Assembly (NCBI RefSeq): GCF_947305105.1
Contig: NZ_CAMZCS010000012.1
Span: forward strand, 1 to 64,000
Source of the DNA: an uncultured Fibrobacter sp.
GTDB lineage: Bacteria > Fibrobacterota > Fibrobacteria > Fibrobacterales > Fibrobacteraceae
Length of the DNA stretch: 64,000 nt
Direction: 5' to 3'
The notes below the pieces were generated by a model. The model was not told the DNA's origin. It did not search any database and saw only the letters and a program-made list of their open reading frames with translations. A program made the translations under genes and the position numbers. The stretch's first letter is position 1; each line of letters begins with the position of its first letter. Below, piece by piece: positions 1 to 64,000 of this stretch.

Positions 1-76
1 CAATTTCGAGGCCGGTGGTGCCCGATGCTACGGAACGTACGGAGCCATCGGGGAAAGTGAGTTCGATTTGAGACAT
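1..76 (-). CDS. thrS: Threonyl-tRNA synthetase, N-terminal fragment (runs off the window)
   Basis: Only the first 25 codons are present, read leftward from the ATG at 76. The peptide MSQIELTFPDGSVRSVASG followed by TTGLEI matches the start of the TGS domain that opens threonyl-tRNA synthetase (family knowledge). The enzyme charges tRNA-Thr in the cytoplasm. An AAGGAT Shine-Dalgarno lies 4-5 nt before the ATG on the minus strand. In many bacteria thrS sits next to infC-rpmI-rplT; here those genes are 48 kb away. The aminoacylation core cannot be seen, so the call rests on the N-terminus alone. Confidence 0.8.
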   Translation of the reverse strand, partial: MSQIELTFPDGSVRSVASGTTGLEI

Positions 77-563
77 AAATAATCCTTTTTATGGGCGGTT
101 CTCGCCCGGTTCCCCAGAAATACGACATCTGGCGGTAGGGCCAAATTTAGCTTAAGGCGAGCGTCGCGGCAACCAAGCTTGCTTGGTTTGACATGACCGA
201 GCCGTGCTAAATGCACGCGAAGCGTGCCAAGATAGCTTTTAGACGAAAGACGAAAGAATGGTAGTGAAAAACGACTAAAAAGTGTCATTCTGAGCGAAGT
301 CGATGAATCCAGTCCTGATAATACAAGGGGGAAAGCCTTCCCCTCGCTTCAACCGCCTTCGGCGTTTTCCGCTACCCCTTCGCCTAGGGGCCCGGGGCCC
401 GGCCCCTAAAACCCCTCGCAAGGGAATCCTCCTGATTTACGCTGTTTTAAACGTGAAAACGATTATTTTATGAGTTTTTCCTGTTTAAAAATGTTGAATT
501 TCTTCAAAAATCGCCGTTTCTATAATTTTGATTTATTTAGTATTGAAAATACTACAAAAAATC
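77..563. other. Intergenic region between thrS and the defence operon
   Basis: No convincing gene. It holds an 8+8 bp inverted repeat (171-188), a GC-rich stretch around 380-420 made mostly of runs of C and G, and an AT-rich tail leading into the operon promoter. A leftward reading frame at 28-288 has no recognisable protein and overlaps the thrS start. Confidence 0.6.
164..195. repeat. Short hairpin repeat, related to one at 16976-17005
   Basis: AACCAAGC-TT-GCTTGGTT is a perfect inverted repeat at 171-188. The flanking 30 nt align to 16976-17005 with about 25 of 30 positions identical, but the arms of the right-hand copy have decayed. The two copies bracket the defence operon and the ORF6N gene. 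Whether they mark island ends is inference. Confidence 0.4.
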
Positions 564-592
564 TTGACTTTAAAAAAAGAATTGCTTATATT
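564..592 (+). promoter_or_regulatory. Sigma70-type promoter of the defence operon (leaderless)
   Basis: TTGACT at 564-569 and TATATT at 587-592 are separated by exactly 17 nt. The ATG of the first gene follows 6 nt after the -10 box and no Shine-Dalgarno fits between them, so the transcript probably starts at or next to the start codon. All nine genes downstream lie in the same direction with overlaps or gaps of at most about 25 nt, so this promoter could drive the whole operon. Confidence 0.75.
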
Positions 593-598
593 TAGAGC

Positions 599-1219
599 AT
601 GGACTTTGAAAATGTGTCAAAGAGCGCCCTTGGCTTGTCGAAATCGCATACGGTATTGCTGCGCGATGTTGCCCAGCTTTCGGTGGGGTATCCGTTCCGC
701 AACACCTGCGTTCCGGGAGAATCCGGCACGTTGGCGTGTTTTTTGCGAGATGTGGATTCGGATGGCTCGTTGAATGTGGGCTCGCTGCGGCGTGTAGAGG
801 GCGCCAAGCACAACAGCTCGCACCTTGCGGTGGCGGGCGATATCGTGTTTAGGTCAAGGGGTGGCTCGTTTGTTTCGGCACTTGTGCCCGCCTTGGGCGA
901 GGATTTGCTTGTGGTCGCCCCGATGATTCGCATCCGCGTGAACCGTGAAAAGGTGCTGCCCGAATATCTGGTTTGGTATATGAACGGCGCTAACGGAACC
1001 GCTTTTTTCAAGGAATTTGCCAAGGGTTCTGCCATGCCACTCATCAGCAAGACGGTTTTGGAACAGATGCCCATAAAACTGCCTAGTTTACAGGCTCAAC
1101 AAAACATCGTTGAACTCGTTGAATTAGGCCGTCGTGAACATGAGATTATGGCAGAAATTGTCAAGCAAAAGAACTTAATTTTAGAAACGGAAATTTCAAA
1201 ATATCTGGAGTCGCTATGA
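599..1219 (+). CDS. hsdS: Type I restriction specificity subunit, half-size (single TRD)
   Basis: 206 aa, about half the length of a normal HsdS. It has one target-recognition domain (roughly residues 15-165, with a VLLRDVAQLSVGYPF opening and a late SAMPLISKTVLEQMPIKLPS segment) followed by one conserved helix (about 165-206). HsdS proteins choose the DNA target of the HsdM/HsdR complex and normally carry two TRDs and two helices. Half-size HsdS proteins can act as homodimers in some systems; that is family knowledge. The start ATG lies 6 nt after a perfect -10 box. The stop overlaps the hsdM start by 4 nt (ATGA). A second, full-size hsdS lies at 6688-7809 in the same operon, so the locus may switch or combine specificities. 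It could also be a leftover of a broken gene, but the clean promoter and coupling argue for function. Confidence 0.75.
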   Translation: MDFENVSKSALGLSKSHTVLLRDVAQLSVGYPFRNTCVPGESGTLACFLRDVDSDGSLNVGSLRRVEGAKHNSSHLAVAGDIVFRSRGGSFVSALVPALGEDLLVVAPMIRIRVNREKVLPEYLVWYMNGANGTAFFKEFAKGSAMPLISKTVLEQMPIKLPSLQAQQNIVELVELGRREHEIMAEIVKQKNLILETEISKYLESL

Positions 1220-2784
1220 GTGAAGTAAAAAGCGAAAAAATCAAGCAAGATGCCATCAACGCTGCCGCTTGGGCTGCGTGCGATACCTTCCGCGGGGCGG
1301 TTGATCCGGCGCAGTACAAGGACTACATTCTGGTGATGCTGTTCCTGAAGTATATGTCGGATGTGTGGCGCGACCATTACGACGCTTATGGCAAACAGTA
1401 CGGCGGCGACGAGGCGAGAATCCTCCGAAAGCTGGAACGCGAGCGCTTTGTGCTCCCGATGGTGGAAATCAAGAACGAGAAAGGCAAGGTCACCGACAAG
1501 TTTGTCGCGGACTATTACAGCCTTTACGAACGTCGCACGGCAGATAATATCGGCGACTTGATTAACATTGTTCTCGACAAGATTGAAACGCAGAACAGGC
1601 TCAAGCTCGAAGGTGTTTTCCGCAATATCGACTTCAATTCCGAGCCGAATCTCGGCAAGACAAAGGACCGCAATCGTCGCCTGCGCACGTTACTCGAGGA
1701 TTTCGCCAAAGATGAGCTGGACATGTCGCCGAGCCGCGTTTCCGAAGACATCATCGGCAATACCTATATGTATCTGTTGGAACGTTTTGGCGCCGAGGCG
1801 GGCAAGAAGGCGGGCGAATTTTTTACGCCGTTTGTTGTTACCGAACTCGTGGCGAAACTTGCGGCCCCGAAGGATGGCGACAAGATTTGCGACCCGACGT
1901 GCGGCGCGGGCGGCTTGCTTTTGCAGGGCGCAAAGCAGGTGCCGAGCGGCAACTACGCTTTGTTTGGTCAGGAATCGAACGGCAGTACGTGGGCTCTTTG
2001 CCGTATGAACATGTTCCTGCATAGCACCGATAGCGCCCGCATTGAATGGGGCGACACGCTCAACAGTCCGATGCTTGTCGAAAAGGACAAGTTGATGAAA
2101 TTCAATGTTGTGGTGGCTAATCCGCCTTTCAGCCTTGATAAATGGGGCGCAGAAAACGCCGAAAGTGACCCCTACAAGCGTTTTTTCCGTGGAGTTCCGC
2201 CCAAGAGCAAGGGCGACTGGGCCTTCATTACGCATATGGTCGAGACGAGCCTTGCGGGCGAAGGCCGTGTTGTTGTCGTGGTGCCTCACGGCGTGCTGTT
2301 CCGCGGTTCTTCCGAAGGCAAAATCCGCGAAGCGATGATTCGCGAAAACCTGCTGGATGCGGTAATCGGCCTCCCCGAAAACCTTTTCCCGACCACGAGC
2401 ATTCCCGTGGCGATTCTGGTATTCGACCGCAGCCGTGAAATCGGCGGCAAGAACGCAAAGCGCAAGGACGTACTGTTCATTGACGCGAGCCGAGAATTCG
2501 TGCAGGGCAAAAAACAGAATTCACTCTCCGAAGAAAACATCTCAAAGATTGTGAATACCTACAAGAAGCGCAAGAATGTGGACAAGTACGCCCATGTCGC
2601 CTCTTTCGACGAAATTGAAGGCAACGAATTCAACCTGAACATCCCGCGCTATGTGGATACCTTCGAAGAAGAAGCTCCTATCGATGTGGATGCCGTGCAG
2701 AAGGATATCGACCGCCTCGAAAAGGAACTTGCCGAAGTCCGCAAGCAAATGGCCCAGAAACTGAAGGAGATAAAGCGGGGGTAA
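1216..2784 (+). CDS. hsdM: Type I restriction-modification DNA methyltransferase subunit
   Basis: 522 aa, the usual HsdM length. An HsdM N-terminal helical domain (about residues 10-150) precedes a SAM-dependent N6-adenine methylase fold: motif I as DPTCGAGGLLL and the catalytic motif IV as VVANPPF, the NPP[FY] signature of adenine methylases. The C-terminus is a charged helix. Two HsdM plus an HsdS form the methylase that marks host DNA; with HsdR the complex cuts unmodified DNA. Its ATG overlaps the stop of the half-size hsdS, which implies translational coupling. The sequence is GC-balanced like the genomic background, in contrast to the AT-rich genes at 4541-9808. Confidence 0.95.
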   Translation: MSEVKSEKIKQDAINAAAWAACDTFRGAVDPAQYKDYILVMLFLKYMSDVWRDHYDAYGKQYGGDEARILRKLERERFVLPMVEIKNEKGKVTDKFVADYYSLYERRTADNIGDLINIVLDKIETQNRLKLEGVFRNIDFNSEPNLGKTKDRNRRLRTLLEDFAKDELDMSPSRVSEDIIGNTYMYLLERFGAEAGKKAGEFFTPFVVTELVAKLAAPKDGDKICDPTCGAGGLLLQGAKQVPSGNYALFGQESNGSTWALCRMNMFLHSTDSARIEWGDTLNSPMLVEKDKLMKFNVVVANPPFSLDKWGAENAESDPYKRFFRGVPPKSKGDWAFITHMVETSLAGEGRVVVVVPHGVLFRGSSEGKIREAMIRENLLDAVIGLPENLFPTTSIPVAILVFDRSREIGGKNAKRKDVLFIDASREFVQGKKQNSLSEENISKIVNTYKKRKNVDKYAHVASFDEIEGNEFNLNIPRYVDTFEEEAPIDVDAVQKDIDRLEKELAEVRKQMAQKLKEIKRG

Positions 2785-2793
2785 GGCTATTCA

Positions 2794-4551
2794 ATGACAC
2801 TGGATGAACTCAAAAAACTGATTTCTAAAGACGAGACGAAGAACGTTGAGTTGAAGAAATCTACCGGTGAACTTCGTGAAGGTATGCATACGGCATGTGC
2901 CTTCTTGAATTCCGATGGCGGAGTTCTCGTTTTCGGTGTCACACCCTCCTTGAATATTGTCGGGCAGATTGTTTCAGAATCTACCCGCCGCGATATCGCG
3001 CAGGCTTTGGCGGGGATCGAACCCGCAGTTACGCCCGTCATTGAATATGTAGATATTCCCGGCAAGCCGAACCTCCAGGTAATCGTGCTGAGGTTCAATC
3101 CGTGGGTCTATGGGCAAAAACCATACACATTCCACGGGAAGCCGTATTATAGGTTAGAAAGCGTCACCAAGGCTATGCCCAGGGACATGTTTGATGAACG
3201 GATTCGCATTAACATGCCCCACCAGTATTCGTGGGAAATGAGGACTGCCGAAGGATATAGCATAAAGGATCTTAACGCTGGCACGATTCGCGGGGTTGTG
3301 CGCCTCGGTGTCGAAGAAAAACGAATACCCGTGGGGTCGCTCAACGAGCCGATTAAAGTAATACTGAAAAAATGGAACCTGTTGGATGGCGACAATGTGA
3401 GGAACGCTGCGGTGTTTCTTTTTTCAAAAAGGTTCTCGTTTGAATATTTACTTCGGATGGCCCGCTTCCGGGGGACCGACAAGAACTACTTTATTGATAA
3501 TCAACAGGCCCACGGCAACTTTTTTGATTTGTTGGATGCGGGCATGGGTTTCTTCTTTAAGCACCTGTCCCTAAGCGGTGAAATCAAGGGACTCAAGAGG
3601 GAAGAACACCTCGATGTTCCAGTGGCTGCCTTGCGCGAGGCTCTAATAAATGCCCTTTGCCATAGGGATTACGACATTCACCAGTGCTCTATCGGCATCG
3701 CCATTTACGATGACCGCATAGAAATTGAAAGCCCCGGTTTATTGCCACATGAACTGACTCCGAAAACGATCAAACGGTCGCACCAGTCGTTCCCACGAAA
3801 CGAAGTTCTTGCGAACGTCTTATACCAAACTACATACTTGGAAAAATGGGGCTCGGGTATCAAGCGCATAATGGATGCTTGCAGGGCGGAAAATTCACCC
3901 CAACCCTTCTGGAGCGAGCAGACGGGGTATACGGTCGTGACCTTCCCGCTGAACAAGTTAAATGGCAAAATTGTTACCCAAAATGCACCTCAAAATGATA
4001 GTCAAAGTGATAGCCAAAATGATAGTCAAAAGCGGGCGTTCCGTATAAAAGAACTTGTTGTTCAAAGCAACAGTGTTTCTGTAAAAACCATAGCAGAAAC
4101 ACTGGAATTAAGCGAAATTACGGTTCGTCGCTATCTGAAGAAAATGGGCTATGTTTGGAAAGGTGCGCCTAAAAAGGGATATTGGTTTGATACCCAAAAT
4201 GTATCTCAAAATGATACCCAAAGTGATAGTCAAAATGATGCCCTAAATGATACTCAAAACGAAAAGAATGTATCAAGAACCGAAAAGGTTTTGCAGGTTG
4301 TTAGCGTGAATTCTATGATATCAAAAGATGCTTTGGCGACTATGTTCGGCGTAACAAAATTGACAATCCTGCGAGACCTCCAAAAGTTAGGCTTTGTATG
4401 GGAAGGTGCATCGAAGAATGGGCACTGGGTGCGCGAGAAAGGACGTTTTGTTGACGCCAACAAGACATCGGTTAAGAAAGTTACTAACAGCACGAAAAAG
4501 AAAAAAGATACTGAAACGCTAGATTTGTTCGGAGGCGGAGATGGAGAATAG
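2794..4551 (+). CDS. AlbA_2/Schlafen-type ATP-binding regulator with duplicated winged-helix tails
   Basis: 585 aa. The N-terminus (about 1-130) is an AlbA_2 (divergent AAA_4/Schlafen) domain with the E-x-K-x-S opening (NVELKKSTGELREG) and FLNSDGGVLVFGV. A GHKL-like ATPase-type C domain follows (HRDYD, LPHELTPKTIK, EKWGSGIKRIMDACR, about 270-370). The tail has two successive winged-helix modules (about 420-465 and 495-545), each preceded by a low-complexity linker of Q-N-D-S/T repeats. The two modules share VWKGAPKKGYW / VWEGASKNGHW, so they arose by internal duplication. Proteins of this type are often linked to type I R-M operons (known as M-linked or R-linked ORFs) and are generally viewed as DNA-binding regulators; the target is unknown. 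A weak AAGG lies before the ATG; the stop overlaps the next gene by 11 nt. Confidence 0.8.
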   Translation: MTLDELKKLISKDETKNVELKKSTGELREGMHTACAFLNSDGGVLVFGVTPSLNIVGQIVSESTRRDIAQALAGIEPAVTPVIEYVDIPGKPNLQVIVLRFNPWVYGQKPYTFHGKPYYRLESVTKAMPRDMFDERIRINMPHQYSWEMRTAEGYSIKDLNAGTIRGVVRLGVEEKRIPVGSLNEPIKVILKKWNLLDGDNVRNAAVFLFSKRFSFEYLLRMARFRGTDKNYFIDNQQAHGNFFDLLDAGMGFFFKHLSLSGEIKGLKREEHLDVPVAALREALINALCHRDYDIHQCSIGIAIYDDRIEIESPGLLPHELTPKTIKRSHQSFPRNEVLANVLYQTTYLEKWGSGIKRIMDACRAENSPQPFWSEQTGYTVVTFPLNKLNGKIVTQNAPQNDSQSDSQNDSQKRAFRIKELVVQSNSVSVKTIAETLELSEITVRRYLKKMGYVWKGAPKKGYWFDTQNVSQNDTQSDSQNDALNDTQNEKNVSRTEKVLQVVSVNSMISKDALATMFGVTKLTILRDLQKLGFVWEGASKNGHWVREKGRFVDANKTSVKKVTNSTKKKKDTETLDLFGGGDGE

Positions 4552-6688
4552 CAACAAGCACATTGAAGAATTCCTGGACTACTACCTGAACAAAGAGCAG
4601 TCTCCCGATTATGCTGTGTTGATTACAGGCTGTTGGGGCTCTGGCAAGACATATTTTATTAGGCATTTTTTAGAAAAACAGGGTGCTGTAAGAAAAAATT
4701 TTGTCAAGAAAATCAATTGGTTGACGGGCTTTAAAAAATATACGGTTGTTTATGTTAGCCTGTTTGGAGTAAAAACACGTGAAGATATCAATAAAAAAAT
4801 AGAACGTATTTTTCGCCCAAAGATCAACTCAAAAAAACTTGAGTACTTGCCGGATGCAATTTCATTGGTAAGTAATTTGGCAGGGATTGCTGTAGGAACA
4901 ATTGTGGCTACGACAGCGACTTTCGCTACAGGCGGTTCCGCCGCTCCTTTAGCTATTCCGACTGGTGTTGCAACGGGAAAGACTGTTGGGGATTCTTTAA
5001 AGTTCTTTTCTAGTAGGTTTTTAGAGAATATAAAGGTAAATGAAAAAGAGTATAAGCGCTTGGTCGTAGTTTTTGATGATTTAGAACGCGCGGATATGAA
5101 ACCATGCGAATTGTTTGGATATTTAAATGAATATATTGAGCATTTGCATGTCCCATGCATTTTACTCGCCGACAAAGATAAGTGGGAAGAAGCTCAATCA
5201 CAACCGGATGATAAGAAGACTCTGCAAAATTTATCTAGTACACAAGAAAAAGTTATTGGGAAAATTTTTCAAATACAGACTTCTGTAGAGGATGTCATTA
5301 ACGCTTGGCTGTCTCCTGAATGTGGGTGCTTAGATGTAAATGACGATGTGAAGAAAATTTGGTGGGAAAATCGAGAATGTATTTATGATTTATTTGCCTG
5401 TTTTGACAATGCAAAACAAAAATATCTTGAGAAAAAAGACGATTTCTCGTTTAATGATTCTGAACAGAAAAAATTTGATCAAGAACAGATGAAGGAATAT
5501 GTACAGAAAATGCCGAACCGAAATTATCGGGCATTGAGACAAACTATAAAAGACTTTAATCATCTGTGTGCCTATTTCTGTCCTCAATTAGGAGATCTCA
5601 TTTTTTCAAAAAAATCAAAAGAAAGAGGCTTTGATAAATATTTTATTCGATATTTCTTTGCAATGCGCTATGGTTGCTGGCTTGGATTGTTTGATCCCAA
5701 CCAAATAGAAGTATCTCGTTATTTTTTTGTCGGATTGAAATTTGGTGAAAGAGAATATCCTGCTGAAAAAAATTCGCTAACTGCATGGGATTGTTTTTCT
5801 AATGTATGTTATAAAATGGATAAGATTGAAAACTTTCCTATGCAAAAATGGCTTGTTGATTCTTTTTTTGATAGGGAGAAAATAGTTGCTGAAATAAATT
5901 CGTCAGCTTGGTTTGGCGGAAGAGATGCTTATTTAATTCGCCAATTGTATCATTGGTGGAGTTTGAGCGATAAAGAAGCTCAAGAAGCCTATGTTGCGGT
6001 AAAAAACGCACTAAAAAATGGCACTTTGAATGATTCTGCCTCATTGATGGTTGTGTTTGTTGTGCTATACACAATATCTGAAGACTATAGCTCAAATAAC
6101 AAACAGTCCGTAGTGAAAGAAATGAACGAATATTTGGACAAATATTCGGAAAGTATTGAATTTGGCGAAATTCTTAGTGTTGAAGATATAAAACAAAATT
6201 ACAGTCCATCAGACGATTGCATTGAAAAGTTAATAGCGTTTAGAGAAAGATTGATAAAGATTTGTAGTGAAAGAGAGAACCCCTTTCAGGAAGAAAAAGA
6301 ACAATTCTATAGGAACCTGATATCTGATGATGTATATGAATTTGATTCTGCGTGTAGCATAATCCGGAATATATCGTATAAGGTCACAGAATTTCAATGG
6401 AGCATGGTTGATGCTGAAAAATTTGTTGAGGGTTTCTCAAAACTTGAGCGATATAAAAAAGGCGAAATTCTCAAAATAATGAGACATCGTTATTTTAATG
6501 TGCCTAGTGGCTATGATATGGAAAAAGAAAAAGTATTTTTAGCCAATTTGAAGGACGCTTGTTTAAATCGAATTAATCAAAAAGGCGAAATCCCTTTGCC
6601 GAGTACTTTTGCGTTAAAACAGATGGTCAAGAAAGTAGAAGAAATAGAAAATATTCAAGGCTTATTCGAAAAAGAGGAGAAGGGCTAA
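4541..6688 (+). CDS. KAP-family P-loop NTPase
   Basis: 715 aa. A Walker A motif (GCWGSGKT, residues 30-37) opens the protein and a Walker B-like VVVFDDLERAD lies near residue 180, as in KAP NTPases. Between them is a hydrophobic, Gly/Ala-rich stretch (about 110-150), matching the membrane insertion typical of the family; the protein may be membrane-attached. The C-terminal two thirds are helical and not recognised. KAP NTPases are found in many defence loci and phage-exclusion proteins such as PifA (family knowledge). It overlaps the previous gene by 11 nt and the next hsdS by 1 nt. The gene is markedly AT-rich compared with hsdM and hsdR, suggesting separate acquisition. Its role here is not known; a sensor or abortive-infection effector is inference. 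Confidence 0.8.
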   Translation: MENSNKHIEEFLDYYLNKEQSPDYAVLITGCWGSGKTYFIRHFLEKQGAVRKNFVKKINWLTGFKKYTVVYVSLFGVKTREDINKKIERIFRPKINSKKLEYLPDAISLVSNLAGIAVGTIVATTATFATGGSAAPLAIPTGVATGKTVGDSLKFFSSRFLENIKVNEKEYKRLVVVFDDLERADMKPCELFGYLNEYIEHLHVPCILLADKDKWEEAQSQPDDKKTLQNLSSTQEKVIGKIFQIQTSVEDVINAWLSPECGCLDVNDDVKKIWWENRECIYDLFACFDNAKQKYLEKKDDFSFNDSEQKKFDQEQMKEYVQKMPNRNYRALRQTIKDFNHLCAYFCPQLGDLIFSKKSKERGFDKYFIRYFFAMRYGCWLGLFDPNQIEVSRYFFVGLKFGEREYPAEKNSLTAWDCFSNVCYKMDKIENFPMQKWLVDSFFDREKIVAEINSSAWFGGRDAYLIRQLYHWWSLSDKEAQEAYVAVKNALKNGTLNDSASLMVVFVVLYTISEDYSSNNKQSVVKEMNEYLDKYSESIEFGEILSVEDIKQNYSPSDDCIEKLIAFRERLIKICSERENPFQEEKEQFYRNLISDDVYEFDSACSIIRNISYKVTEFQWSMVDAEKFVEGFSKLERYKKGEILKIMRHRYFNVPSGYDMEKEKVFLANLKDACLNRINQKGEIPLPSTFALKQMVKKVEEIENIQGLFEKEEKG

Positions 6689-7809
6689 TGATGCTGCCTA
6701 ATGGATGGAAAAAAGTGAAGCTAGGAGATATTTTGACGGCTGTTGATTATGGCACGGCTGCAAAATCTGATGCTATTGGAAAATACCCTGTCCTTAGAAT
6801 GGGCAATCTTGAAAATGGCTATTTGGTATGGGATGATCTTGTATATTCCTCATCAGAAGAAGAATACGCTAAATATGAACTGAAAAAGGGCGATATTCTT
6901 TTTAATAGAACTAATTCACGAGATAAAGTTGGAAAGACTTCAATTTATCGTGGTGAACGTCCTTCCATTTTTGCGGGTTATTTAATTCGTTTGAAGGTAA
7001 ATAACGAATGCGATCCCTATTATGTGAATTATTGTATGAATTCAAAGAGATTCGCTGAATTCTGTAAATCAGTAAGAACAGATGCTATTGGACAGTCAAA
7101 TATTAATGCCCAAGTGTTGCAAACATACGATTTTTCGTTGCCACCGGTTGAAGAACAGAAGAAGATTGCGGCGACGCTTTCGGTCTGGGACTCCGCCATC
7201 GAAAAAATGGAAAAGCTCATCGAAGCGAAGGAAAATGAGCTTAACATCGTTTTAAGACAGAACTTACTTGAAAAAGGGATTGCGTTAAAATGGAAAGAAA
7301 TCCCTTTGACAGAAATATTAAAGAGTGTAACGCCACCATCTAAAATCCATCAAGATTCTTATTTGAATAGTGGTAAATATCCAATAGTTGACCAATCTAA
7401 GGATTTAATTGCAGGGTGGACAAATGATGAATCTAGCGTGCTGAAAATAAACAGACCTTTAATAATTTTTGGAGATCACACTTGTGCGTTGAAAATAATG
7501 CATATGCCGTTTGCGCAAGGTGCGGACGGAATAAAAATATTATCTGCGAAAGATGGTTATGATCCCACTTATATATATTATGCAATAAAAGCGAATCCTG
7601 TTATTCCGGAAGGGTATAAAAGACATTTCTCTGCGTTAATGCTAAAAAGCATTCTTTGTCCTAGTCTTGAAGAGCAAAAGAAACATGCAGTCTATTTTAA
7701 ATCGCTTGATGAAGAAATTTCTCTTCTCAAACAGCAACTCGAAAACTACAAAAAGCAGAAACAAGGCTTGATGCAAAAACTCCTCACCGGACAATGGCGA
7801 GTGAAATAA
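6688..7809 (+). CDS. hsdS: Type I restriction specificity subunit, full-size (two TRDs)
   Basis: 373 aa with two TRD-helix units. The first TRD opens with WKKVKLGDIL and ends in PPVEEQKKIAATLSVWDSAI plus a helix; the second opens with WKEIPLTEIL and ends in CPSLEEQKKHAVYF, then a helix closing in LMQKLLTGQWRVK. That repeated layout is the HsdS hallmark. It directs the HsdM/HsdR complex to a bipartite DNA site. The TRD-coding DNA is AT-rich while the conserved helix regions (around 7150-7240 and 7730-7809) are GC-balanced, which points to exchange of TRDs in a stable frame. ATG at 6688 overlaps the previous stop (TAATG); an ATG at 6691 is an alternative. Confidence 0.9.
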   Translation: MMLPNGWKKVKLGDILTAVDYGTAAKSDAIGKYPVLRMGNLENGYLVWDDLVYSSSEEEYAKYELKKGDILFNRTNSRDKVGKTSIYRGERPSIFAGYLIRLKVNNECDPYYVNYCMNSKRFAEFCKSVRTDAIGQSNINAQVLQTYDFSLPPVEEQKKIAATLSVWDSAIEKMEKLIEAKENELNIVLRQNLLEKGIALKWKEIPLTEILKSVTPPSKIHQDSYLNSGKYPIVDQSKDLIAGWTNDESSVLKINRPLIIFGDHTCALKIMHMPFAQGADGIKILSAKDGYDPTYIYYAIKANPVIPEGYKRHFSALMLKSILCPSLEEQKKHAVYFKSLDEEISLLKQQLENYKKQKQGLMQKLLTGQWRVK

Positions 7810-7822
7810 GGAGAGGAATACT

Positions 7823-9808
7823 ATGGCAAATGAAGATTTAATAAAAAAAATAAAAGATTATATTTCAAAATTCGACAATGAATATAATCAAATAAAAGTT
7901 TGGTTAGCTTCTATTTTAGAACCTAATAAAGAAACGATTGTTTCTTGGATGAAAAATTTTAGATCCGATTTTTTGAATCCCGAAAAAGAAATTGATGATT
8001 TGGCATTACGTTTAAATCAAATGAATGGTATTCATGATCAAATTTTAGCCATCAATGTTGAAATGGATGAGAAATGTAATTGGTCAAAAAATTATTTGAA
8101 TTTGCTCTATAATACAATATCCCGATGTTCTTTATCATTTTTGATTCAATATCTTTTCGATGCAAATTTATTAAAAAATGCTTTAAATTATCCAAGGATA
8201 AAATATGATATTGTGAATAAAATTCTCCGTTTGCGTGATGAAAGTTTGGGGATTGATTTTAAGGAAAAAGAACATGCTATTAGCTATTTGGATAATTTTT
8301 CAATATTTAGATATTTGGACAAAAATTTTGTAATTGTTGGCGCAAATGGTTCTGGGAAAAGTTCATTTTCACGTAGAACAAGACAAGTTTTAGATAGTAG
8401 TGTGATAATCATATCTTCGCAAAAAGTCTTTTTATATAGGCCAATAGAAAATCTACCTTTTGGATATAAATGGCGGAACGAATTAAAAAATTATCAAGGA
8501 AGAGATAAACTACATAAGGGAGAAGATCGTGACGATCAAATTGTAAACGAACTAACTGTTGTGACAAATGCCCTTTTTGAAGAAGAAAATCAATTTGCTC
8601 ATGAGTTTTATCATGGAGAATCAACGGAGCGGAAAGAATCAACTCTTGAGCGAGTCGTCGCATTATGGGGAAAAATACTGAAACATCGAAGCTTAAAAAC
8701 GAAAGATGGATATATTTACGTTCTAACAAAAGATGGAACTGAATATCCATTTATGCAATTAAGCGATGGTGAAAAAGCCGTATTTTATTATATCGCTTAT
8801 ATTTTATCTGCAAAAGAAAACAGCTATATCATTGTTGACGAGCCGGAGAATCATTTGCACTTGGCTTTGATTGCAAAATTATGGGACGAATTAGAAAAAG
8901 CAAGACCTGATTGTCAGTTTATATATCTGACGCATAATCTTGAATTTGCCGCATCACGTAATAATGCTGAAAAAATATGGATGAAGCGATTCATCGCTCC
9001 TGACAAATGGGAAATGGAAAAATTACCAACGGATAAAAATATACCTGAAATCCTGTATATGGAACTTCTCGGTAGCCGTAAACCGATTTTGTTCTGTGAG
9101 GGGACAAAAGCAAGTTTGGATTACAAACTATATACAAGGCTATTCCCGAATTATACGGTTATCCCAGTTGATGGACATATTCAAGTGATAAGTTACACCA
9201 AGGCGTTTAATAGTTCCAACGATGTACATCATAATAATGCGATTGGAATAATTGATGGTGATTTTCATAAAGATGAGCAAAAAGAAGCGTGGAAAGAAGA
9301 TAAAATATATTGCTTGGATGTACAAGAGGTAGAGAATATTTTGTGCGATGAGGATTTGTTGACCGCTGCTGTGGATTTTTTCCATGCAGATGAAGATGCT
9401 GTAGCTAAAATAAAAGAACGGTTCTTTATAAATCTAGAGCAGGAAATAGATAATCAATGTGTTGAATTTGCTGAGCAGTCAATAAATAATCAGTTTAAAG
9501 AAAATATGTTGAAAAGGAACAAATGTATAGACGAATTAAAGTCCTCTTTAAGGAATCTAAGTGAGCGATTAGATAGAAAAATTGATATCCTTTTTACTGA
9601 GCAACAAAAACGTTTGCAAAATATTCTTGTTAAAAAAGACTATGAAGAAGGCGTTAGACGATATAACAATAAGAAGTTAATATCTATTGTTTCCTTATTT
9701 ATTGAAAAAGAATACACTAAGCGCATATTCAAGTTGTTGGATACTAATACTGATGTTTTAAACATCCTTAGGGATAAGTATTTTGCTGATATTCCGCAGA
9801 CTCTCTAG
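7823..9808 (+). CDS. ABC-type ATPase fused to DUF4435 (TOPRIM): PARIS-like AriA-AriB fusion
   Basis: 661 aa. The N-terminal half is an ABC/AAA_21-type ATPase: Walker A GANGSGKS (173-180), signature LSDGEKA (313-319), Walker B IIVDEPENHLH (336-346) and H-loop THN (370-372). The C-terminal half fits DUF4435, a TOPRIM-like fold: FCEGTKASLD with E426 and GIIDGDF with D478 and D480. This pairing is that of PARIS, in which the AriA ATPase holds the AriB DUF4435 nuclease until a phage anti-restriction protein is sensed; fused versions are known. That knowledge is of the family; activity here is inferred. It sits between hsdS and hsdR, so a trigger set off when a phage blocks this very R-M system would make sense. 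SD GGAGAGG precedes the ATG. The DNA is strongly AT-rich. Alternatives are OLD-like or other ATPase-TOPRIM nucleases. Confidence 0.75.
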   Translation: MANEDLIKKIKDYISKFDNEYNQIKVWLASILEPNKETIVSWMKNFRSDFLNPEKEIDDLALRLNQMNGIHDQILAINVEMDEKCNWSKNYLNLLYNTISRCSLSFLIQYLFDANLLKNALNYPRIKYDIVNKILRLRDESLGIDFKEKEHAISYLDNFSIFRYLDKNFVIVGANGSGKSSFSRRTRQVLDSSVIIISSQKVFLYRPIENLPFGYKWRNELKNYQGRDKLHKGEDRDDQIVNELTVVTNALFEEENQFAHEFYHGESTERKESTLERVVALWGKILKHRSLKTKDGYIYVLTKDGTEYPFMQLSDGEKAVFYYIAYILSAKENSYIIVDEPENHLHLALIAKLWDELEKARPDCQFIYLTHNLEFAASRNNAEKIWMKRFIAPDKWEMEKLPTDKNIPEILYMELLGSRKPILFCEGTKASLDYKLYTRLFPNYTVIPVDGHIQVISYTKAFNSSNDVHHNNAIGIIDGDFHKDEQKEAWKEDKIYCLDVQEVENILCDEDLLTAAVDFFHADEDAVAKIKERFFINLEQEIDNQCVEFAEQSINNQFKENMLKRNKCIDELKSSLRNLSERLDRKIDILFTEQQKRLQNILVKKDYEEGVRRYNNKKLISIVSLFIEKEYTKRIFKLLDTNTDVLNILRDKYFADIPQTL

Positions 9809-9831
9809 AATTTAGTGAAAGGAAATCGTTT

Positions 9832-12800
9832 ATGCAACAACAGCCTGATTATAGAGAGATTCCGACTTCGCAGATTCCGGCGATGCGGTTGTTGGCGAAT
9901 CTCGGGTTCAAGCCGCTTACGCCCGAAGAGGTGATGCTGGAGCGCAAGGGTAAACTTGCCAATGTGTTGCTCGAAGATATTCTGCTCTCGCAGTTGCGCA
10001 AGTTGAATTCGTTTACGCACAAGGGAGTCCGTCGCGACTTTAGCGAAGAGAATTTGCGTAACGCCATCCTGAAGCTCAAGAACATGCAGTACGATGGCTT
10101 GGTGCGTACGAATGCAAAGATATATGACCTGTTAACGCTCCCGCAATCCGAAGAAGAATCTGTCGAGGGCGACAAGCGCAGTTACGACATTCGCTATATC
10201 GACTGGCAGGAACCGGCGAACAATGTGTTCCATATGGTTGCCGAATTCGATGTGGAGTGTTCGAAATCCAATGCCCGTGTTATCCCTGATATCGTGCTTT
10301 TTGTGAACGGAATCCCGTTTGCTGTCATCGAGAACAAGTCGCCCGAAGAAGGAATCAAGCAGGGCATTTCCCAGATGATTCGCAACCAGGGCGATGAATA
10401 TATTCCGGGGTTGTTTGTTTTTTGCCAAACACTTTTGTCGGTGAGCATGAACGCTGCGACTTATTCCACCGTGGGGACTCCCGAAAAGTTCTGGAACCTT
10501 TGGCATGAACTTGAAATCAAGGATAAGGAAATCGAAGCTGCGATTAACAAAAAGGTCTCTGCTGAAGATGAAGATAGGATTTTCTCGGTGCCGAAACTGG
10601 CGCCATTCCGCAAGAATAATCCGCAGACAAAGCGCGTGGTGACGGAACAGGACAGGTTGATTTATTGCCTGTGCAAGCCGGAACGCTTGCTCGAAATCGC
10701 CTATCGCTTTACCCTGTTCGATGAGGGGATAAAGAAGATTGCCCGCTACCAACAGTTCTTTGTGGTCCATTCGGCGTTAAAACGTATTCGGAATATTGAT
10801 AACGAAAATAAGCGCAAGGGCGGTCTGGTGTGGCATACGCAGGGGTCGGGCAAGTCACTTTCGATGGTGATGCTTGCTCGCGGAATCGTGCTGGATTCGA
10901 CATATGATCCCGATTGTAATATCAAGAATCCGCGAGTTGTACTAGTTACCGACCGCAAGGAATTGGATTCGCAAATATGCGACACCTTCAAAAATTGTGG
11001 TGCGGAGGTCATCAAGGCTACATCGGGTGAGAATTTGCTCAACCTTATGGCGTCGGACAATTCTGCCGTGATAACGACCGTTATCAACAAGTTTGACAAG
11101 GCGCTGAACAAACGCCAATATGTTGAAAAATCAAATAACATCTTTTTGCTAGTGGACGAAGCGCACCGTACGCAATACAAGAGCTTGCATGCGCGTATGA
11201 AGCAGATGCTCCCGAATGCCTGCTATATCGGCTTTACGGGCACGCCGCTGATGAAGAAGGAAAAGAACAGTTTCGGCAAGTTCGGCGGGATGCTCAAGCC
11301 GAGTTACACTATCCAGCAGGCGAACGAAGATGGCGCCGTGGTGCCTTTGCTTTACGAGGGTCGCCACGCAGAACTCAAGCAAGACAAGGCTGCAATAGAC
11401 CTTTGGTTTGACCGTTTTACAGCGGGGCTGAATGAGAAGCAGAAGGCCGACCTTAAGAAGAAATATGCACGGGCCGAGATGCTGAACAAGGCAGAACGCG
11501 TCGTGTATATGCGTGCGTTTGATATCAGCGAGCATTTCCGTACAAACTGGCAGGGGACTCCGTTCAAGGCACAACTTGTCGCACCGAGCAAGGAAACGGC
11601 TATTCTGTACCATGAATTCTTGGATGAAATTGGTTTCGTGAGTTCTGAAGTTGTCATTTCGGGCCCCGATGAGCGCGAAGGCTATTCGGAAGTGGGCGAA
11701 GAACCGACTAGCCGAGTGACGAAATTCTGGACAAAGATGATGGATCGCTATGGCGACGAGGATTCGTATAATAAGTCGATTATTGATGGTTTCAAGGGCC
11801 CAGGTAAGCCGGAAATCCTGATTGTCTGTGACAAGTTGCTGACGGGTTTTGATGCCGAACGCAACACCGTTCTGTACCTTTGCCGCACGCTCAAGGAACA
11901 TACGCTTTTGCAGGCGATTGCCCGCGTGAACCGCTTGTTCGAGGAAAACGGCAAAAAGAAGGATTTCGGCTATATCGTAGACTACGCCAACGTGCGCGAC
12001 AACCTGGATACGGCCCTTGTGATGTACAAGGCGCTGGAAGGCTTTGACCCAGAAGATTTGGAAGGCTTGCTGACCGATGTGTCGGAACAAGTGGACAAGT
12101 TGCCGCAACTGCGTTCTAATCTGTGGGATGTTTTCAAGGGAGTCAAGAACAAGGCCGACCCCGAACAGATGGAGCGCCACCTGGCCGATGAAAAACGCCG
12201 TAACGATTTCTACAAGGCGCTGCGTGATTTTGGAAAGTGCCTAAGTATCGCAATGTCATCGCAGAAGTTCCTAGAAAAGACCCCAGCCGAAGATATGACG
12301 CGGCTCCGCAGGGAATTCAAGATGTTCTCGGATATGCGCGTGTCTGTAAAGCACCGCTATGCCGACGATGTGGATTACAGTGAGTATGAGCCGAAAATCA
12401 AGAAGTTGCTCGATACGCACATCCAGTCGGATAACGTGGTGCAAACTGTGGCTCCCGTGGATATTTTGAGTAAAGGATTCAGCTCTGTTCACGATAAGGT
12501 TGCCGGTTACGATACCCGCAGCAAGGCTTCCAGTGCCGATGCCATTGCCCATGCACTTAAGAAGACTATTACCGAGAAAATGGAAGAAGATCCCGCTTTT
12601 TACACTAAGTTCTCGAAGATGATTCAAGATGTCATCGATAGTTTCCAGACGGGAAAGATGTCGGAAGATGAGTATTTCTCTAAGGTGAAAGGATTGGAGG
12701 AAAATTTCAAAAGCAAGAAACGCGAAGACGTTCCGGCAGAAATCAGTGAAAACGAAGATGCTGCCGCATATTATGGCGTCGCGTTGACAGCATTCTTGTA

Positions 12801-13056
12801 TGGAAAAAAGTGCGAAGCGTCAAAAGCCAAACAACTTGCTGTTGAAACAGCCTTATTTGTTGTTGAATCATTGAAAAAACATCACAAGGTGCAATTCTGG
12901 AACGATCAGGACGCACAAAACAGGGTGCGAGACGATTTGGATACATTGTTATTCGATAATATTTGTGTCCGGGAGCGCTTTGGCTGGTCGAATGCGGACA
13001 TTGATTCTCTAGAAGAGAAAATTATGAATGTGGCAAGGCGGCGTTCGCATGAATGA
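9832..13056 (+). CDS. hsdR: Type I restriction endonuclease subunit R
   Basis: 1074 aa, the usual HsdR length. The N-terminal PD-(D/E)XK nuclease shows PDIVLFVNG and FAVIENKSPEEG (about residues 148-170). A superfamily 2 motor follows: Walker A QGSGKSLSM (about 340), Walker B VDEAH (about 442-446), motif III GFTGTPL (about 467) and motif VI-like LLQAIARVNR. The rest is helical. HsdR translocates DNA with ATP and cleaves at a distance when the target is unmethylated. An AAGGAAA Shine-Dalgarno lies before the ATG. Its 3' end overlaps the metallopeptidase gene. GC-balanced, like hsdM, so the R and M genes look older than the AT-rich genes inserted between them. Confidence 0.95.
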   Translation: MQQQPDYREIPTSQIPAMRLLANLGFKPLTPEEVMLERKGKLANVLLEDILLSQLRKLNSFTHKGVRRDFSEENLRNAILKLKNMQYDGLVRTNAKIYDLLTLPQSEEESVEGDKRSYDIRYIDWQEPANNVFHMVAEFDVECSKSNARVIPDIVLFVNGIPFAVIENKSPEEGIKQGISQMIRNQGDEYIPGLFVFCQTLLSVSMNAATYSTVGTPEKFWNLWHELEIKDKEIEAAINKKVSAEDEDRIFSVPKLAPFRKNNPQTKRVVTEQDRLIYCLCKPERLLEIAYRFTLFDEGIKKIARYQQFFVVHSALKRIRNIDNENKRKGGLVWHTQGSGKSLSMVMLARGIVLDSTYDPDCNIKNPRVVLVTDRKELDSQICDTFKNCGAEVIKATSGENLLNLMASDNSAVITTVINKFDKALNKRQYVEKSNNIFLLVDEAHRTQYKSLHARMKQMLPNACYIGFTGTPLMKKEKNSFGKFGGMLKPSYTIQQANEDGAVVPLLYEGRHAELKQDKAAIDLWFDRFTAGLNEKQKADLKKKYARAEMLNKAERVVYMRAFDISEHFRTNWQGTPFKAQLVAPSKETAILYHEFLDEIGFVSSEVVISGPDEREGYSEVGEEPTSRVTKFWTKMMDRYGDEDSYNKSIIDGFKGPGKPEILIVCDKLLTGFDAERNTVLYLCRTLKEHTLLQAIARVNRLFEENGKKKDFGYIVDYANVRDNLDTALVMYKALEGFDPEDLEGLLTDVSEQVDKLPQLRSNLWDVFKGVKNKADPEQMERHLADEKRRNDFYKALRDFGKCLSIAMSSQKFLEKTPAEDMTRLRREFKMFSDMRVSVKHRYADDVDYSEYEPKIKKLLDTHIQSDNVVQTVAPVDILSKGFSSVHDKVAGYDTRSKASSADAIAHALKKTITEKMEEDPAFYTKFSKMIQDVIDSFQTGKMSEDEYFSKVKGLEENFKSKKREDVPAEISENEDAAAYYGVALTAFLYGKKCEASKAKQLAVETALFVVESLKKHHKVQFWNDQDAQNRVRDDLDTLLFDNICVRERFGWSNADIDSLEEKIMNVARRRSHE

Positions 13057-13753
13057 GTTGGGCGTTGTTAAATATGGAGACCGAGAGATTGCGTACGCGG
13101 TTGAATTCTGCCGCCGCAAGACTCTGGAAATCTCTGTAATGCCGGATAGTGCTGTGCAGATACGGGCTCCGCAGGGGGCGAAGCTCGAAGCAATCGCGCA
13201 GAAGGTGCAGAAAAAGGCTCCGTGGATTGTTGAAAAGCAGGACTGGTTTGCGAAATTTCCTAAAGCGCCTCCTCCAAGGCAATATCTTGGAGGCGAGACG
13301 CACTTGTATTTGGGACGCCGTTATCGATTAAAAATCGAAAAAGGTAAAGAACGCTTGGTGAAAATCGATGGCGGGTTCATTAGGGTTGTTTCTGCGGATG
13401 TTCGCCCCGCAATCGTGAAGAAAATTCTTGACGAATGGTTGCGTGAACGTGCCAAGGTGCAGTTCGAGAATGTTTTTTTGGCTTGTATGGCTCGTTTTTC
13501 GCATTCTTCTACGTCTCCTCGCCTGCAAATCCGCGACATGAAAACCCGCTGGGGTTCGCTCTCTAAAGGCGGTATATTGACCTTAAATACAAAGCTGATT
13601 GCCGCTCCGAAGGAATGTATCGAGTATGTTGTGGTGCATGAATTGTGTCACCTGAAATACCCGAACCACGATAAAAAGTTCTATCGTCTGCTGGAAACCC
13701 GTATGCCCGACTGGGAAAAACGGAAACAGAAGCTGGAAAACTTGCAGGGGTAA
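13049..13753 (+). CDS. YgjP-type zinc metallopeptidase (M48-like, DUF45)
   Basis: 234 aa from the preferred start. The C-terminal VVHELCHLKYPNHDKKFY carries HExxH (zinc ligands and catalytic Glu) plus a downstream His, and RDMKTRWGS a little upstream is the other family mark. Genes of this family commonly follow hsdR in type I loci; their substrate is not established. The ATG at 13049 overlaps the hsdR stop by 8 nt and has AAGGCGG upstream; an in-frame ATG at 13028 would add seven residues. It ends 4 nt before recQ. Confidence 0.8.
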   Translation: MNELGVVKYGDREIAYAVEFCRRKTLEISVMPDSAVQIRAPQGAKLEAIAQKVQKKAPWIVEKQDWFAKFPKAPPPRQYLGGETHLYLGRRYRLKIEKGKERLVKIDGGFIRVVSADVRPAIVKKILDEWLRERAKVQFENVFLACMARFSHSSTSPRLQIRDMKTRWGSLSKGGILTLNTKLIAAPKECIEYVVVHELCHLKYPNHDKKFYRLLETRMPDWEKRKQKLENLQG

Positions 13754-13757
13754 AAAG

Positions 13758-15803
13758 ATGACTCCACTTGAAATTCTGAAAACAGTCTTTGGCTACAGTT
13801 CCTTTCGCCCGATGCAAGAAGATATAATAGCGAATGTTCTCGAACATTGCGATTCACTTGTATTAATGCCGACTGGCGGAGGAAAATCCCTTTGCTATCA
13901 GATTCCCGCTTTGATTCTTGAAGGGACAACGGTGGTTGTATCTCCGCTTATTTCTTTGATGAAAGACCAGGTGGATGCCTTAAATGCTAGCGGCATTGCC
14001 GCAGCTGCTCTCAATAGCAACAACAACGAAGAAGAGAATTTCAAAATCCGGACGCAAGCAAAATCAGGGCGGCTAAAGATTCTGTATATTTCACCAGAAC
14101 GCCTGCAAAGAGAAATTCCTTGGATGCGGCAAAATTTACACGTTCCCTTGTTTGCGATTGATGAGGCGCATTGTATCTCTCAATGGGGACATGATTTCCG
14201 TCCGGAATACACCCAGCTCGGAAATTTACACGATGATTTTCCGCAAGCATGTATAATGGCGTTGACGGCCACGGCAGACAAACTGACTAAAGAAGACATT
14301 GTCAAACAATTACGCTTAAATTCATATAAAGTTTTTATCAGCTCGTTTGATAGGCCGAACTTGAGTTTAGATGTACGCCGTGGATATACGGGTAAAGAGA
14401 AAACGAAGGCAATTCTTTCCATTATCAAAAGGCATGCGAATGAATCGGGCATTATTTATTGCCTTTCCAGAAAGAATACGGAAAAAGTTGCTGAAATTTT
14501 GTGTGATGCAGGTGTTGCTGCGAGAGCGTATCATGCAGGAATGTCGTCAGAAGAACGAAATGTTGTACAAGAAGATTTTATAAATGACAAGATTGATGTG
14601 GTTTGCGCGACCATCGCGTTTGGCATGGGAATAGATAAAAGCAACGTCCGTTTTGTAATACATTACAATCTGCCTAAAAGTATTGAAAGTTTTTATCAGG
14701 AAATTGGCCGCGCAGGGCGAGACGGTTTGCCTTCAGAAACGGTTCTGTTTTATAGTTATCAAGATATCGTGACGCTTCGTGGGTTCGTAAATGAAAGCGG
14801 ACAAAAGGAAATCAACTCCGAAAAACTTGACAGAATGCAGGAATATGCGGAATCGTTGATTTGCCGTCGCCGAATTTTACTGAATTACTTCGGTGAAAGT
14901 GATAGCGAAAACTGTGGAAATTGCGATGTCTGCAAAAATCCGCCACGCCGCTTTGACGGGACCATCTTGGTGCAGAAGGCTCTTTCTGCCATAAAGCGTA
15001 CGAACGAGCAAATCGGTTTCTCGATGACGGCGCAAATTCTCAAAGGCTTCAATGATGAAGAAATTGTGCAGAATGGATATGATAAAATAAAGACGTTCGG
15101 TGCGGGAGCCGATGTCACCTTGAAAGATTGGCATGATTATCTATTGCAAATGTTGCATTTGGGATTTGTCGAAATTGCCTACAATGAATCCAATCATTTA
15201 AAAATCACCGGTAGCGGTAAAGAAGTCCTTTCGGGAAAGAAAATCGCTGAGTTGGCTGTTCCTGATAGGACGGAACCGGAAAAAGATCGGAAACGAAAAA
15301 AGAAGGAATTCGTTCATTCGGATTTTGACGAAAGTGTTGCCGCTGATGACGGCTTATTTGAAGCATTACGAAAGTTGCGCAGAGAAATTGCCGATGAGAA
15401 CAACTGGCCTGCTTATGTTGTACTTTCGGACAAAACTTTAAAAGAGCTGTCTAGCACGCCTCCGCTGTCCATCGAAGACTTGTATGGCGTATTCGGTTTT
15501 GGAGAAAAGAAAATTGAAAAATTCGGTCAACGATTTGTTGACGCGATTACGGATTTTCTTGGCAACTCCGGGCGTTCGTTGCAAATATCGCACGATACTA
15601 TTCAGCAGGATAACGGCATGTCCCATATGGAATTTCAGAAGCGGCTGTATGCCAAAGCATATGAGCCTTGGAGCGAAGAAGATGACTTAAAACTGGAACA
15701 GCTGTACAATCAAGGATTGACAACAAGTGAGCTTTCTAAAAAAATGGGACGTGGAAATGGAGCGATTCGTTCCCGGCTAAGAAAATTGGGAATTGTAGAT
15801 TAG
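13758..15803 (+). CDS. recQ: RecQ family ATP-dependent DNA helicase with extra C-terminal HTH
   Basis: 681 aa. Walker A MPTGGGKSLCYQ (about 37-48), DEAHCISQWGHDFRPEY (about 136-152), and motif VI QEIGRAGRDG (about 315) define a RecQ 3'-5' helicase. A four-cysteine zinc site (CRRRILLNYF...NCGNCDVC) and RQC domain follow, then an HRDC-like region (about 530-600). The last 50 residues (EPWSEEDDLKLEQLYNQG, then TSELSKKMGRGNGAIRSRL) look like a Myb/SANT-type helix-turn-helix found on some bacterial RecQ-like proteins. RecQ unwinds DNA in recombination and repair; as the last gene of the R-M operon it may process broken phage or host DNA, which is inference. The next promoter starts 9 nt after the stop. 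Confidence 0.9.
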   Translation: MTPLEILKTVFGYSSFRPMQEDIIANVLEHCDSLVLMPTGGGKSLCYQIPALILEGTTVVVSPLISLMKDQVDALNASGIAAAALNSNNNEEENFKIRTQAKSGRLKILYISPERLQREIPWMRQNLHVPLFAIDEAHCISQWGHDFRPEYTQLGNLHDDFPQACIMALTATADKLTKEDIVKQLRLNSYKVFISSFDRPNLSLDVRRGYTGKEKTKAILSIIKRHANESGIIYCLSRKNTEKVAEILCDAGVAARAYHAGMSSEERNVVQEDFINDKIDVVCATIAFGMGIDKSNVRFVIHYNLPKSIESFYQEIGRAGRDGLPSETVLFYSYQDIVTLRGFVNESGQKEINSEKLDRMQEYAESLICRRRILLNYFGESDSENCGNCDVCKNPPRRFDGTILVQKALSAIKRTNEQIGFSMTAQILKGFNDEEIVQNGYDKIKTFGAGADVTLKDWHDYLLQMLHLGFVEIAYNESNHLKITGSGKEVLSGKKIAELAVPDRTEPEKDRKRKKKEFVHSDFDESVAADDGLFEALRKLRREIADENNWPAYVVLSDKTLKELSSTPPLSIEDLYGVFGFGEKKIEKFGQRFVDAITDFLGNSGRSLQISHDTIQQDNGMSHMEFQKRLYAKAYEPWSEEDDLKLEQLYNQGLTTSELSKKMGRGNGAIRSRLRKLGIVD

Positions 15804-15812
15804 CGAATTCCC

Positions 15813-15841
15813 TTGACGCAGCCAACCTATTTGTATATATT
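15813..15841 (+). promoter_or_regulatory. Promoter of RNA/microprotein module, copy 1
   Basis: TTGACG at 15813-15818, 17-nt spacer, TATATT at 15836-15841. The homology with copy 2 begins here, right after the recQ stop. Expected transcription start is about 15848. Confidence 0.8.
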
Positions 15842-15847
15842 GTAGCT

Positions 15848-16083
15848 GATATTCGATAATCCCCGTGACAGTCGACATAGACCTTCGGGTCCGTACGTGC
15901 ATTCGCGGCTTTTCAAGAGCCAACAGGATTGCAAGATCATCCCATTCCGCGCAAGGCGTGGAAAATCTCAATACATAACAAATAAGCAAGGGCATGTTGT
16001 GCGCTGTTTTTCAGCATAATTGCAACAGCCTGTCAAAATGCCGCCCAATAGCGACGTTCAACTAAAATTTATAAGGAGATATC
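15848..16083 (+). ncRNA. Unrecognised structured RNA leader, copy 1 (short arm)
   Basis: About 236 nt from the predicted start to the microprotein ATG. Visible helices: a closing pairing TGACAG (15866-15871) with CTGTCA (16030-16035); GACC-UUCG-GGUC tetraloop hairpin (15880-15891); a short arm GGCT/AGCC (15907-15921); an 8-bp hairpin TTCCGCGC/GCGTGGAA with an AAG loop (15945-15963); and TGTTG/CAACA enclosing GCTG-TTTTT-CAGC (15995-16027). The segment 15920-16077 is identical to copy 2. I compared it by eye with tmRNA, RNase P, 6S, SRP, T-box, cobalamin riboswitch and group I/II intron consensus motifs and saw no match. It could be a cis-acting leader (riboswitch or autoregulatory site) or a free RNA processed from the leader. 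Confidence 0.65.
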
Positions 16084-16257
16084 ATGTTCGATGAAATTTT
16101 TGGAAAATTCAACGGAGGCCCGAATCGCGGTGCTAACAACGCCATCGGGGATTTTGCCAAGGTGCTAGAAGAAAAAGATGCTGAAATCAAGCGGCTTAAG
16201 GAACTGATTCTGCGTTGCCCAAAATGCGGTGCGAAACTACGTTACCCGAGAGGTTAA
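16084..16257 (+). CDS. 57-aa CPxCG microprotein, copy 1
   Basis: 57 aa, too short for most gene callers. The start MFDEIFGKFNGG has a strong AAGGAG upstream. A central charged helix (about 22-44, KVLEEKDAEIKRLKE) could form a coiled coil. The C-terminus has one CPKCG (45-49) and ends in a basic LRYPRG. A single CxxC suggests a zinc knuckle completed by dimerisation or by a partner. Copy 2 (20418-20591) differs by 13 nucleotides in 174 but by only one residue (G16S), which indicates purifying selection on the peptide. The accessory ORF6N gene begins 12 nt downstream. No known function; CPxCG-type small zinc proteins are a broad, mostly uncharacterised class. Confidence 0.75.
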   Translation: MFDEIFGKFNGGPNRGANNAIGDFAKVLEEKDAEIKRLKELILRCPKCGAKLRYPRG

Positions 16258-16269
16258 AAGGAGGTGAAA

Positions 16270-16974
16270 ATGAAGAAACAAGAAATCATCGTTTCAAATC
16301 CGTTGGCCGCTTCCAAAATAGCGAATAAAATCGTGGTCATTCGCGATGTTCAGGTTTTGCTTGACCGTGATTTGGCGGAAATATATGGTGTAGAAATAAA
16401 GGCGCTGAATCAGGCTGTGAAGAGAAATCCCGAACGTTTCCCAGATCAGTTTATGTTTCAATTGTCGTCGGATGAATATCAGAATGTAAAGAAATCTTTA
16501 TGGTCACAACTTGTGACCATAGAAAATGTCGGGGACCAACGTGGACGACATACCAAATACCTCCCTTATGCTTTTACCGAGCAGGGCGTTGCGATGCTTT
16601 CGGCGGTTCTTCGTAGCGAAAGGGCTATTAAGGTCAGCATCGAGATCATGAACGCGTTTGTTCAGATGCGCCATTATCTGCGTCACAATATGGGTCTTGT
16701 CGGGCGTTTAAATGCTTTTGAATCCAAGGTTGATACAAAACTTGTTGAACATGATCAGAAATTCAAGAAGATTGACGAGAATTTTTCTAAAATATTCAAT
16801 GAATTGGATTCTAATCCTAAAAAGGCAAAGGAGGGGGTGTTCTTCAAAGGGCAAATCTTTGATGCCTATGCATTCTTCCAAGACATCATCAAGACGGCGA
16901 AAAAAGAAATCATTCTTATAGACGGTTATGTGGATTTGTCTTTTTTTCCCGCCATTTTGACAAACTTGACCTAA
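16270..16974 (+). CDS. ORF6N-domain (KilA-N-like) protein, probably C-terminally truncated
   Basis: 234 aa. Residues about 5-95 form an ORF6N domain (IVVIRDVQVLLDRDLAEIYG, AVKRNPERFPDQFMFQLS, YAFTEQGVAMLSAVL), the DNA-binding domain of phage antirepressor-like and RhuM-like proteins. A coiled coil follows (about 145-185), then the start of a conserved C-terminal domain (FFKGQIFDAYAFFQDIIKTA, then IILIDGYVDLS). Related proteins usually continue for some 100 residues after IDGYVD; here the frame ends with FFPAILTNLT and stops, so the 3' end looks deleted. A near-perfect SD (AGGAGG) sits 5 nt before the ATG at 16270; a GTG at 16264 is inside that SD and less likely. Cargo of RNA/microprotein copy 1 by position. 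Confidence 0.75.
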   Translation: MKKQEIIVSNPLAASKIANKIVVIRDVQVLLDRDLAEIYGVEIKALNQAVKRNPERFPDQFMFQLSSDEYQNVKKSLWSQLVTIENVGDQRGRHTKYLPYAFTEQGVAMLSAVLRSERAIKVSIEIMNAFVQMRHYLRHNMGLVGRLNAFESKVDTKLVEHDQKFKKIDENFSKIFNELDSNPKKAKEGVFFKGQIFDAYAFFQDIIKTAKKEIILIDGYVDLSFFPAILTNLT

Positions 16975-16975
16975 T

Positions 16976-17005
16976 TCGCAGCAACCAACCTTACTTGATT
17001 TGAAA
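16976..17005. repeat. Decayed partner of the hairpin repeat at 164-195
   Basis: GCAACCAA and CTT...CTTG...TTTGA match the left copy with about 25 of 30 positions identical, but the inverted repeat is no longer perfect. It lies directly after the truncated ORF6N frame. Confidence 0.35.
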
Positions 17006-17012
17006 GACACCA

Positions 17013-17043
17013 TTGCAAAAACAATTGAGAGATTTCATATATT
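17013..17043 (+). promoter_or_regulatory. Leaderless-type promoter of the DUF4419 lipoprotein
   Basis: TATATT at 17038-17043 lies 6 nt before the ATG at 17050 and no SD fits. The best -35 is TTGCAA (17013-17018) with a long 19-nt spacer. Confidence 0.55.
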
Positions 17044-17049
17044 TAAAGT

Positions 17050-19389
17050 ATGTTGAATCATAAGAAAATTCTTTGCAGCCTCACGTTACTGCTCTCGACA
17101 TTCCTTGTCGCAAGCGTCCTGCTCTCTTGCGATAGTAAGCAAGCGAATAAACCGATGAATTTTTCGCATCAAATTTATGGTTTTGTCCGTGACACGAGCG
17201 CTTACGCAATGATTGTCGATACAACCGTGCACGACAGCGCGTTCCGCGAAGAAACTGTTCCTGTAGTGCGCGGGGGCTTTGCGGAATATTTTGCAAGTTG
17301 GCACCAAGAGAAGTCTCGTGAAACTAAAATTTTCTATGCCTATTCTGATTCTATAAGCCCATTTGTAAAGGGCCATTCCCAAAAGCCGACTTTTATAGAT
17401 TTGGTCGCTTTGGCCTATGCCAAACATTATGATATGGAAATCAGTCCTGATGATATCTGGCTTTTGATTCTGGATGGATTTCGTTTGCATGTGAAGAGTA
17501 ATAGCGATGCTTTGAAAGACCGGTTTGTTGGGCCTGATGTTGATACGCATATTAAAGTTCAGGCGGATTGGCTGACACAGGAATCTACGCACGAAGAATG
17601 GTTTGGTGTCATTTCTGATTTTTTCGACAAGCTTCAAGAAAAATTACCTGCAGAAACGGGCGCTCCGTTGCGGACGAAATTTTCGACTACAAGTCCTGTC
17701 GATTATAATATTTCCCGTTCCATGGTTATGGCGATAGCGTCTGAATATTATACGTATTCTTCCTATACTTTATGCGGGATTCCGAAAATAAAGATAAATG
17801 GCACTAAAGAGGACTGGAGCTTGTTGAGGGATTCCTTTAACAAGCTTGCAACTCGCCTTGATATGGAATGGTGGTCACAACAATTAAACCCCATTCTTGA
17901 TGAATTTGTCAAAGTTTTTGACGGACAAAGTTCTATCGCTTTTTGGAAAGGCATCTATAAACTATATGATCCTGAAGGCTGTGGAAATCCCGAGTTCAAT
18001 GGATGGTTTTCCAAGTTCTATCCGTACTTGATGGGATTTTCTGATAAAATGGAATTTAAAAAACGTACGGATTGGGAGAGTGATGTTGATTTCGAAGAAT
18101 TGCCAAATGTTGTTACTTCTGTTGATGTTGAATGGAAATATCTAGGCCAGGATATCCCATTGAAACTTTATACGGGATTTATCGGAATTCAGGTGGATAC
18201 GGCTTCGAAAATGCTGAAGGCTGCGAGGGGATACGCATTGCGTTCGCAGTGTGGCTGGTGCGATATAAAGAATGTTGCGGATACATTGACATACATCCCC
18301 GGAAAACCGCATCGTTTGCTAGAGATGTTGGCCATTTCGGATTCAATGAATATCTATGACAAGAACGGTTTGGCGTTTGCGACACATGATCCCAATGAAA
18401 TTGAAAAATTTATAAAGTCATCAAACTACGATGAAGAATATATGGATCACTCTTGGTCTGATTTTGATAAAAGATATAAATCGCTTTTGTCAGTCAATTT
18501 GTTTAAAGATGGGAAGTTGTTGGACCACTTGCAGTACTTCGTTTTTCCTGAAATGAATGCCGGTGGAATTCTTACCCTTCAGGGGGTGGCTGTAATAAAA
18601 AACAAAAAGCGTATTGAATCGTTCTTTAAAGAACGAAATGTCGCTATTGATGGCGAGGTCAAGGAATTTGAAAATGAAAAATCCCTCCCGAAATTGGATA
18701 TTGAAATTCTTGTGGATACGGTTGTCCTTAAAGAAGGAACAACTCTTAGGATTGGTCTAGAAATGAGTGAATTTAAAACTGGGATAATCCGAGCCTTGAA
18801 TAATTCCATGGGTTGGCGACTCAAGAGATTGTTGTATCGCTATTATAAAGATGATTTTAATTTATCCGCAGATGCAGGGATGGGCTATAAAGAAAAAGGG
18901 CGTGTGGATGATTATGTTGCTTTGTCTTTGACGCCTGATTCCAATAGAAATTTTAAAATGGAATTGAGGGATGTGCTACATTACGGTTATATGCCTCCGA
19001 AAGTTCATACGGATGTCGGCAATGACGAAATTGCTCAAGGAATTGTAGATTTCATCAAGATACATCTTACTTTTACAAGAGATTACCACATGGTCTGCAA
19101 ACAGAATGGGCTGGAAGCCAAAGATTCAGTCGATATTGTCGGAACGCCGTCTGCAGAGAAAAAACTTTGCAGCGAGATTAAATTCTCTAAAGATCTTGCG
19201 ACCGGCGGTGTTGTTCGCTATGAATGCATAGAACACAATAAAAAAGTGGGGGCTAGTGAAAGCGTTGCTCCTACCTATATCAATGAGTATTTTAACAAGC
19301 GTCATGACGTATATGATGATCGGTATAATCTCCCGATATCGCAAGTCGTAAAACTCAAAATTCCGCCGTGCTTTGTAGAAGAGAAGTAA
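17050..19389 (+). CDS. DUF4419-like lipoprotein
   Basis: 779 aa. A signal peptide ends in a lipobox (SVLLSC), so the protein is probably lipid-anchored and exported. The region of about residues 90-420 resembles DUF4419 (ALAYAKHYDMEISPDDIWLL, LCGIPKIKINGTKEDW, then a GFIGIQVD segment). DUF4419 has no assigned chemistry. The remaining C-terminal part (about 440-779) is not recognised. Transcription appears leaderless. It is a single-gene unit followed 37 nt later by the barnase-like lipoprotein. Confidence 0.7.
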   Translation: MLNHKKILCSLTLLLSTFLVASVLLSCDSKQANKPMNFSHQIYGFVRDTSAYAMIVDTTVHDSAFREETVPVVRGGFAEYFASWHQEKSRETKIFYAYSDSISPFVKGHSQKPTFIDLVALAYAKHYDMEISPDDIWLLILDGFRLHVKSNSDALKDRFVGPDVDTHIKVQADWLTQESTHEEWFGVISDFFDKLQEKLPAETGAPLRTKFSTTSPVDYNISRSMVMAIASEYYTYSSYTLCGIPKIKINGTKEDWSLLRDSFNKLATRLDMEWWSQQLNPILDEFVKVFDGQSSIAFWKGIYKLYDPEGCGNPEFNGWFSKFYPYLMGFSDKMEFKKRTDWESDVDFEELPNVVTSVDVEWKYLGQDIPLKLYTGFIGIQVDTASKMLKAARGYALRSQCGWCDIKNVADTLTYIPGKPHRLLEMLAISDSMNIYDKNGLAFATHDPNEIEKFIKSSNYDEEYMDHSWSDFDKRYKSLLSVNLFKDGKLLDHLQYFVFPEMNAGGILTLQGVAVIKNKKRIESFFKERNVAIDGEVKEFENEKSLPKLDIEILVDTVVLKEGTTLRIGLEMSEFKTGIIRALNNSMGWRLKRLLYRYYKDDFNLSADAGMGYKEKGRVDDYVALSLTPDSNRNFKMELRDVLHYGYMPPKVHTDVGNDEIAQGIVDFIKIHLTFTRDYHMVCKQNGLEAKDSVDIVGTPSAEKKLCSEIKFSKDLATGGVVRYECIEHNKKVGASESVAPTYINEYFNKRHDVYDDRYNLPISQVVKLKIPPCFVEEK

Positions 19390-19391
19390 AG

Positions 19392-19419
19392 TTGAAGAGT
19401 TCCGCCTATTTATTATATT
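19392..19419 (+). promoter_or_regulatory. Leaderless-type promoter of the barnase-like lipoprotein
   Basis: TTGAAG (19392-19397), 16-nt spacer, TATATT (19414-19419), then 7 nt to the ATG at 19427 with no SD. Confidence 0.65.
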
Positions 19420-19426
19420 TAGAAAT

Positions 19427-20056
19427 ATGAAAACCTTGAAGATTTCCCTTGCCTTTCTGTTCGCCGCGTTCCTCGTCGCATGCTCCACGCCGACGGTTTC
19501 AGACGACGAATCTGATGAAGTTGAGCTGACATCGTCAAGCAAGTCATCTTCGTCAAGCAAGTCGTCTTCATCTAGCAAGAAAGAAAAATCATCTTCGTCA
19601 AAAAAAGAAGCGTCATCGTCCAGCAGCAAAAAAGTTTCTTCAAGCAGCGAACAAATAGAAACTTCGTCCAGCATTGCATTGAAATCAATTTACGAGGCAG
19701 TGGAAGAATCTGGTTTGTACACGACCAAAGATTCCGTTGCCGCTTACCTCTGCAAGTTCGATAAGTTGCCGGGCAACTATGTTGGTAAAAACGAAGGCAA
19801 GTCCTTGTACGAATCTAAAACAGGGAAAACTTTCGAGAAATGGAATTTTAATCCGTGGACAACAATCGGTGTGATGATCGGCGGCGATGTTTTTGAAAAT
19901 CGCGAAGGCCTGTTGCCGAACGGAAGTTACCACGAAGCGGACGTAGAATATTTTGATTCGAGCCGAGGAAATAAACGACTTGTTTATGCTTCGGGTTGCG
20001 TTATCTATTTTACGAGCGATCATTACAAGTCATTTAAAGAATTTGAAATGCCTTGA
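19427..20056 (+). CDS. Lipoprotein carrying a barnase-like ribonuclease domain
   Basis: 209 aa. Signal peptide with lipobox LVAC (Cys19), then a Ser/Lys-rich linker (about 35-80) and a C-terminal domain (about 92-209) that lines up with barnase-type microbial RNases: AAYLCKFDKLPGNYVGKNEG, IGGDVFENREGLLPNG, YHEADVEYFDSSRGNKRLVY, FTSDHYKSF. The residues equivalent to barnase Lys27, Glu73, Arg83, Arg87 and His102 are all present (K121, E170, R180, R184, H199). Barnase-family enzymes cut single-stranded RNA and are normally kept in check by the cytoplasmic inhibitor barstar; none is seen nearby. Export as an anchored lipoprotein may protect the host. A role in scavenging RNA or in competition is inference. 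The stop codon overlaps the -35 box of RNA module copy 2. Confidence 0.8.
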   Translation: MKTLKISLAFLFAAFLVACSTPTVSDDESDEVELTSSSKSSSSSKSSSSSKKEKSSSSKKEASSSSSKKVSSSSEQIETSSSIALKSIYEAVEESGLYTTKDSVAAYLCKFDKLPGNYVGKNEGKSLYESKTGKTFEKWNFNPWTTIGVMIGGDVFENREGLLPNGSYHEADVEYFDSSRGNKRLVYASGCVIYFTSDHYKSFKEFEMP

Positions 20057-20081
20057 CGCAAACTGCTTATTTGTATATATT
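20053..20081 (+). promoter_or_regulatory. Promoter of RNA/microprotein module, copy 2
   Basis: TTGACG (20053-20058), 17-nt spacer, TATATT (20076-20081). The -35 box overlaps the TGA of the preceding gene. Expected start about 20088. Confidence 0.8.
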
Positions 20082-20087
20082 ATAGCC

Positions 20088-20417
20088 GATATTCGATAAT
20101 CCTCGTGACAGTCGACATAGACCTTCGGGTCCGTACGTGCATTCGCGGCGGGGCCCATCAACCTTCTTGATGGTTCTGTTGGATAGCTGGTAGGAACACG
20201 ACCTACTCGAGTTCACTCGAAAGAGTGGCAAGTAACGCCGGGGAAAGCCCCCGCCAACAGGATTGCAAGATCATCCCATTCCGCGCAAGGCGTGGAAAAT
20301 CTCAATACATAACAAATAAGCAAGGGCATGTTGTGCGCTGTTTTTCAGCATAATTGCAACAGCCTGTCAAAATGCCGCCCAATAGCGACGTTCAACTAAA
20401 ATTTATAAGGAGTAATC
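20088..20417 (+). ncRNA. Unrecognised structured RNA leader, copy 2 (long arm)
   Basis: About 330 nt. The core is shared with copy 1: closing pairing TGACAG (20106-20111) with CTGTCA (20364-20369), the GACC-UUCG-GGUC hairpin, the 8-bp TTCCGCGC/GCGTGGAA hairpin (20279-20297) and the 3' hairpin with a U5 loop. The difference is one arm: between the shared flanks ending at about 20149 and resuming at about 20253, copy 2 has roughly 100 nt with its own helices (CATCAA/TTGATG; GTAGG/CCTAC; CACTC-GAAA-GAGTG; GGGG/CCCC) where copy 1 has about 11 nt. Arm-length variation at one point of a conserved core is typical of real structured RNAs. Identity and function unknown. Confidence 0.65.
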
Positions 20418-20591
20418 ATGTTCGATGAAATTTTCGGAAAATTCAACGGAGGCCCGAATCGCAGTGCTAACAATGCAATCGGGGATTTTGCCAAGGTACT
20501 AGAAGAAAAAGATGCCGAAATCAAACGGCTTAAGGAACTGATTCTGCGTTGCCCTAAATGCGGCGCTAAACTACGCTATCCGAGAGGATGA
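20418..20591 (+). CDS. 57-aa CPxCG microprotein, copy 2
   Basis: Same length and sequence as the peptide at 16084-16257 except S16 for G16. The AAGGAG Shine-Dalgarno and the 160 nt upstream are identical between copies, while the coding region has 12 silent changes. C45-P-K-C-G49 and the basic tail are unchanged. The downstream AlbA_2 gene starts 14 nt later, so this peptide is probably co-transcribed with it. Confidence 0.75.
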   Translation: MFDEIFGKFNGGPNRSANNAIGDFAKVLEEKDAEIKRLKELILRCPKCGAKLRYPRG

Positions 20592-20604
20592 AAGGGGTGC
20601 CGAT

Positions 20605-22080
20605 ATGGATGAAAAAGAATTGAGGAAAATCATTCGTCAGGGCGAAGGCTTGACTGTCGAATTCAAGAGGGCAAAGACTGCATTGCCCGACAATCTTTTC
20701 GAATCCGTTGCGGCGTTCTTAAACCGCAATGGGGGCCATATTGTCCTTGGAGTCACAGACGACAAAAAAATTGAGGGTGTTGACCCCAATTGCATTGAAA
20801 AGATTTGTAAGCAAATAGCGAATTTAAGCAACAACCCTGAAAAGTTGGATCCTCAGAACTTGATTGACCCGCAAGTTGTTGACTACAAAGACAAAAAATT
20901 GATTTATTTCTTTGTTCCCGCCAGTTCGCAGGTCCACAAGACGAACAAGAAGGTTTTTGACCGTAGCGTCGATGGCGATTTTGTGGTAAAGACGCAAAGC
21001 GCAATTAGTGCGATGTATTTGCGCAAAAGCAACAGCTATACGGAAAATACGGTTTATCCGGGGCTTCGCGAAATAGACATTAAGCGCGGAATGCTAAAAA
21101 AGACCAAGGATTTGATTCGTTCCATCAGGTCTAATCACCCATGGCTTAAGTTGAATAAGGAAGAATTTTTCAAAGCGGCGGGTTTGATTCGCTATGATTC
21201 TACCATTGGAAAGTCGGGCTATACACTTGCTGCACTTATGCTGTTCGGTACGGACGAAGCGATTTCAAGTTATTTGCCATATTATAAAATTGAAGCAATA
21301 GTCCGCAAACAAGACCTGATGCGTTACGATGATCGCTTGACTGTTACATGCAACCTGATTGATGGTTACGAATTGCTGAACGAGTTTATCGAAAAGCATC
21401 TCCCAGACAAATTCTATTTGGATGGGAAAACAAGACTCTCTTTGCGTGACAAGATTTTCAGAGAGGTGATTGCGAATATGCTGATTCATCGTGAATACAT
21501 GAATCCGATTCCAACAACGCTCGTTATTTATAAAGATAAGCTTGTGACGAATAACGCGAATAAGCCCTTTGCGTACGAGAAAATAGCATCTCAACTTTGT
21601 TCTTATCCTAAGAATCCGCATATCGCCACAATGTTTGCCCAGATGGGGTTTGCGGAATACCTTGGTACGGGCATCCGTAAAATTAGTGACCTGTGCGAAA
21701 TTTATTCTGGGCTAAAACCCAAATTTGTGGATAATGATATTTTTATAGCGGAGATTCCGTTGACAGATCATGTGCCAGAAGGAGAAAAGAGTGGCGGATT
21801 AAGTGGCACATTAAACGGCACATTAAATGGCACATTAAATGGCACATTAATCAAGAATATAAAAGAATCGCTTAACGCATCTCAATCAAAGGTCTTTGAT
21901 TTTATTATGAGAAATCCTGGCTGTATGGGAAAGGAAATCACAGGAGCCCTTGACATGCCAAGAGATACCTTCAATAAAATCATTCGCTCTTTGTTTGAAA
22001 AGAAGATTATTGAACGTCGTGGTTCTAAAAAGACTGGCGGCTATTGGGTAAAAAAGGAACCTACGTCCACAAGCTGGTAA
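20605..22080 (+). CDS. AlbA_2/Schlafen-type ATP-binding protein with GTLN repeat linker and winged helix
   Basis: 491 aa. AlbA_2 domain at the N-terminus (GEGLTVEFKRAKTALPDNLF, FLNRNGGHIVLGVTDD), then the ATPase-type C domain (REVIANMLIHREYMNP, GTGIRKISDLCE, about 290-380). A linker of four 12-nt repeats encodes GTLN/GTLS-type units (about 21792-21850), followed by a winged helix (about 440-485, ending GGYWVKKE). The layout parallels the gene at 2794-4551 but the sequences are well diverged. Such proteins are seen as DNA-binding regulators or defence components; the target is unknown. SD AAGGGGTG precedes the ATG. The 3' end overlaps the convergent GNAT gene by 20 bp. Cargo of RNA module copy 2 by position. 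Confidence 0.75.
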   Translation: MDEKELRKIIRQGEGLTVEFKRAKTALPDNLFESVAAFLNRNGGHIVLGVTDDKKIEGVDPNCIEKICKQIANLSNNPEKLDPQNLIDPQVVDYKDKKLIYFFVPASSQVHKTNKKVFDRSVDGDFVVKTQSAISAMYLRKSNSYTENTVYPGLREIDIKRGMLKKTKDLIRSIRSNHPWLKLNKEEFFKAAGLIRYDSTIGKSGYTLAALMLFGTDEAISSYLPYYKIEAIVRKQDLMRYDDRLTVTCNLIDGYELLNEFIEKHLPDKFYLDGKTRLSLRDKIFREVIANMLIHREYMNPIPTTLVIYKDKLVTNNANKPFAYEKIASQLCSYPKNPHIATMFAQMGFAEYLGTGIRKISDLCEIYSGLKPKFVDNDIFIAEIPLTDHVPEGEKSGGLSGTLNGTLNGTLNGTLIKNIKESLNASQSKVFDFIMRNPGCMGKEITGALDMPRDTFNKIIRSLFEKKIIERRGSKKTGGYWVKKEPTSTSW

Positions 22081-22465
22081 TGAACATAGGGCTTGCGTCG
22101 TCGGCCTTCTTGAAGCCGCAATGCTCGTAGAAGGCGATTTCTTCGTTGTAGGCGACCACGACGATGCGGAGGTAATCCTTGTATATTTCATGGACCTTGT
22201 CGACGAGGACTTTGCCGATGCCTTTGCCCTGATATTCGGGGCGCACGAGCAGGTAATGTACGTAGGCGTTCATGATGCCGTCGTCCATCGCGCAAATCAT
22301 GCCGACGAGTTTGTCGCCGTCCCAGGCCGAGATGACGGTCTTGAAGTTCTTCATCGCGACGACGAGCTTGTCGGGGAAATGCCCCGAGGACCATTCGACG
22401 GAGAGGAAGAGGTCTTTTAAATCTTGTTCAGAAAATTCGTGGGTGTTTTTGTATTCAATGGTCAT
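22061..22465 (-). CDS. GNAT family N-acetyltransferase
   Basis: 134 aa, a single GNAT domain. The acetyl-CoA binding motif A is clear: YLLVRPEYQGKGIGKVLVDKV (about 70-91), with the Q/R-x-x-G-x-G/A pattern as QGKGIG, and YNEEIAFYEHCGFKKADD near the C-terminus. It transfers an acetyl group from acetyl-CoA to an amine; the substrate cannot be read from sequence. No good SD precedes the ATG. It converges on and overlaps the AlbA_2 gene by 20 bp. Confidence 0.85.
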   Translation of the reverse strand: MTIEYKNTHEFSEQDLKDLFLSVEWSSGHFPDKLVVAMKNFKTVISAWDGDKLVGMICAMDDGIMNAYVHYLLVRPEYQGKGIGKVLVDKVHEIYKDYLRIVVVAYNEEIAFYEHCGFKKADDASPMFITSLWT

Positions 22466-22665
22466 AATTATGCTGGAGATTGCTTCGTTCCCTTACAGGG
22501 AACTCGCAATGACAAATGAAGAATTGGGTTTGACAAAAAGGGGAACTCGCAATGACAAATGAAGAAGTGTGGGTGTCAAAAAGGGAACTCGTAATAACAA
22601 TGGGTTGGCGGGGATGACAAAAAAGCGGGGATGATAAGTAGTGAGGCGGGCATGACAAAACGGGG
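22466..22665. repeat. Intergenic tandem repeat, about 43-bp unit
   Basis: A unit starting GGGAACTCGCAATGACAAAT occurs at about 22498 and 22541 and in shorter, changed form at 22583, followed by GC-rich decayed copies with GGGGATGA. No gene is seen here. It lies between two leftward genes, upstream of the GNAT gene. Confidence 0.6.
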
Positions 22666-23598
22666 TTATTCCTTTCGGCGGTAAACATTCGCCAGTATCG
22701 CGCCGGAGATATTGTGCCATACGGAGAAGATGGCGCCGGGGACGGTCGCCATGGCAAGTGACGAGAATGCAGTTGCTGCAAGGCTTGTCGCAAGTCCGGA
22801 ATTCTGCATGCCGATTTCGATGGAAAGCGCCTTCGTCTTGGGCGTCGAGAATTTCAGCAGCTTTCCGAGGCCAAAACCGCAGCCGTAGCCGAGCAAGTTA
22901 TGGAGAATCACCACGGCAAACACGATAGCGCCCGTGGAAAGAATTTTCGCGGCATTGTGCGAGACGACTGCGGCTACAATCATCGCAATCGCGATCACGG
23001 AAACAAGTGGAAGCACTTTGACGGCGCGCGCAGTCCATTTACCGAAAAACTTATTGATGACAAACCCGAGCGCAATCGGCACGATGACGACCTTCACGAT
23101 GGAAAGGAACATCGCCATAACATCTACGTTCACGGTGGTGCGCAAGAGCAAATATGTAATTGCCGGAGTCAGTACGGGCGCGAGCAGCGTATTCACACTC
23201 GTCATGCCTACGGAAAGCGCCACGTCGCCTTTCGAAAGGTAGGTGATAACATTGCTGGAGGTTCCGCCCGGGCACGTGCCCACAAGCACAACACCTGCCA
23301 TCAGAGCAGCATCGAGCCCGAAAATCTTGGAGAGCGCAAACGCGAGCGCCGGCATCACGATAAACTGTGCCGCACACCCGATGGTGATTTCTTTCGGCCG
23401 CGTAAAAACGAGCTTAAAATCGCTCAGCTTGAGCGTAAGCCCCATGCCGAACATCACGACCATCAGTAGGTAATTCACCCACGAAAGCTCTATCCAGAGC
23501 GTTGATTTCGGGACAAACAGCGAGAGCGCCGCGATGGCCAAAACGACTACAGCCATCCACTTGCCAACGAACTCACTGATTTTTTCAAGAATGTGCAT
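22666..23598 (-). CDS. Bile acid:sodium symporter (BASS) family transporter
   Basis: 310 aa with about nine hydrophobic segments. Family marks are MFGMGLTLKLSDFKLVFTRP near residue 50, GTCPGGTSSNVITYLSKGDVALS (about 107-129) and EIGMQNSGLATSLA near residue 265. BASS proteins carry organic anions with sodium across the inner membrane; in bacteria substrates include pantoate and bile acids, and cannot be fixed here. An AGGAGAAA Shine-Dalgarno precedes the ATG. The 265 nt upstream are AT-rich. Confidence 0.9.
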   Translation of the reverse strand: MHILEKISEFVGKWMAVVVLAIAALSLFVPKSTLWIELSWVNYLLMVVMFGMGLTLKLSDFKLVFTRPKEITIGCAAQFIVMPALAFALSKIFGLDAALMAGVVLVGTCPGGTSSNVITYLSKGDVALSVGMTSVNTLLAPVLTPAITYLLLRTTVNVDVMAMFLSIVKVVIVPIALGFVINKFFGKWTARAVKVLPLVSVIAIAMIVAAVVSHNAAKILSTGAIVFAVVILHNLLGYGCGFGLGKLLKFSTPKTKALSIEIGMQNSGLATSLAATAFSSLAMATVPGAIFSVWHNISGAILANVYRRKE

Positions 23599-23863
23599 TA
23601 AGTTTCTCCTGATGATAACTCCATGTGCTTATGAATCGTAACGTTCAATTCAGAAACAAGTTATATGTTTTAATATAGAATAAGTATGATTTTGGTAAAA
23701 TTACACCTTGTTCCGTACACGCTTTTTCTGCAACGCAAAGTTTAATCTATAACAAATATTGATTAATTCAATATAAACAATCTATTAGACATTATGAATT
23801 GGCATATTTAAATTTGGCCACGAAAACGAAATAATTGTTTTCTTCTGCATTAAAGGAGTTGTT
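23599..23863. other. AT-rich divergent intergenic region
   Basis: Lies between the leftward BASS gene and the rightward paralogous lipoprotein and so should hold both promoters. Several TATA-like runs are visible but no -35/-10 pair stands out. No gene seen. Confidence 0.5.
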
Positions 23864-24427
23864 ATGAATCAGTTTTTCAAGACTGTCACTTTGCCTGTTG
23901 TCGTGTGTGCCGCTATGTTTTTTGCTGCCTGCGAACAGGGCTATTCTTGCAATTACGATGAATCGGCGAATACGCTTTCTTGCCCTGAAAAAACTTACAA
24001 GACAGTGACTCTTGCGGGTAAGGTCTGGATGGCTGAAAATATGGAAGTTTACGTTCCCGATTCCAGCATCTGCTACGGCAACGATCATGCTAACTGCAAA
24101 ACGATGGGCCGTCTCTACACTTGGAATGCCGCGGACAATGGCCTTTGCCCCAATGGTTGGACGCTTCCCACTCAGGAGGATTTCAAGGCCGCCTTCGGTA
24201 GCGCCACTGCGGCCGAAATCAAGAAGAACGATGCGTTCAAAATGCAGTTTGCCGGATTCCGCTATTTCGACGGAAAGTTCGTAGACAAGGATGCTAGCGC
24301 AAGTTTCTGGACAAGGGACAGCTACGACGATGCGCGCGCCTATCTCGTCCGCGTGACCGATTCATCCATTGCTTATGAGCACTTTAACAAGAGCATCGCC
24401 GCCTCCGTCCGCTGCGTAAAAGAGTAA
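23864..24427 (+). CDS. Lipoprotein with Fibrobacter major paralogous domain
   Basis: 187 aa. Signal peptide with lipobox FFAAC, then the Fibrobacter succinogenes major paralogous domain (about 40-187): YKTVTLAGKVWMAENM, GRLYTWNAADNGLCPNGWTLP, ASFWTRDSY and a C-terminal SVRCVKE. Many paralogues occur in Fibrobacter genomes, and the domain is usually taken to be secreted or cell-surface; function is not established. Conserved cysteines may form disulfides. SD AAAGGAG lies just before the ATG. Confidence 0.85.
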   Translation: MNQFFKTVTLPVVVCAAMFFAACEQGYSCNYDESANTLSCPEKTYKTVTLAGKVWMAENMEVYVPDSSICYGNDHANCKTMGRLYTWNAADNGLCPNGWTLPTQEDFKAAFGSATAAEIKKNDAFKMQFAGFRYFDGKFVDKDASASFWTRDSYDDARAYLVRVTDSSIAYEHFNKSIAASVRCVKE

Positions 24428-24547
24428 TTTTTCCTACCTTCTTCCTAACCACCAATCACCAACCACTGATCACTTTCAACAATCCTCAAAGCGGCTTTGC
24501 CGCGACCTCACACCTCAAAGGCACGAAGTGCCGACCTCAAATCCTCT

Positions 24548-26230
24548 ATGACTTGGCTCATCGACTTATTTACCAAGCCCTCGGTCGGGCAACAAGTTGT
24601 CGCGATAGCATTCACTGCGGCCATTGGCCTGATGTTGGGCAAAATCAAGGTCAAGGGAATCAGCCTTGGCGGGGCGGGTGCGCTTTTCGTGGGCATCCTG
24701 TTTGGGCATCTGGGGCTTCGGGTTGAGGGGAATGTGCTCCACTTTATTCAGGAGTTCGGCCTCATCCTCTTTGTCTACACGATCGGTATGCAGGTAGGGC
24801 CTGGGTTCATGGATTCCATCCGGCGTCACGGCCTGGTGCTCAACGTGCTTTCGACGGGTGTTGTCTTGCTGGGTGTCATGGTGACGCTTTGCCTTTATTT
24901 CTTTACGGATATGCATAACAACGTACCCGTGCTCGTCGGTATGCTTTGCGGCGCTGTTACAAACACACCTTCTCTGGGTGCCGCGAATTCTGCCTTTGCC
25001 GCGGCCGGGGTGGATGCGTCGTTGACGGGTATCGGGTACGCTGTTGCATATCCTTTCGGTGTCATAGGGATTATCCTCGTAATGATTTTGGCTCGCCTTG
25101 TTTTCCGGCAAAACCCGAACCAGGCGGCGAAGGACTATGCGGCCGACATCGCGGCCAATACGAGCGAGATCGAGTCGTGTAGCCTGATGGTCGAGAACCG
25201 GAACCTGTATGGAATCCAGCTCAAGGAAATCCCGGATTTGATTTCGAGCGGGGTGGTCATCACGCGCCTCATGCGCGGCAGCGATATTTTCACCCCGAAC
25301 GGAAAGACGGTGATAGAAGAGGGCGACAAGGTGCATATCGTGGGCATGCCCGATGCGGTTGCCGTCATGGAAAAAATCATTGGCAAACGTCTTGAAAAGC
25401 CTATAACCCAGTTCGCATCTGACACGGCGAAACCTATCCAGGTCAAAACCATCCTCGTAACGAACAAGAAGGTTTTGGGCCGGACAATCGGTTCGCTCGC
25501 CCTTGCGGAACGCTATGGCGTGAACGTGAGTCGCGTGGTCCGCAGCGGGTTCAAGTTTACGGGGCGTCTGGATTTGCGCATCAAGTTTGCAGATAAGTTA
25601 ATGGTCGTTGGACCTGCCGAGGGAATCGAGGCTGCTGCGAAGGAACTGGGCAACTCGCTTACGGCACTAGACCATCCCGAAATATTGCCTGCGTTCTTGG
25701 GTATTTTCCTAGGTGTTGTTGTCGGGAGCATCCCGATCGCGATTCCGGGCATGCCGACTCCGCTCAAGCTCGGGCTTGCCGGTGGTCCGCTGATTGTCGC
25801 TATCCTGCTTAGCCGTAAACGCAAAATAGGCCCGCTCAACTTCTTCATGGCAAGTAGCGCGAATCTCATGCTCCGTGAATTCGGACTCACGCTCTTCCTC
25901 AGCTGTGTGGGTTTGAATGCGGGAATCAAGTTCTTCGATGTGCTTTTGAATGGGGACGGTTTCCACTATATGGCGCTTGCCGCGCTGATTACCTTCTTGC
26001 CGCTTGCCATTATGGCCGCTATCGGTCACCTGGTTTTCAAGGTGAACTACCTTTCGCTGTGCGGCGTACTTGCCGGTGCCACAACCGATCCGCCCGCGCT
26101 TGCCTTCGCGAATGGCCAAGCCGACAGTGAGGCGGTGAATATCGGATACGCCTCGGTCTACCCGCTGACCATGTTGCTGCGTATCCTGAGTGGCCAGGTC
26201 CTTGCCATTCTGCTTCTGCAAATGGCCTAA
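24548..26230 (+). CDS. AspT/YidE-type membrane transporter with two TrkA-C domains
   Basis: 560 aa from ATG 24548. Two AspT/YidE/YbjL membrane halves (about 10-185 and 380-560) flank two RCK_C (TrkA-C) ligand-binding domains (about 195-280 and 290-370; GDKVHIVGMPDAV and ADKLMVVGPAEG). Both halves carry a proline- and glycine-rich helix (GAVTNTPSLGAAN, GATTDPPALAFAN). The family includes aspartate:alanine exchangers, but many members are orphans. A TTG at 24497 would extend the protein into a stretch that looks intergenic (palindromic GCACGAAGTGC), so the ATG is preferred though its SD is weak. A terminator follows. Confidence 0.8.
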   Translation: MTWLIDLFTKPSVGQQVVAIAFTAAIGLMLGKIKVKGISLGGAGALFVGILFGHLGLRVEGNVLHFIQEFGLILFVYTIGMQVGPGFMDSIRRHGLVLNVLSTGVVLLGVMVTLCLYFFTDMHNNVPVLVGMLCGAVTNTPSLGAANSAFAAAGVDASLTGIGYAVAYPFGVIGIILVMILARLVFRQNPNQAAKDYAADIAANTSEIESCSLMVENRNLYGIQLKEIPDLISSGVVITRLMRGSDIFTPNGKTVIEEGDKVHIVGMPDAVAVMEKIIGKRLEKPITQFASDTAKPIQVKTILVTNKKVLGRTIGSLALAERYGVNVSRVVRSGFKFTGRLDLRIKFADKLMVVGPAEGIEAAAKELGNSLTALDHPEILPAFLGIFLGVVVGSIPIAIPGMPTPLKLGLAGGPLIVAILLSRKRKIGPLNFFMASSANLMLREFGLTLFLSCVGLNAGIKFFDVLLNGDGFHYMALAALITFLPLAIMAAIGHLVFKVNYLSLCGVLAGATTDPPALAFANGQADSEAVNIGYASVYPLTMLLRILSGQVLAILLLQMA

Positions 26231-26250
26231 CTTATCCGTCATGCCATGGG

Positions 26251-26277
26251 AACAGGCCGCGATGCGGCCTGTTTTGC
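26251..26277 (+). terminator. Rho-independent terminator after the AspT-type gene
   Basis: AACAGGCCGC-gat-GCGGCCTGTT hairpin followed by TTT. Confidence 0.75.
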
Positions 26278-26350
26278 GTATTTTTTGGCATTTTTCTTTT
26301 GTTCTTCGTCTTTCCACCCAATAATTGTGTATTTTTCTTGAAAAAGAGGA

Positions 26351-26377
26351 CGCACCCGAAAGGTGCTGTTTTTGAGG
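26351..26377 (+). terminator. Terminator-like hairpin ahead of the small membrane protein
   Basis: GCACC-cgaaa-GGTGC followed by T5, just before the SD of the next gene. It may be an attenuator in the leader of the operon or the end of an upstream transcript. Confidence 0.45.
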
Positions 26378-26384
26378 TATCGCT

Positions 26385-26690
26385 ATGCAGAAATTGGTTG
26401 TTGTGACTTACGTGCTCCGGGCGCTTGGTTTTGTGCTCGTACTCCTGAGCCTTTTTGGCCATAATTTGATTTTAAATGTGTTTCCGGGACTGGAAGGAAC
26501 TTCCATCAATCCCATTTTCTATTCGGGTATTGCGGTCTATCTCGTGGGTGCGGCAATTTATTTCGTATTGAACAAGAAGCGTATTGCCGAACGTAGAAAA
26601 CGCCAGATTCAGGAAGCCGAGGAACGTGTGTTCCAGGGGAGCGCTTCTGAAAACGCTCCGAAAACTGATGACGAGCAGAAAGACGCATAG
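26385..26690 (+). CDS. Small two-helix membrane protein
   Basis: 101 aa. Two hydrophobic segments (about 4-25 and 43-62, SGIAVYLVGAAIYFVL) followed by a charged cytoplasmic-type tail (KKRIAERRKRQIQEAEERV) rich in Glu, Lys and Asp. No family recognised. It stands first in a run of six same-strand genes (ABC ATPase, permease, two PilT-like ATPases, patatin-like protein), 12 nt before the ABC ATPase, so may be an accessory subunit; that is inference. Confidence 0.6.
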   Translation: MQKLVVVTYVLRALGFVLVLLSLFGHNLILNVFPGLEGTSINPIFYSGIAVYLVGAAIYFVLNKKRIAERRKRQIQEAEERVFQGSASENAPKTDDEQKDA

Positions 26691-26702
26691 GTGAAGGAAA
26701 AT

Positions 26703-27626
26703 ATGGGCGATTACATGATACAGATAGAGCATTTGCACAAGACGTATCGCAGCGGTTTTTTGATGAAACCGAAGCTTGCGCTCAAGGATGTGAGTTTTAA
26801 TGTGGAGTCGGGGCAGGTTTACGGATTTATCGGCCCTAACGGAGCGGGCAAGTCAACGACAATAAAGGTGCTGACTGGCCTGTTGAATTTTGATTCGGGA
26901 AAGGTTTTGGTGAACGGGATTTCGCCGCGCGACGTGAAAAGCCGCCGCTTTATCGGCTATTCCCCGGAGCAGCCCTACTTTTACGACTACCTGACTGGGC
27001 GTGAACTGCTCAAGTTCTATGGCAGGCTCGTGGGGCTCGAAGGTTCCTTACTCGATTCCCGCATTCATTGGGCGCTCGAGCTTTTGCATGCCGACAAGGA
27101 CTGGATTGACAGGCGCCTGCGCTCGTATTCCAAGGGAATGATGCAACGCGTGGGCATTGCCCAGGCCGTCCTTGCCAAGCCGAAACTCCTGATTTTGGAC
27201 GAACCGATGAGCGGGCTTGACCCGATGGGCCGCCGCGATGTGCGTGAGGCCATCCAGGAGCTCAACCGTGATGGGGTCACGATTTTCTATTCCAGCCACC
27301 TTCTCAGCGATGTGGAATCGATCAGCCACCGCGTGGCGATGATTGTCGACGGAAAAATTGTCCGCGAAGGCAGTGTCGACGAGATTACCGAATCCTGCGG
27401 GGTGGAGTATCACGTGCGCACGCGCGCGGCGATACTCCAGAACGACCTCCCCGAGGGCGTCGCCCCGACGGGGCACCCGCAGGAGTGGGTGTGCGTTGAC
27501 GATGCCGCCCGCGACCGCCTGCTTGCCTTCTGCCTCTCGAACGGGATTGCTGTTGAGAAGATGGACCACAAACGGCCGAGCCTCGAAGATATTTTGACGG
27601 AGGAGATTGCCCGTGCAGACGCTTAA
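26703..27626 (+). CDS. ABC transporter ATP-binding protein
   Basis: 307 aa from ATG 26703. Walker A GPNGAGKSTT, Q-loop region in SPEQPYFYDYLTG, signature SYSKGMMQRVGIAQA (SKGMMQR variant of LSGGQ), Walker B LLILDEPMSGLD and H-loop SSHLLSD are all present. The C-terminal 80 residues resemble the accessory domain of CcmA/DrrA-type exporters. It powers the permease encoded next (27613). GAAGGA precedes the ATG; GTG 26691 and ATG 26715 are alternatives. The substrate is unknown. Confidence 0.9.
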   Translation: MGDYMIQIEHLHKTYRSGFLMKPKLALKDVSFNVESGQVYGFIGPNGAGKSTTIKVLTGLLNFDSGKVLVNGISPRDVKSRRFIGYSPEQPYFYDYLTGRELLKFYGRLVGLEGSLLDSRIHWALELLHADKDWIDRRLRSYSKGMMQRVGIAQAVLAKPKLLILDEPMSGLDPMGRRDVREAIQELNRDGVTIFYSSHLLSDVESISHRVAMIVDGKIVREGSVDEITESCGVEYHVRTRAAILQNDLPEGVAPTGHPQEWVCVDDAARDRLLAFCLSNGIAVEKMDHKRPSLEDILTEEIARADA

Positions 27627-28416
27627 GCATATTGGCATTATTGCCCTCAATACGTTCCGCGAATCGATTCGCGACAAGATTCTTTATAACATTATTTTGC
27701 TCGCTATTGGGCTTGCTTTGTTCAGCATTGTGCTGGGCGAATGGTCCGTGTTCGACCGTGCCTACGTGATTAAGTCTACCACGCTTACCGTGATGAACCT
27801 TTCTTGCCTCCTGATTTCCATTTTTGTGGGGATAAGCCTGGTGCAGAAGGAGATCCAACGGCGGACGGTGCTGACGCTTTTGTCCAAGCCTATTAGCCGG
27901 GCGTCGTTTGTCATCGGCAAGTATTTTGGCTTGCTTGCCGTGGTGGCGGTTCACTTGGTTTTGCTCACGGGAATCTACTATGCCATCTTGTTCCTCACGA
28001 GTGCAGAACCGACGTTGTACCTCCTTGTTGCGATATACCTGATTTTCTGTGAGATGGCGGTCGTTATCGCTGTTGCGCTCCTTTTCAGCAGTTTCAGCAG
28101 CACTGTCCTTAGTGCGCTATTCACGCTGGGCGTTTACCTTGCCGGGCACTTGAGCGAGGAACTTTTGGAACAGGTGCGTTTCGCAAGCCGTATGGGAGAG
28201 ATGGGAGATGCCTCGACGGCGGTTCTCGAAAAGGTCGCGGTGGTCTTGCATGCTGTGTTCCCTGGGCTGTACCGGTTCAATGTCTCTACTTACGTGGTCC
28301 ACGGGCTTGCTTTGCCGGACCTTTATCTGCTGTGGAATTCCCTGTATGCGCTGGGCTATGTATGCGTGTTCCTCGGAGTGGCCAGCTGGTGGTTTAGCCG
28401 GAGGGATTTCTTATGA
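27613..28416 (+). CDS. ABC-2 type transporter permease
   Basis: 267 aa with six hydrophobic segments in the ABC-2/NosY pattern: an N-terminal anchor around IIALNTFRESIRDKILYN, KEIQRRTVLTLLSKPISR before the third helix, and a final helix ending WWFSRRDFL. It forms the membrane channel with the preceding ATPase. GGAGGAG lies 7 nt before GTG 27613, which is preferred over TTG 27607. The gene starts inside the end of the ATPase gene and its stop overlaps the next ATG (ATGA). Confidence 0.85.
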   Translation: MQTLKHIGIIALNTFRESIRDKILYNIILLAIGLALFSIVLGEWSVFDRAYVIKSTTLTVMNLSCLLISIFVGISLVQKEIQRRTVLTLLSKPISRASFVIGKYFGLLAVVAVHLVLLTGIYYAILFLTSAEPTLYLLVAIYLIFCEMAVVIAVALLFSSFSSTVLSALFTLGVYLAGHLSEELLEQVRFASRMGEMGDASTAVLEKVAVVLHAVFPGLYRFNVSTYVVHGLALPDLYLLWNSLYALGYVCVFLGVASWWFSRRDFL

Positions 28417-30083
28417 GAAACCAGTACATGGCGAAGGTCCTTGTCTACAATAAACTTGTGACCGAGGATCAGATTAACGCTTACAAAGACAAAGTCTCCG
28501 ATTCCAAGGATATTGGGCAGGTGCTTGTCGAGGTGGGGCTCTTGAAGCCCGCTCTTTACCAGAAGGTCCTTGCGTATGTCCGCGACCTTGAGGCGAAGAA
28601 TGCTCAAGCGGAGACCGCAGCCGCCGCGAATGCGGCGGCCATTGCCGCGGCCAAGGAAAGGGAAGCCGCGAAGGCGAAGGAACAGGCTAAGGAACAGGCG
28701 AAGGCCCAAGCGACTCCTCCTGCGAAGAAGGCCGCGGCGAATGAGGCGCCTTCGGCGCCCGCGTCCTCCAGCCAGGGCGAACTCCAGATCGAAGGGAACG
28801 ACATTTACGGTAAGTCTTCTATTTCGGCGAAGGAAGTCAAGGCGGTTGCCGGTCTTGAATCGACCCAGCTTGCCGAGTTCAAGCCCACGATGCAGGAAAG
28901 CGAACCGGAGGCTCCTGCGGCCCCTGCAGTGGCGGAGGAACCGGCCAAGGCTTTGCCCACCCACTTTGCAGTTGAAAGTGGTGAAGGTGCTCCGGTCCAG
29001 GCTCCCGAATCGCTCTCGCCGACGACGTCGCTTGCCGAGATGATTGCCTTTGCCCGCAAGTTCAACGCGACAGACATTTATCTCTATCCGGACCGCCAGG
29101 TGGCCATGCGCCAGTCGGGCAACATTGTCCCTGTTACCGAAGAAGCGATGAGCGTTTCGGAACTGTCGAACCGCTTGGACGATGTCGCGGACTGTTTTGA
29201 CGACGGATACAAGATTGTTCAAGGCGAGAACTTCAGCAAGACGGCCGGTGTTCCGGGCGTTGGTCGAATTCGCCTTTCGGTGACTTGGTTCGAAGGTGTC
29301 CCGAGCGTATCGATCCGCATTATCCAGGCGGAATCGGCTTCGCTCGAAAGCCTTTACCTGCCGCCGTTCTGTGAGAGTTTTGCTGAACTGACCAGCGGTC
29401 TCGTGCTCATTGCGGGCCCGTCGTTCAGTGGTCGCACGACGACGATGCTTACTTATGCCGAGACAATCATGCGGAACAGGGAAACCTACATCCAAACCGT
29501 CGAGAAGCCTATAGAGCGCCTTCTCCGTAATACGGCGGGTGCAGTGGCCCAGCGCGAAGTCGGGCTGCATGTGCATTCGGGAGTCGAGGGAATTGAACTT
29601 GCCATGAACAACGGTGCCGATGTCATCCTGTTCGACCACCTCGAAAACATGGATGAACTTTCGCTGTTGTTGCAAGCCTCCAACGCTGGTGCGCTCGTGT
29701 TCGCTGTGACGACTGGTAACAATATCCATGCGTTGCTTTCTCGCCTTTTGGCCTCCGTGCCCGAAGTCTCGCGGACTAATTTTGCCTATACGCTCGCCGA
29801 ACAGTTGAAGGGCGTGATTGTGCAGCAGTTGGTGCCGGTTGTGCAGAACCAGGGGCTTATCCTTGCGTGCGAGGCGATGAAGGTATCGTCCACAGTCGCG
29901 AACATGATTCGCAAGAACGATTTCTCGCAGATTGCGGCGGCAATAAGCAGCCAGCACGATCAGGGCATTACGTTGGATGACTCCCTGCAGAAGTGCGTGG
30001 AATCTGGCTACATCGATGGCTTCGAGGCTTGGAAGCGCGCTTACGACAACAGGCGTTTTGCGTCTTACCGCCCGGCTAAATGA
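28413..30083 (+). CDS. PilT/GspE-like ATPase with degenerate Walker A (GRT) and long linker
   Basis: 556 aa. An N-terminal GspE/MshEN-like helical domain (about 10-55: LVTEDQINAYKDKV, GQVLVEVGLLKPALYQKVLA) joins an Ala/Lys/Glu/Pro-rich linker (about 60-200) to a PilT-type motor domain (about 205-540). The P-loop is GPSFSGRTTT, with Arg in place of the nucleotide-binding Lys; the Walker B region is ADVILFDHLENMDEL, lacking the usual Gly-Glu; and the His of the His box is missing (LVFAVTTGNN). It is therefore probably a weak or inactive ATPase. The paralogue encoded next keeps GKTTT, so the two may form a mixed ring (inference). SD GGAGGG; the ATG overlaps the permease stop. Confidence 0.75.
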   Translation: MRNQYMAKVLVYNKLVTEDQINAYKDKVSDSKDIGQVLVEVGLLKPALYQKVLAYVRDLEAKNAQAETAAAANAAAIAAAKEREAAKAKEQAKEQAKAQATPPAKKAAANEAPSAPASSSQGELQIEGNDIYGKSSISAKEVKAVAGLESTQLAEFKPTMQESEPEAPAAPAVAEEPAKALPTHFAVESGEGAPVQAPESLSPTTSLAEMIAFARKFNATDIYLYPDRQVAMRQSGNIVPVTEEAMSVSELSNRLDDVADCFDDGYKIVQGENFSKTAGVPGVGRIRLSVTWFEGVPSVSIRIIQAESASLESLYLPPFCESFAELTSGLVLIAGPSFSGRTTTMLTYAETIMRNRETYIQTVEKPIERLLRNTAGAVAQREVGLHVHSGVEGIELAMNNGADVILFDHLENMDELSLLLQASNAGALVFAVTTGNNIHALLSRLLASVPEVSRTNFAYTLAEQLKGVIVQQLVPVVQNQGLILACEAMKVSSTVANMIRKNDFSQIAAAISSQHDQGITLDDSLQKCVESGYIDGFEAWKRAYDNRRFASYRPAK

Positions 30084-30094
30084 CGAGGTGTACT

Positions 30095-31096
30095 ATGGCT
30101 ACAGAAATAGAAGCTCTTTTGGATTATGCGCTGAATATTGGTGCTAGCGAAGTGATTGTCTCGGAAGGCCTTTCTCCTTCGGTGCGCTTGGCTGGCCGTG
30201 TGTGTACGATTCCCGATGCTCCGGTTGTTGAACGGGGCTCGATTGTTGAATTTTTGGGCGAACTCGAAACAGAAAGTGGTTCGTTGGTAGGCGGCCCGTG
30301 GGTGAACACTCATTGGCGTGTCCGTTATTTCCGCGAAGCGCGCGGTAATGCGGCTGTGTTCCGTCCGATTTTGGAACAGTGTCCCGATTTCTCTGCTTTG
30401 GGAATTACAGAGAATATGAACAACCTTCTCGGGTTCAGTTCGGGCCTTGTCGTGTTCGGTGGACCGGCATGCAGCGGCAAGACGACGACGGCATCGGCAT
30501 ACGTGGGCACGCTGTGTTCGAGCAGGATGTTGCGTGCGAGTTTTGTCGGGAAAGAGGAATTGCATATCAATTCTGGCGAAAGCCTTGTCCTCCAGGACTC
30601 TACAACGAAAATTGAAAAGAGAATGGATCAGGCGCTCCGCAGCGGGACGGACCTCTTCTGGATGGGAGATTTTGAACGCGATAACTTGCTCCCGATGCTC
30701 GAAGCGGCCAATGCAGGGGCGCTTGTCGTTGTGAACGTGACGGCGGGTAACTCTGTCGGTGTGCTCGAAGCTTTGCTGTCTGCTTCGGCTCCCGAAATGC
30801 GTTCTCTTGTGCGTACGATGCTTGCGGCCGTGCTCAAGGCTGTCGTGGTGCAGCGCCTGTTGCCCACTGCCGACGAGAAGGGGATTGTCCCTGCCTGGGA
30901 AGTCTTGTACAATACGCAGAATGTGGCGACGCACATTCGTAATGGTGAACATTTCAAGTTGCCTTCAATTATTGCGTCGTCGGCTTCGGAAGGCATGTTG
31001 TTGATGGATGATTGCCTGGCGGAGCTTGTTCGTTCAGGTTATGTAAATCGTGAAGATGCGGGGAAATATGTTTCTAATCCGGCCCGCCTTGCTTAA
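30095..31096 (+). CDS. PilT-like ATPase paralogue with intact P-loop
   Basis: 333 aa, the size of PilT. The P-loop GGPACSGKTTT is complete (near residue 130). The Walker B region is SGTDLFWMGDFERDNL and the His-box segment LVVVNVTAGNSVG lacks His, so it departs from true PilT. It aligns end to end with the motor domain of the preceding gene (LIxGP, EAANAGALVVVNVT versus QASNAGALVFAVTT, VVVQRLLP versus VIVQQLVP). PilT motors retract type IV pili at the inner membrane; no pilin genes lie here. ATG 30095 has GAGGTG upstream and is preferred over ATG 30080. Confidence 0.75.
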   Translation: MATEIEALLDYALNIGASEVIVSEGLSPSVRLAGRVCTIPDAPVVERGSIVEFLGELETESGSLVGGPWVNTHWRVRYFREARGNAAVFRPILEQCPDFSALGITENMNNLLGFSSGLVVFGGPACSGKTTTASAYVGTLCSSRMLRASFVGKEELHINSGESLVLQDSTTKIEKRMDQALRSGTDLFWMGDFERDNLLPMLEAANAGALVVVNVTAGNSVGVLEALLSASAPEMRSLVRTMLAAVLKAVVVQRLLPTADEKGIVPAWEVLYNTQNVATHIRNGEHFKLPSIIASSASEGMLLMDDCLAELVRSGYVNREDAGKYVSNPARLA

Positions 31097-33431
31097 TTTG
31101 TTTGGGAAAAATCTTGTGCGCATTCAGTGTGCCTTGGCTGTTTCGTTTGTGTCGCTTGCCTTCGCGGCGGGTGAACCTGCTCCTGTTGATTCTTTGCCTG
31201 TCCCTCCCGTGGAACAACCTTCTGCGGATTCTGTCTTGGCTGCTTTTGATTCAGTCGGGACCGTTGATACGGTGGTGAAGGTGGATTCCGTCGTGAAAAC
31301 GGATTCGATTGTGCCTGCCGATTCTACAGTAGCGGACTTGTCTTTGAAGAATATGAAGTCGGTGCTTTACTTGAGCGGCGGCGAGGATTCTCCCTGGTTC
31401 TACCTGGGTGTGCTTTACGCTATCGAGGAATATCATGTTCCGGTTGATTCTATTGTAGGCACGTCGTGGGGGGCTTGGGTCGGGTTCTTGTGGTCCAGGG
31501 GAATGCGCTTGGACGATATGCAGAGGCTTTTCTTGGAAGAAGACTTTGAACCGTTTATCGGCCGTGACAACATTGCAGCAAAGACGGAACCGAATCCTTT
31601 TGAATGGCCAATTTCTTTGGATGGAGTTCCGAGTCTCAGGTACCGGTTTGCTTTGCGGCAGGATTCTATTGGTGCCCCACGTCGCGTAGCTAAATCTCTT
31701 GTTGTAGATTCGGCGGGTGTGGAACGAACTTTGGCGACACTCCGATTCCAGGAGAGCTTGTTCCGTCAATCGGCCAAAGCCAAGATTCCTTTTTCAGTGT
31801 TGGGTTGCGATGGAGTTGTCGGCAATACGAGCGTAGATGTCTTGAAATCGCTTCCTTTGCCGGGTAATGGGGAATCGGGAGAGATTTGCCCCTACTTGGC
31901 TTTGCCGGCAGAGGATTCTCCCGACGAATTCCCTATCATTGTCATTGCGGACCCTGTGCGTGCTGAGGTTACGGGGAATCCGTGGCAACGTGTTTTGAAA
32001 AAATACGCCGCAGAGGGCTTGAATAACCGCCCGGGCTTGATTGTTCGTGCTCATTCAATCCAAGATTCTCTCCACAATACTCGTATCCAGGCTGGTTTTT
32101 CTGCTATGGAAAAACGGGTAAACACGCTGTCGTTTGGGCCAGAACGGAAAAAAGCTTATGAGACAATGAAGTCTGAAACGTATCCGTGGTTCCGCTATAA
32201 TCCGACATTTGATAGTTTGTCTGCAGAAAAGCATGTCTCTGCAAAATCGTATTGGGATGAAACGGATACAGGGGCAGTCGCTCCGCGTCGCTTCGCGTAT
32301 GCTCTCACGCAAAATCCTGTCTATGATTCGCTTTCGTTCAATATGCAACCGAATGGCGACATGATTGTTGGGGCTAAATCTTCGCCTGTATTCGATATTG
32401 CCGCGGGTGGTTTTGGTTCCAACGCATTTGGCCCGAACTTCTATGGCGAGATGGGCGTCCGCTTTATTGACCAGATGGAATTTGACCTGAATGTCGCAGG
32501 GTTCTGGGGTTATAACAGTTATGGCTTACGTCCGCATTTCAATATAGACCGTTTATGGAATAAGAACTGGAGCATTTCGTTTGCTTACGAATGGCAGAAG
32601 GTTCGCCCACTCACATCCTTCAACAACGATATCCCTCATGAGGACCGTATTTATTCAGAACGCCGTAGCGACCTCTCGGCAAAGGCGACGTATTCGTTGA
32701 GCGAAACGCAGGATGTCTCGCTTGGATTCATATTCGGCAACAGAGAATTTGAGATGGATACGCTTGCATACGATGAACACTTCTTCAATACCTATCCTGT
32801 TTCGCCGAGTTTGCATTACGAACTGCGTTCTGGCAGGCAGGACAAGTGGTTCGCCACGGAGGGATATGCCCTCAATGCCGACCTGGGGCTGCAGTCCATT
32901 GGTTTTGAACTGGGCCGTGCCGATTTGATTCCCATTTATTGGAAGGGTGAAATGGATGCGTACTATGCGGTGTCTCCCAGAAAGTATGCGACGTTCATCT
33001 TTGGTGCTGCGGGAGGGTTTGAACAGTATCACGAAGAAGGCTATGGCTATGTTTACCCGAAAGCTTTTGATTACGAGGTCTTGAGCAACTGCTATAGGTT
33101 CCATCCGGAGGCAACTCCGTGGAGTACGGAGTGGTACAACGCCACGTTGGCTTCGCATCATTACGGACTGCTCAGAATGAGCGCTGCCTTGCATTACAAA
33201 GGGAATGGCCTGTGGCTCTTTGGTGCTTATGTTCGTGATTTTGAGGACAATCCGTCGGTGGAACTCGGCAACAACAAAGTTGTTTTGGAACCCACGTTTA
33301 GGTTGACATACCGGTCTATCAATGCGCTTTTCGGCATGACGAGAACGGTTGATTTCAAGACGGCCAGCGACTTGAATAAGTTTGGCGACTACAAGTACTT
33401 TGTCCGAATTGGCAATTACAATCTGTTCTAA
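31068..33431 (+). CDS. Patatin-like phospholipase with C-terminal outer-membrane barrel
   Basis: About 787 aa. A signal-peptide-like segment (QCALAVSFVSLAFAAG) leads to a Pro/Val/Asp/Ser-rich stretch and then a patatin domain (about 95-310) with SGGEDSPWFYLGVL as the oxyanion region and GTSWG as the nucleophile elbow (GxSxG). A CDG segment may supply the catalytic Asp. The last 350 residues alternate Tyr/Phe-rich strands and end in NYNLF with a terminal aromatic, as in BamA-like barrels (compare PlpD). It could be a self-secreting surface lipase. The start is uncertain: GTG 31050, ATG 31068 and GTG 31116 (immediately before the signal peptide) are all possible; it overlaps the PilT-like gene. 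Confidence 0.75.
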   Translation: MFLIRPALLNLFGKNLVRIQCALAVSFVSLAFAAGEPAPVDSLPVPPVEQPSADSVLAAFDSVGTVDTVVKVDSVVKTDSIVPADSTVADLSLKNMKSVLYLSGGEDSPWFYLGVLYAIEEYHVPVDSIVGTSWGAWVGFLWSRGMRLDDMQRLFLEEDFEPFIGRDNIAAKTEPNPFEWPISLDGVPSLRYRFALRQDSIGAPRRVAKSLVVDSAGVERTLATLRFQESLFRQSAKAKIPFSVLGCDGVVGNTSVDVLKSLPLPGNGESGEICPYLALPAEDSPDEFPIIVIADPVRAEVTGNPWQRVLKKYAAEGLNNRPGLIVRAHSIQDSLHNTRIQAGFSAMEKRVNTLSFGPERKKAYETMKSETYPWFRYNPTFDSLSAEKHVSAKSYWDETDTGAVAPRRFAYALTQNPVYDSLSFNMQPNGDMIVGAKSSPVFDIAAGGFGSNAFGPNFYGEMGVRFIDQMEFDLNVAGFWGYNSYGLRPHFNIDRLWNKNWSISFAYEWQKVRPLTSFNNDIPHEDRIYSERRSDLSAKATYSLSETQDVSLGFIFGNREFEMDTLAYDEHFFNTYPVSPSLHYELRSGRQDKWFATEGYALNADLGLQSIGFELGRADLIPIYWKGEMDAYYAVSPRKYATFIFGAAGGFEQYHEEGYGYVYPKAFDYEVLSNCYRFHPEATPWSTEWYNATLASHHYGLLRMSAALHYKGNGLWLFGAYVRDFEDNPSVELGNNKVVLEPTFRLTYRSINALFGMTRTVDFKTASDLNKFGDYKYFVRIGNYNLF

Positions 33432-33459
33432 TTCAGATTTGTTTTAACCATTGATAGAA

Positions 33460-34467
33460 CTATTCTCCGCGGTTCTTCGCGGCGATGTTCTTGTATTTGT
33501 TGTGGTCTTTTAAGTTGCTGCTGAAGAAATGTGTTCCCGATCCGTCGTCTTTTGCAACAAAGTAGAGCGCATCTGTCTTGGCGGGCTTGAGAGCGGCTTC
33601 GATTGCTTTGCGGCCCGGATTCGATATGGGGCCGGGCATGAGCCCTTTGAATTTGCGCGTATTGTAGGGACTGTTGCTGTTGAGCTGGCTCTTGTAGATG
33701 GGGCCAGTGAGGTTCTTGAAGATGAACCGGACTGTCGGGTCTGCCCCGAGCGGCATACCTATGCGCAGCCTGTTATGGAACACTCCCGCGATGAGCGGAC
33801 GCTCGTCGGGCTTGCCTGTTTCTTCTTCGACCACGCTTGCCAGTGTGAGCACTTTGTGCCAACTGCCGAGGGTGTCCCACATCGTCCCTTCCATGTCTTT
33901 GTACTGTTCGCGGAGTTTCAGGTTGGCTGCGACCATCTGCTTGATGATGGCTTCTTCGTCGGCGTCTACGGCGAATGGGTAGGTTTCGGGCAGCAGGTAG
34001 CCTTCCAGTGATTTGGCGCTGACTCCGAGCGATTGGGTGAACTTCGGGTCGTGGATCAATGCGTTCCAGCGATTCGTGTCGAGGTTCGGGAAAGCTTTCG
34101 TGAGGTACGACGGGATTTCCCACGAGGCGCGGCCTTCGGGGATGGTCACCTTCTTCACGGCGTTCTTTCCGCTTTCGAAAAGGGCGATGATTTCGTCGAG
34201 TTTGCTGTTCGCGGGGACTTCGTACCAGCCCGCTTTCAGGTTCGGTTTGTACAAACGACACCACAGTTGGAACGCCAAATCGTCGGTCCAGATACCGTTT
34301 TCATGTAAAATTTGCGATACTTTGGCGGGAGAACTGCCCTTCGGGATTTCCAAAAGGACCATTTTTTCGTTGCCGGAGAGTGCATTTAGCCTATTTTTTG
34401 CCTGAAAACAGGCAAAAATCGCCAAAATGATTAAAATTACCGTCGAAATAAAAAAAATCTTCTTCAT
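33460..34467 (-). CDS. mltG: Endolytic transglycosylase MltG
   Basis: 335 aa from the ATG at 34467. One N-terminal membrane helix (MKKIFFISTVILIILAIF), a LysM-like/YceG N domain (LLEIPKGSSPAKVSQILHENG) and the catalytic part: EGYLLPETYPF, VLTLASVVEEETGKPDE (second Glu region, catalytic) and FHNRLRIGMPLGADPTVRF, GLMPGPISNPGRKAIEAAL. MltG cuts nascent peptidoglycan at the inner membrane and sets glycan length. The reading frame is open further upstream to 34986 but that part overlaps a well-formed gene on the other strand, so it is excluded. The SD is weak. Confidence 0.9.
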   Translation of the reverse strand: MKKIFFISTVILIILAIFACFQAKNRLNALSGNEKMVLLEIPKGSSPAKVSQILHENGIWTDDLAFQLWCRLYKPNLKAGWYEVPANSKLDEIIALFESGKNAVKKVTIPEGRASWEIPSYLTKAFPNLDTNRWNALIHDPKFTQSLGVSAKSLEGYLLPETYPFAVDADEEAIIKQMVAANLKLREQYKDMEGTMWDTLGSWHKVLTLASVVEEETGKPDERPLIAGVFHNRLRIGMPLGADPTVRFIFKNLTGPIYKSQLNSNSPYNTRKFKGLMPGPISNPGRKAIEAALKPAKTDALYFVAKDDGSGTHFFSSNLKDHNKYKNIAAKNRGE

Positions 34468-34561
34468 TAAGTAAAAATTTAAAAGAAAAACAACCGAATC
34501 GAAAAATAAAAGGTATATTCGTATAGCATTGTTGAATGTTTTCATGAAACTGAGGAAAGTT

Positions 34562-34996
34562 ATGAAAAAGGTGTTGTTTATTGCTCTTGCCCTCTTGGTT
34601 GCCAATTCTTTCGCTGCCAAGAAGGTTAAATCCAAGCTCGGCGATGTTGATCTCACCAAGGAAAAGGGTGGTGGATCCGTGGTCTGTACCGCAGGCTTCA
34701 ATGACGAACTGACCATCGTGAAGGAAGCCGATACGGACGTGCTTGTGAAAGGTAATTGCGGCCAGGGTTGGGTCGAAAAATCCAAGATCGAATACGTTGC
34801 ACAGGCTGCTGGCGACAAGTCCATGAAATTGGAAGGCGTGGACGTGGTTGGCTGGCTCGATAACCCGAGCGCCGTGTTCGTGTTGGAAAACGACGACATC
34901 GACTTCGATGGCGTGAACATCGACCGTGACTTCAAGGAATACTTGCAGCACACGATGGACCGCGAACAGATCGAAATGCACAACAACGAAAACTAA
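34562..34996 (+). CDS. Small exported protein of unknown function
   Basis: 144 aa with a cleavable-type signal peptide (KKVLFIALALLVANSFAAKK). The mature part is acidic, with two cysteines (VVCTAGF and KGNCGQGW) that could pair. A hydrophilic C-terminus ends in Glu/Asp/Asn/His. No family recognised. GAGGAAAG precedes the ATG; codon use is like highly expressed genes in this window (few rare codons), and a strong terminator follows, so it is probably a real single-gene transcript. It diverges from mltG. Confidence 0.65.
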   Translation: MKKVLFIALALLVANSFAAKKVKSKLGDVDLTKEKGGGSVVCTAGFNDELTIVKEADTDVLVKGNCGQGWVEKSKIEYVAQAAGDKSMKLEGVDVVGWLDNPSAVFVLENDDIDFDGVNIDRDFKEYLQHTMDREQIEMHNNEN

Positions 34997-35025
34997 TCGT
35001 TGTTGGCCTTTTGAAACGTTTTTGG

Positions 35026-35048
35026 AACTCCGCTCCGGCGGAGTTTTT
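35026..35048 (+). terminator. Rho-independent terminator
   Basis: AACTCCGC-tccg-GCGGAGTT followed by T's, 29 nt after the stop of the small exported protein. Confidence 0.85.
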
Positions 35049-35303
35049 GTTGTTTCTATCCTTGCCGCGTGTAAAATGTTTTTTTCTTATGTGCACGCTC
35101 ACATGCCTCCGGTGACATAAATCACGGATTTTGGGTGATAATGTGTTGAAAAAAACAGAATTTCCCTGTTTTTGAACGTATTTCGCGGATTTGTACGTAA
35201 CCCGTTGAATTGTATCAAAATAAATTACAAGGAAGATTCACAAATAATATCTATTTTTATGTTGGGATAGGTGAATCCACTTTTTTTAGAAGGAAAGGAT
35301 GTT

Positions 35304-38006
35304 ATGAAAAAAATTTTTATAACGATTATGCTTGCCGCTTTGGCGGCTTTCGCTGTAAAGCCCAACAGGGTCGGTCCTGTGAGCACTTACGGCGAACTTA
35401 AGGCAAACGGCGGAAAACTGTCCGGTTCTTGCCCTGCTTATAAAGATAAGACAGTCCAGGTCAGAGGTATGAGCCTTTTCTGGAGCTCGGGTGCAGATAG
35501 CTCCCTTGTTTACTATACAGCCCAGGCTATGGGCCTCATGGTGAAGGACATGGGGATCGAAGTTCTTCGTTTTGCTTTGGGTGCCGGTGACGAAAAGTTC
35601 GATAGCCATGGTCGTTCTTACACCACGGGTGGTGCCAACGACCAGAAGGCAATGGTTAGCAAGCTTGTTCGTGCTGCCGTTGAAAACGACATTTACATTA
35701 TCCTTGACTGGCATACCGAAGGTACTTCATCGTACACTAACGATGCGAAGGAATTCTTTAGCTGGGCTGCTCAGGAATTCGGTCAGACCAACAACGTTAT
35801 CTTCGAAATTTGGAACGAACCGGCGAATGGCGCTTCCATGTCCAATGTGAAGAGTCATGCGGATCAGGTGATTCCTGCTATTCGTGCTCATTCCGACAAC
35901 CTCATCCTCGTGGGTAGCCCCGATTGGTCCAGCCATCCGGAAGAATGCGCCAAAGCCGGCATCAGCGATAACAACTACGGCTGTACTCTCCACTTTTATG
36001 CTGCAACAGGTGCCCACCAGGTGGGTAGTGGATATGATGGACGTGCCTCTGAAGCTATGAGCAAGGGCGTTCCCGTGTTCGCTACGGAATGGGGTACTGT
36101 TAGTTCCGATGGTAACGGCTCTCCGAACCAGTCTGCCAGCCAGGCTTGGGTGAACTGGATGAACCAGAACGGCGTCTCCTGGGCGAACTGGTCTGCCTCC
36201 GCTATTGCCGAACAGTCCGCTGCGTTTTCGACTTTGACCTTGAACCAGGGATTGAAATATACTCAGTCTGGTAACATGGTGAAGGGTTGGATGAACAAGA
36301 GCCCGTCCTATTCCGATTGCGGCCTTGGCAACCACCTTGGTTCCGATACGGGTGATGACGGATTCTCCACCGGTGTTGCCGATGGTGCCACGACGGACCT
36401 CATCGACGACATGGAAGACGGCGACCGCTACACCTACACGGGAGGCTTCTGGTCTGCTTGGGCCGACTCCGATGACGACAAGGATGGTCGTGGTTCGACG
36501 AAGATTTCGAACCCGAAATTCACCAACGACTTCGGCAAGGAAACTTACGACGTGCTTATTCCCGCTAAGGGTGGCGATGATTCCAAGTTCATGGCCGGTA
36601 TGGAAGGCATCTATATCGATCAGGGTTCCTACAAGTGGGCTCCGTATGTCGCCATGGGCTTGAACCTGACGAAGGATACCGCCAACTTTACTGAATTTGC
36701 AAAGTGCACCTCCATTTCTTACAAGTACAAGGGCGCTGCTCATAACTTCCGCGTCGAACTCTCCACGATCACCAACTACAACTTCCACTTTGTCGATGCC
36801 GAAGCATCGGGTGAATGGAAGACTGTTGAATTGACTCCGGATATGTTCCAGCAGCATACCACTTGGGCTGATCCGCAGATTACCGATTTGAAGGCAAACT
36901 TGGGCAAAGCCAACCGTTTGGCTTGGGAAGTGAACGGCGTTGTTGACCGCCCGGCTTCCGAAATCCAGCCGCTCTACGATTACCTCTATGTGGATGACAT
37001 TCGCTGCAATGGCGCTTCTATCACTGCTATTTCCGCTTTGGAAACTCCGTCCAGCTCTTCTGCTGGTCCGACCTCTTCTCCGGCTTCTTCCAGCAGTAGC
37101 GTTGGTCCGACCTCCAGCAGTGGTACTGGTCCGGCCATTCAGGTTGTGACTGTTGTTGATATCGACGATGTTGAAGATGGCAATGAAGTTCTCAAGACGA
37201 CGGGTACGTGGTATGCCTATAACGACAGCGTTCCGGGTGGTCTCTCCACTATCACGAACACTTATGATCCGGCTCTTCCGGGTTATGTTGTGGTGTTCCC
37301 GGGTACGGAAGATCCGACGAATGGTACGGCTGGCTTTGTCGGCCTGAAGGGCATCGTTGTGAATCCGGGTACTTACGAAGAAAGGCCTTTCGTTGCTCTC
37401 GGCCTTAACATGAACGCCGATACGACGAAGGGTGTTGACCTGAGCCAGTGCAATGCTATCAGCTACCGCTACAAGGGTGCCGCTCATGACTTCAAGATTC
37501 AGGACGGCTCCGTGACGGACTATGACTACCATCTGAGCAAGGTTCCTGCTTCTGCCGAAGAATGGAAGACTGCTACTCTCGCCTTTGAAGATCTTCTCCA
37601 GATGGGCTGGGGTGAAGCCAAGGATTTGGACTTTACCCACATCAAGAAGATGGCTTGGGAAGTTCTCGGTTGGAAGGCCTCTATGGATCAGCCGAAGCCT
37701 AACTTCCTCTACGTTGACGATCTGAAGTGCGTGAAGGTTACTAAGGACGCTATCAAGGCTGTCCGTATTGCCTCTAACAGCATCGTGCTCGGTGTCCAGG
37801 GCAACAACCTCTCCATCAACATCGACAAGGCCAGCTCTGTCCGCGTCCAGATCTTCGACTTGATGGGTCATGCTGTTTCGAACTCCATTGAATCTATGCA
37901 CGCCGGTTCCAACACCGTTTCTCTCGAAAAGATGAGCAAGGGTAGCTACATCGTCCGCGTCATCCGCGGTAGCGAAGCCAAGGCTGCTCGCGTCACGATT
38001 CGCTAA
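35304..38006 (+). CDS. GH5 endoglucanase with two CBM11-like modules and C-terminal sorting-type domain
   Basis: 900 aa. Signal peptide (about 1-18), GH5 catalytic domain (about 25-340) with acid/base Glu in FEIWNEPANG (near 170) and nucleophile Glu in FATEWGT (near 260). Two related carbohydrate-binding modules follow (about 365-570 and 615-815), each with DDxEDG, GLKGI/GMEGI, ISYxYKGAAH, a LAWEVNG / MAWEVLG strand and a LYVDDIRC / LYVDDLKC end; they resemble CBM11. A Ser/Pro linker separates them. The last 75 residues (VRVQIFDLMGHAV, NTVSLEKMSKGSYIVRV) look like a type IX secretion sorting domain. The enzyme likely cuts cellulose or mixed-linkage glucan at the cell surface. ATG with AGGAAAGG SD; terminator follows. 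Confidence 0.9.
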   Translation: MKKIFITIMLAALAAFAVKPNRVGPVSTYGELKANGGKLSGSCPAYKDKTVQVRGMSLFWSSGADSSLVYYTAQAMGLMVKDMGIEVLRFALGAGDEKFDSHGRSYTTGGANDQKAMVSKLVRAAVENDIYIILDWHTEGTSSYTNDAKEFFSWAAQEFGQTNNVIFEIWNEPANGASMSNVKSHADQVIPAIRAHSDNLILVGSPDWSSHPEECAKAGISDNNYGCTLHFYAATGAHQVGSGYDGRASEAMSKGVPVFATEWGTVSSDGNGSPNQSASQAWVNWMNQNGVSWANWSASAIAEQSAAFSTLTLNQGLKYTQSGNMVKGWMNKSPSYSDCGLGNHLGSDTGDDGFSTGVADGATTDLIDDMEDGDRYTYTGGFWSAWADSDDDKDGRGSTKISNPKFTNDFGKETYDVLIPAKGGDDSKFMAGMEGIYIDQGSYKWAPYVAMGLNLTKDTANFTEFAKCTSISYKYKGAAHNFRVELSTITNYNFHFVDAEASGEWKTVELTPDMFQQHTTWADPQITDLKANLGKANRLAWEVNGVVDRPASEIQPLYDYLYVDDIRCNGASITAISALETPSSSSAGPTSSPASSSSSVGPTSSSGTGPAIQVVTVVDIDDVEDGNEVLKTTGTWYAYNDSVPGGLSTITNTYDPALPGYVVVFPGTEDPTNGTAGFVGLKGIVVNPGTYEERPFVALGLNMNADTTKGVDLSQCNAISYRYKGAAHDFKIQDGSVTDYDYHLSKVPASAEEWKTATLAFEDLLQMGWGEAKDLDFTHIKKMAWEVLGWKASMDQPKPNFLYVDDLKCVKVTKDAIKAVRIASNSIVLGVQGNNLSINIDKASSVRVQIFDLMGHAVSNSIESMHAGSNTVSLEKMSKGSYIVRVIRGSEAKAARVTIR

Positions 38007-38027
38007 TCCTTCTAAAAAAAAGAAATT

Positions 38028-38059
38028 AAAGGGTTCCGCCTCGGCGGGCCCTTTTTTTT
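38028..38059 (+). terminator. Rho-independent terminator of the GH5 gene
   Basis: GGGTTCCGCC-tc-GGCGGGCCC with a small internal mismatch, followed by eight T's. Confidence 0.85.
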
Positions 38060-38120
38060 GCATCCCGACAGTGCTTTGCGTTTATTTGCATATTTGCATA
38101 GTTTTCCTGTGGATTTTTGC

Positions 38121-38126
38121 TATATT
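38121..38126 (+). promoter_or_regulatory. -10 box of the azlCD operon (leaderless-type)
   Basis: TATATT ends 6 nt before the azlC ATG and no SD is present. The -35 is unclear. Confidence 0.5.
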
Positions 38127-38132
38127 TGGGCC

Positions 38133-38855
38133 ATGAAATTTACGAAAGGTGTAAAAGACGGGTTGCCTATCGGAATCGGGTATTTCGCGGTGTCCTTTGC
38201 CTTTGGCATCAATGCGGGAGCCGTTCTGCATTCGTGGATTTTGGCAACCTTCATTTCTATGACGAACTTGACCTCGGCTGGCCAGTTTGCTGGGCTCAAC
38301 ATCATGGCTTCGGCGACAGGAACGCTTCTCGAGATGGCTGTAGCGAGCCTGTTCATCAACTTGCGTTATTCGCTGATGGCTATTTCTCTTTCGCAGAAGG
38401 TGGATTCTAATTTCGGGACGCTCAAGCGCATCCTCTTGAGTACGGGGATTACCGATGAAATCTACGCCGTAGCCATGTCCAAGCCGGGCAAGGTGAACGC
38501 GAAGTACTTCTTGGGACTGATGGTGCTGCCTTACCTCGGTTGGAGCGGCGGGACGCTTACAGGGGCCGTTTGTGGGCAAATTCTGCCCGATATGGTGGTG
38601 AATGCGCTCGGGGTCGCTCTGTATGGCATGTTCGTCGCTATTGTCGTGCCAGCAATGAAGTCACACCGTCCTACACTTGTTGCCGTGCTGATTGCGATCG
38701 CGCTTAGTTTTGCCTTCAAGTTTGTGCCGGTGTTGAGCGGTGTAGGTGCCGGTTTTGCCATCATCATCTGTGCGGTTGTCGCGTCGCTTGTATGTGCCGC
38801 ACTGTTCCCCATAGACGATACTTCGGCCAATAAGCCACCCCAGGAGGCTCGCTGA
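38133..38855 (+). CDS. azlC: AzlC family branched-chain amino acid exporter subunit
   Basis: 240 aa, multi-helix inner-membrane protein. Family marks: GLPIGIGYFAVSFAFGINA at the N-terminus and TNLTSAGQFAG, SLFINLRYSLMAISLSQK. With AzlD it exports branched-chain amino acids or analogues (known from BrnFE/AzlCD). The ATG 38133 is chosen because the upstream in-frame part lies in the terminator and promoter region. The TGA overlaps the azlD ATG (TGATG). Confidence 0.9.
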   Translation: MKFTKGVKDGLPIGIGYFAVSFAFGINAGAVLHSWILATFISMTNLTSAGQFAGLNIMASATGTLLEMAVASLFINLRYSLMAISLSQKVDSNFGTLKRILLSTGITDEIYAVAMSKPGKVNAKYFLGLMVLPYLGWSGGTLTGAVCGQILPDMVVNALGVALYGMFVAIVVPAMKSHRPTLVAVLIAIALSFAFKFVPVLSGVGAGFAIIICAVVASLVCAALFPIDDTSANKPPQEAR

Positions 38856-39172
38856 TGGACCTGAAGACGTATTTTGAATACCTGCTCGTGATGGCCGGCG
38901 TCACCTACCTGTTGCGCACGGTGCCGTTTATTTTGCTTAAGGGAGAGCTGGAAAGCCGTTTTTGGAAGTCCTTCTTGAACTATGTCCCTTATACGGTTTT
39001 GAGCGCCATGACGGTGCCTGCAATCTTCTATGCGACGGATAGCCGGTTGGCTGGGGTGGCTGCCTTAATCACGGCCGTTGTCGCCAGCTTGTTTGGCCGG
39101 GGGCTGGTCGTGGTGGCCATTGTGGCGTGCTTGACCGTTTTGGGCGTGGACGGTGCCGCACTTTTGTTCTAA
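38855..39172 (+). CDS. azlD: AzlD family branched-chain amino acid exporter subunit
   Basis: 105 aa with three to four hydrophobic helices; GVTYLLRTVPFILLKG and LNYVPYTVLSAMTVPAI are the AzlD signatures. Partner of AzlC, translationally coupled to it by a 1-nt overlap. Confidence 0.9.
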   Translation: MDLKTYFEYLLVMAGVTYLLRTVPFILLKGELESRFWKSFLNYVPYTVLSAMTVPAIFYATDSRLAGVAALITAVVASLFGRGLVVVAIVACLTVLGVDGAALLF

Positions 39173-39237
39173 GTGTGGCTTTTTCGCTTTTTTTTGTTTA
39201 TATTGTTCAAAAAGAACCTGAAAAAGCGAGGTAAATA

Positions 39238-39579
39238 ATGAAACCTGAAAGTTTTTTTGCTGGTGTTGCCGTAGGTGCCTGCTTTGCCTTTATTGCCGCA
39301 AGGGAAGTCCAAAAAAAGGTACAGAAAAATGCCGATGATACTGCCATCAAGACTGCGGAAGGCGTCGCGGAACAATCCCGTGCCGCTAACGAAGACCTGA
39401 TGGGCCAGCTCAAGAAGCACATTGAAACCGAGCAGACGCTCGCTGCCGAATGCGAAGAGCTGAAGTCCAAGGTCGGGCAGCAGGCTGGAGAAATCGAAAA
39501 TCTGAAAAACGCCTGCGCTATGCAGGATGGCTACAACAAGAAGTTGGAGCAAGAAATCGCCGATCTCAGGGCAAAGTAA
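39238..39579 (+). CDS. Small membrane-anchored coiled-coil protein
   Basis: 113 aa. A short N-terminal hydrophobic segment (ESFFAGVAVGACFAFIAA) anchors a long coiled coil (about 25-113, heptad-like KKVQKNADDTAIK, QLKKHIETEQTLAAE, KKLEQEIADL). No family recognised. GAGGT SD 6 nt before the ATG. Could be a membrane-spacing or DUF1043-like protein; not determined. Confidence 0.6.
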   Translation: MKPESFFAGVAVGACFAFIAAREVQKKVQKNADDTAIKTAEGVAEQSRAANEDLMGQLKKHIETEQTLAAECEELKSKVGQQAGEIENLKNACAMQDGYNKKLEQEIADLRAK

Positions 39580-39690
39580 TTTTTCAAGGCTCTGCTCTTT
39601 GTCATAACGACATGCTGCGTTTGCCGCTTTGTTTGCTAGTTCGTACTGGATTCTGGTGACGCAGTGCTAAAATCAATACCTTTATATACA

Positions 39691-39716
39691 AGAAAACGCC
39701 CCGAAGGGCGTTTTCT
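39691..39716. terminator. Bidirectional terminator between convergent genes
   Basis: AGAAAACGCCC-cgaa-GGGCGTTTTCT, 11 perfect pairs; serves the coiled-coil gene on + and the sugar porter on -. Confidence 0.85.
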
Positions 39717-39736
39717 CGTGTGTGTTGGTGGGGGAA

Positions 39737-41128
39737 TTACATTTCTTCGAGTTCTTTGCCCTTTGTCTCCTTGATGAACTTTGCAACAAAGAAGATGCTG
39801 AAAATGGCGAAGAATGAATAAATGGCGTATGTCGGGCCGACACCGATGCCGTCCTTGCCCGTGAGTACCGGGAAACTCCAGGTCACGACGAAGTTCGCAC
39901 CCCACTGGGCGAGACCGCATATAGCGATAGCCACAGCGCGGATACGGTTGTTGAACATTTCGCCGAGCATCACCCACATGACCGGGCCCCAAGACACCGC
40001 GAAGAAGGTGATGTAGAGGTTTGCAGCGATGAGGGCGGTGACGCCTGCTGCGCTCGGGAGGCTTCCGTCGGCATTTGCGCTCATGAAGCAGAGTGTCAGG
40101 GTGCTTAGGGTGATGGCCATGCCCACGCTACCGATAAGCAGGAGCGGCTTGCGGCCAATCTTGTCGATGAGCATAATGGCGGCAATCGTCATGACCAGGT
40201 TGATTCCGCTCGAAATGACGCTCGTAAAGAAGGCGTCGCTTTCGCCGAATCCCACGCTCTGCCAGAGCATTGTGCCGTAGTAGAAAATCACGTTGATGCC
40301 CACGAGCTGCTGCAAGATGGCGAGGCCGAGGCCCGCCCATACAATCGGGGCGATGCGCTTCTTGCCGCCGACGATTTCGAGCAGGTCGGTGAGCTTTGCG
40401 GGCTTTTCGTTCTTGAACGTTTCGTGGATGGATTCAATTTCTTTGTCTACGCCGTCGGAGTCAATCTTGGAGAGGACTTCCTTGGCTTCGTCCAGGCGGC
40501 CCTTTTGCACAAGATAACGGGGGGATTCCGGGAGCCTCCAGGCGGCAATTCCATAAAGCGCTGCCGGGATGATTTCGACCCAGAACATGATTTGCCAAGC
40601 CCTGAAGCCTCCAAAGCACATGTTGTTCGCAGAACCTGCGATGCGCACGATGAGGTAGTTCGAGAGCAGCGCCACGAAAATGCCAATCACGATGGCGAAC
40701 TGCTGCATGGAGCCGAGACGGCCGCGCAGGTGGGCCGGTGCCGTTTCGGCAATATAGATAGGCGCGATGATACTTGCGACACCGATGCCCACGCCACCGA
40801 TGACGCGCCATACGATAAAGTCAGGGATGCCAAACGGGACGCCTGAACCGATGGCGCTCACAAGGAACAGCGCCGAGGCGGCGAGCATGCAGCGCACGCG
40901 ACCGAACGAATCGGCCAGGCGTCCAGCAAAGTAGGCACCGACCGCGGCACCGATCAGCGCAAGCGAAACAGCCCAGGCGAGCTGGTAATCTGTTGCATTG
41001 AAGTGAATTTTGAGGGCACCGTTTGCTCCATTAATCACGGAGGAGTCGAAGCCGAAGAGAAATCCGCCGATAGCCGCGGACAGGGTGATCAACATGATAT
41101 GCCCGAAATTCGATTTTGCGTTAGACAC
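39737..41128 (-). CDS. Sugar porter (MFS), XylE/GalP-like
   Basis: 463 aa with 12 hydrophobic segments. Sugar-porter signatures are clear: GGFLFGFDSSVINGA at the N-terminus, GRLADSFGRVRCM, PIYIAETAPAHLRGRLGSMQQ after helix 4, LPESPRYLV at the central loop, QQLVGINVIFYYG in helix 7 and DKIGRKPLLLIGS. It probably takes up a hexose or pentose by proton symport at the inner membrane, which fits a cellulose degrader. The start is a GTG at 41128 with AGAGAGG 7 nt upstream. A perfect 27-bp palindrome lies about 85 bp upstream (41213-41239). Confidence 0.9.
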   Translation of the reverse strand: MSNAKSNFGHIMLITLSAAIGGFLFGFDSSVINGANGALKIHFNATDYQLAWAVSLALIGAAVGAYFAGRLADSFGRVRCMLAASALFLVSAIGSGVPFGIPDFIVWRVIGGVGIGVASIIAPIYIAETAPAHLRGRLGSMQQFAIVIGIFVALLSNYLIVRIAGSANNMCFGGFRAWQIMFWVEIIPAALYGIAAWRLPESPRYLVQKGRLDEAKEVLSKIDSDGVDKEIESIHETFKNEKPAKLTDLLEIVGGKKRIAPIVWAGLGLAILQQLVGINVIFYYGTMLWQSVGFGESDAFFTSVISSGINLVMTIAAIMLIDKIGRKPLLLIGSVGMAITLSTLTLCFMSANADGSLPSAAGVTALIAANLYITFFAVSWGPVMWVMLGEMFNNRIRAVAIAICGLAQWGANFVVTWSFPVLTGKDGIGVGPTYAIYSFFAIFSIFFVAKFIKETKGKELEEM

Positions 41129-41530
41129 TAGAACCTCTCTGATTTGAATGTTCTAGAAATAAACTATTTGATTCTTGCGCAAAAAACAACAAATGGCGAA
41201 TAAAAAGCCGAAAAACATATTCCAAATTGGAATATGTTTGCTGTTTTTTGGTGCAAATGGCGTACGATTTCCCCTAAAAAGCTTTTTATGGATGGAGCAT
41301 CAAGGCGATTGGAGTGTGTTTCAAATAGGGAGAGAACGCAGTTTTTATATAAAAAAAATTTGCTTCGGGAGCAGTTTTAATTTTTTTATAAGAAAGGAAG
41401 TCATGCAGAATTTGATGTGTATTACAGTGTTTTATTGACGGCAATGCGCAAGAGTGACTTCAGACACACTGCTGAGAGAACAAAGTGCGGTTTATGAACA
41501 TTTTATTGAAATGAATGTATTTTATTCGTT
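41129..41530. other. Divergent intergenic region
   Basis: Lies between the sugar porter and the diguanylate cyclase. Contains the 27-bp palindrome and AT-rich sequence. A frame at 41175-41438 (87 aa) runs through the palindrome, has no recognisable domain and is not called. Confidence 0.5.
41213..41239. promoter_or_regulatory. Perfect 27-bp palindrome, likely operator
   Basis: AAACATATTCCAA-A-TTGGAATATGTTT: 13-bp arms around a single central A. It sits upstream of the leftward sugar porter. The odd-centred symmetry and lack of a T-run exactly after the stem fit a dimeric repressor or activator site better than a terminator, but a hairpin in RNA is also possible. Confidence 0.55.
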
Positions 41531-42667
41531 ATGAGCGTTTTTGTATTTTATACGGAAGTGAGTATCGGATGCGCATGTGTCCTGATGCTTCTCTTGTATA
41601 GTATTAAGCGGCTTCCCACTCCGCAATTGCGATTCACGCTATTCCACAGGTTGGTGCTGTGGCATATTCTTTATTTCTTTAGCGATGCGCTTTGGGCGCT
41701 GGTGAATGATAGCGTCCTTCCGAAAAATACGTTCAGCGTTCTGGCTGTGAATTACTCGAATGCGATTATTGCAGCGATTCTGTTCTATAGTTGCTTCATT
41801 TATGCAGAAATGAGTACGCGTCCTGAGATGACTCGCGTACAAATTCGCCATCTCCAGTCAAGGTTGCGGATTCCGATTTACGTGGAAATTGTGTTGTTGC
41901 TCGTCGCATTTTTAGTTGCTCCGGATTTTTGGCTCGATGAAAATCTAGAACCATGCGACCTTTATTACTTTATCTTGTCGTTCTTGCCGTTTGTCTACAT
42001 CATGACGGTGACGGTCCGCTGCATTGTCCGTGGGCTTAAACCGCAGAATCGGCAGAACCTAAAGACATACCTGGTTATAGCGAGCTACACTCCGGGTTGC
42101 ATTGTCGCAGCCGGGTTACAGATATTCTTATCGCTGACGACGCCGGTATTCTGCTTCTGGTGTACCATGATAATCTTGTTTGTCTATCTGAATTCGCAGA
42201 ACCAACTGATTTCGACGGATCCCCTGACTTCGCTCAACAACCGTAACCAATTGCAGCGGTATCTGCTCTTGCAGCGGGAGGCGAAAACCTCCTTTGTGAT
42301 TATGGTGGATGTGGACCATTTCAAGCAAATTAACGATACGTACGGGCACATGGAAGGCGACCGGGCGCTAGTGCTTGTTTCGCGGGCGCTCAAGAAAGCG
42401 TGTGGGCGGTTGAGAATGTCTATTTTCCTGTGCCGTTATGGCGGCGATGAGTTTTTAATGATTGCGCAGACGAAAACTCCCAAAGAGGTGCTCAAGGTGG
42501 TCCGGGGATGCCTGCAAGAAGAAATCGAGAATCGGAAAAGTTCGCTGACCTATACAATCGAGGTGAGCATGGGCTATGCCAACTGGGATGGCCGTGCTGC
42601 AACCTTTAGGGATAGCATTGTCGCTGCCGACCAGAAAATGTACGAAGACAAACGTTCGAGCGTTTAG
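41531..42667 (+). CDS. Membrane-bound diguanylate cyclase (GGDEF)
   Basis: 378 aa. Six to seven hydrophobic helices (about 1-215) form a membrane sensor; a GGDEF domain (about 220-378) follows with DPLTSLNNRNQL, MVDVDHFKQINDTYGHMEGD and the intact active site RYGGDEF. It makes cyclic di-GMP from two GTP. The RxxD inhibitory site usually found five residues before GGDEF is absent, so feedback inhibition by product may be lacking. The ligand sensed is unknown. It converges with the MFS gene, 25 nt apart. Confidence 0.9.
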   Translation: MSVFVFYTEVSIGCACVLMLLLYSIKRLPTPQLRFTLFHRLVLWHILYFFSDALWALVNDSVLPKNTFSVLAVNYSNAIIAAILFYSCFIYAEMSTRPEMTRVQIRHLQSRLRIPIYVEIVLLLVAFLVAPDFWLDENLEPCDLYYFILSFLPFVYIMTVTVRCIVRGLKPQNRQNLKTYLVIASYTPGCIVAAGLQIFLSLTTPVFCFWCTMIILFVYLNSQNQLISTDPLTSLNNRNQLQRYLLLQREAKTSFVIMVDVDHFKQINDTYGHMEGDRALVLVSRALKKACGRLRMSIFLCRYGGDEFLMIAQTKTPKEVLKVVRGCLQEEIENRKSSLTYTIEVSMGYANWDGRAATFRDSIVAADQKMYEDKRSSV

Positions 42668-42692
42668 GCTCCAGCCCCTAGCCTCTAAAACC

Positions 42693-43892
42693 CTATCCCT
42701 CTAATTTATTTCTCAGATAGTGCCTTGCGGTCCACGTGAAGTACAGAATGTCTGCAATGACGAGCGCGATGGCGCAAGCCAAGAATACGGGCTGGTGCAT
42801 GCCGAAATGCCCTGCCATGGAACCTCCCGCTAAAATACCGGCACCGATACCGATATCCCAGCCGCTCAAATAGGTGCTGTTCGCTGTACCGCGCTGGTCG
42901 TGGCGGGCGAGGTTCACGCACATGGTCTGGTAACCTGGGAAGATAAGTCCAAGGCTTGTGCCGATAAGGAATGCCGCAACAAAGAAGGTTACGGGTGAGT
43001 GGCAGAATGCGAGCAGGACGTAAGCGACGATGTTCAAGGTCATTCCGGTGCCGACCAAATGGATCAGGTAGCCTTTGTCGATGAGCCTACCGGTCATGAT
43101 GCGGTTGAGAATCAGTCCTGCGGCAATCAGTGCATAGAACCAGCCGGAACCCCCGATGCCGAGTTCCTTGGCGTAAAGCGCAATGTAGTTCGTGACGGGA
43201 CCATAGGCGAATCCAACGAAGATGAAGTTGATGAACTGCGGAACGGCACGGGTGAGGAAGAATCGGTCAAGCGAAAGCGGTGGATGTGGCTTTTTCTCCT
43301 TGGGGGCAATTTTCAATGTCTGCACCAGAATGAGTCCGATGATACACAGGGCAAGCGAAATCACGAATACGATGGTGTCGCCGAAGGCTTCGTACAGGAA
43401 CATGCCTGTCATGGGGCCTGTCGCAAACGCGAGGTTCACGCTGATGCCGAAGTAACCGATGCCTTCGCCACGGCGGCTTGCGGGTAGCGAGTCAATGGCG
43501 ACCGTGTTACTTGCCGTGGTGGAAATCCCGAAGAAGAGCCCGTGCGCGAAACGTACTGCGGCAAGGATAGCGATGATGCTTACGGCCTTGTACCCGACAA
43601 AGCATGCGGTAAAAGCGAAGAACGTCCAGAAGTAAAGCGGCTTGCGGCTGAGCGTGTCGACTAGGAATCCGGCGAAGGGCCTGCAAGCAAGTGCGCCGAT
43701 GGTGTAGAGCGAGATGACGATGCCTGCTGTTGCGTTGTCTGTTTGGAATTTTTCGATGATGTAGAGCGGGAGGATCGGCAACAGCTGGTAAAAACTGAAG
43801 AACAGTAAAAAATTCGCGGCAGCGACCTTTACGAAAGTCGCTGTCCAAAGTCTCGGAAGTTGCGCTTTGTCAGAAATTATCGAATTATCCAT
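42693..43892 (-). CDS. Major facilitator superfamily transporter
   Basis: 399 aa, 12 hydrophobic segments. Motif A-like GFLVDTLSRKPLYFWT in the first loop and GRLIDKGYLIHLVGTG in the second half; RFAHGLFFGISTTASNTVAIDSL and PASRRGEGIGYFG after helix 4 resemble drug or arabinose-efflux-type MFS proteins. Substrate unknown. AGGTG sits close upstream of two adjacent ATGs (43895 and 43892); the second gives better spacing. Confidence 0.85.
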   Translation of the reverse strand: MDNSIISDKAQLPRLWTATFVKVAAANFLLFFSFYQLLPILPLYIIEKFQTDNATAGIVISLYTIGALACRPFAGFLVDTLSRKPLYFWTFFAFTACFVGYKAVSIIAILAAVRFAHGLFFGISTTASNTVAIDSLPASRRGEGIGYFGISVNLAFATGPMTGMFLYEAFGDTIVFVISLALCIIGLILVQTLKIAPKEKKPHPPLSLDRFFLTRAVPQFINFIFVGFAYGPVTNYIALYAKELGIGGSGWFYALIAAGLILNRIMTGRLIDKGYLIHLVGTGMTLNIVAYVLLAFCHSPVTFFVAAFLIGTSLGLIFPGYQTMCVNLARHDQRGTANSTYLSGWDIGIGAGILAGGSMAGHFGMHQPVFLACAIALVIADILYFTWTARHYLRNKLEG

Positions 43893-44037
43893 CATACACC
43901 TAAAATTGATAAACAAAATTTAACAATTATTAAGGCCCGATGTATAGCGCAGGCTTCATAATAAATGGCAAATCGCTCTAATCACGTATTTTCGACATTT
44001 GTATCGTTGGTGAGGAAAAATTTTTATATTACATTTC

Positions 44038-46812
44038 ATGAGATTTTTCCCGAAAAGTTTCCTCCTTTTTTCTGCTGCTTTTTTGATGGCATCGTGTTTT
44101 TTCGATGAGAATTCTGGCGGATTATCTCCTAGTTCTGATGTAATATTGGAAAACGATCAAATTCCTGGTATGGTTCATGTCCGTGCCAGTGGTAAGGGCA
44201 TTTTTTTAGGGACAAATGAACCTACTGCAAAAGTAGATGAACGCCCACAGACTCGTGTCGAATTTACTTATGATTATTCCATTTCTCGCCATGAAGTTAT
44301 TTGTGCCGATTTTAACGGTGTAATGAAGGATGTTTCTGGATTGCAGTTGGAATGTGCTCAGGATTCCTTGCCCGTTTCGAATGTGACGTTCTTTGATGCC
44401 GTTCTTTATGCGAATGCTCTAAGTAGAAAGATGGGGCTAGATTCTGCTTATGCTTATACGGCGGTAGAATTGGATGCCGGAAAACATTGCATGGATTTGA
44501 AGGACTTTGCATTTATGCCCGCAGCGGGCGGCTTTCGGTTGCCGACAGAGGCAGAATGGGTCTTTGCTGCGGAACAGGCCTGGAATCCTGACCTTGGTTG
44601 GAATTTTGTGAATTCGGGCCTAGCGCCTCACAAGGTATGTACATCCGGTGAAAATACGCAGTACCTTTGCGACATGGCGGGGAACATGCTGGAGTGGGTA
44701 AATGATGTCCGTGCTTTGTATAACGGTGATTCCTTGAAGAATTTTGTTGGAGGTGTATTCAATAGCAATTCTGCTGCGGGAATTGTCAAGGGCGGGAGTT
44801 TCCGTAAAGCCCCTAACGAAATGCACTTGTACAAAAGAGGGGATGATTATCCGATTTTTTATTCAAGTAGGGCAGATTATGTTGGCTTCCGCCTAGTGTA
44901 TGGTGCGATTCCTAACGCAGTGTATCTTTCTGAAGGTGGTAATGTTTCGCTGACTCCGATAGTCGCCTTGGTTAATGACGCCGAGATAAGGAATCTGACG
45001 GAATCCTATAAAGTCAAGTTGGCCTTTAGAAACGAGGAAACGGGTAACCTTGTCTATATAAGTTATGCTTCGAAAGAGGCCAAGGTGGTTGAAATTCAAG
45101 ATACCATTGATGTTTACCATCCAGAAATTTCTCCCGACGGGCATCGAGTCGCATTCTGTACGGCTGCAGAAGGCGAGGCTGGTCCATCGTCTGTTTACGT
45201 TCGTGATTTGGATGATCTTGGGAACAACTTGGTTAAGTTGGATGTGCCGGGAGGTGCTGCTATCCCCAGGTGGAGAGTGAAGCCAAATGGAGACACGGTC
45301 ATTGTCTATGTGACATCGCCCTATAATAACGATGGCGACCAGTTCTTGCAGGAAAGTACTTGGGAGGTCCCGTTTGTCAATCGTAAATTTGGAACCCCTA
45401 GAAAACTTTTTGATGGGGCGTATCATGGAGGTGTTTCAGATGACGACCAATTGGCTGTTTCGGGCTCGCCGAGACTCCGTGCTCGTGAAGCGACTTTCAA
45501 TGGAACATTTATTGTAGAGAATCATGATATTTGGTATAACAGAGAACAGGCGTGCAATGTATCTTTGTCGAAGGATGGAACCAAACGGACGTTGTTCTTG
45601 GATTTTGGCGGAAGCGTTGGCCGGAGCTTTGTTGGAACCGATTATAAGGTACACGAAGAACTGTTGATTGTTGATAGCACGGGCAATCTAATCCAAGCTG
45701 TTCCGACCCTTGCAGGATTCCGTTTTGATCATAGCGAATGGGCCGGTGGCATATTGAAGGATTCTGCCAGCAACCTGGTTGTCGTTTCGCTGACCAATAT
45801 CAGCGAGGCCCATGAATACATTGCGTTAGTGGACTTGAAGGACAATAGCGTCCATCCCCTTGTTCAGGGGGGCGACCTTTGGCATCCGTGTCTGTGGGTG
45901 CGCCAAGAAAACGCCAGCCATCCGAAGCCGGTTGTTGACAAGGACAGTGCCGGAGCCTATTTCGAGTACGATGCGTCGAATCCGCTGATATTCTCTTCGG
46001 TAGAATTGGCGATGCACATGAAGTCGTTTTGGAAGTACTGTGATAAAGTCGAGGCTGTTGCGTTTGGAAGTTCCATGATTTTGAATGCCGTTATTGAAAC
46101 GACTACGGAATCCTTCTTCCTTATGAACATGGGAACGTCATTAAGCGATGTTCATCTTGCGGAATATTTGCTGAAAAACTATTTCTTGCCGTACGCCCCT
46201 AACCTTAAGGTTGTTGTTTTGGAACTCACGCCAGGCTTGCTTTTCAGATTTTTTGAAGAAAGTGCTGGCTGGCTAATTAACCACTCGCCGGGACTCATGT
46301 ACGATTTGAATCATTTGTCCAAAGAAACAAAGCAGGAAATTGCCGATTTCAGTTTGGATCAGGAATATCCAAAAGATTTGTTTGCTCAGCAATATCTCCC
46401 AAATACGTTCCTGTTGCCGCCAGCGGGTTGGTTAGCGCCCAATATATCCGTGAACGTGTCGGAGATGCATGCTGATATGCAGAATGTCCAAAGCAGTTTG
46501 GATGCTATCAAATCTATAAAACGGATGGCTGATTCTTGTGGCCTTGCCCTTGTTGCTGCGATAACTCCGCGTAACCCGGCATACCGCGAAACGGAGGCCT
46601 TTGATATTTTTGGGCCTAAATGGGATGTTGCCCATGAATTGATACAGGCTGTTGCCGATATGGGAATTCTGATTTTTGACGAGAACAAAGATGGCTTACA
46701 TGATTACACAGAAGAAATGGCCGCCAACGAGTATCATGTGAGTTACCTTGGAGCAGCGCAGTTCACTGAACGGCTGGATTCCCTGCTGAAGACCTTGCCG
46801 ATCCCCCGCTAG
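44038..46812 (+). CDS. Large lipoprotein: FGE-sulfatase-like domain plus TolB-like propeller and C-terminal domain
   Basis: 924 aa. Signal peptide with lipobox (LMASC). Residues about 45-300 are a formylglycine-generating-enzyme (sulfatase-modifying factor) type domain: VSNVTFFDAVLYANALS, GGFRLPTEAEWVFAAEQ, CDMAGNMLEWVNDV, IVKGGSFRKAP, YVGFRLVYG. A beta-propeller-like part follows (about 300-620, HPEISPDGHRVAFC). The C-terminal 300 residues include VEAVAFGSSMILNAV and may be SGNH-hydrolase-like. The overall layout recalls a paralogous lipoprotein family described from Fibrobacter succinogenes. Whether the first domain is a true enzyme or a binding module is unknown. TATATT ends 7 nt before the ATG with no SD. 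Confidence 0.7.
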   Translation: MRFFPKSFLLFSAAFLMASCFFDENSGGLSPSSDVILENDQIPGMVHVRASGKGIFLGTNEPTAKVDERPQTRVEFTYDYSISRHEVICADFNGVMKDVSGLQLECAQDSLPVSNVTFFDAVLYANALSRKMGLDSAYAYTAVELDAGKHCMDLKDFAFMPAAGGFRLPTEAEWVFAAEQAWNPDLGWNFVNSGLAPHKVCTSGENTQYLCDMAGNMLEWVNDVRALYNGDSLKNFVGGVFNSNSAAGIVKGGSFRKAPNEMHLYKRGDDYPIFYSSRADYVGFRLVYGAIPNAVYLSEGGNVSLTPIVALVNDAEIRNLTESYKVKLAFRNEETGNLVYISYASKEAKVVEIQDTIDVYHPEISPDGHRVAFCTAAEGEAGPSSVYVRDLDDLGNNLVKLDVPGGAAIPRWRVKPNGDTVIVYVTSPYNNDGDQFLQESTWEVPFVNRKFGTPRKLFDGAYHGGVSDDDQLAVSGSPRLRAREATFNGTFIVENHDIWYNREQACNVSLSKDGTKRTLFLDFGGSVGRSFVGTDYKVHEELLIVDSTGNLIQAVPTLAGFRFDHSEWAGGILKDSASNLVVVSLTNISEAHEYIALVDLKDNSVHPLVQGGDLWHPCLWVRQENASHPKPVVDKDSAGAYFEYDASNPLIFSSVELAMHMKSFWKYCDKVEAVAFGSSMILNAVIETTTESFFLMNMGTSLSDVHLAEYLLKNYFLPYAPNLKVVVLELTPGLLFRFFEESAGWLINHSPGLMYDLNHLSKETKQEIADFSLDQEYPKDLFAQQYLPNTFLLPPAGWLAPNISVNVSEMHADMQNVQSSLDAIKSIKRMADSCGLALVAAITPRNPAYRETEAFDIFGPKWDVAHELIQAVADMGILIFDENKDGLHDYTEEMAANEYHVSYLGAAQFTERLDSLLKTLPIPR

Positions 46813-46844
46813 ACAATAACTACCTACCGTCTACTGTCTACTGT

Positions 46845-48005
46845 CTACTTTTTCTCCAGCATCACGATGGTTTCGAGGTGCGGGGTTCCTGGGAACAGGT
46901 CGAGCGGCTGCACTTCGCGCACGCGGTAGCCGTAGCGTTCCCATTCCTTGAGCGAGGCGGGAATCTCGTCGGTGCCGCAGAACACGTGGGCCACGCGGAC
47001 GGGTTTGCGCATGGCGAGCGCATGAATCACGCCGGGTTCGCAGCCCTTGCGCGGCGGGTCCAGCAGGATTTTTTCCGGTTCGTTCGGGATGGGGCGCGGG
47101 AGCCTGGTTTGGACAAAGTCCTCGTCGATCTTGCCTGCGACAAAGCGGTAGTTTTTCTTGAGGTACTTGGCCGACGCCTTCGCGCTTTCGATGGAGAGGC
47201 CTTCCCATTCCACGCCGAGTACGGACTTGGCCGCTTCGCCGAGTGCAAAACTGAAGAGGCCGTAACCGCAGTACAAATCCAGGAAATGGTCTTCCTTGGT
47301 GAGCGAAAGCATGCGGCTTGCCGCCTTGATGAGGTTGTGGATCTGGCTCTCGTTAATCTGGCTGAATCCCGTGACGGGGTACTTGAGGCTGAATTTCCCG
47401 AGGTTGAGGCTCAGTTCGCGCGGGCCGTAGAGCTGTTTGAAGTTGAGACCGTCTGCCGGGCGCTTCGCTTCCAGGTAGTACGCGGATTCGGTGGTGTCCA
47501 CGTAGGCATGCGCCGCCGTCACGTGGAAGGGGGAATCCTTCAGCGCGTCCGAAATCAACTTGAGCTTGCGCACGATGCTCGCGTCAATCTTCTTGATGTT
47601 GAAAATGACGATGCGGTACTTGTACGTGCCGCGGATGATAATCCAGTTGAGCGCGTAGGCGAGCGGCTTGTACGCAGGCGAAATCAATTTTTCAAAAAGG
47701 AAATCGTAAATCTTGTTGTGCTCTTCGGGTTCGAGCATCGATTCCTGGCGGTCGAACTGGAGGTTGCCCGGCTCCATGAACACGCGGCGCTTGCTCGTGG
47801 TGCGGTACCCGCGGGAGAGCGGGCTTGCGATTACTTTCTGCGGGTTGCCCGCGAGGCGGTTCACGTCCCAGAATTCCTGGATGGCGAGGTCTTTGACGTG
47901 GAGCTCGTCCTTGTAGTCGAGCATGGCGAGCGATTCGCCGTGGGCGGAATCGGCTTCGCGGGTGTAGTTCGGAATCTGGTGTGCGATGGCTTGTTCGAAG
48001 AGCAT
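46845..48005 (-). CDS. RNA m5U methyltransferase (TrmA/RlmD family)
   Basis: 386 aa. SAM-binding motif I FLDLYCGYGLFSFALGEAA, motif IV LLDPPRKGCEPGVI, and VFCGTDEIPASL with the catalytic Cys (usually SCNP) place it in the TrmA/RumA uridine-C5 methyltransferase family, although the Cys motif is unusual. No N-terminal TRAM domain or 4Fe-4S cysteine cluster is evident. QINESQ is the substrate-loop motif normally read as FxQxN. Probable target is 23S rRNA or tRNA uridine. ATG 48005 is chosen because the open frame upstream overlaps the tRNA-Gly gene. The SD is weak. Confidence 0.75.
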   Translation of the reverse strand: MLFEQAIAHQIPNYTREADSAHGESLAMLDYKDELHVKDLAIQEFWDVNRLAGNPQKVIASPLSRGYRTTSKRRVFMEPGNLQFDRQESMLEPEEHNKIYDFLFEKLISPAYKPLAYALNWIIIRGTYKYRIVIFNIKKIDASIVRKLKLISDALKDSPFHVTAAHAYVDTTESAYYLEAKRPADGLNFKQLYGPRELSLNLGKFSLKYPVTGFSQINESQIHNLIKAASRMLSLTKEDHFLDLYCGYGLFSFALGEAAKSVLGVEWEGLSIESAKASAKYLKKNYRFVAGKIDEDFVQTRLPRPIPNEPEKILLDPPRKGCEPGVIHALAMRKPVRVAHVFCGTDEIPASLKEWERYGYRVREVQPLDLFPGTPHLETIVMLEKK

Positions 48006-48062
48006 AGCCCCAAATTTAGAAATTTCGGCACAAAAAAGGACCCCCCGAATGGGAGGTCCAAG

Positions 48063-48134
48063 AGCGGCGGACCGGGATCGAACCGGCAACCATTAGCTTG
48101 GAAGGCTAAGGCTCTACCATTGAGCTACCGCCGC
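48063..48134 (-). tRNA. tRNA-Gly (UCC)
   Basis: Acceptor GCGGCGG pairs with CCGCCGC, discriminator U. Anticodon loop CUUCCAA gives UCC. T-arm with UUCGAUC. No encoded CCA. Confidence 0.95.
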
Positions 48135-48145
48135 GAGCATGACCA

Positions 48146-48151
48146 ATTATA
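48146..48151 (-). promoter_or_regulatory. -10 box of tRNA-Gly
   Basis: TATAAT on the minus strand, 11 nt before the 5' end of the mature tRNA. A weak -35 (TTTAAA) lies 16 nt further up. Confidence 0.6.
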
Positions 48152-48191
48152 CAAAAATATGCCCGATTTTAAAGGGGTGCCTTGAAAGCTA

Positions 48192-48220
48192 TTGGAGTTT
48201 TTTCGAAAAAATGCTATCTT
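48192..48220 (+). promoter_or_regulatory. Promoter of infC-rpmI-rplT
   Basis: TTGGAG (48192-48197), 17-nt spacer, TATCTT (48215-48220). Leaves a leader of about 30 nt with a GAGGT Shine-Dalgarno. Confidence 0.65.
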
Positions 48221-48257
48221 TTGGCCCACGTTAATCATTTTTCAGAGGTAGCTCAAC

Positions 48258-48884
48258 TTGGCGATACAAAACCCCCGCGACCGCCGCATGCCGAACAGGC
48301 AGAGTGACGGGACCCGTATCAACGAAGATATCCGTATTTCCCCGATCCGTCTCGTGAAGGAAGACGGCGAAGCTGTCATCATGGAGACCAGCAAGGCTCT
48401 GCAGATGGCGAAAGACGCCGGACTGGACCTGGTGGAAGTCTCTCCCAACGCCAAGCCTCCTGTATGCCGTATCATCAACTACGGCAAGTACAAGTTCGAG
48501 CAGCTGAAGAAGGCCAAGGCCGCCAAGGCCAAGCAGCACGTGGTGAAGCTCAAAGAAATCAAGATGCACCCGAAGACTGCGACCAACGACTACCAGTACC
48601 GCATCAAGCAGGCCGGGGAGTTCCTGCAAGATGGCATGAAGGTCAAGCTTATTATGCAGTTCCGTGGGCGCGAGATGGCGCACATGGACTACGGCAAGCG
48701 CCTCATGGAACAGGCCAAGATCGACCTCGCTCCGTATGGCGATTTGGAAATGGATTCGCGGGTGGAAGGCAACACGATGCTTTCTATCTACGGTCCGAAA
48801 CGCGGTGCAGGTGCTGCTAAAAAGCAGGACCAGGCACCAAAGCCCGTAACCGAGCCAAAGGCAGCAGGTGAGGCTTCAACTTAA
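48258..48884 (+). CDS. infC: Translation initiation factor IF-3
   Basis: 208 aa. IF3-N (RINEDIRISPIRLVKEDGE, GLDLVEVSPNAKPPVCRI, YGKYKFEQ) and IF3-C (KEIKMHPKTATNDYQYRI, QFRGREMAH) are complete; a Lys/Ala/Pro-rich tail extends beyond the usual end by about 25 residues. IF-3 binds the 30S subunit and checks start-codon pairing. The start is read as TTG at 48258, 8 nt after GAGGT; ATG 48288 lacks a good SD. A non-AUG start is common for infC and underlies autoregulation in other bacteria. First gene of the infC-rpmI-rplT operon. Confidence 0.93.
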   Translation: MAIQNPRDRRMPNRQSDGTRINEDIRISPIRLVKEDGEAVIMETSKALQMAKDAGLDLVEVSPNAKPPVCRIINYGKYKFEQLKKAKAAKAKQHVVKLKEIKMHPKTATNDYQYRIKQAGEFLQDGMKVKLIMQFRGREMAHMDYGKRLMEQAKIDLAPYGDLEMDSRVEGNTMLSIYGPKRGAGAAKKQDQAPKPVTEPKAAGEAST

Positions 48885-48901
48885 TAACCGAAGAGGTAAA
48901 A

Positions 48902-49099
48902 ATGCCTAAGATGAAAACACATAGCGGTGCTAAGAAGCGCTTCCGCGTGACGGGTTCCGGCCACGTCAAGTTCAAGCGCGCTGGTATGCGCCACATTCTT
49001 GCCAAGATGACCACCAAGCGTAAGCGTACCCTCCGTAAGGGTGCCCTCGTCAAGAAGGTCGACATGTTCCACGTCAAGCGTCTGCTTGTCCAAGCATAA
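48902..49099 (+). CDS. rpmI: 50S ribosomal protein L35
   Basis: 65 aa, basic. [20 protein letters not shown] and [18 protein letters not shown] are diagnostic. Part of the large ribosomal subunit. GAGGT SD; 17 nt after infC and 11 nt before rplT. Confidence 0.97.
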
Positions 49100-49110
49100 G
49101 GAGTGTAAGA

Positions 49111-49461
49111 ATGCCACGCGCTAAAACCAGAGTTCCTTCCCGCGAACGCCGCAAAAAAATCCTCAAGGCCGCCAAGGGTTTCTATGGCCGTCGCAAGTCG
49201 AACCTTCGCCTTGCCATTGACGCCGTTGCCCACGCCGGTCAGTATGCCTACGCTCACCGCCGCGACAAGAAGGGTGACTTCCGCTCTCTGTGGATTGTCC
49301 GCCTCAATGCCGCTGTTCGTGAATTCGGCATCAGCTACAGCCAGTTCATTTACAAGCTCTCCAAGGCTGGTATCAAGATGAACCGCAAGGTTCTCGCCGA
49401 TATGGCCGTCGCCGACCCCGAGGCTTTCGCCAAGGTCGTGGAAGTTGTGAAGGCTGCCTAA
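49111..49461 (+). CDS. rplT: 50S ribosomal protein L20
   Basis: 116 aa. [39 protein letters not shown] and [14 protein letters not shown] identify L20, needed for early 50S assembly and, in other bacteria, repressor of its own operon. Strong SD AAGGAG upstream; terminator follows. Confidence 0.97.
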
Positions 49462-49512
49462 TTTGGACGAAAGTTCAGATTAGCTGTAACTGCATCTTAA
49501 ACGCGAGAAATT

Positions 49513-49539
49513 GCACCCTGCTTTGCAGGGTGCTTTTTT
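49513..49539 (+). terminator. Terminator of the infC operon
   Basis: GCACCCTGC-ttt-GCAGGGTGC followed by six T's. Confidence 0.9.
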
Positions 49540-49582
49540 GTTGTCATCCCCGCCTCCGGGCGGGGATCTCCCTTACAGGGGA

Positions 49583-50854
49583 TTAGAAAAAGTCCGTGGA
49601 CAGTTCTGTCTTCTTGCGGCCGGCCGGCTCGATGACGGCGGCGGAGAACTTCGCGGCCTTGAACAGGTTGCTCGTTGTCGCGACGACTTCGTCTTCGGTC
49701 ATGGAGAGGATGGTCTTCTCGGATTGTTCCATGGTGCGGAATTCGCCGAGATGGAGCGTCTGCTCGGCCATGCGGATGACGCGCTTTTCGGGACTGTCGG
49801 CGCCGAGGTACATGCTGCCCAGGATGTTCGCCTTGGTGCGCTCGAATTCTCCCTTCTTGAATCCGTGCTTCAAAAAGTTGCGGGTCTCCACGAGCGAGAG
49901 GTCAAGCGCAGTCTTGAGCTGGTGCGGATCGGTGGCCAACGACACTCCCCAGTCCACGCAGTCGCAGTAGATGTCGGCGGTGGAATACACGGAGTAGGCG
50001 AGACCCTTGTCTTCGCGGATTCGCTGGAACAGGCGGCTTGCCATGCCTGCTCCCATTGCCACGTTGAAAAGCGAGAGCGCGCAGCGGGCACGGTCGTCCA
50101 TCATGCTGCGGTCAAAACTCAACCCCCAGAAGAGGTTGGACTGTGCGATGTCTTGCTTTTGCACGACCTTCACGCTGTTGTGCGCCTTGTAGGTGTCTGC
50201 CGGTGCTGCACTGATTGTTTTCTTTTGTGCGAATTTTTCAGTACAAAGTTTAACAAGTTCTTCGTGGTCTACCTTGCCCGAGGCGCAGATAAGTAACGGA
50301 ATTTCGCTAATCACCTGTTCCCTGTACTTGAGCATCTGCTTGTGCGTGAGGGCCTTGACCTGCTTGATATTGCCCGTGATGGAATGTGCGATGCCGCAGC
50401 CCTTGAAGTGAATGGCGTTGAATACGTCGCCCACGATTTCTTCGGGAATGTCGTCGTAGCTGTGGATTTCCTCGATGATGACGCGGCGTTCCTTTTCCAT
50501 TTCCTTCTTGTCCATGCGCGGGTGCATGAGCATGTCGGCGATGACGTCAACAGCGGTGGGAAGGTGGCTGCGTTCAATTTGTGCGTAAAAGCCAGTCTCT
50601 TGGCGGGTGGTGTATGCTTCGAGATTTCCGCCGTGGTCTTCGATGGCTCGGGCGATTTCAAGTGCGGAGCGGTTCTCGGTTCCCTTGAACACGAGGTGCT
50701 CGTAAAAGTGGCTCAGTCCAAATTCATCTTTTGCTTCGTGGCGGCTTCCGCGCGGCACCCATGCGCCGATGGCGGCGGAATAGGCGTGAGGCATGTAGTC
50801 TGTGAGAATTGTAATTCCGTTATCGAGAACAGTCTTTTTAACAATTTGCTTCAT
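49583..50854 (-). CDS. M16 family zinc peptidase (processing-peptidase type)
   Basis: 423 aa. The inverted zinc motif HFYEH (HxxEH) lies near residue 49 in GLSHFYEHLVFKGTENRS, with the third ligand in VIIEEIHSYDD. The second half has the usual inactive M16 repeat with a Gly-rich segment and SRLFQRIREDKGLAYSVYS. Members degrade peptides or process proteins in the cytoplasm or periplasm; no signal peptide is seen. It converges on the infC operon. Confidence 0.9.
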   Translation of the reverse strand: MKQIVKKTVLDNGITILTDYMPHAYSAAIGAWVPRGSRHEAKDEFGLSHFYEHLVFKGTENRSALEIARAIEDHGGNLEAYTTRQETGFYAQIERSHLPTAVDVIADMLMHPRMDKKEMEKERRVIIEEIHSYDDIPEEIVGDVFNAIHFKGCGIAHSITGNIKQVKALTHKQMLKYREQVISEIPLLICASGKVDHEELVKLCTEKFAQKKTISAAPADTYKAHNSVKVVQKQDIAQSNLFWGLSFDRSMMDDRARCALSLFNVAMGAGMASRLFQRIREDKGLAYSVYSTADIYCDCVDWGVSLATDPHQLKTALDLSLVETRNFLKHGFKKGEFERTKANILGSMYLGADSPEKRVIRMAEQTLHLGEFRTMEQSEKTILSMTEDEVVATTSNLFKAAKFSAAVIEPAGRKKTELSTDFF

Positions 50855-50856
50855 AG

Positions 50857-50912
50857 GGTATTAGGGGCTAGAATCTAGAGGCTAGGATCTAGGGGCTAGG
50901 ATCTAGGGGGTA
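50857..50912. repeat. CTAG-rich short tandem repeat
   Basis: About three units of CTAGGATCTAGGGG between the M16 and NERD genes. Related CTAGCCCC/CTAGATTCTAG text recurs at about 42670-42705, 62045-62150, always just after gene ends. Confidence 0.6.
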
Positions 50913-51774
50913 GATCTCCTCTCTTATTGGCGTACTCGCGATGCTTTGCTTTGATTTCTTCGCTGACATTTGTGCATTCTTGGAGTTTGTAGTAAAAGTC
51001 TTCGATTTGCTTCGGAGTGTAAATCGTCTTGCGGCCCGATATGCGCTTGAGCAGGGTTTCTTGGAGTTCGCTGCAATGGACGATGCTCCAGAATTCGTTG
51101 TTCTTGGGAACCTTGCGGAGTGTGCAGCGATCGCTGAATACGATGATCGAGATAAAGTGCGCTTGCTCGCGGCGGATTTTCAAGAAACGTTGCAGCGAAA
51201 GGATGTGGCCGATGTTTTGCCGTACCGGGTTGTAGAACGTGTGTTCGGTATTTGCGTTCAGGTACTGGTTCCAGCGCTCGCTTTCAAAATCTCCGGAAAT
51301 CTCGCCGGAGAGGTTCTTGCTTTCGAGCACGTAGATTCCCGACTGGTGTAACAGCAATGCGTCCACTTCGGTGTAACCGGTGCGTGCCGGCACGTAGAGG
51401 TTGCGAAGCAGTACGTACTTGCGCTTGTCGGTGTCGCAGACGCGGGCCACGAGGGCGGCCATCGCCGCTTCGCCGAAAATGCCTCGCGGGTCGTTTACGA
51501 TGCGTTCGTCGTTGAATTTCGGGTCGGGCTTGAAAAAGGTTTCGCTGCGGGTGGGCGCCTGCGTCACGCCGAAACCGCCCAGTTCGTAAGGGCGTCCGAA
51601 TTCGTGCAGGTTGCTGCCTTGGTGCCGTTCGTGCTCAAAATCGCGGAATGTCTTGCGGCGGCCGTCGCCATGGTACATCTTCGGGTTTTTCTTGGGAGCC
51701 TTGCTCTTGATCTTGAAAAAGATAAGAGCGAGCAGCAGGATTAAACCGAGAAGAGTCGTTAGCGAAAAGGACAT
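50896..51774 (-). CDS. Membrane-anchored NERD-domain protein
   Basis: 292 aa. An N-terminal membrane helix (TLLGLILLLALIFF), a variable region, and a NERD (nuclease-related) domain at about 100-215: GIFGEAAMAALV, YTEVDALLLHQSGIYVLESKN, with the Asp and the Glu-x-Lys of a PD-(D/E)XK fold. NERD proteins are thought to be nucleases acting in DNA processing; no activity is proven for most. Its stop lies within the CTAG repeat block. Confidence 0.8.
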   Translation of the reverse strand: MSFSLTTLLGLILLLALIFFKIKSKAPKKNPKMYHGDGRRKTFRDFEHERHQGSNLHEFGRPYELGGFGVTQAPTRSETFFKPDPKFNDERIVNDPRGIFGEAAMAALVARVCDTDKRKYVLLRNLYVPARTGYTEVDALLLHQSGIYVLESKNLSGEISGDFESERWNQYLNANTEHTFYNPVRQNIGHILSLQRFLKIRREQAHFISIIVFSDRCTLRKVPKNNEFWSIVHCSELQETLLKRISGRKTIYTPKQIEDFYYKLQECTNVSEEIKAKHREYANKRGDLPPRS

Positions 51775-51795
51775 GCCGTAAGTATAGAAATTGTC

Positions 51796-54150
51796 TTACA
51801 CTCTGCCGAAGCGGCGCGTCTTGCGGAAGGGCTTGTCGCCGAAGCTGCGCTCGTCGTGGTCCTTGTGGAATTTGCGGTCGCCGAACGCCTTTTCGCGGCG
51901 GGCCTTGCGGTTTTCGAAAGGCTTGTCCCCGTCGAACTTACGGCCACGGCGTTCACCGTCGCGGTGGAAACTGCGGCTGGCGCGGGGCCTTGTGCCCGGC
52001 GCGGGGCCGCTGGGCGGCTCGTCGGTCATCAGGCGGAAGCGGGCTTCGTTCCCGCGGATGGTCATTCCCGACAGAATGTCGAGGACTTCCTGCGGCATGG
52101 TCTCGGGGAGTTCCACGGTGCTGAACTTGTCGAACAGCTTGATGCGCCCGATGTTGGAACTGCTGATGTTGCCTTCGCCGGCGATGGCGCCCACGATGTC
52201 CTTGGGGGTCACGTGATCTTTGCGGCCGACGCCCAGGTAATAGCGCAGGTAGCCTTCTTCGACACCGTTGGTGCCTTCTTTACGTTCCTTGCGGAGACGG
52301 CTCTTTTCTTCGCGGTCGAGCCCGAAGTTGTCGCCCCTGTCGCCTCTATCGCGGCCACCGCGTTCGCGCGGGGTGTCGAGCGGCTTGAGTTCCGGGAAGA
52401 GCGGCTGCTTCTTTTGCCACACCTTGATGACGGCGGCGGCGATGTCGATGGCGGTCAATGGCTCTGTGGTGCGTTGTTCGGTCACTTCGGCAGGCTCAGT
52501 GACCTTGCTTGCTTCGGTTGTAGACTCAGGTTCCTGAGCTGGTTGAAGAGCCGAGCCTTCATTGACCATGCTCTGCACGAGTTCCTTGAACTTGTCGAGT
52601 TCACCGTAGCTGAGGACGCTCTTGATCTTTTCCTTGAACGCATTGACGCGCTTGGCGCTGATGACGTCGGCCGTGGGCGTTTCCATCGCTTCGATAGGCT
52701 GGCGAGTCGCCTTCTCGATAATCTTGAGCATTCTCTTTTCGCGTGGCGTGATGAAGAGAATGGCGTTTCCGCTGCGGCCTGCGCGGCCCGTGCGTCCGAT
52801 GCGGTGCACGTAAGATTCAGTGTCGAAAGGAATATCGTAGTTCACCACGTGCGTGATGCGGTCCACGTCGATACCGCGGGCGGCCACGTCAGTCGCGACA
52901 ACGATATCAAGCTTGCCCATCTTGAGGCGGTTGATGGTGCGTTCGCGCATGGACTGGGCGAGGTCGCCGTTCAGCGGGGCCACGTTGAAGCCGCGGCTTT
53001 CGAGCTTTTCGGCAAGTTCGGTGGTGTTCTGCTTGGTGCGCACGAAAATCAGCACGCCGTCAAAGTCTTCGCCTTCGAGCACGCGGGCGAGCGCTTCGAG
53101 CTTGTGCTCGTTTTTCACCAGCAGGTAGCGCTGTCGGATGTTCTCGACAGTGGTCGTCTTGCCTTCGATGCGGGCTTCTTCGTATTCGCCCAGGTGCTGG
53201 TCGATAATCTTCTTGACTTCCTTGGGCATGGTGGCGCTGAAAAGCGCGCGCTGGGCATCGTTGGGGATTTCCTTGAGGATGGTCTCCACGTCTTCCATGA
53301 ATCCCATGTCGAGCATTTCGTCGGCTTCGTCGAGCACGATGGCCTTCACGCCCGAAAGCACGATGGAACCGCGCTTGATATGGTCAATGAGGCGGCCCGG
53401 GGTGGCGACCACGATGTTCGCCTGGCGCTTGAGGGCGCGGAGCTGCACGGCGATATCCTGCCCACCGTAGACGGGGACCACGTGGACCTTCGGCATCTTG
53501 ACCGCGTACTGCTGGATCGCTTCGGCCACCTGGATAGCGAGTTCGCGGGTCGGGGTGAGTACGAGCATCGAGGTCTCGTGCCCGTTGAAACTGAGCCTCG
53601 AAAGCAGCGGGAGCGAGAATGCTGCTGTCTTTCCGGTGCCGGTCTGTGCCGTGCCGAGCAGGTTTGCTCCCTGCAAAAGTGCCGGGATCGCCTTCGCCTG
53701 GATGGGGGAGGGAGTCTCGTAGTTCAGGGCCTTGATGGCTTCAAGAACTTCGTCCGCAAGTCCGAGGTCTTCGAAAGTTACGAGGGCTTCGTCGCCCAGA
53801 TCGTCGTCAGAATCGGATTCTTCAGCCGGTTCTTCGTCTTCGGCGTTTAAGGATGGTGAGCTTGCCGAACCATCTGTCGCTTCGGTAATTTCGGGCTGTT
53901 CGACCTCGCCTTCTTCGAATTCGACCTTTTCGCCGACTTCGATGGCGGATTTTGCCCCTTTCTTGAGCACGTCGCCTTCTTCGTCCACGACGACACCGTT
54001 CGGGTTCAGCGCGAGGAAGGCGGCTTCGTCAGCCTCGTCCTCGTCGGCACCGCCGGCAATTGCGTCCAGAAAGGCGTTGGCCTCGCGAGCGATTTTGGAT
54101 TTGGGGTCAATAGATTCTTCAGGAATACGTTCTTCGGTATTCTTCGTCAT
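51796..54150 (-). CDS. deaD: DEAD-box RNA helicase (DeaD/CsdA-like)
   Basis: 784 aa. After an acidic N-terminal extension of about 120 residues (rich in Glu and Asp) comes the Q motif FEDLGLADEVLEAIKALNYE, motif I AQTGTGKT, motif II LDEADEML, motif III FSAT, and motif VI HRIGRTGRAGRSG. The C-terminus has a DbpA/CsdA-type RNA-binding domain (about 640-725, GEGNISSSNIGRIKLFDKFS) and a basic Arg/Lys/Asp tail. It unwinds RNA in ribosome assembly or cold adaptation. The acidic extension and an inserted Thr/Glu/Val linker (about 580-620) are unusual. SD GAAGGTG. Confidence 0.92.
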   Translation of the reverse strand: MTKNTEERIPEESIDPKSKIAREANAFLDAIAGGADEDEADEAAFLALNPNGVVVDEEGDVLKKGAKSAIEVGEKVEFEEGEVEQPEITEATDGSASSPSLNAEDEEPAEESDSDDDLGDEALVTFEDLGLADEVLEAIKALNYETPSPIQAKAIPALLQGANLLGTAQTGTGKTAAFSLPLLSRLSFNGHETSMLVLTPTRELAIQVAEAIQQYAVKMPKVHVVPVYGGQDIAVQLRALKRQANIVVATPGRLIDHIKRGSIVLSGVKAIVLDEADEMLDMGFMEDVETILKEIPNDAQRALFSATMPKEVKKIIDQHLGEYEEARIEGKTTTVENIRQRYLLVKNEHKLEALARVLEGEDFDGVLIFVRTKQNTTELAEKLESRGFNVAPLNGDLAQSMRERTINRLKMGKLDIVVATDVAARGIDVDRITHVVNYDIPFDTESYVHRIGRTGRAGRSGNAILFITPREKRMLKIIEKATRQPIEAMETPTADVISAKRVNAFKEKIKSVLSYGELDKFKELVQSMVNEGSALQPAQEPESTTEASKVTEPAEVTEQRTTEPLTAIDIAAAVIKVWQKKQPLFPELKPLDTPRERGGRDRGDRGDNFGLDREEKSRLRKERKEGTNGVEEGYLRYYLGVGRKDHVTPKDIVGAIAGEGNISSSNIGRIKLFDKFSTVELPETMPQEVLDILSGMTIRGNEARFRLMTDEPPSGPAPGTRPRASRSFHRDGERRGRKFDGDKPFENRKARREKAFGDRKFHKDHDERSFGDKPFRKTRRFGRV

Positions 54151-54172
54151 AATGCACCTTCAGGACCCGTAA

Positions 54173-54364
54173 ACTTCATCTGCGGCCCATGCCGCACTAT
54201 CAAAAGGTTCGAAAATTCCTGAAAGTTTCGGGAAAAAGAACCTAGAAAAGCCCCGAAGCGCACTCGCGCTTATAAACCTGAAGTCTTTTTGGATCCGATT
54301 TTATTGGATTTGAGGCCAAATGTAGAAATAAAAAAACGGAATCAAAGGGTTTTTGTTAGGGGGA
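54173..54364. other. Intergenic region before tRNA-Ser
   Basis: No gene seen. Contains a short hairpin (AAGCGC-actc-GCGCTT near 54256-54271) of unknown meaning. Confidence 0.5.
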
Positions 54365-54393
54365 TAGACAAAGGGATGTTTTTTTTCTACATT
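54365..54393 (+). promoter_or_regulatory. Promoter of tRNA-Ser
   Basis: TAGACA (54365-54370), 17-nt spacer, TACATT (54388-54393), 11 nt before the mature 5' end. Confidence 0.65.
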
Positions 54394-54404
54394 GTGCGAA
54401 CCTC

Positions 54405-54489
54405 GGAGAGATGCCAGAGTGGTCGATTGGGCCGGTCTCGAAATCCGGAGTCTGTCACAGGACCGAGGGTTCGAATCCCTCTCTCTCCT
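54405..54489 (+). tRNA. tRNA-Ser (CGA)
   Basis: Acceptor GGAGAGA pairs with TCTCTCC; a long variable arm marks class II; T-arm GAGGG-UUCGAAU-CCCUC. The anticodon loop CUCGAAA gives CGA. The base after the acceptor stem is T, not the usual G73. No encoded CCA. Confidence 0.9.
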
Positions 54490-54544
54490 GAAAAAATATG
54501 GAGCCCCTTGTGGGCTCCATATTTTTTCATAAGGGATACTCCGA

Positions 54545-54890
54545 ACCCTCGAAGAGGGTTCGACAGACGTCTGCGGAACGAAGTGAAGCGCAGACGTCTG
54601 AGATTTTGGCCGAAGGCCAGAACCCGAAGGGCTGCGCGGGAACGTAGTGACCGCGCAGTCCATCCCTCTCTCTCCAGAGAGAGGGAAGACTAAAGAACGA
54701 AGTGAGATTGTTGTCTTATCCCTCTCTCTCCTGAAACAAAGGCTATACTTTCATAAGGCTGCGCGGGAACGTAGTGACCGCGCAGTCCATCCCTCTCTCT
54801 CCTGAGAGAGAGGGATGACAAAAGAACGAAGTGAGATTGTTGTCTTATCCCTCTCTCACCTGAAAAAGAGGGTCGACATCTCTATCCTGA
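54545..54890 (+). repeat. Direct repeats carrying the tRNA-Ser 3' end
   Basis: A unit of about 108 bp beginning GGCTGCGCGGGAACGTAGTG occurs at about 54630-54736 and 54757-54866. Each ends with ATCCCTCTCTC[T/A]CCTGAAA, which repeats the last 15-19 nt of tRNA-Ser and its flank (54474-54493). The stretch before them (54545-54625) has further short inverted repeats (CAGACGTCTG). No gene. Confidence 0.75.
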
Positions 54891-54913
54891 GATCCGTTAT
54901 ACGCTTCGATTTA

Positions 54914-55393
54914 CTACCACGAATATCCTGTTGCTAGGACAATCCTTGCAGTCGAATTATTCTTAAAATGAAGTCTCTTGCGAACTCGAATGTGGAGTTG
55001 CCCCCCTTGTTCACGATTGAAGTCTTCTGGAACATTAATCCACAACAAATGGTGCCCATTGGGACAACTTTCATCATCATGCGACACTTCTCCAACAAGA
55101 ACGGTATCATCAATGTGAAAAGAGATATTCATGAAATCGTTCGGAAGATAGTATGCGCTATCGGGTAAAGTTGCCGATTTTTTCCAATTCTTGTCAAAAC
55201 AGAGCGAAAAATAATCACCATACTTAATAAAAGGAACATCTATAACCTGTTCCTCGTCAGAATCAAGATTTACAGGATGTTCCCAGAGGACATGATAAGA
55301 AGTCCAGCCAGTCTTAACTTTGTAGCCATGCCTATAATGGTAACACCCGACAAGACACAAGATTATCGCCAAAAGGGAACTCAACTTTGCCAT
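54914..55393 (-). CDS. Small lipoprotein of unknown function
   Basis: 159 aa. Signal peptide with lipobox (LCLVGC). The mature part has FDKNWKKSATLPDSAYYLP and a C-terminal RLHFKNNSTARIVLA. No family recognised. Upstream is a promoter region duplicated ahead of the lipoprotein at 56544-57152, suggesting joint control. Lies in the accessory interval between two tRNA genes. Confidence 0.65.
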   Translation of the reverse strand: MAKLSSLLAIILCLVGCYHYRHGYKVKTGWTSYHVLWEHPVNLDSDEEQVIDVPFIKYGDYFSLCFDKNWKKSATLPDSAYYLPNDFMNISFHIDDTVLVGEVSHDDESCPNGHHLLWINVPEDFNREQGGQLHIRVRKRLHFKNNSTARIVLATGYSW

Positions 55394-55424
55394 ACGAATC
55401 TCTGTAGAGAATGACTAATGCCCA

Positions 55425-55480
55425 TCATGCCATAAATATATACACAATCGCTTGCAAACGTACGTTTGTACGTATTGGGG
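55425..55480 (-). promoter_or_regulatory. Duplicated promoter/operator region, copy 1
   Basis: On the minus strand TATATT (55435-55440) lies 41 nt before the ATG, with a perfect palindrome CAAACGTACGTTTG (55455-55468) where the -35 would be. About 55 nt nearly match 57182-57238. Confidence 0.6.
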
Positions 55481-55481
55481 A

Positions 55482-56399
55482 CTATAGTCTGGCGATTTCT
55501 TCTATGGAGAGACCGGATATAGCGGCAATTTTTTCGGCAGGATCCCCGTAATCACGCATGGCCTTCGCCATTTCGCGAGTTTTTTCAGAAACGCTTTCGG
55601 CAACCTTCGCGTCAATTTCTTTCGCGAATTCCTCAAAGACGCCGTCGACCATAACATTGTGGTCCCATTTTTCGTGATACATTTTTTGGTATACCTCGAA
55701 TTCTTCCTTGCTGAAGTTAGATACTTTTGAACTTTCTGTCAAGTGTTCGAACTTTTTCTCGTCCAACTCGGCGGGCAGTTCCTTAAGCCGGTTCAGAAAA
55801 CGAAAGAAAAACAGCCACTTGCTCAAGTCGTCGGATTTCTTTTTGATAAAGAAGGGAACCTTCGAAAGTTCAACAGTCGTAAAATTGTAGGCATCCACAA
55901 ATTGTGCACCCGTTTCAAGATCGGTAACGGCAGCACGGTGCACAATCCGGTTGTCATCAAACACCTTATGTCGCGCGAATGCAATCACGTACGTGGGTTT
56001 TATATCGTAATTCCAATCATCGCCGGGTTCTGCCTGATTCGCGATTATCTCGCTGGCGTAGAAAGCTAGCCTTTTCAGGAAGTGGTCTTGCCTGCGAATT
56101 TGCACCTCTATCTCAATGAGGTTGCCCATGTCGTCTTCGCAATGCAAGTCAAAAATCGCCGTGCGGGATTCCCTGCTCCCGCTCAGGTTTTTCGCCACGT
56201 TGCGAGTCCACACGTTCTTGATGGGCCGCTTGAGCTGAGGTTCCAGCAGGTCGTTCAGCAGGTTCACAAGGTTTTCACGGCTTGAAGGTTTGTCCGGGTC
56301 GAAGGCCTTCTTGAAAGCGAGATCCACCAGTAAATTTGCAAACGGGCTTTTCTCACCCGGTTTTACTATACAGTCCTTAAGCGGCTTGCGCTTGGCCAT
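55482..56399 (-). CDS. Rpn/YhgA-like PD-(D/E)XK nuclease family protein
   Basis: 305 aa. The PDDEXK_2 domain covers about 15-240: FANLLVDLAFKKAF at the start, an active-site Asp in RTAIFDLHCEDDMGN, and IEIEVQIRRQDHFLKRLAFYAS with Glu-x-Gln in place of the usual Glu-x-Lys. A helical C-terminus ends IAAISGLSIEEIARL. Rpn proteins are DNA nucleases that promote recombination, sometimes annotated as transposase-like. GGGGA SD before ATG 56399. Flanked by two lipoproteins with a shared promoter sequence. Confidence 0.85.
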   Translation of the reverse strand: MAKRKPLKDCIVKPGEKSPFANLLVDLAFKKAFDPDKPSSRENLVNLLNDLLEPQLKRPIKNVWTRNVAKNLSGSRESRTAIFDLHCEDDMGNLIEIEVQIRRQDHFLKRLAFYASEIIANQAEPGDDWNYDIKPTYVIAFARHKVFDDNRIVHRAAVTDLETGAQFVDAYNFTTVELSKVPFFIKKKSDDLSKWLFFFRFLNRLKELPAELDEKKFEHLTESSKVSNFSKEEFEVYQKMYHEKWDHNVMVDGVFEEFAKEIDAKVAESVSEKTREMAKAMRDYGDPAEKIAAISGLSIEEIARL

Positions 56400-56543
56400 T
56401 GTACATTCCCCTGTCGATATTGTCGATGAATATTTCAAACACCGACAATATAAACCGGCAAGAAGCACAAGTCAAGACAAATTAATTTTGCAAAAAATAG
56501 GTGGACAAAAATTTCGTTTGGAACGTCTATATAATTAGGGATT

Positions 56544-57152
56544 CTATTTCTCACCCACAGAATAATTGCCAGTTACAACAACAAGACGTGGGTTTGCAAT
56601 TTTACGTAGCGCAACGGTATCGCCTTTCACAACGTTAATTTTAACAGGTGGAGGCAATCGTCCCCATTCATCCAAATCATGTGGATTGCTGTAAAATGTC
56701 CATTTAACGCAGTCGCTTTCCATTATCTGGAACTCAATAGTTAAAGGGTTGTCGAAATCAATGTCGGCAGGTAAATCACTATTAAGAAGTTGCAGTCCAT
56801 GGCTATCATTATAAAACCAACAGGCCCCATTCTCCGCCCATACCGCACTGTCCGTCATTATCTCATGAGAAAATCTACCCATAGAAATTCGAGCTTTAAT
56901 CTTCAAGCCTTCAACAACTTTCAGGTTTCCCGCATTCGAAATGAAGTCAAAGCACAAATTTATATTAACCGTCCTTCTGCTATCATGTTCCTTTATGTGA
57001 AATACATGCTTTTCCGTATTGGACAAATCAATCGGAATTACTCTCATAACTTTGAAATACCCAAAAGATTTGTTTATAAACCGGATTTGCTCACTAGTAC
57101 AAGCCGTCAATAAAAATAAAATACCCAATATGTACAGCAGTATTTTTAGCAT
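56544..57152 (-). CDS. Lipoprotein of unknown function
   Basis: 202 aa from ATG 57152. Signal peptide with lipobox FLLTAC. Mature part has an acidic, strand-rich composition (VFHIKEHDSRRTVNINLCFDF, LTIEFQIMES) and no recognised family. The frame is open further upstream, but that part runs through the promoter repeat and is excluded. Shares its upstream region with the lipoprotein at 54914-55393. Confidence 0.65.
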   Translation of the reverse strand: MLKILLYILGILFLLTACTSEQIRFINKSFGYFKVMRVIPIDLSNTEKHVFHIKEHDSRRTVNINLCFDFISNAGNLKVVEGLKIKARISMGRFSHEIMTDSAVWAENGACWFYNDSHGLQLLNSDLPADIDFDNPLTIEFQIMESDCVKWTFYSNPHDLDEWGRLPPPVKINVVKGDTVALRKIANPRLVVVTGNYSVGEK

Positions 57153-57181
57153 ATATATTTCTACGCTGAATAACCAAGGCT

Positions 57182-57238
57182 CGTCATGCCATAAATATAT
57201 ACAGAATCGCTTGCAAACGTACATTTGTACGTATTGGG
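57182..57238 (-). promoter_or_regulatory. Duplicated promoter/operator region, copy 2
   Basis: TATATT on the minus strand at 57194-57199 and CAAACGTACATTTG at 57214-57227, where one base breaks the palindrome seen in copy 1. Confidence 0.6.
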
Positions 57239-57246
57239 CATGGTAC

Positions 57247-57282
57247 AAAAAAAGAACCCACCTTTCGGTAGGTTCTTTTTTA
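57247..57282. terminator. Bidirectional terminator next to tRNA-Glu
   Basis: AAGAACC and GGTTCTT arms with an inner ACC/GGT pairing, flanked by A7 and T6. It starts directly at the 3' end of tRNA-Glu on the minus strand. Confidence 0.8.
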
Positions 57283-57355
57283 TACCCCCAAGCGGGTTTG
57301 AACCGCTGTTGCGGGAATGAAAATCCCGAGTCCTAGGCCACTAGACGATAGGGGC
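57283..57355 (-). tRNA. tRNA-Glu (UUC)
   Basis: GCCCCUA pairs with UGGGGGU, which makes the first pair a G-U wobble. Anticodon loop UUUUCAU gives UUC. T-arm AGCGG-UUUGAAC-CCGCU. No encoded CCA. Confidence 0.9.
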
Positions 57356-57371
57356 GTCTTGCGTAGGGCCA

Positions 57372-57399
57372 AATATAGGAAAATATGTGTTTTAGTCAA
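57372..57399 (-). promoter_or_regulatory. Promoter of tRNA-Glu
   Basis: On the minus strand TTGACT (57394-57399), 16-nt spacer, TATATT (57372-57377). Confidence 0.7.
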
Positions 57400-57432
57400 G
57401 GGCTCCCAGTGTTTTTTTTTTAATTTTTTATC

Positions 57433-58983
57433 GTGATATTGCAAAAGCGGCTCAAAAAATCCATTTTCGGCGGTCTGTTCCGGTTTATTCCCGTTGCTCT
57501 TTTGGCGAGTGCATCGGATGCGGCCCTGCTTTGGGGAATCCGCGCCTTTATGCGGATTCTGTCGGGCGAGCCGGTTGTCGGGCTTACGGAATGGATTGCC
57601 CTGATGCTCCTTTTGACCGTTTTGCGCTTCGTGTTCATGCTCTGGAAGGTCCGCATTTCCGAAAAGTGGGCCTATGGCGTGGGGGCGCTCGTCTTGGGGT
57701 GGTTCCTGCGCACGCTGAGGAACCTTGCCCCCTCGAATTTTCACGGTCCGGAGGGGGAGCGTGCTGTCGAGTCGGCCTACGAATCGACCCAGGTGTTGCA
57801 GTCCAACAGTTCGGTATGCTTCCAGGCGGTGCAAGCCGTTCTACAGCTCGTCGTCTTTTTGCCGGTGCTTTTTTACATCTCGTGGCCGCTTACTTTGTTC
57901 CTTTTCGTGGTCGTCGTGCCGCTGATTGGCTGGATGCAGCGCAAGATCCACCGGATGGGGCCCGAAGAGGAGTCTCTCCTGGAGGCCCGTGCGGTTTTCC
58001 GCCAGGACCTTGGGCTTGCCCGCAGGCTGTTCCGCCGGTGGAGTTCTCGTTACGAACGGAACCACGTTTCCGGCGGCCTCATGGAATCCGTGCGTTCGCT
58101 GCGGGACCGGGGGCTTTCGACTTCTGTCCGCAAGGGGGCACTTTCGCTCACGGCAGAGACGGTCTCGGTGCTTGCCATGGTGGTGGTCCTGGCGTTCTGC
58201 GCCAAGCTAATTTCTTCGGGCTGGATGGACGGTACGGGGCTCGTGTTGTTCTGCTCGGCCGTGCTGCTTTGCTACAAGCCGGTTAAGGAATGCGCCAGGG
58301 TGGTGCCCCAGATGCGCGCTTCGGCCACTGCGTACAACGTTCTTGTCCGCTTTGGCTGCCTCCCCAAACGCAAGCCGTGCGGGGGCAACCGCGACGATGG
58401 CCTGCATGTGGATGACGGGCGCTTCCAGTACGAGGGGAGCGATGCCGCCCTGTTTCGCGGGATTTCTTTTTCGTGGGACCGCTCCAAGCCGGTGCTGCTG
58501 CGTGGCCGCAACGGGGTAGGCAAGTCGACGCTTTTGCGCCTTGCGGCGGGCCTGGAAGAATGGCAAGGGGATGCCAAGATGCCCCGGGACGTGTTCTTTG
58601 TTGCGCAAGACCTGGAACTTCCGCCAAGGTTTATTTTGCAAGAGCTTCTCAAGCGGAAATCCGGCACCATCGACAAGTTTATTCAAGCCTCCGGGACCGA
58701 AAAACTTGTGCCCAGGGAAAGCCTTTCTGGGGGCCAGCGTGCCCGCGTCGCCTTGCTGTGGGCGCTTGCTTCTGATTCGAGTACGGTGCTTCTGGACGAG
58801 CCTTTCGCTTCCATCGCCCTCGCCGACAGGGAACCGCTTTTGGAGTCGTTCCTGGATGCGGCGGCAGCGCTTCACAAGTGGACTATCGTCGTGAGTCACG
58901 ACAGCCTGGGTGCCTCCGTCGAAGGGCGCTTCCGCGTTGTCGATATGGAAGCCCTGGTGGGAGGTGGCGTTGTCGAAGGTTAG
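57433..58983 (+). CDS. ABC transporter, fused membrane and ATP-binding domains
   Basis: 516 aa. An N-terminal membrane domain with five to six helices (about 15-290) joins an ATPase domain: Walker A RGRNGVGKSTLLRLAAGL, signature SLSGGQRARVALLWA, Walker B STVLLDEPFAS, H-loop VSHDSLG. The layout is that of half-size exporters of the CydCD/lipid type, but the membrane part is short and divergent. Substrate unknown. It heads a run of overlapping genes with an ICMT-like enzyme, a Kdo-transferase-like protein and ispH, which hints at envelope work. The start is a GTG; TTG 57439 is an alternative. Confidence 0.8.
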   Translation: MILQKRLKKSIFGGLFRFIPVALLASASDAALLWGIRAFMRILSGEPVVGLTEWIALMLLLTVLRFVFMLWKVRISEKWAYGVGALVLGWFLRTLRNLAPSNFHGPEGERAVESAYESTQVLQSNSSVCFQAVQAVLQLVVFLPVLFYISWPLTLFLFVVVVPLIGWMQRKIHRMGPEEESLLEARAVFRQDLGLARRLFRRWSSRYERNHVSGGLMESVRSLRDRGLSTSVRKGALSLTAETVSVLAMVVVLAFCAKLISSGWMDGTGLVLFCSAVLLCYKPVKECARVVPQMRASATAYNVLVRFGCLPKRKPCGGNRDDGLHVDDGRFQYEGSDAALFRGISFSWDRSKPVLLRGRNGVGKSTLLRLAAGLEEWQGDAKMPRDVFFVAQDLELPPRFILQELLKRKSGTIDKFIQASGTEKLVPRESLSGGQRARVALLWALASDSSTVLLDEPFASIALADREPLLESFLDAAAALHKWTIVVSHDSLGASVEGRFRVVDMEALVGGGVVEG

Positions 58984-59590
58984 CCCGTTCATCTACCGGT
59001 ATCGCGGGTACATCCTTGCCGTCATGGCGTTTGCCATGCTGCTGCTCCCGTTTGCTCTGGATGTCCGGCCTGCTGACCCGTTCGGCTCGGTTCTTGGGCT
59101 TGCCGCCATCGTGCTTTGCCTCTTGTGTAACGCCTTGGGCCTTGTGCTTCGTGTGTGGGCGCGTCGCTATATTGGGGAACATACCCGCGGGAGCGTGCAC
59201 GCTGCCGAATCTCTTGTGACTAGTGGCCCTTACGCCTATATCAGGCACCCGCTTTACGTGTCGAATACGGCTTTTGCCTGCGGGCTGGTGCTGCTCCAGT
59301 TCGGGATTTCGCCTTTGGCTCTCCCTTTTGTGCTGGCTGTCGTCCTTTTCGAGGTGGCGCTTTCCCGTGCGGAGGATCGTTTTTTGGAAGGGCGTTTTGG
59401 GGATGCTTGGCAAGCCTGGGCGAAGGAAACGCCCCCATTTTTCCCTGGTTTGAGAAGCCGTGTGGGCGGTGGCCGGACGGCGAAACTGGCAAAACGCACC
59501 CGTTGGAAGGCCTTTGCGGCCGATGCCTCCACGTGGGCGTGGCTCGTGTTTGTTAATTTTCTTGTGGTATGTTCAAGGTCGTTGATTTAG
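58970..59590 (+). CDS. ICMT-like membrane methyltransferase
   Basis: 206 aa with four to five hydrophobic helices. The family motif is GPYAYIRHPLYVSNTAF with RVWARRYIG before it and SRAEDRFLEGRFGDAWQAWA after (Glu-Glu motif as AEDRF). Isoprenylcysteine carboxyl methyltransferase-type proteins use SAM to methylate lipids or prenyl groups in the membrane. GGGAGG lies 5 nt before TTG 58970, which is preferred over upstream in-frame codons. It overlaps the ABC gene by 14 nt and the next gene by 22 nt. Confidence 0.75.
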   Translation: MSKVSPFIYRYRGYILAVMAFAMLLLPFALDVRPADPFGSVLGLAAIVLCLLCNALGLVLRVWARRYIGEHTRGSVHAAESLVTSGPYAYIRHPLYVSNTAFACGLVLLQFGISPLALPFVLAVVLFEVALSRAEDRFLEGRFGDAWQAWAKETPPFFPGLRSRVGGGRTAKLAKRTRWKAFAADASTWAWLVFVNFLVVCSRSLI

Positions 59591-60744
59591 CCCGCGTGGC
59601 ATTAGGTTCTGTCGCCCAGGTGGCGTCCAAGGTGCCGGTTGTCGAACAGACGTTTCACATGAAGGAACGTCTCTACGGGCCGTGGCCCGAGGGCCCTTTC
59701 TTGTGGATGCACGGGGCGAGTCTCGGGGAATGCAAGATGCTTCTGAACCTCGCGACCTTCCTGCAACAGGATTTGCCCGGTTGCCCTAAGATTTTGCTCA
59801 CGACGCAGAAAGCAGAAATTTTGCCCTTCCTCAAAGAGACTGCTCCTAGTGTTGAATCCGCCATTGCTCCTGCCGATACGCCAAGTGCGATGAGAACGTT
59901 TGTTCAAAGTGTCCGCCCGCTGGGGTTGATTCTTGGGGAAAACGAATTGTGGCCTGGCTACCTTTCGGCGATGCACCGTCGTAATGGGCTCTCTCCCGTG
60001 GCGCTTGTTTCGGGCCGGTATCGTTCCTCGCTTCCGGGGGTAGACATGTCTGCCATTGGCTTTGCCTGCATGCAGACGGGTTCGGACCTCGCTCGCTTTT
60101 TGAATGTTGCTGCCCGTGGTAACATCTCGAAGATGATGATCGGGGGTGACTGGAAACTTTTGCCTTGGGCGCGTTCGAATGCAAAAATCGAGCCCCCTGA
60201 AAATCCGACCGTAGATACAGCGTTTATCTCTATGCACATGGCCGAATGGGCGAGCCTTTCGCGCATGCTGTTCTCGTCTATCATGCGCCAGGAATCGGTG
60301 GTGCTCGTTCCGCGTCATCTTTCGGAGCTGGATGCCTTCCGCAAGGCTTTGCACGACCAGGAAATCATGATATTGGACTGGCCGCTGGTGCAGAAGGGTG
60401 CTGTGTCTGTCGTTAGCCAGTACGGACGTACCACGGAAGTTTTTGCGACGTCGCGCACTTGCGTCATTGGCGGATCGTTCTGCCGTAACCTTGGTGTACA
60501 TGATTTTTGGGAACCGCTCCAGATGGGCGTTGCTACGTGCATTGGCCCCTATGCCTCGGGGAAAAAGGAATGTATCGAATCGCTTTTGCGCGAGGGCGTT
60601 GTTACGCAGTTGAAATCGACCGCAAGTTATTCGAAGCGTCCCTTGCCCGATGTGCGGTTGGTGCGCACGTTCCTAGCTCATGAACAAGCTAAAATTATGG
60701 ATTCCTACAACCAGCTTTTGGATTACCTGAAGGAATTGCTCTGA
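59569..60744 (+). CDS. waaA: Kdo transferase-like glycosyltransferase (GT30)
   Basis: 391 aa. FLWMHGASLGECK corresponds to the WaaA segment with its catalytic Glu, GENELWPGYL to the E-x-E-L-W-P motif, and GGSFCRNLGVHDFWEP to the GGSF...GGHNxLEP sugar-nucleotide motif. WaaA adds Kdo to lipid A precursors at the inner membrane. The sequence is divergent and lacks the usual N-terminal membrane anchor, so the exact acceptor is uncertain. Its TGA overlaps the ispH ATG. Confidence 0.7.
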   Translation: MFKVVDLARVALGSVAQVASKVPVVEQTFHMKERLYGPWPEGPFLWMHGASLGECKMLLNLATFLQQDLPGCPKILLTTQKAEILPFLKETAPSVESAIAPADTPSAMRTFVQSVRPLGLILGENELWPGYLSAMHRRNGLSPVALVSGRYRSSLPGVDMSAIGFACMQTGSDLARFLNVAARGNISKMMIGGDWKLLPWARSNAKIEPPENPTVDTAFISMHMAEWASLSRMLFSSIMRQESVVLVPRHLSELDAFRKALHDQEIMILDWPLVQKGAVSVVSQYGRTTEVFATSRTCVIGGSFCRNLGVHDFWEPLQMGVATCIGPYASGKKECIESLLREGVVTQLKSTASYSKRPLPDVRLVRTFLAHEQAKIMDSYNQLLDYLKELL

Positions 60745-61676
60745 TGAAAAAATTAGTCCTTGCTACGCCCCGCGGTTTCTGTGCCGGCGTGGACCGTGCT
60801 ATACATGTGGTCGAGAAAGCTCTCGAAAAGTTTGGTGCTCCTATCTATGTGCGCCACGAAATCGTACACAACCAGTTCGTGGTCGATTCCCTCAAGAGCA
60901 AGGGCGTCGTCTTTGTCGACGAGGTCGACGAGGTCCCGGAAGGCTCCGTAGTCATCTTTTCGGCTCACGGCGTGGCCGAACACATCTATGCCGATGCCGA
61001 GAAAAGGCACTTGCATGTGCTGGACGCGAGCTGCCCGCTGGTGCTCCGCGTACATTATAGTGCAAAACGCCACTACGCCGCTGGCCGTCACATCATCCTT
61101 ATTGGCCATGCGGGCCATGCCGAGGTGGAAGGCACCCTGGGGCAACTTCCCGAAGGTTCCATTACGCTCCTCCGCAACGAGCAGGATGTGGAAAACTTGG
61201 TCATCCCCGAGGGCAAGGAACTGGCCTACATCACGCAGACTACGCTTTCGGTGGCAGAGACCCGCAAGATTATTGCCGCGCTCAAGTTCCGTTTCCCCAA
61301 TATTGTCGGCCCAGAAGCTGGGGATTTGTGCTATGCGACCGGGAATCGCCAGGCGGCGGTCCTCGATCTTTGCAAAAAAATCGACCTTTTGCTGGTCGTC
61401 GGGGCAAAAAACTCGTCAAATTCCTCCCGTCTTATGGAATTGGGGCTTGAACAGGGCATCCAGAGCCACCTTATCGCCGGGGTGGACGACCTGGATCCGG
61501 CTTGGTTCGACAAAATCGATGCTGTTGGCCTGTCCAGCGGTGCCAGTGCGCCTGAAATTCTAGTTCAGGAGGTCGTCGAGTGGCTGAGGGACAAGTTTGG
61601 CCCGATTTCAATCGAAAATTTCGTAAAATTGGTAGAATCGACCAAATTTAACCTCCCGAAAGAACTGCAAAATTGA
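60744..61676 (+). CDS. ispH: 4-hydroxy-3-methylbut-2-enyl diphosphate reductase
   Basis: 310 aa, the usual length. The three cluster-binding cysteines appear in TPRGFCAGVDRA, LDASCPLVLRVH and GDLCYATGNRQ; the catalytic Glu/His surroundings (VRHEIVHNQFVV, SAHGV, GHAGHAEVEGT) are intact. IspH makes IPP and DMAPP in the last step of the MEP pathway. Translationally coupled to the gene before it. Confidence 0.96.
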   Translation: MKKLVLATPRGFCAGVDRAIHVVEKALEKFGAPIYVRHEIVHNQFVVDSLKSKGVVFVDEVDEVPEGSVVIFSAHGVAEHIYADAEKRHLHVLDASCPLVLRVHYSAKRHYAAGRHIILIGHAGHAEVEGTLGQLPEGSITLLRNEQDVENLVIPEGKELAYITQTTLSVAETRKIIAALKFRFPNIVGPEAGDLCYATGNRQAAVLDLCKKIDLLLVVGAKNSSNSSRLMELGLEQGIQSHLIAGVDDLDPAWFDKIDAVGLSSGASAPEILVQEVVEWLRDKFGPISIENFVKLVESTKFNLPKELQN

Positions 61677-61693
61677 AATTGCAATGAAAATGG

Positions 61694-61722
61694 TTGACAG
61701 TTTCGAAACTTTTAACTAAAAT
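61694..61722 (+). promoter_or_regulatory. Promoter of rpmB
   Basis: TTGACA (61694-61699), 17-nt spacer, TAAAAT (61717-61722). Confidence 0.75.
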
Positions 61723-61753
61723 TGGTGTCCGTAAAAAACAACGGAGTTTAATT

Positions 61754-61975
61754 ATGAGCCGTATTTGTGAAGTCACCGGAAAAGCCGGCCTCGTGGGCAA
61801 CATGGTTTCCCACTCTAACCGTAAGAAGTTGATGAAGCAGCTTCCGAACCTCCAGAAGAAGCGTTTCTATATCCCCGAAGAAGATCGCTGGGTGACCCTC
61901 CGCGTGAGCGCCGCTGGTCTCCGCACGATCAACAAGCTCGGTATCCAGACCGTAGCTCAGGAACTCGGAATCTAA
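61754..61975 (+). CDS. rpmB: 50S ribosomal protein L28
   Basis: 73 aa. MSRICEVTGKAGLVGNMVSH, KKRFYIPEEDRWVTLRVSA and LRTINKLG are diagnostic of L28. Only one Cys is left of the zinc-binding set found in some L28. ATG 61754 follows ACGGAG; a longer in-frame start would run back into the promoter. Confidence 0.95.
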   Translation: MSRICEVTGKAGLVGNMVSHSNRKKLMKQLPNLQKKRFYIPEEDRWVTLRVSAAGLRTINKLGIQTVAQELGI

Positions 61976-61998
61976 TTCCCGTTTCGGAACGAAATTTA

Positions 61999-62026
61999 AC
62001 CGCCAAGGCAGCCCTTGGCGGTGTTT
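61999..62026 (+). terminator. Terminator of rpmB
   Basis: ACCGCCAAGG-cagc-CCTTGGCGGT followed by GTTTTG. Confidence 0.85.
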
Positions 62027-62153
62027 TGTGTATCTGTATAAGACGAGAGACTAGAGACTAGGATCTAGTGAATAGAAATCACGCCCTTCGTGCGTTAATA
62101 GCAGACGGCGAAGCCGTGATATTTTTCCCTAGCCCCTAGATTCTAGCCCCTAA

Positions 62154-62801
62154 TCACTTCTTAATAAACTGCGGTACGCCTTTGTACTTGGCCATGCTCT
62201 GCATGATGCTGCCGAGTTCCCAGTCCTTTTCCTTGAGCCTTCTGCGCAGCAGGGCGACGAAGACTTCCATGAGCATTTCGCAGTCGTAGACCGCGCGGTG
62301 CATCTTTTCGGAGTCGATTTTCATCGAGATTTCGCCACGCTTCATGAACAGGCCAGCCATGTAGCCGAGCTTGTGGTTCGGGAGTTCGGGCAGGATGGTC
62401 TTGCTGATGGCGAGGCTGTCGACGACCGGGTTGCCCGGGACGAGCTGCGGGTTCTTGGCATAGGCTTCGCGGAGGAAACTCGCGTCGAAGTTCGCGTTGT
62501 GGGCGAGGAGAATGGTGCCCTGACCGCAGAACGCGGTGAATTTCTTGAGGCATTCGCCTACCGGGGGAGCGTCTTCGACCATCTTGTCGGTGATGTGGTT
62601 GACGCTTGAAGCTTCGGCAGGGATGAGCATGTTCGGCTTGACGAACGTCTCGAATTCCGAAATCATCTTGGGGACGACTTTGCCATCACGAGTCTCGACG
62701 GTAAACTTTACCGCACCGATTTCAATGATTTCATCTTTTACGTTGCTGAGGCCGGTGGTTTCGAGGTCGAATGCTACAAATTTCGGAGGTAATGCAATCA
62801 C
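62154..62801 (-). CDS. DnaQ-like 3'-5' exonuclease (DEDDh)
   Basis: 215 aa from GTG 62801. Exo I FVAFDLETTGLS, Exo II LAHNANFDASFL and Exo III HRAVYDCEML give the DEDDh set (DxE, D, H-x4-D). Such proteins proofread as the epsilon subunit of DNA polymerase III or trim RNA/DNA on their own. AGGAAGA lies 5 nt before the GTG; a TTG at 62834 would add 11 basic residues. It is followed on the + side by CTAG-type repeat text (62045-62150). Confidence 0.85.
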   Translation of the reverse strand: MIALPPKFVAFDLETTGLSNVKDEIIEIGAVKFTVETRDGKVVPKMISEFETFVKPNMLIPAEASSVNHITDKMVEDAPPVGECLKKFTAFCGQGTILLAHNANFDASFLREAYAKNPQLVPGNPVVDSLAISKTILPELPNHKLGYMAGLFMKRGEISMKIDSEKMHRAVYDCEMLMEVFVALLRRRLKEKDWELGSIMQSMAKYKGVPQFIKK

Positions 62802-62849
62802 GGATTTCTTCCTTTTTTTGGAACCATAAATCAAATGGTTGGGCTTGCC

Positions 62850-63359
62850 CTAAAGATACTTAATTTCGACGTCAATTGATGACAGCGGGAGCGGTACGAC
62901 GAACTTATCCCATGTGTTGAGCGTGATGTGCGCTCCGTAATGCGGGACGATGTGCCAGAGGGGCGTGCCGCTGCTTTCGGCAAGCCACTTGGAGCCGGGC
63001 TTGACTTCGAGTGCCGGACCGCGGGGGCCATCGAGGGCCATCCCGGCGAACCTTCCCGCACGCAGGCTGCGGAGGATGTGCCGGACGTTCAACGGACCAT
63101 CTGTATCGGAACCGCGTGTGACTTCGAAGCCGAGCGATGTTGTTGCAAGTGCGAGAATTTCTCCGTCGCCGGACTTGGAGACGAGGATGTGAACTCCTTT
63201 GTCCTTGAATGCGGCGCAACTCGCGAGCAGGTCCCGGTGCCACAATCCGAGCACACCGGGGCGGAAATCTTCCGGGGTGTGCAGACGAATGCGTAGGCTG
63301 CGCATCCAGAGTGCACCTAATTTGGCAAAAAACTTTGTTTTTAACGGGATTTTGCTCAT
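62850..63359 (-). CDS. DUF374 lysophospholipid acyltransferase-like protein
   Basis: 169 aa. VLGLWHRDLLASCAAFKDKG resembles the acyltransferase His block (usually HxxxxD, here HRDLL), and SKSGDGEILALATTSLGFEVTRGS with MALDGPRGPALEVKPGSKWLA are the DUF374 signatures. DUF374 proteins belong to the LpxL/PlsC-like fold and are thought to act on lipid A or phospholipids. No clear membrane helix. Short for the family (usually about 200 aa). ATG 63359; weak SD. Confidence 0.8.
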   Translation of the reverse strand: MSKIPLKTKFFAKLGALWMRSLRIRLHTPEDFRPGVLGLWHRDLLASCAAFKDKGVHILVSKSGDGEILALATTSLGFEVTRGSDTDGPLNVRHILRSLRAGRFAGMALDGPRGPALEVKPGSKWLAESSGTPLWHIVPHYGAHITLNTWDKFVVPLPLSSIDVEIKYL

Positions 63360-63407
63360 CGTGGTCAAAGATAGCTTTGTTTTTTTGACTTTTTTCGGAG
63401 TGAACCC

Positions 63408-63436
63408 TTGGAAATTTACCGATTTTTACCTATATT
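63408..63436 (+). promoter_or_regulatory. Promoter of tRNA-Cys
   Basis: TTGGAA (63408-63413), 17-nt spacer, TATATT (63431-63436), 12 nt before the mature 5' end. Confidence 0.75.
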
Positions 63437-63448
63437 ACCCGCATCTTT

Positions 63449-63521
63449 GGCGACGTACCCAAGTTGGTAAGGGGCGGCTCTGCAAAAGCCTTATTCATCA
63501 GTTCGAGTCTGATCGTTGCCT
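63449..63521 (+). tRNA. tRNA-Cys (GCA)
   Basis: GGCGACG pairs with CGUUGCC (with one G-U), discriminator U as expected for Cys. Anticodon loop CUGCAAA gives GCA. T-arm AUCAG-UUCGAGU-CUGAU. Confidence 0.93.
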
Positions 63522-63525
63522 CTTG

Positions 63526-63560
63526 GAGACTTCCTCTTAAACGAGGGAGTCTCTTTTTTT
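63526..63560 (+). terminator. Terminator of tRNA-Cys
   Basis: GAGACTTCCTC-ttaaac-GAGGGAGTCTC followed by seven T's. Confidence 0.9.
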
Positions 63561-63677
63561 GTCATAAGGATTTTAGGGATATATTGCGTTATTTTTTTGA
63601 TGACGTTGTTTTTTCATGATTGCTGTTGAGTGATGCGGGAGGGGACCCAGCTCGGAGTTGCTGGCTTGAAGGAATAT

Positions 63678-63699
63678 AAAAAAGGCGGCTAGGCCGCCT
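63678..63699 (-). terminator. Terminator of the AlkD-like gene
   Basis: GGCGGC and GCCGCC arms with an A6 run on the + strand, which is a U-run for leftward transcripts. Confidence 0.8.
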
Positions 63700-63726
63700 T
63701 TGATATTCGTGAACTTTGCTTTAATA

Positions 63727-64000
63727 CTAAATCCAGCGAAGGATTTCTTGGGTCGTCTGTTCGGCGAAGGTGTTGTCTTGCACGAACCGGCGGACTTCGA
63801 TGGGATTGATCCTTGCGTATTCGGACAATGCCCTGCGAATGCCGTTGCGGATGTAGTAGTCATCGTCCTTGGCACAGGAGAGGCAGAACTGGCGCAGAAG
63901 CGGCCAATCTGTGTGGTCCTTGTACTGGATCTGGAAAATAATGACGCTGCGGCGAATCCAGATGTTGGGGTCGCGAATCCAGGAGGCGATTTTTGTACGG
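63727..64000 (-). CDS. AlkD-like DNA alkylation repair protein, C-terminal part (runs off the window)
   Basis: About 90 C-terminal residues, read leftward with the start beyond 64000. The peptide reads IASWIRDPNIWIRRSVIIFQ, then a WPLLRQFCLSCAKDDDYYIR region, NGIRRALSEYARINPIEVRR and a final EILRWI. HEAT-like repeats with WIRRS and YYIRNGIxRALxEY are typical of AlkD-family glycosylases, which remove alkylated bases (3-methyladenine, 7-methylguanine). The N-terminal half is not visible. Confidence 0.8.
   Translation of the reverse strand, partial: RTKIASWIRDPNIWIRRSVIIFQIQYKDHTDWPLLRQFCLSCAKDDDYYIRNGIRRALSEYARINPIEVRRFVQDNTFAEQTTQEILRWI

Follow-up and report, generated by a model that had tools for sequence, protein, structure and literature searches.

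The window analysed here, a 64,000-nucleotide stretch of DNA from an uncultured Fibrobacter species, contains an apparent type I restriction-modification (R-M) operon in which a gene for a fused AriA-AriB protein (ariAB) lies between hsdS and hsdR. The genes of this operon are as follows.

599-1219, + strand: half-length HsdS-like protein of 206 aa with one target-recognition domain (Pfam Methylase_S, 1.3e-05; PADLOC Specificity_I)
1216-2784, + strand: hsdM, type I N6-adenine methyltransferase (Pfam N6_Mtase, 1.3e-98, and HsdM_N)
2794-4551, + strand: AlbA/Schlafen-type gene that includes HTH modules, cargo of the hsdM-hsdS interval (Pfam SLFN_AlbA_2, HATPase_c_4)
4541-6688, + strand: NTPase of the KAP family, also cargo of the hsdM-hsdS interval (Pfam KAP_NTPase, 3.7e-15; PADLOC PDC-S49, 5.5e-71)
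6688-7809, + strand: hsdS, with two target-recognition domains and, at the 3' end, one conserved border of a slot (Pfam Methylase_S, 1.1e-25)
7823-9808, + strand: fused AriA-AriB (PARIS-type) gene, ATG start, 661 aa (PADLOC AriAB PDLC02982, 3.1e-119)
9832-13056, + strand: hsdR, type I restriction subunit, with the other slot border at the 5' end (Pfam HSDR_N, SWI2_SNF2, T1RH-like_C)
13028-13753, + strand: YgjP-like metallopeptidase gene (Pfam YgjP-like, 9.3e-61)

Neighbouring genes in the operon overlap or are 9-23 nt apart, with ariAB beginning 13 nt after hsdS and ending 23 nt before hsdR. Purine-rich sequences resembling ribosome-binding sites are found upstream of both ariAB and hsdR, and a promoter-like site (564-592) lies just 5' of the half-length hsdS. 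The simplest reading of this layout would be a single transcription unit. A preliminary description of this DNA had placed ariAB between hsdS and hsdR in one such unit, and the gaps and shared strand agree with that placement. The ygjP-like gene also follows hsdR in related operons, which likewise carry, besides the full hsdS, a half-length HsdS gene ahead of hsdM.

Within the AriAB protein, the following parts and motifs can be distinguished.

7823-8317, + strand, residues 1-165: N-terminal helical extension, without a family match
8339-8365, + strand, residues 173-181: Walker A, GANGSGKSS (invariant alignment columns)
residues 250-375: AAA_21 domain (Pfam 1.2e-17, above the curated cut-off)
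8759-8776, + strand, residues 313-318: ABC signature, LSDGEK (homologue alignments)
8828-8848, + strand, residues 336-342: Walker B, IIVDEPE (homologue alignments)
8933-8935, + strand: switch His371 (homologue alignments)
9077-9682, + strand, residues 419-620: DUF4435 (AriB-type TOPRIM) domain (Pfam PF14491, 3.1e-14; AriB PDLC02983, 4.3e-12; model pLDDT 90.5)
9098-9100, + strand: Glu426 (FCEG), predicted TOPRIM catalytic glutamate (invariant; also in split AriBs)
9254-9262, + strand, residues 478-480: DGD, the TOPRIM DxD (invariant, as are its equivalents in split AriBs)
9326-9337, + strand, residues 502-505: EVEN, the counterpart of (I)EN(fL) in split AriB

The PADLOC model AriAB, which is specific for fused PARIS, covers residues 168-656 with model positions 47-559 of 570, and the separate AriA and AriB models each match their own half of the protein. 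The DUF4435 match scores 53.7 bits, where the cut-off is 27. Walker A, signature, Walker B, His371 and the TOPRIM residues are invariant or nearly so in two alignments of ten homologues each, and Glu426, D478xD480 and E502/E504 are unchanged in 10/10 homologues of two different sets. The Glu, the DxD and the (I)EN motif are likewise kept in split AriB proteins, and a profile comparison of fused and split C-terminal domains aligns these catalytic motifs at E 3.9e-04, but with a weak probability of 35%. Lysines K60 and K64 of AriB are reported to hold the tRNA loop. Neither PF13166 (AAA_13) nor PF13707 (RloB) gave a Pfam match in AriAB, and PF13166 gave none genome-wide at E<=1e-30; GajA profiles in PADLOC reach 1.2e-07, far under the score of the AriAB model. 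Placement of the protein as a PARIS-type AriA-AriB fusion is thus confirmed at the level of sequence models, and the earlier account of an ABC-type ATPase with all its motifs joined to a DUF4435/TOPRIM domain with Glu and DxD is borne out by AAA_21, DUF4435, the AriAB model and the invariant motifs alike. Fusions of AAA_21 and DUF4435 were already counted as PARIS by Rousset et al. 2022 (PMC9122126), and the window protein shares with this single-gene form the ABC/OLD ATPase-DUF4435 TOPRIM chain, all motifs and a long PADLOC match. It differs from stand-alone PARIS fusions in its position within a type I R-M operon and in an extra N-terminal helical region of about 165 aa that most of them lack.

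The full-length structure model is of moderate quality (pLDDT 70.7), and its N-terminal 165 residues are helical and poorly predicted. Modelled in isolation, the C-terminal domain gave a confident AlphaFold model (pLDDT 90.5) with the TOPRIM order of strands and helices, in which the Glu ends strand 1 and the DxD ends strand 3. Foldseek returned no significant PDB match for this domain, with AriB outside the top 50, and nothing significant among viral models, while the OLD TOPRIM domain (6njx) matched at E 0.53 only. Profile searches of PDB sequences found no solved AriB; AriA (8ux9, 8v45) was matched at E 2.2e-04 through the general ABC region, so this match is not specific. For the whole model, the best fold matches were PtuA-type ATPases and the ATPase-TOPRIM protein GajA of Gabija (532 columns, E 1.8e-05). 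Class 1 OLD proteins and GajA have the same single-chain ATPase-TOPRIM layout (PMC10568477), and AriAB could on these grounds be an OLD/Gabija-like nuclease cutting phage DNA and not tRNA. We consider this very improbable, as curated models assign the C-terminal domain to DUF4435, the family of the tRNase AriB (PMC12409363). Gabija pairs GajA with an adjacent GajB helicase; the neighbours of AriAB are hsdS and hsdR.

To place the locus in its phylum, 168 Fibrobacterota genomes were searched with the AriAB model and with DUF4435. The AriAB model matches 5 of these genomes, the window included, and all five fused genes lie at type I R-M loci, which represent at least three R-M lineages. In four of the five, ariAB is located between hsdS and hsdR (the window, L002/L008, L009 and L010), with a BRO-family gene separating it from hsdR in L009; in L011 it lies 3' of hsdR and a KAP fragment. 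DUF4435 is present in 11 Fibrobacterota genomes, six of the cases being unfused. One split ariA-ariB pair is found between hsdS and an AbiE module that is followed by hsdR (L031), and another lies between the mod and res genes of a type III R-M locus (L032:7113-15178), which also carries a PrrC/RloC-like AAA_13 gene. A further unfused case, accompanied by GmrSD, is close to a type III res gene (L033) and one adjoins GmrSD (L034), while L029 and L030 show no such R-M or GmrSD neighbour. The stand-alone ariA-ariB pair of L030 (9828-17940) is about 4 kb from an RloA/RloB-like pair (AAA_21 and PF13707). Overall, 6 of the 11 DUF4435 genes are within about 5 kb of hsdR, compared to 0.09 expected at random, a null that ignores defence-gene clustering and shared ancestry, so that the small P overstates the case. 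SMODS, taken as a neutral control, supplied three genes only, one of them beside hsdR, which is too few for a comparison. With at least four independent R-M contexts for DUF4435 genes in the phylum, recurrence of DUF4435 and AriAB at R-M loci far above chance is supported.

In orthologous and related Fibrobacter operons, the gap between hsdS and hsdR holds different genes from genome to genome: HEPN-like and AlbA genes in L045 and L048 (the label HEPN-like being a reading of the sequence, without a Pfam match), YhcG in L046, YhcG and RhuM in L049, an AAA_21-methyltransferase fusion in L047, the same kind of fusion with AlbA in L053, RhuM in L052, and nothing in L054. HsdS ends in ~25 residues that are almost unchanged in 10 of the 12 operons compared, and hsdR starts alike inside each R-M lineage. 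Since both borders are conserved in this manner, the cargo of the slot is likely to have been swapped by recombination between them. The fusion of an AAA_21 ATPase to a class I methyltransferase, about 630 aa long (L047:13335-15215; L053, reverse complement, 11827-13719), is an unusual combination and may be another guard-type protein.

Comparison of individual loci indicates that ariAB itself has been exchanged. The AriAB proteins of L009 and L010 are 89% identical, while the HsdR, HsdM and HsdS proteins beside them share only 42%, 59% and 32% identity; it follows that AriAB passes from one R-M lineage to another and is fitted to no single enzyme. Between the window and L002, dS is saturated over residues 1-418 of ariAB (about 1.6 upstream), with a drop to 0.18 in the tail. 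The 3' part is thus a recent recombination tract, and the apparent division into a variable front and a conserved back is partly the product of this tract. In the comparison of the window with L010, synonymous changes are at or close to saturation in all segments for which dS was computed (the TOPRIM segment has no value), and at the protein level the front changes fastest, with the C-terminal tail changing fast too.

These observations bear directly on the claim of the preliminary description that a sensor of anti-restriction is wired to the restriction system it would guard. That claim is not supported as worded: the same gap holds unrelated cargo, and near-identical AriABs are found beside unrelated HsdR and HsdM proteins. 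Because the slot accommodates many unrelated genes, position alone is no proof that AriAB guards the enzyme. Close spacing and co-transfer are observed; a dedicated guard of this particular R-M enzyme would be an inference.

The survey beyond Fibrobacterota covered plasmids, phages and viral contigs only. No type I or type III R-M genes were detected by tblastn near 16 fused AriAB loci (plasmids, an Oenococcus phage and viral contigs), with Fibrobacter proteins as queries, a choice by which very divergent R-M genes could be missed. A Paraburkholderia plasmid (L012:5357-9632) has a fused AriAB gene immediately after a split ATPase-DUF4435 pair. The 16 fused relatives with no detected R-M neighbour, together with the assortment of slot contents between conserved ends, down to none at all, would fit an alternative in which the slot is a mere recombination hotspot for defence genes and AriAB senses a phage feature unconnected to anti-restriction. 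We regard this as unlikely. The DUF4435 genes of the phylum also occur at type III R-M and GmrSD loci, beyond any one hotspot, and characterised PARIS does sense an anti-restriction protein (PMC9122126).

Starting from the protein and its motifs, its operon position, its recurrence at R-M loci and its exchange between unrelated R-M lineages, we think it probable that AriAB is a portable single-chain guard of the PARIS type, which occupies the hsdS-hsdR slot as cargo, is expressed together with the restriction enzyme and acts as a tRNase upon an anti-restriction trigger. In the E. coli system, Ocr is sensed by AriA, and AriB is the tRNA-cleaving partner (PMC9122126; PMC12409363; PMC12707154). 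Sensing of an Ocr-like protein by the Fibrobacter AriAB is a supposition carried over from that system. According to the proposed mechanism, the N-terminal part, comprising the extension and the OLD/ABC ATPase, would keep the C-terminal TOPRIM nuclease inactive until a phage anti-restriction protein is encountered; the activated nuclease would then cut host tRNA, and translation would stop before the phage multiplies. Activation would presumably occur by rearrangement inside the single chain, because release of free AriB, as in the split complex, is impossible in the same way when both parts form one chain. Co-transcription, trigger, tRNA target and growth arrest are the parts of this model that we infer. 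Points against the model are the lack of solved AriB among the Foldseek and PDB profile matches of the C-terminal domain, the low probability of the fused-split profile link, the many unrelated genes of the slot and a PARIS pair in Salmonella BREX that was insensitive to Ocr. AriAB would probably back up the neighbouring restriction system once a phage has disabled it, and its trigger is more likely to be the inhibitor made by the phage than the condition of any one HsdRMS complex, since the module is passed from one R-M lineage to another.

A precedent for such an arrangement is PrrC of the EcoprrI type IC R-M locus. PrrC is likewise an ABC-ATPase-tRNase chain whose gene is embedded in a type I R-M locus; it is kept silent by its R-M enzyme and acts when restriction is inhibited. 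By analogy, AriAB would be a counterpart of PrrC in position and probably in logic. The nucleases differ, however: that of PrrC is a HEPN anticodon nuclease silenced by its R-M partner, whereas that of AriAB is a TOPRIM domain exchanged between R-M lineages, and the AAA_13 and C-terminal HEPN domains of PrrC/RloC are absent from AriAB, whose C-terminus is DUF4435. An alternative modelled on this precedent is a latch in which AriAB would be bound and silenced by HsdRMS, and in which a disturbance such as inhibitor binding or subunit loss would free the nuclease. The N-terminal extension of 165 residues, present in 5/5 Fibrobacterota fused genes, is missing from most stand-alone fused AriABs and could be the docking part. 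The majority of the fused AriABs outside the phylum start some 10-45 residues before Walker A without a long extension, and shortened versions of it occur in L018 and L035. On the other hand, the extension is among the fastest-changing parts of AriAB, a partial version of it occurs in the Oenococcus phage homologue, which has no R-M genes nearby, and AriABs that are 89% identical accompany HsdR, HsdM and HsdS proteins too divergent for a pairing with one enzyme. A latch of this kind is quite unlikely, and less likely than the PARIS-type guard, because the module has been exchanged between lineages. Slightly more doubtful is a version in which AriAB would match PrrC with a TOPRIM nuclease: its extension would dock via features common to several R-M lineages, and the alarm would read the state of the complex instead of one particular phage inhibitor. 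If true, guards of the PARIS and PrrC types would have arrived by convergence at one location and one logic.

Several elements of this picture are known, namely the PARIS fusion, PARIS inside BREX, and guards inside type I R-M loci (PrrC, DarTG2 and the rlo genes). PARIS genes are embedded in BREX (Salmonella D23580, PMC11341690; PMC12839542), likewise in the operon of an Ocr-sensitive DNA-modification defence system, but as split ariA and ariB and in BREX, not type I R-M. The Salmonella pair did not respond to Ocr or an Ocr homologue, and no trigger was found for it (PMC11341690). In the RRDM island of EPEC, DarTG2 lies between hsdS and hsdR, a gap its authors call a potential recombination hotspot (PMC12255303); this is a toxic defence module in the same gap as AriAB, but a toxin-antitoxin pair and not an ATPase-TOPRIM protein. 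Type I R-M loci of Campylobacter contain inserted rloA/rloB and rloC genes, rloC encoding an ATPase-tRNase (PMC2928727, PMC2610378), and the nuclease families of RloB (PF13707) and RloC (AAA_13/HEPN) differ from the DUF4435 of AriAB. PrrC and PARIS have been grouped in a review as "RM guardian systems" (PMC12707154).

Among the openly available published papers covered by our search, none describes an AriAB fusion between hsdS and hsdR, although an earlier description may exist, and none reports an experiment on a fused AriAB. In those papers, the tie between PARIS and type I restriction is functional only, via Ocr; at the Fibrobacter loci the link is genetic, through a shared operon, and it recurs across several R-M lineages. 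The Fibrobacter operon therefore offers a natural, clonable unit for asking whether PARIS guards restriction as PrrC does, and the hsdS-hsdR gap is a place to seek further guard proteins, including the ATPase-methyltransferase fusion.

Between hsdM and hsdS there is a further cargo slot (window 2794-6688), occupied here by the AlbA/Schlafen-type and KAP NTPase genes and in other operons by a RecQ-like helicase with a phosphoribosyltransferase domain, a DprA-like protein, DUF3800 or KilA-N. The AlbA/Schlafen-type gene of the window contains two in-frame clusters of 12-nt repeats (3959-4035 and 4187-4263), which encode Q-N-D-S/T-rich linkers beside its HTH modules.
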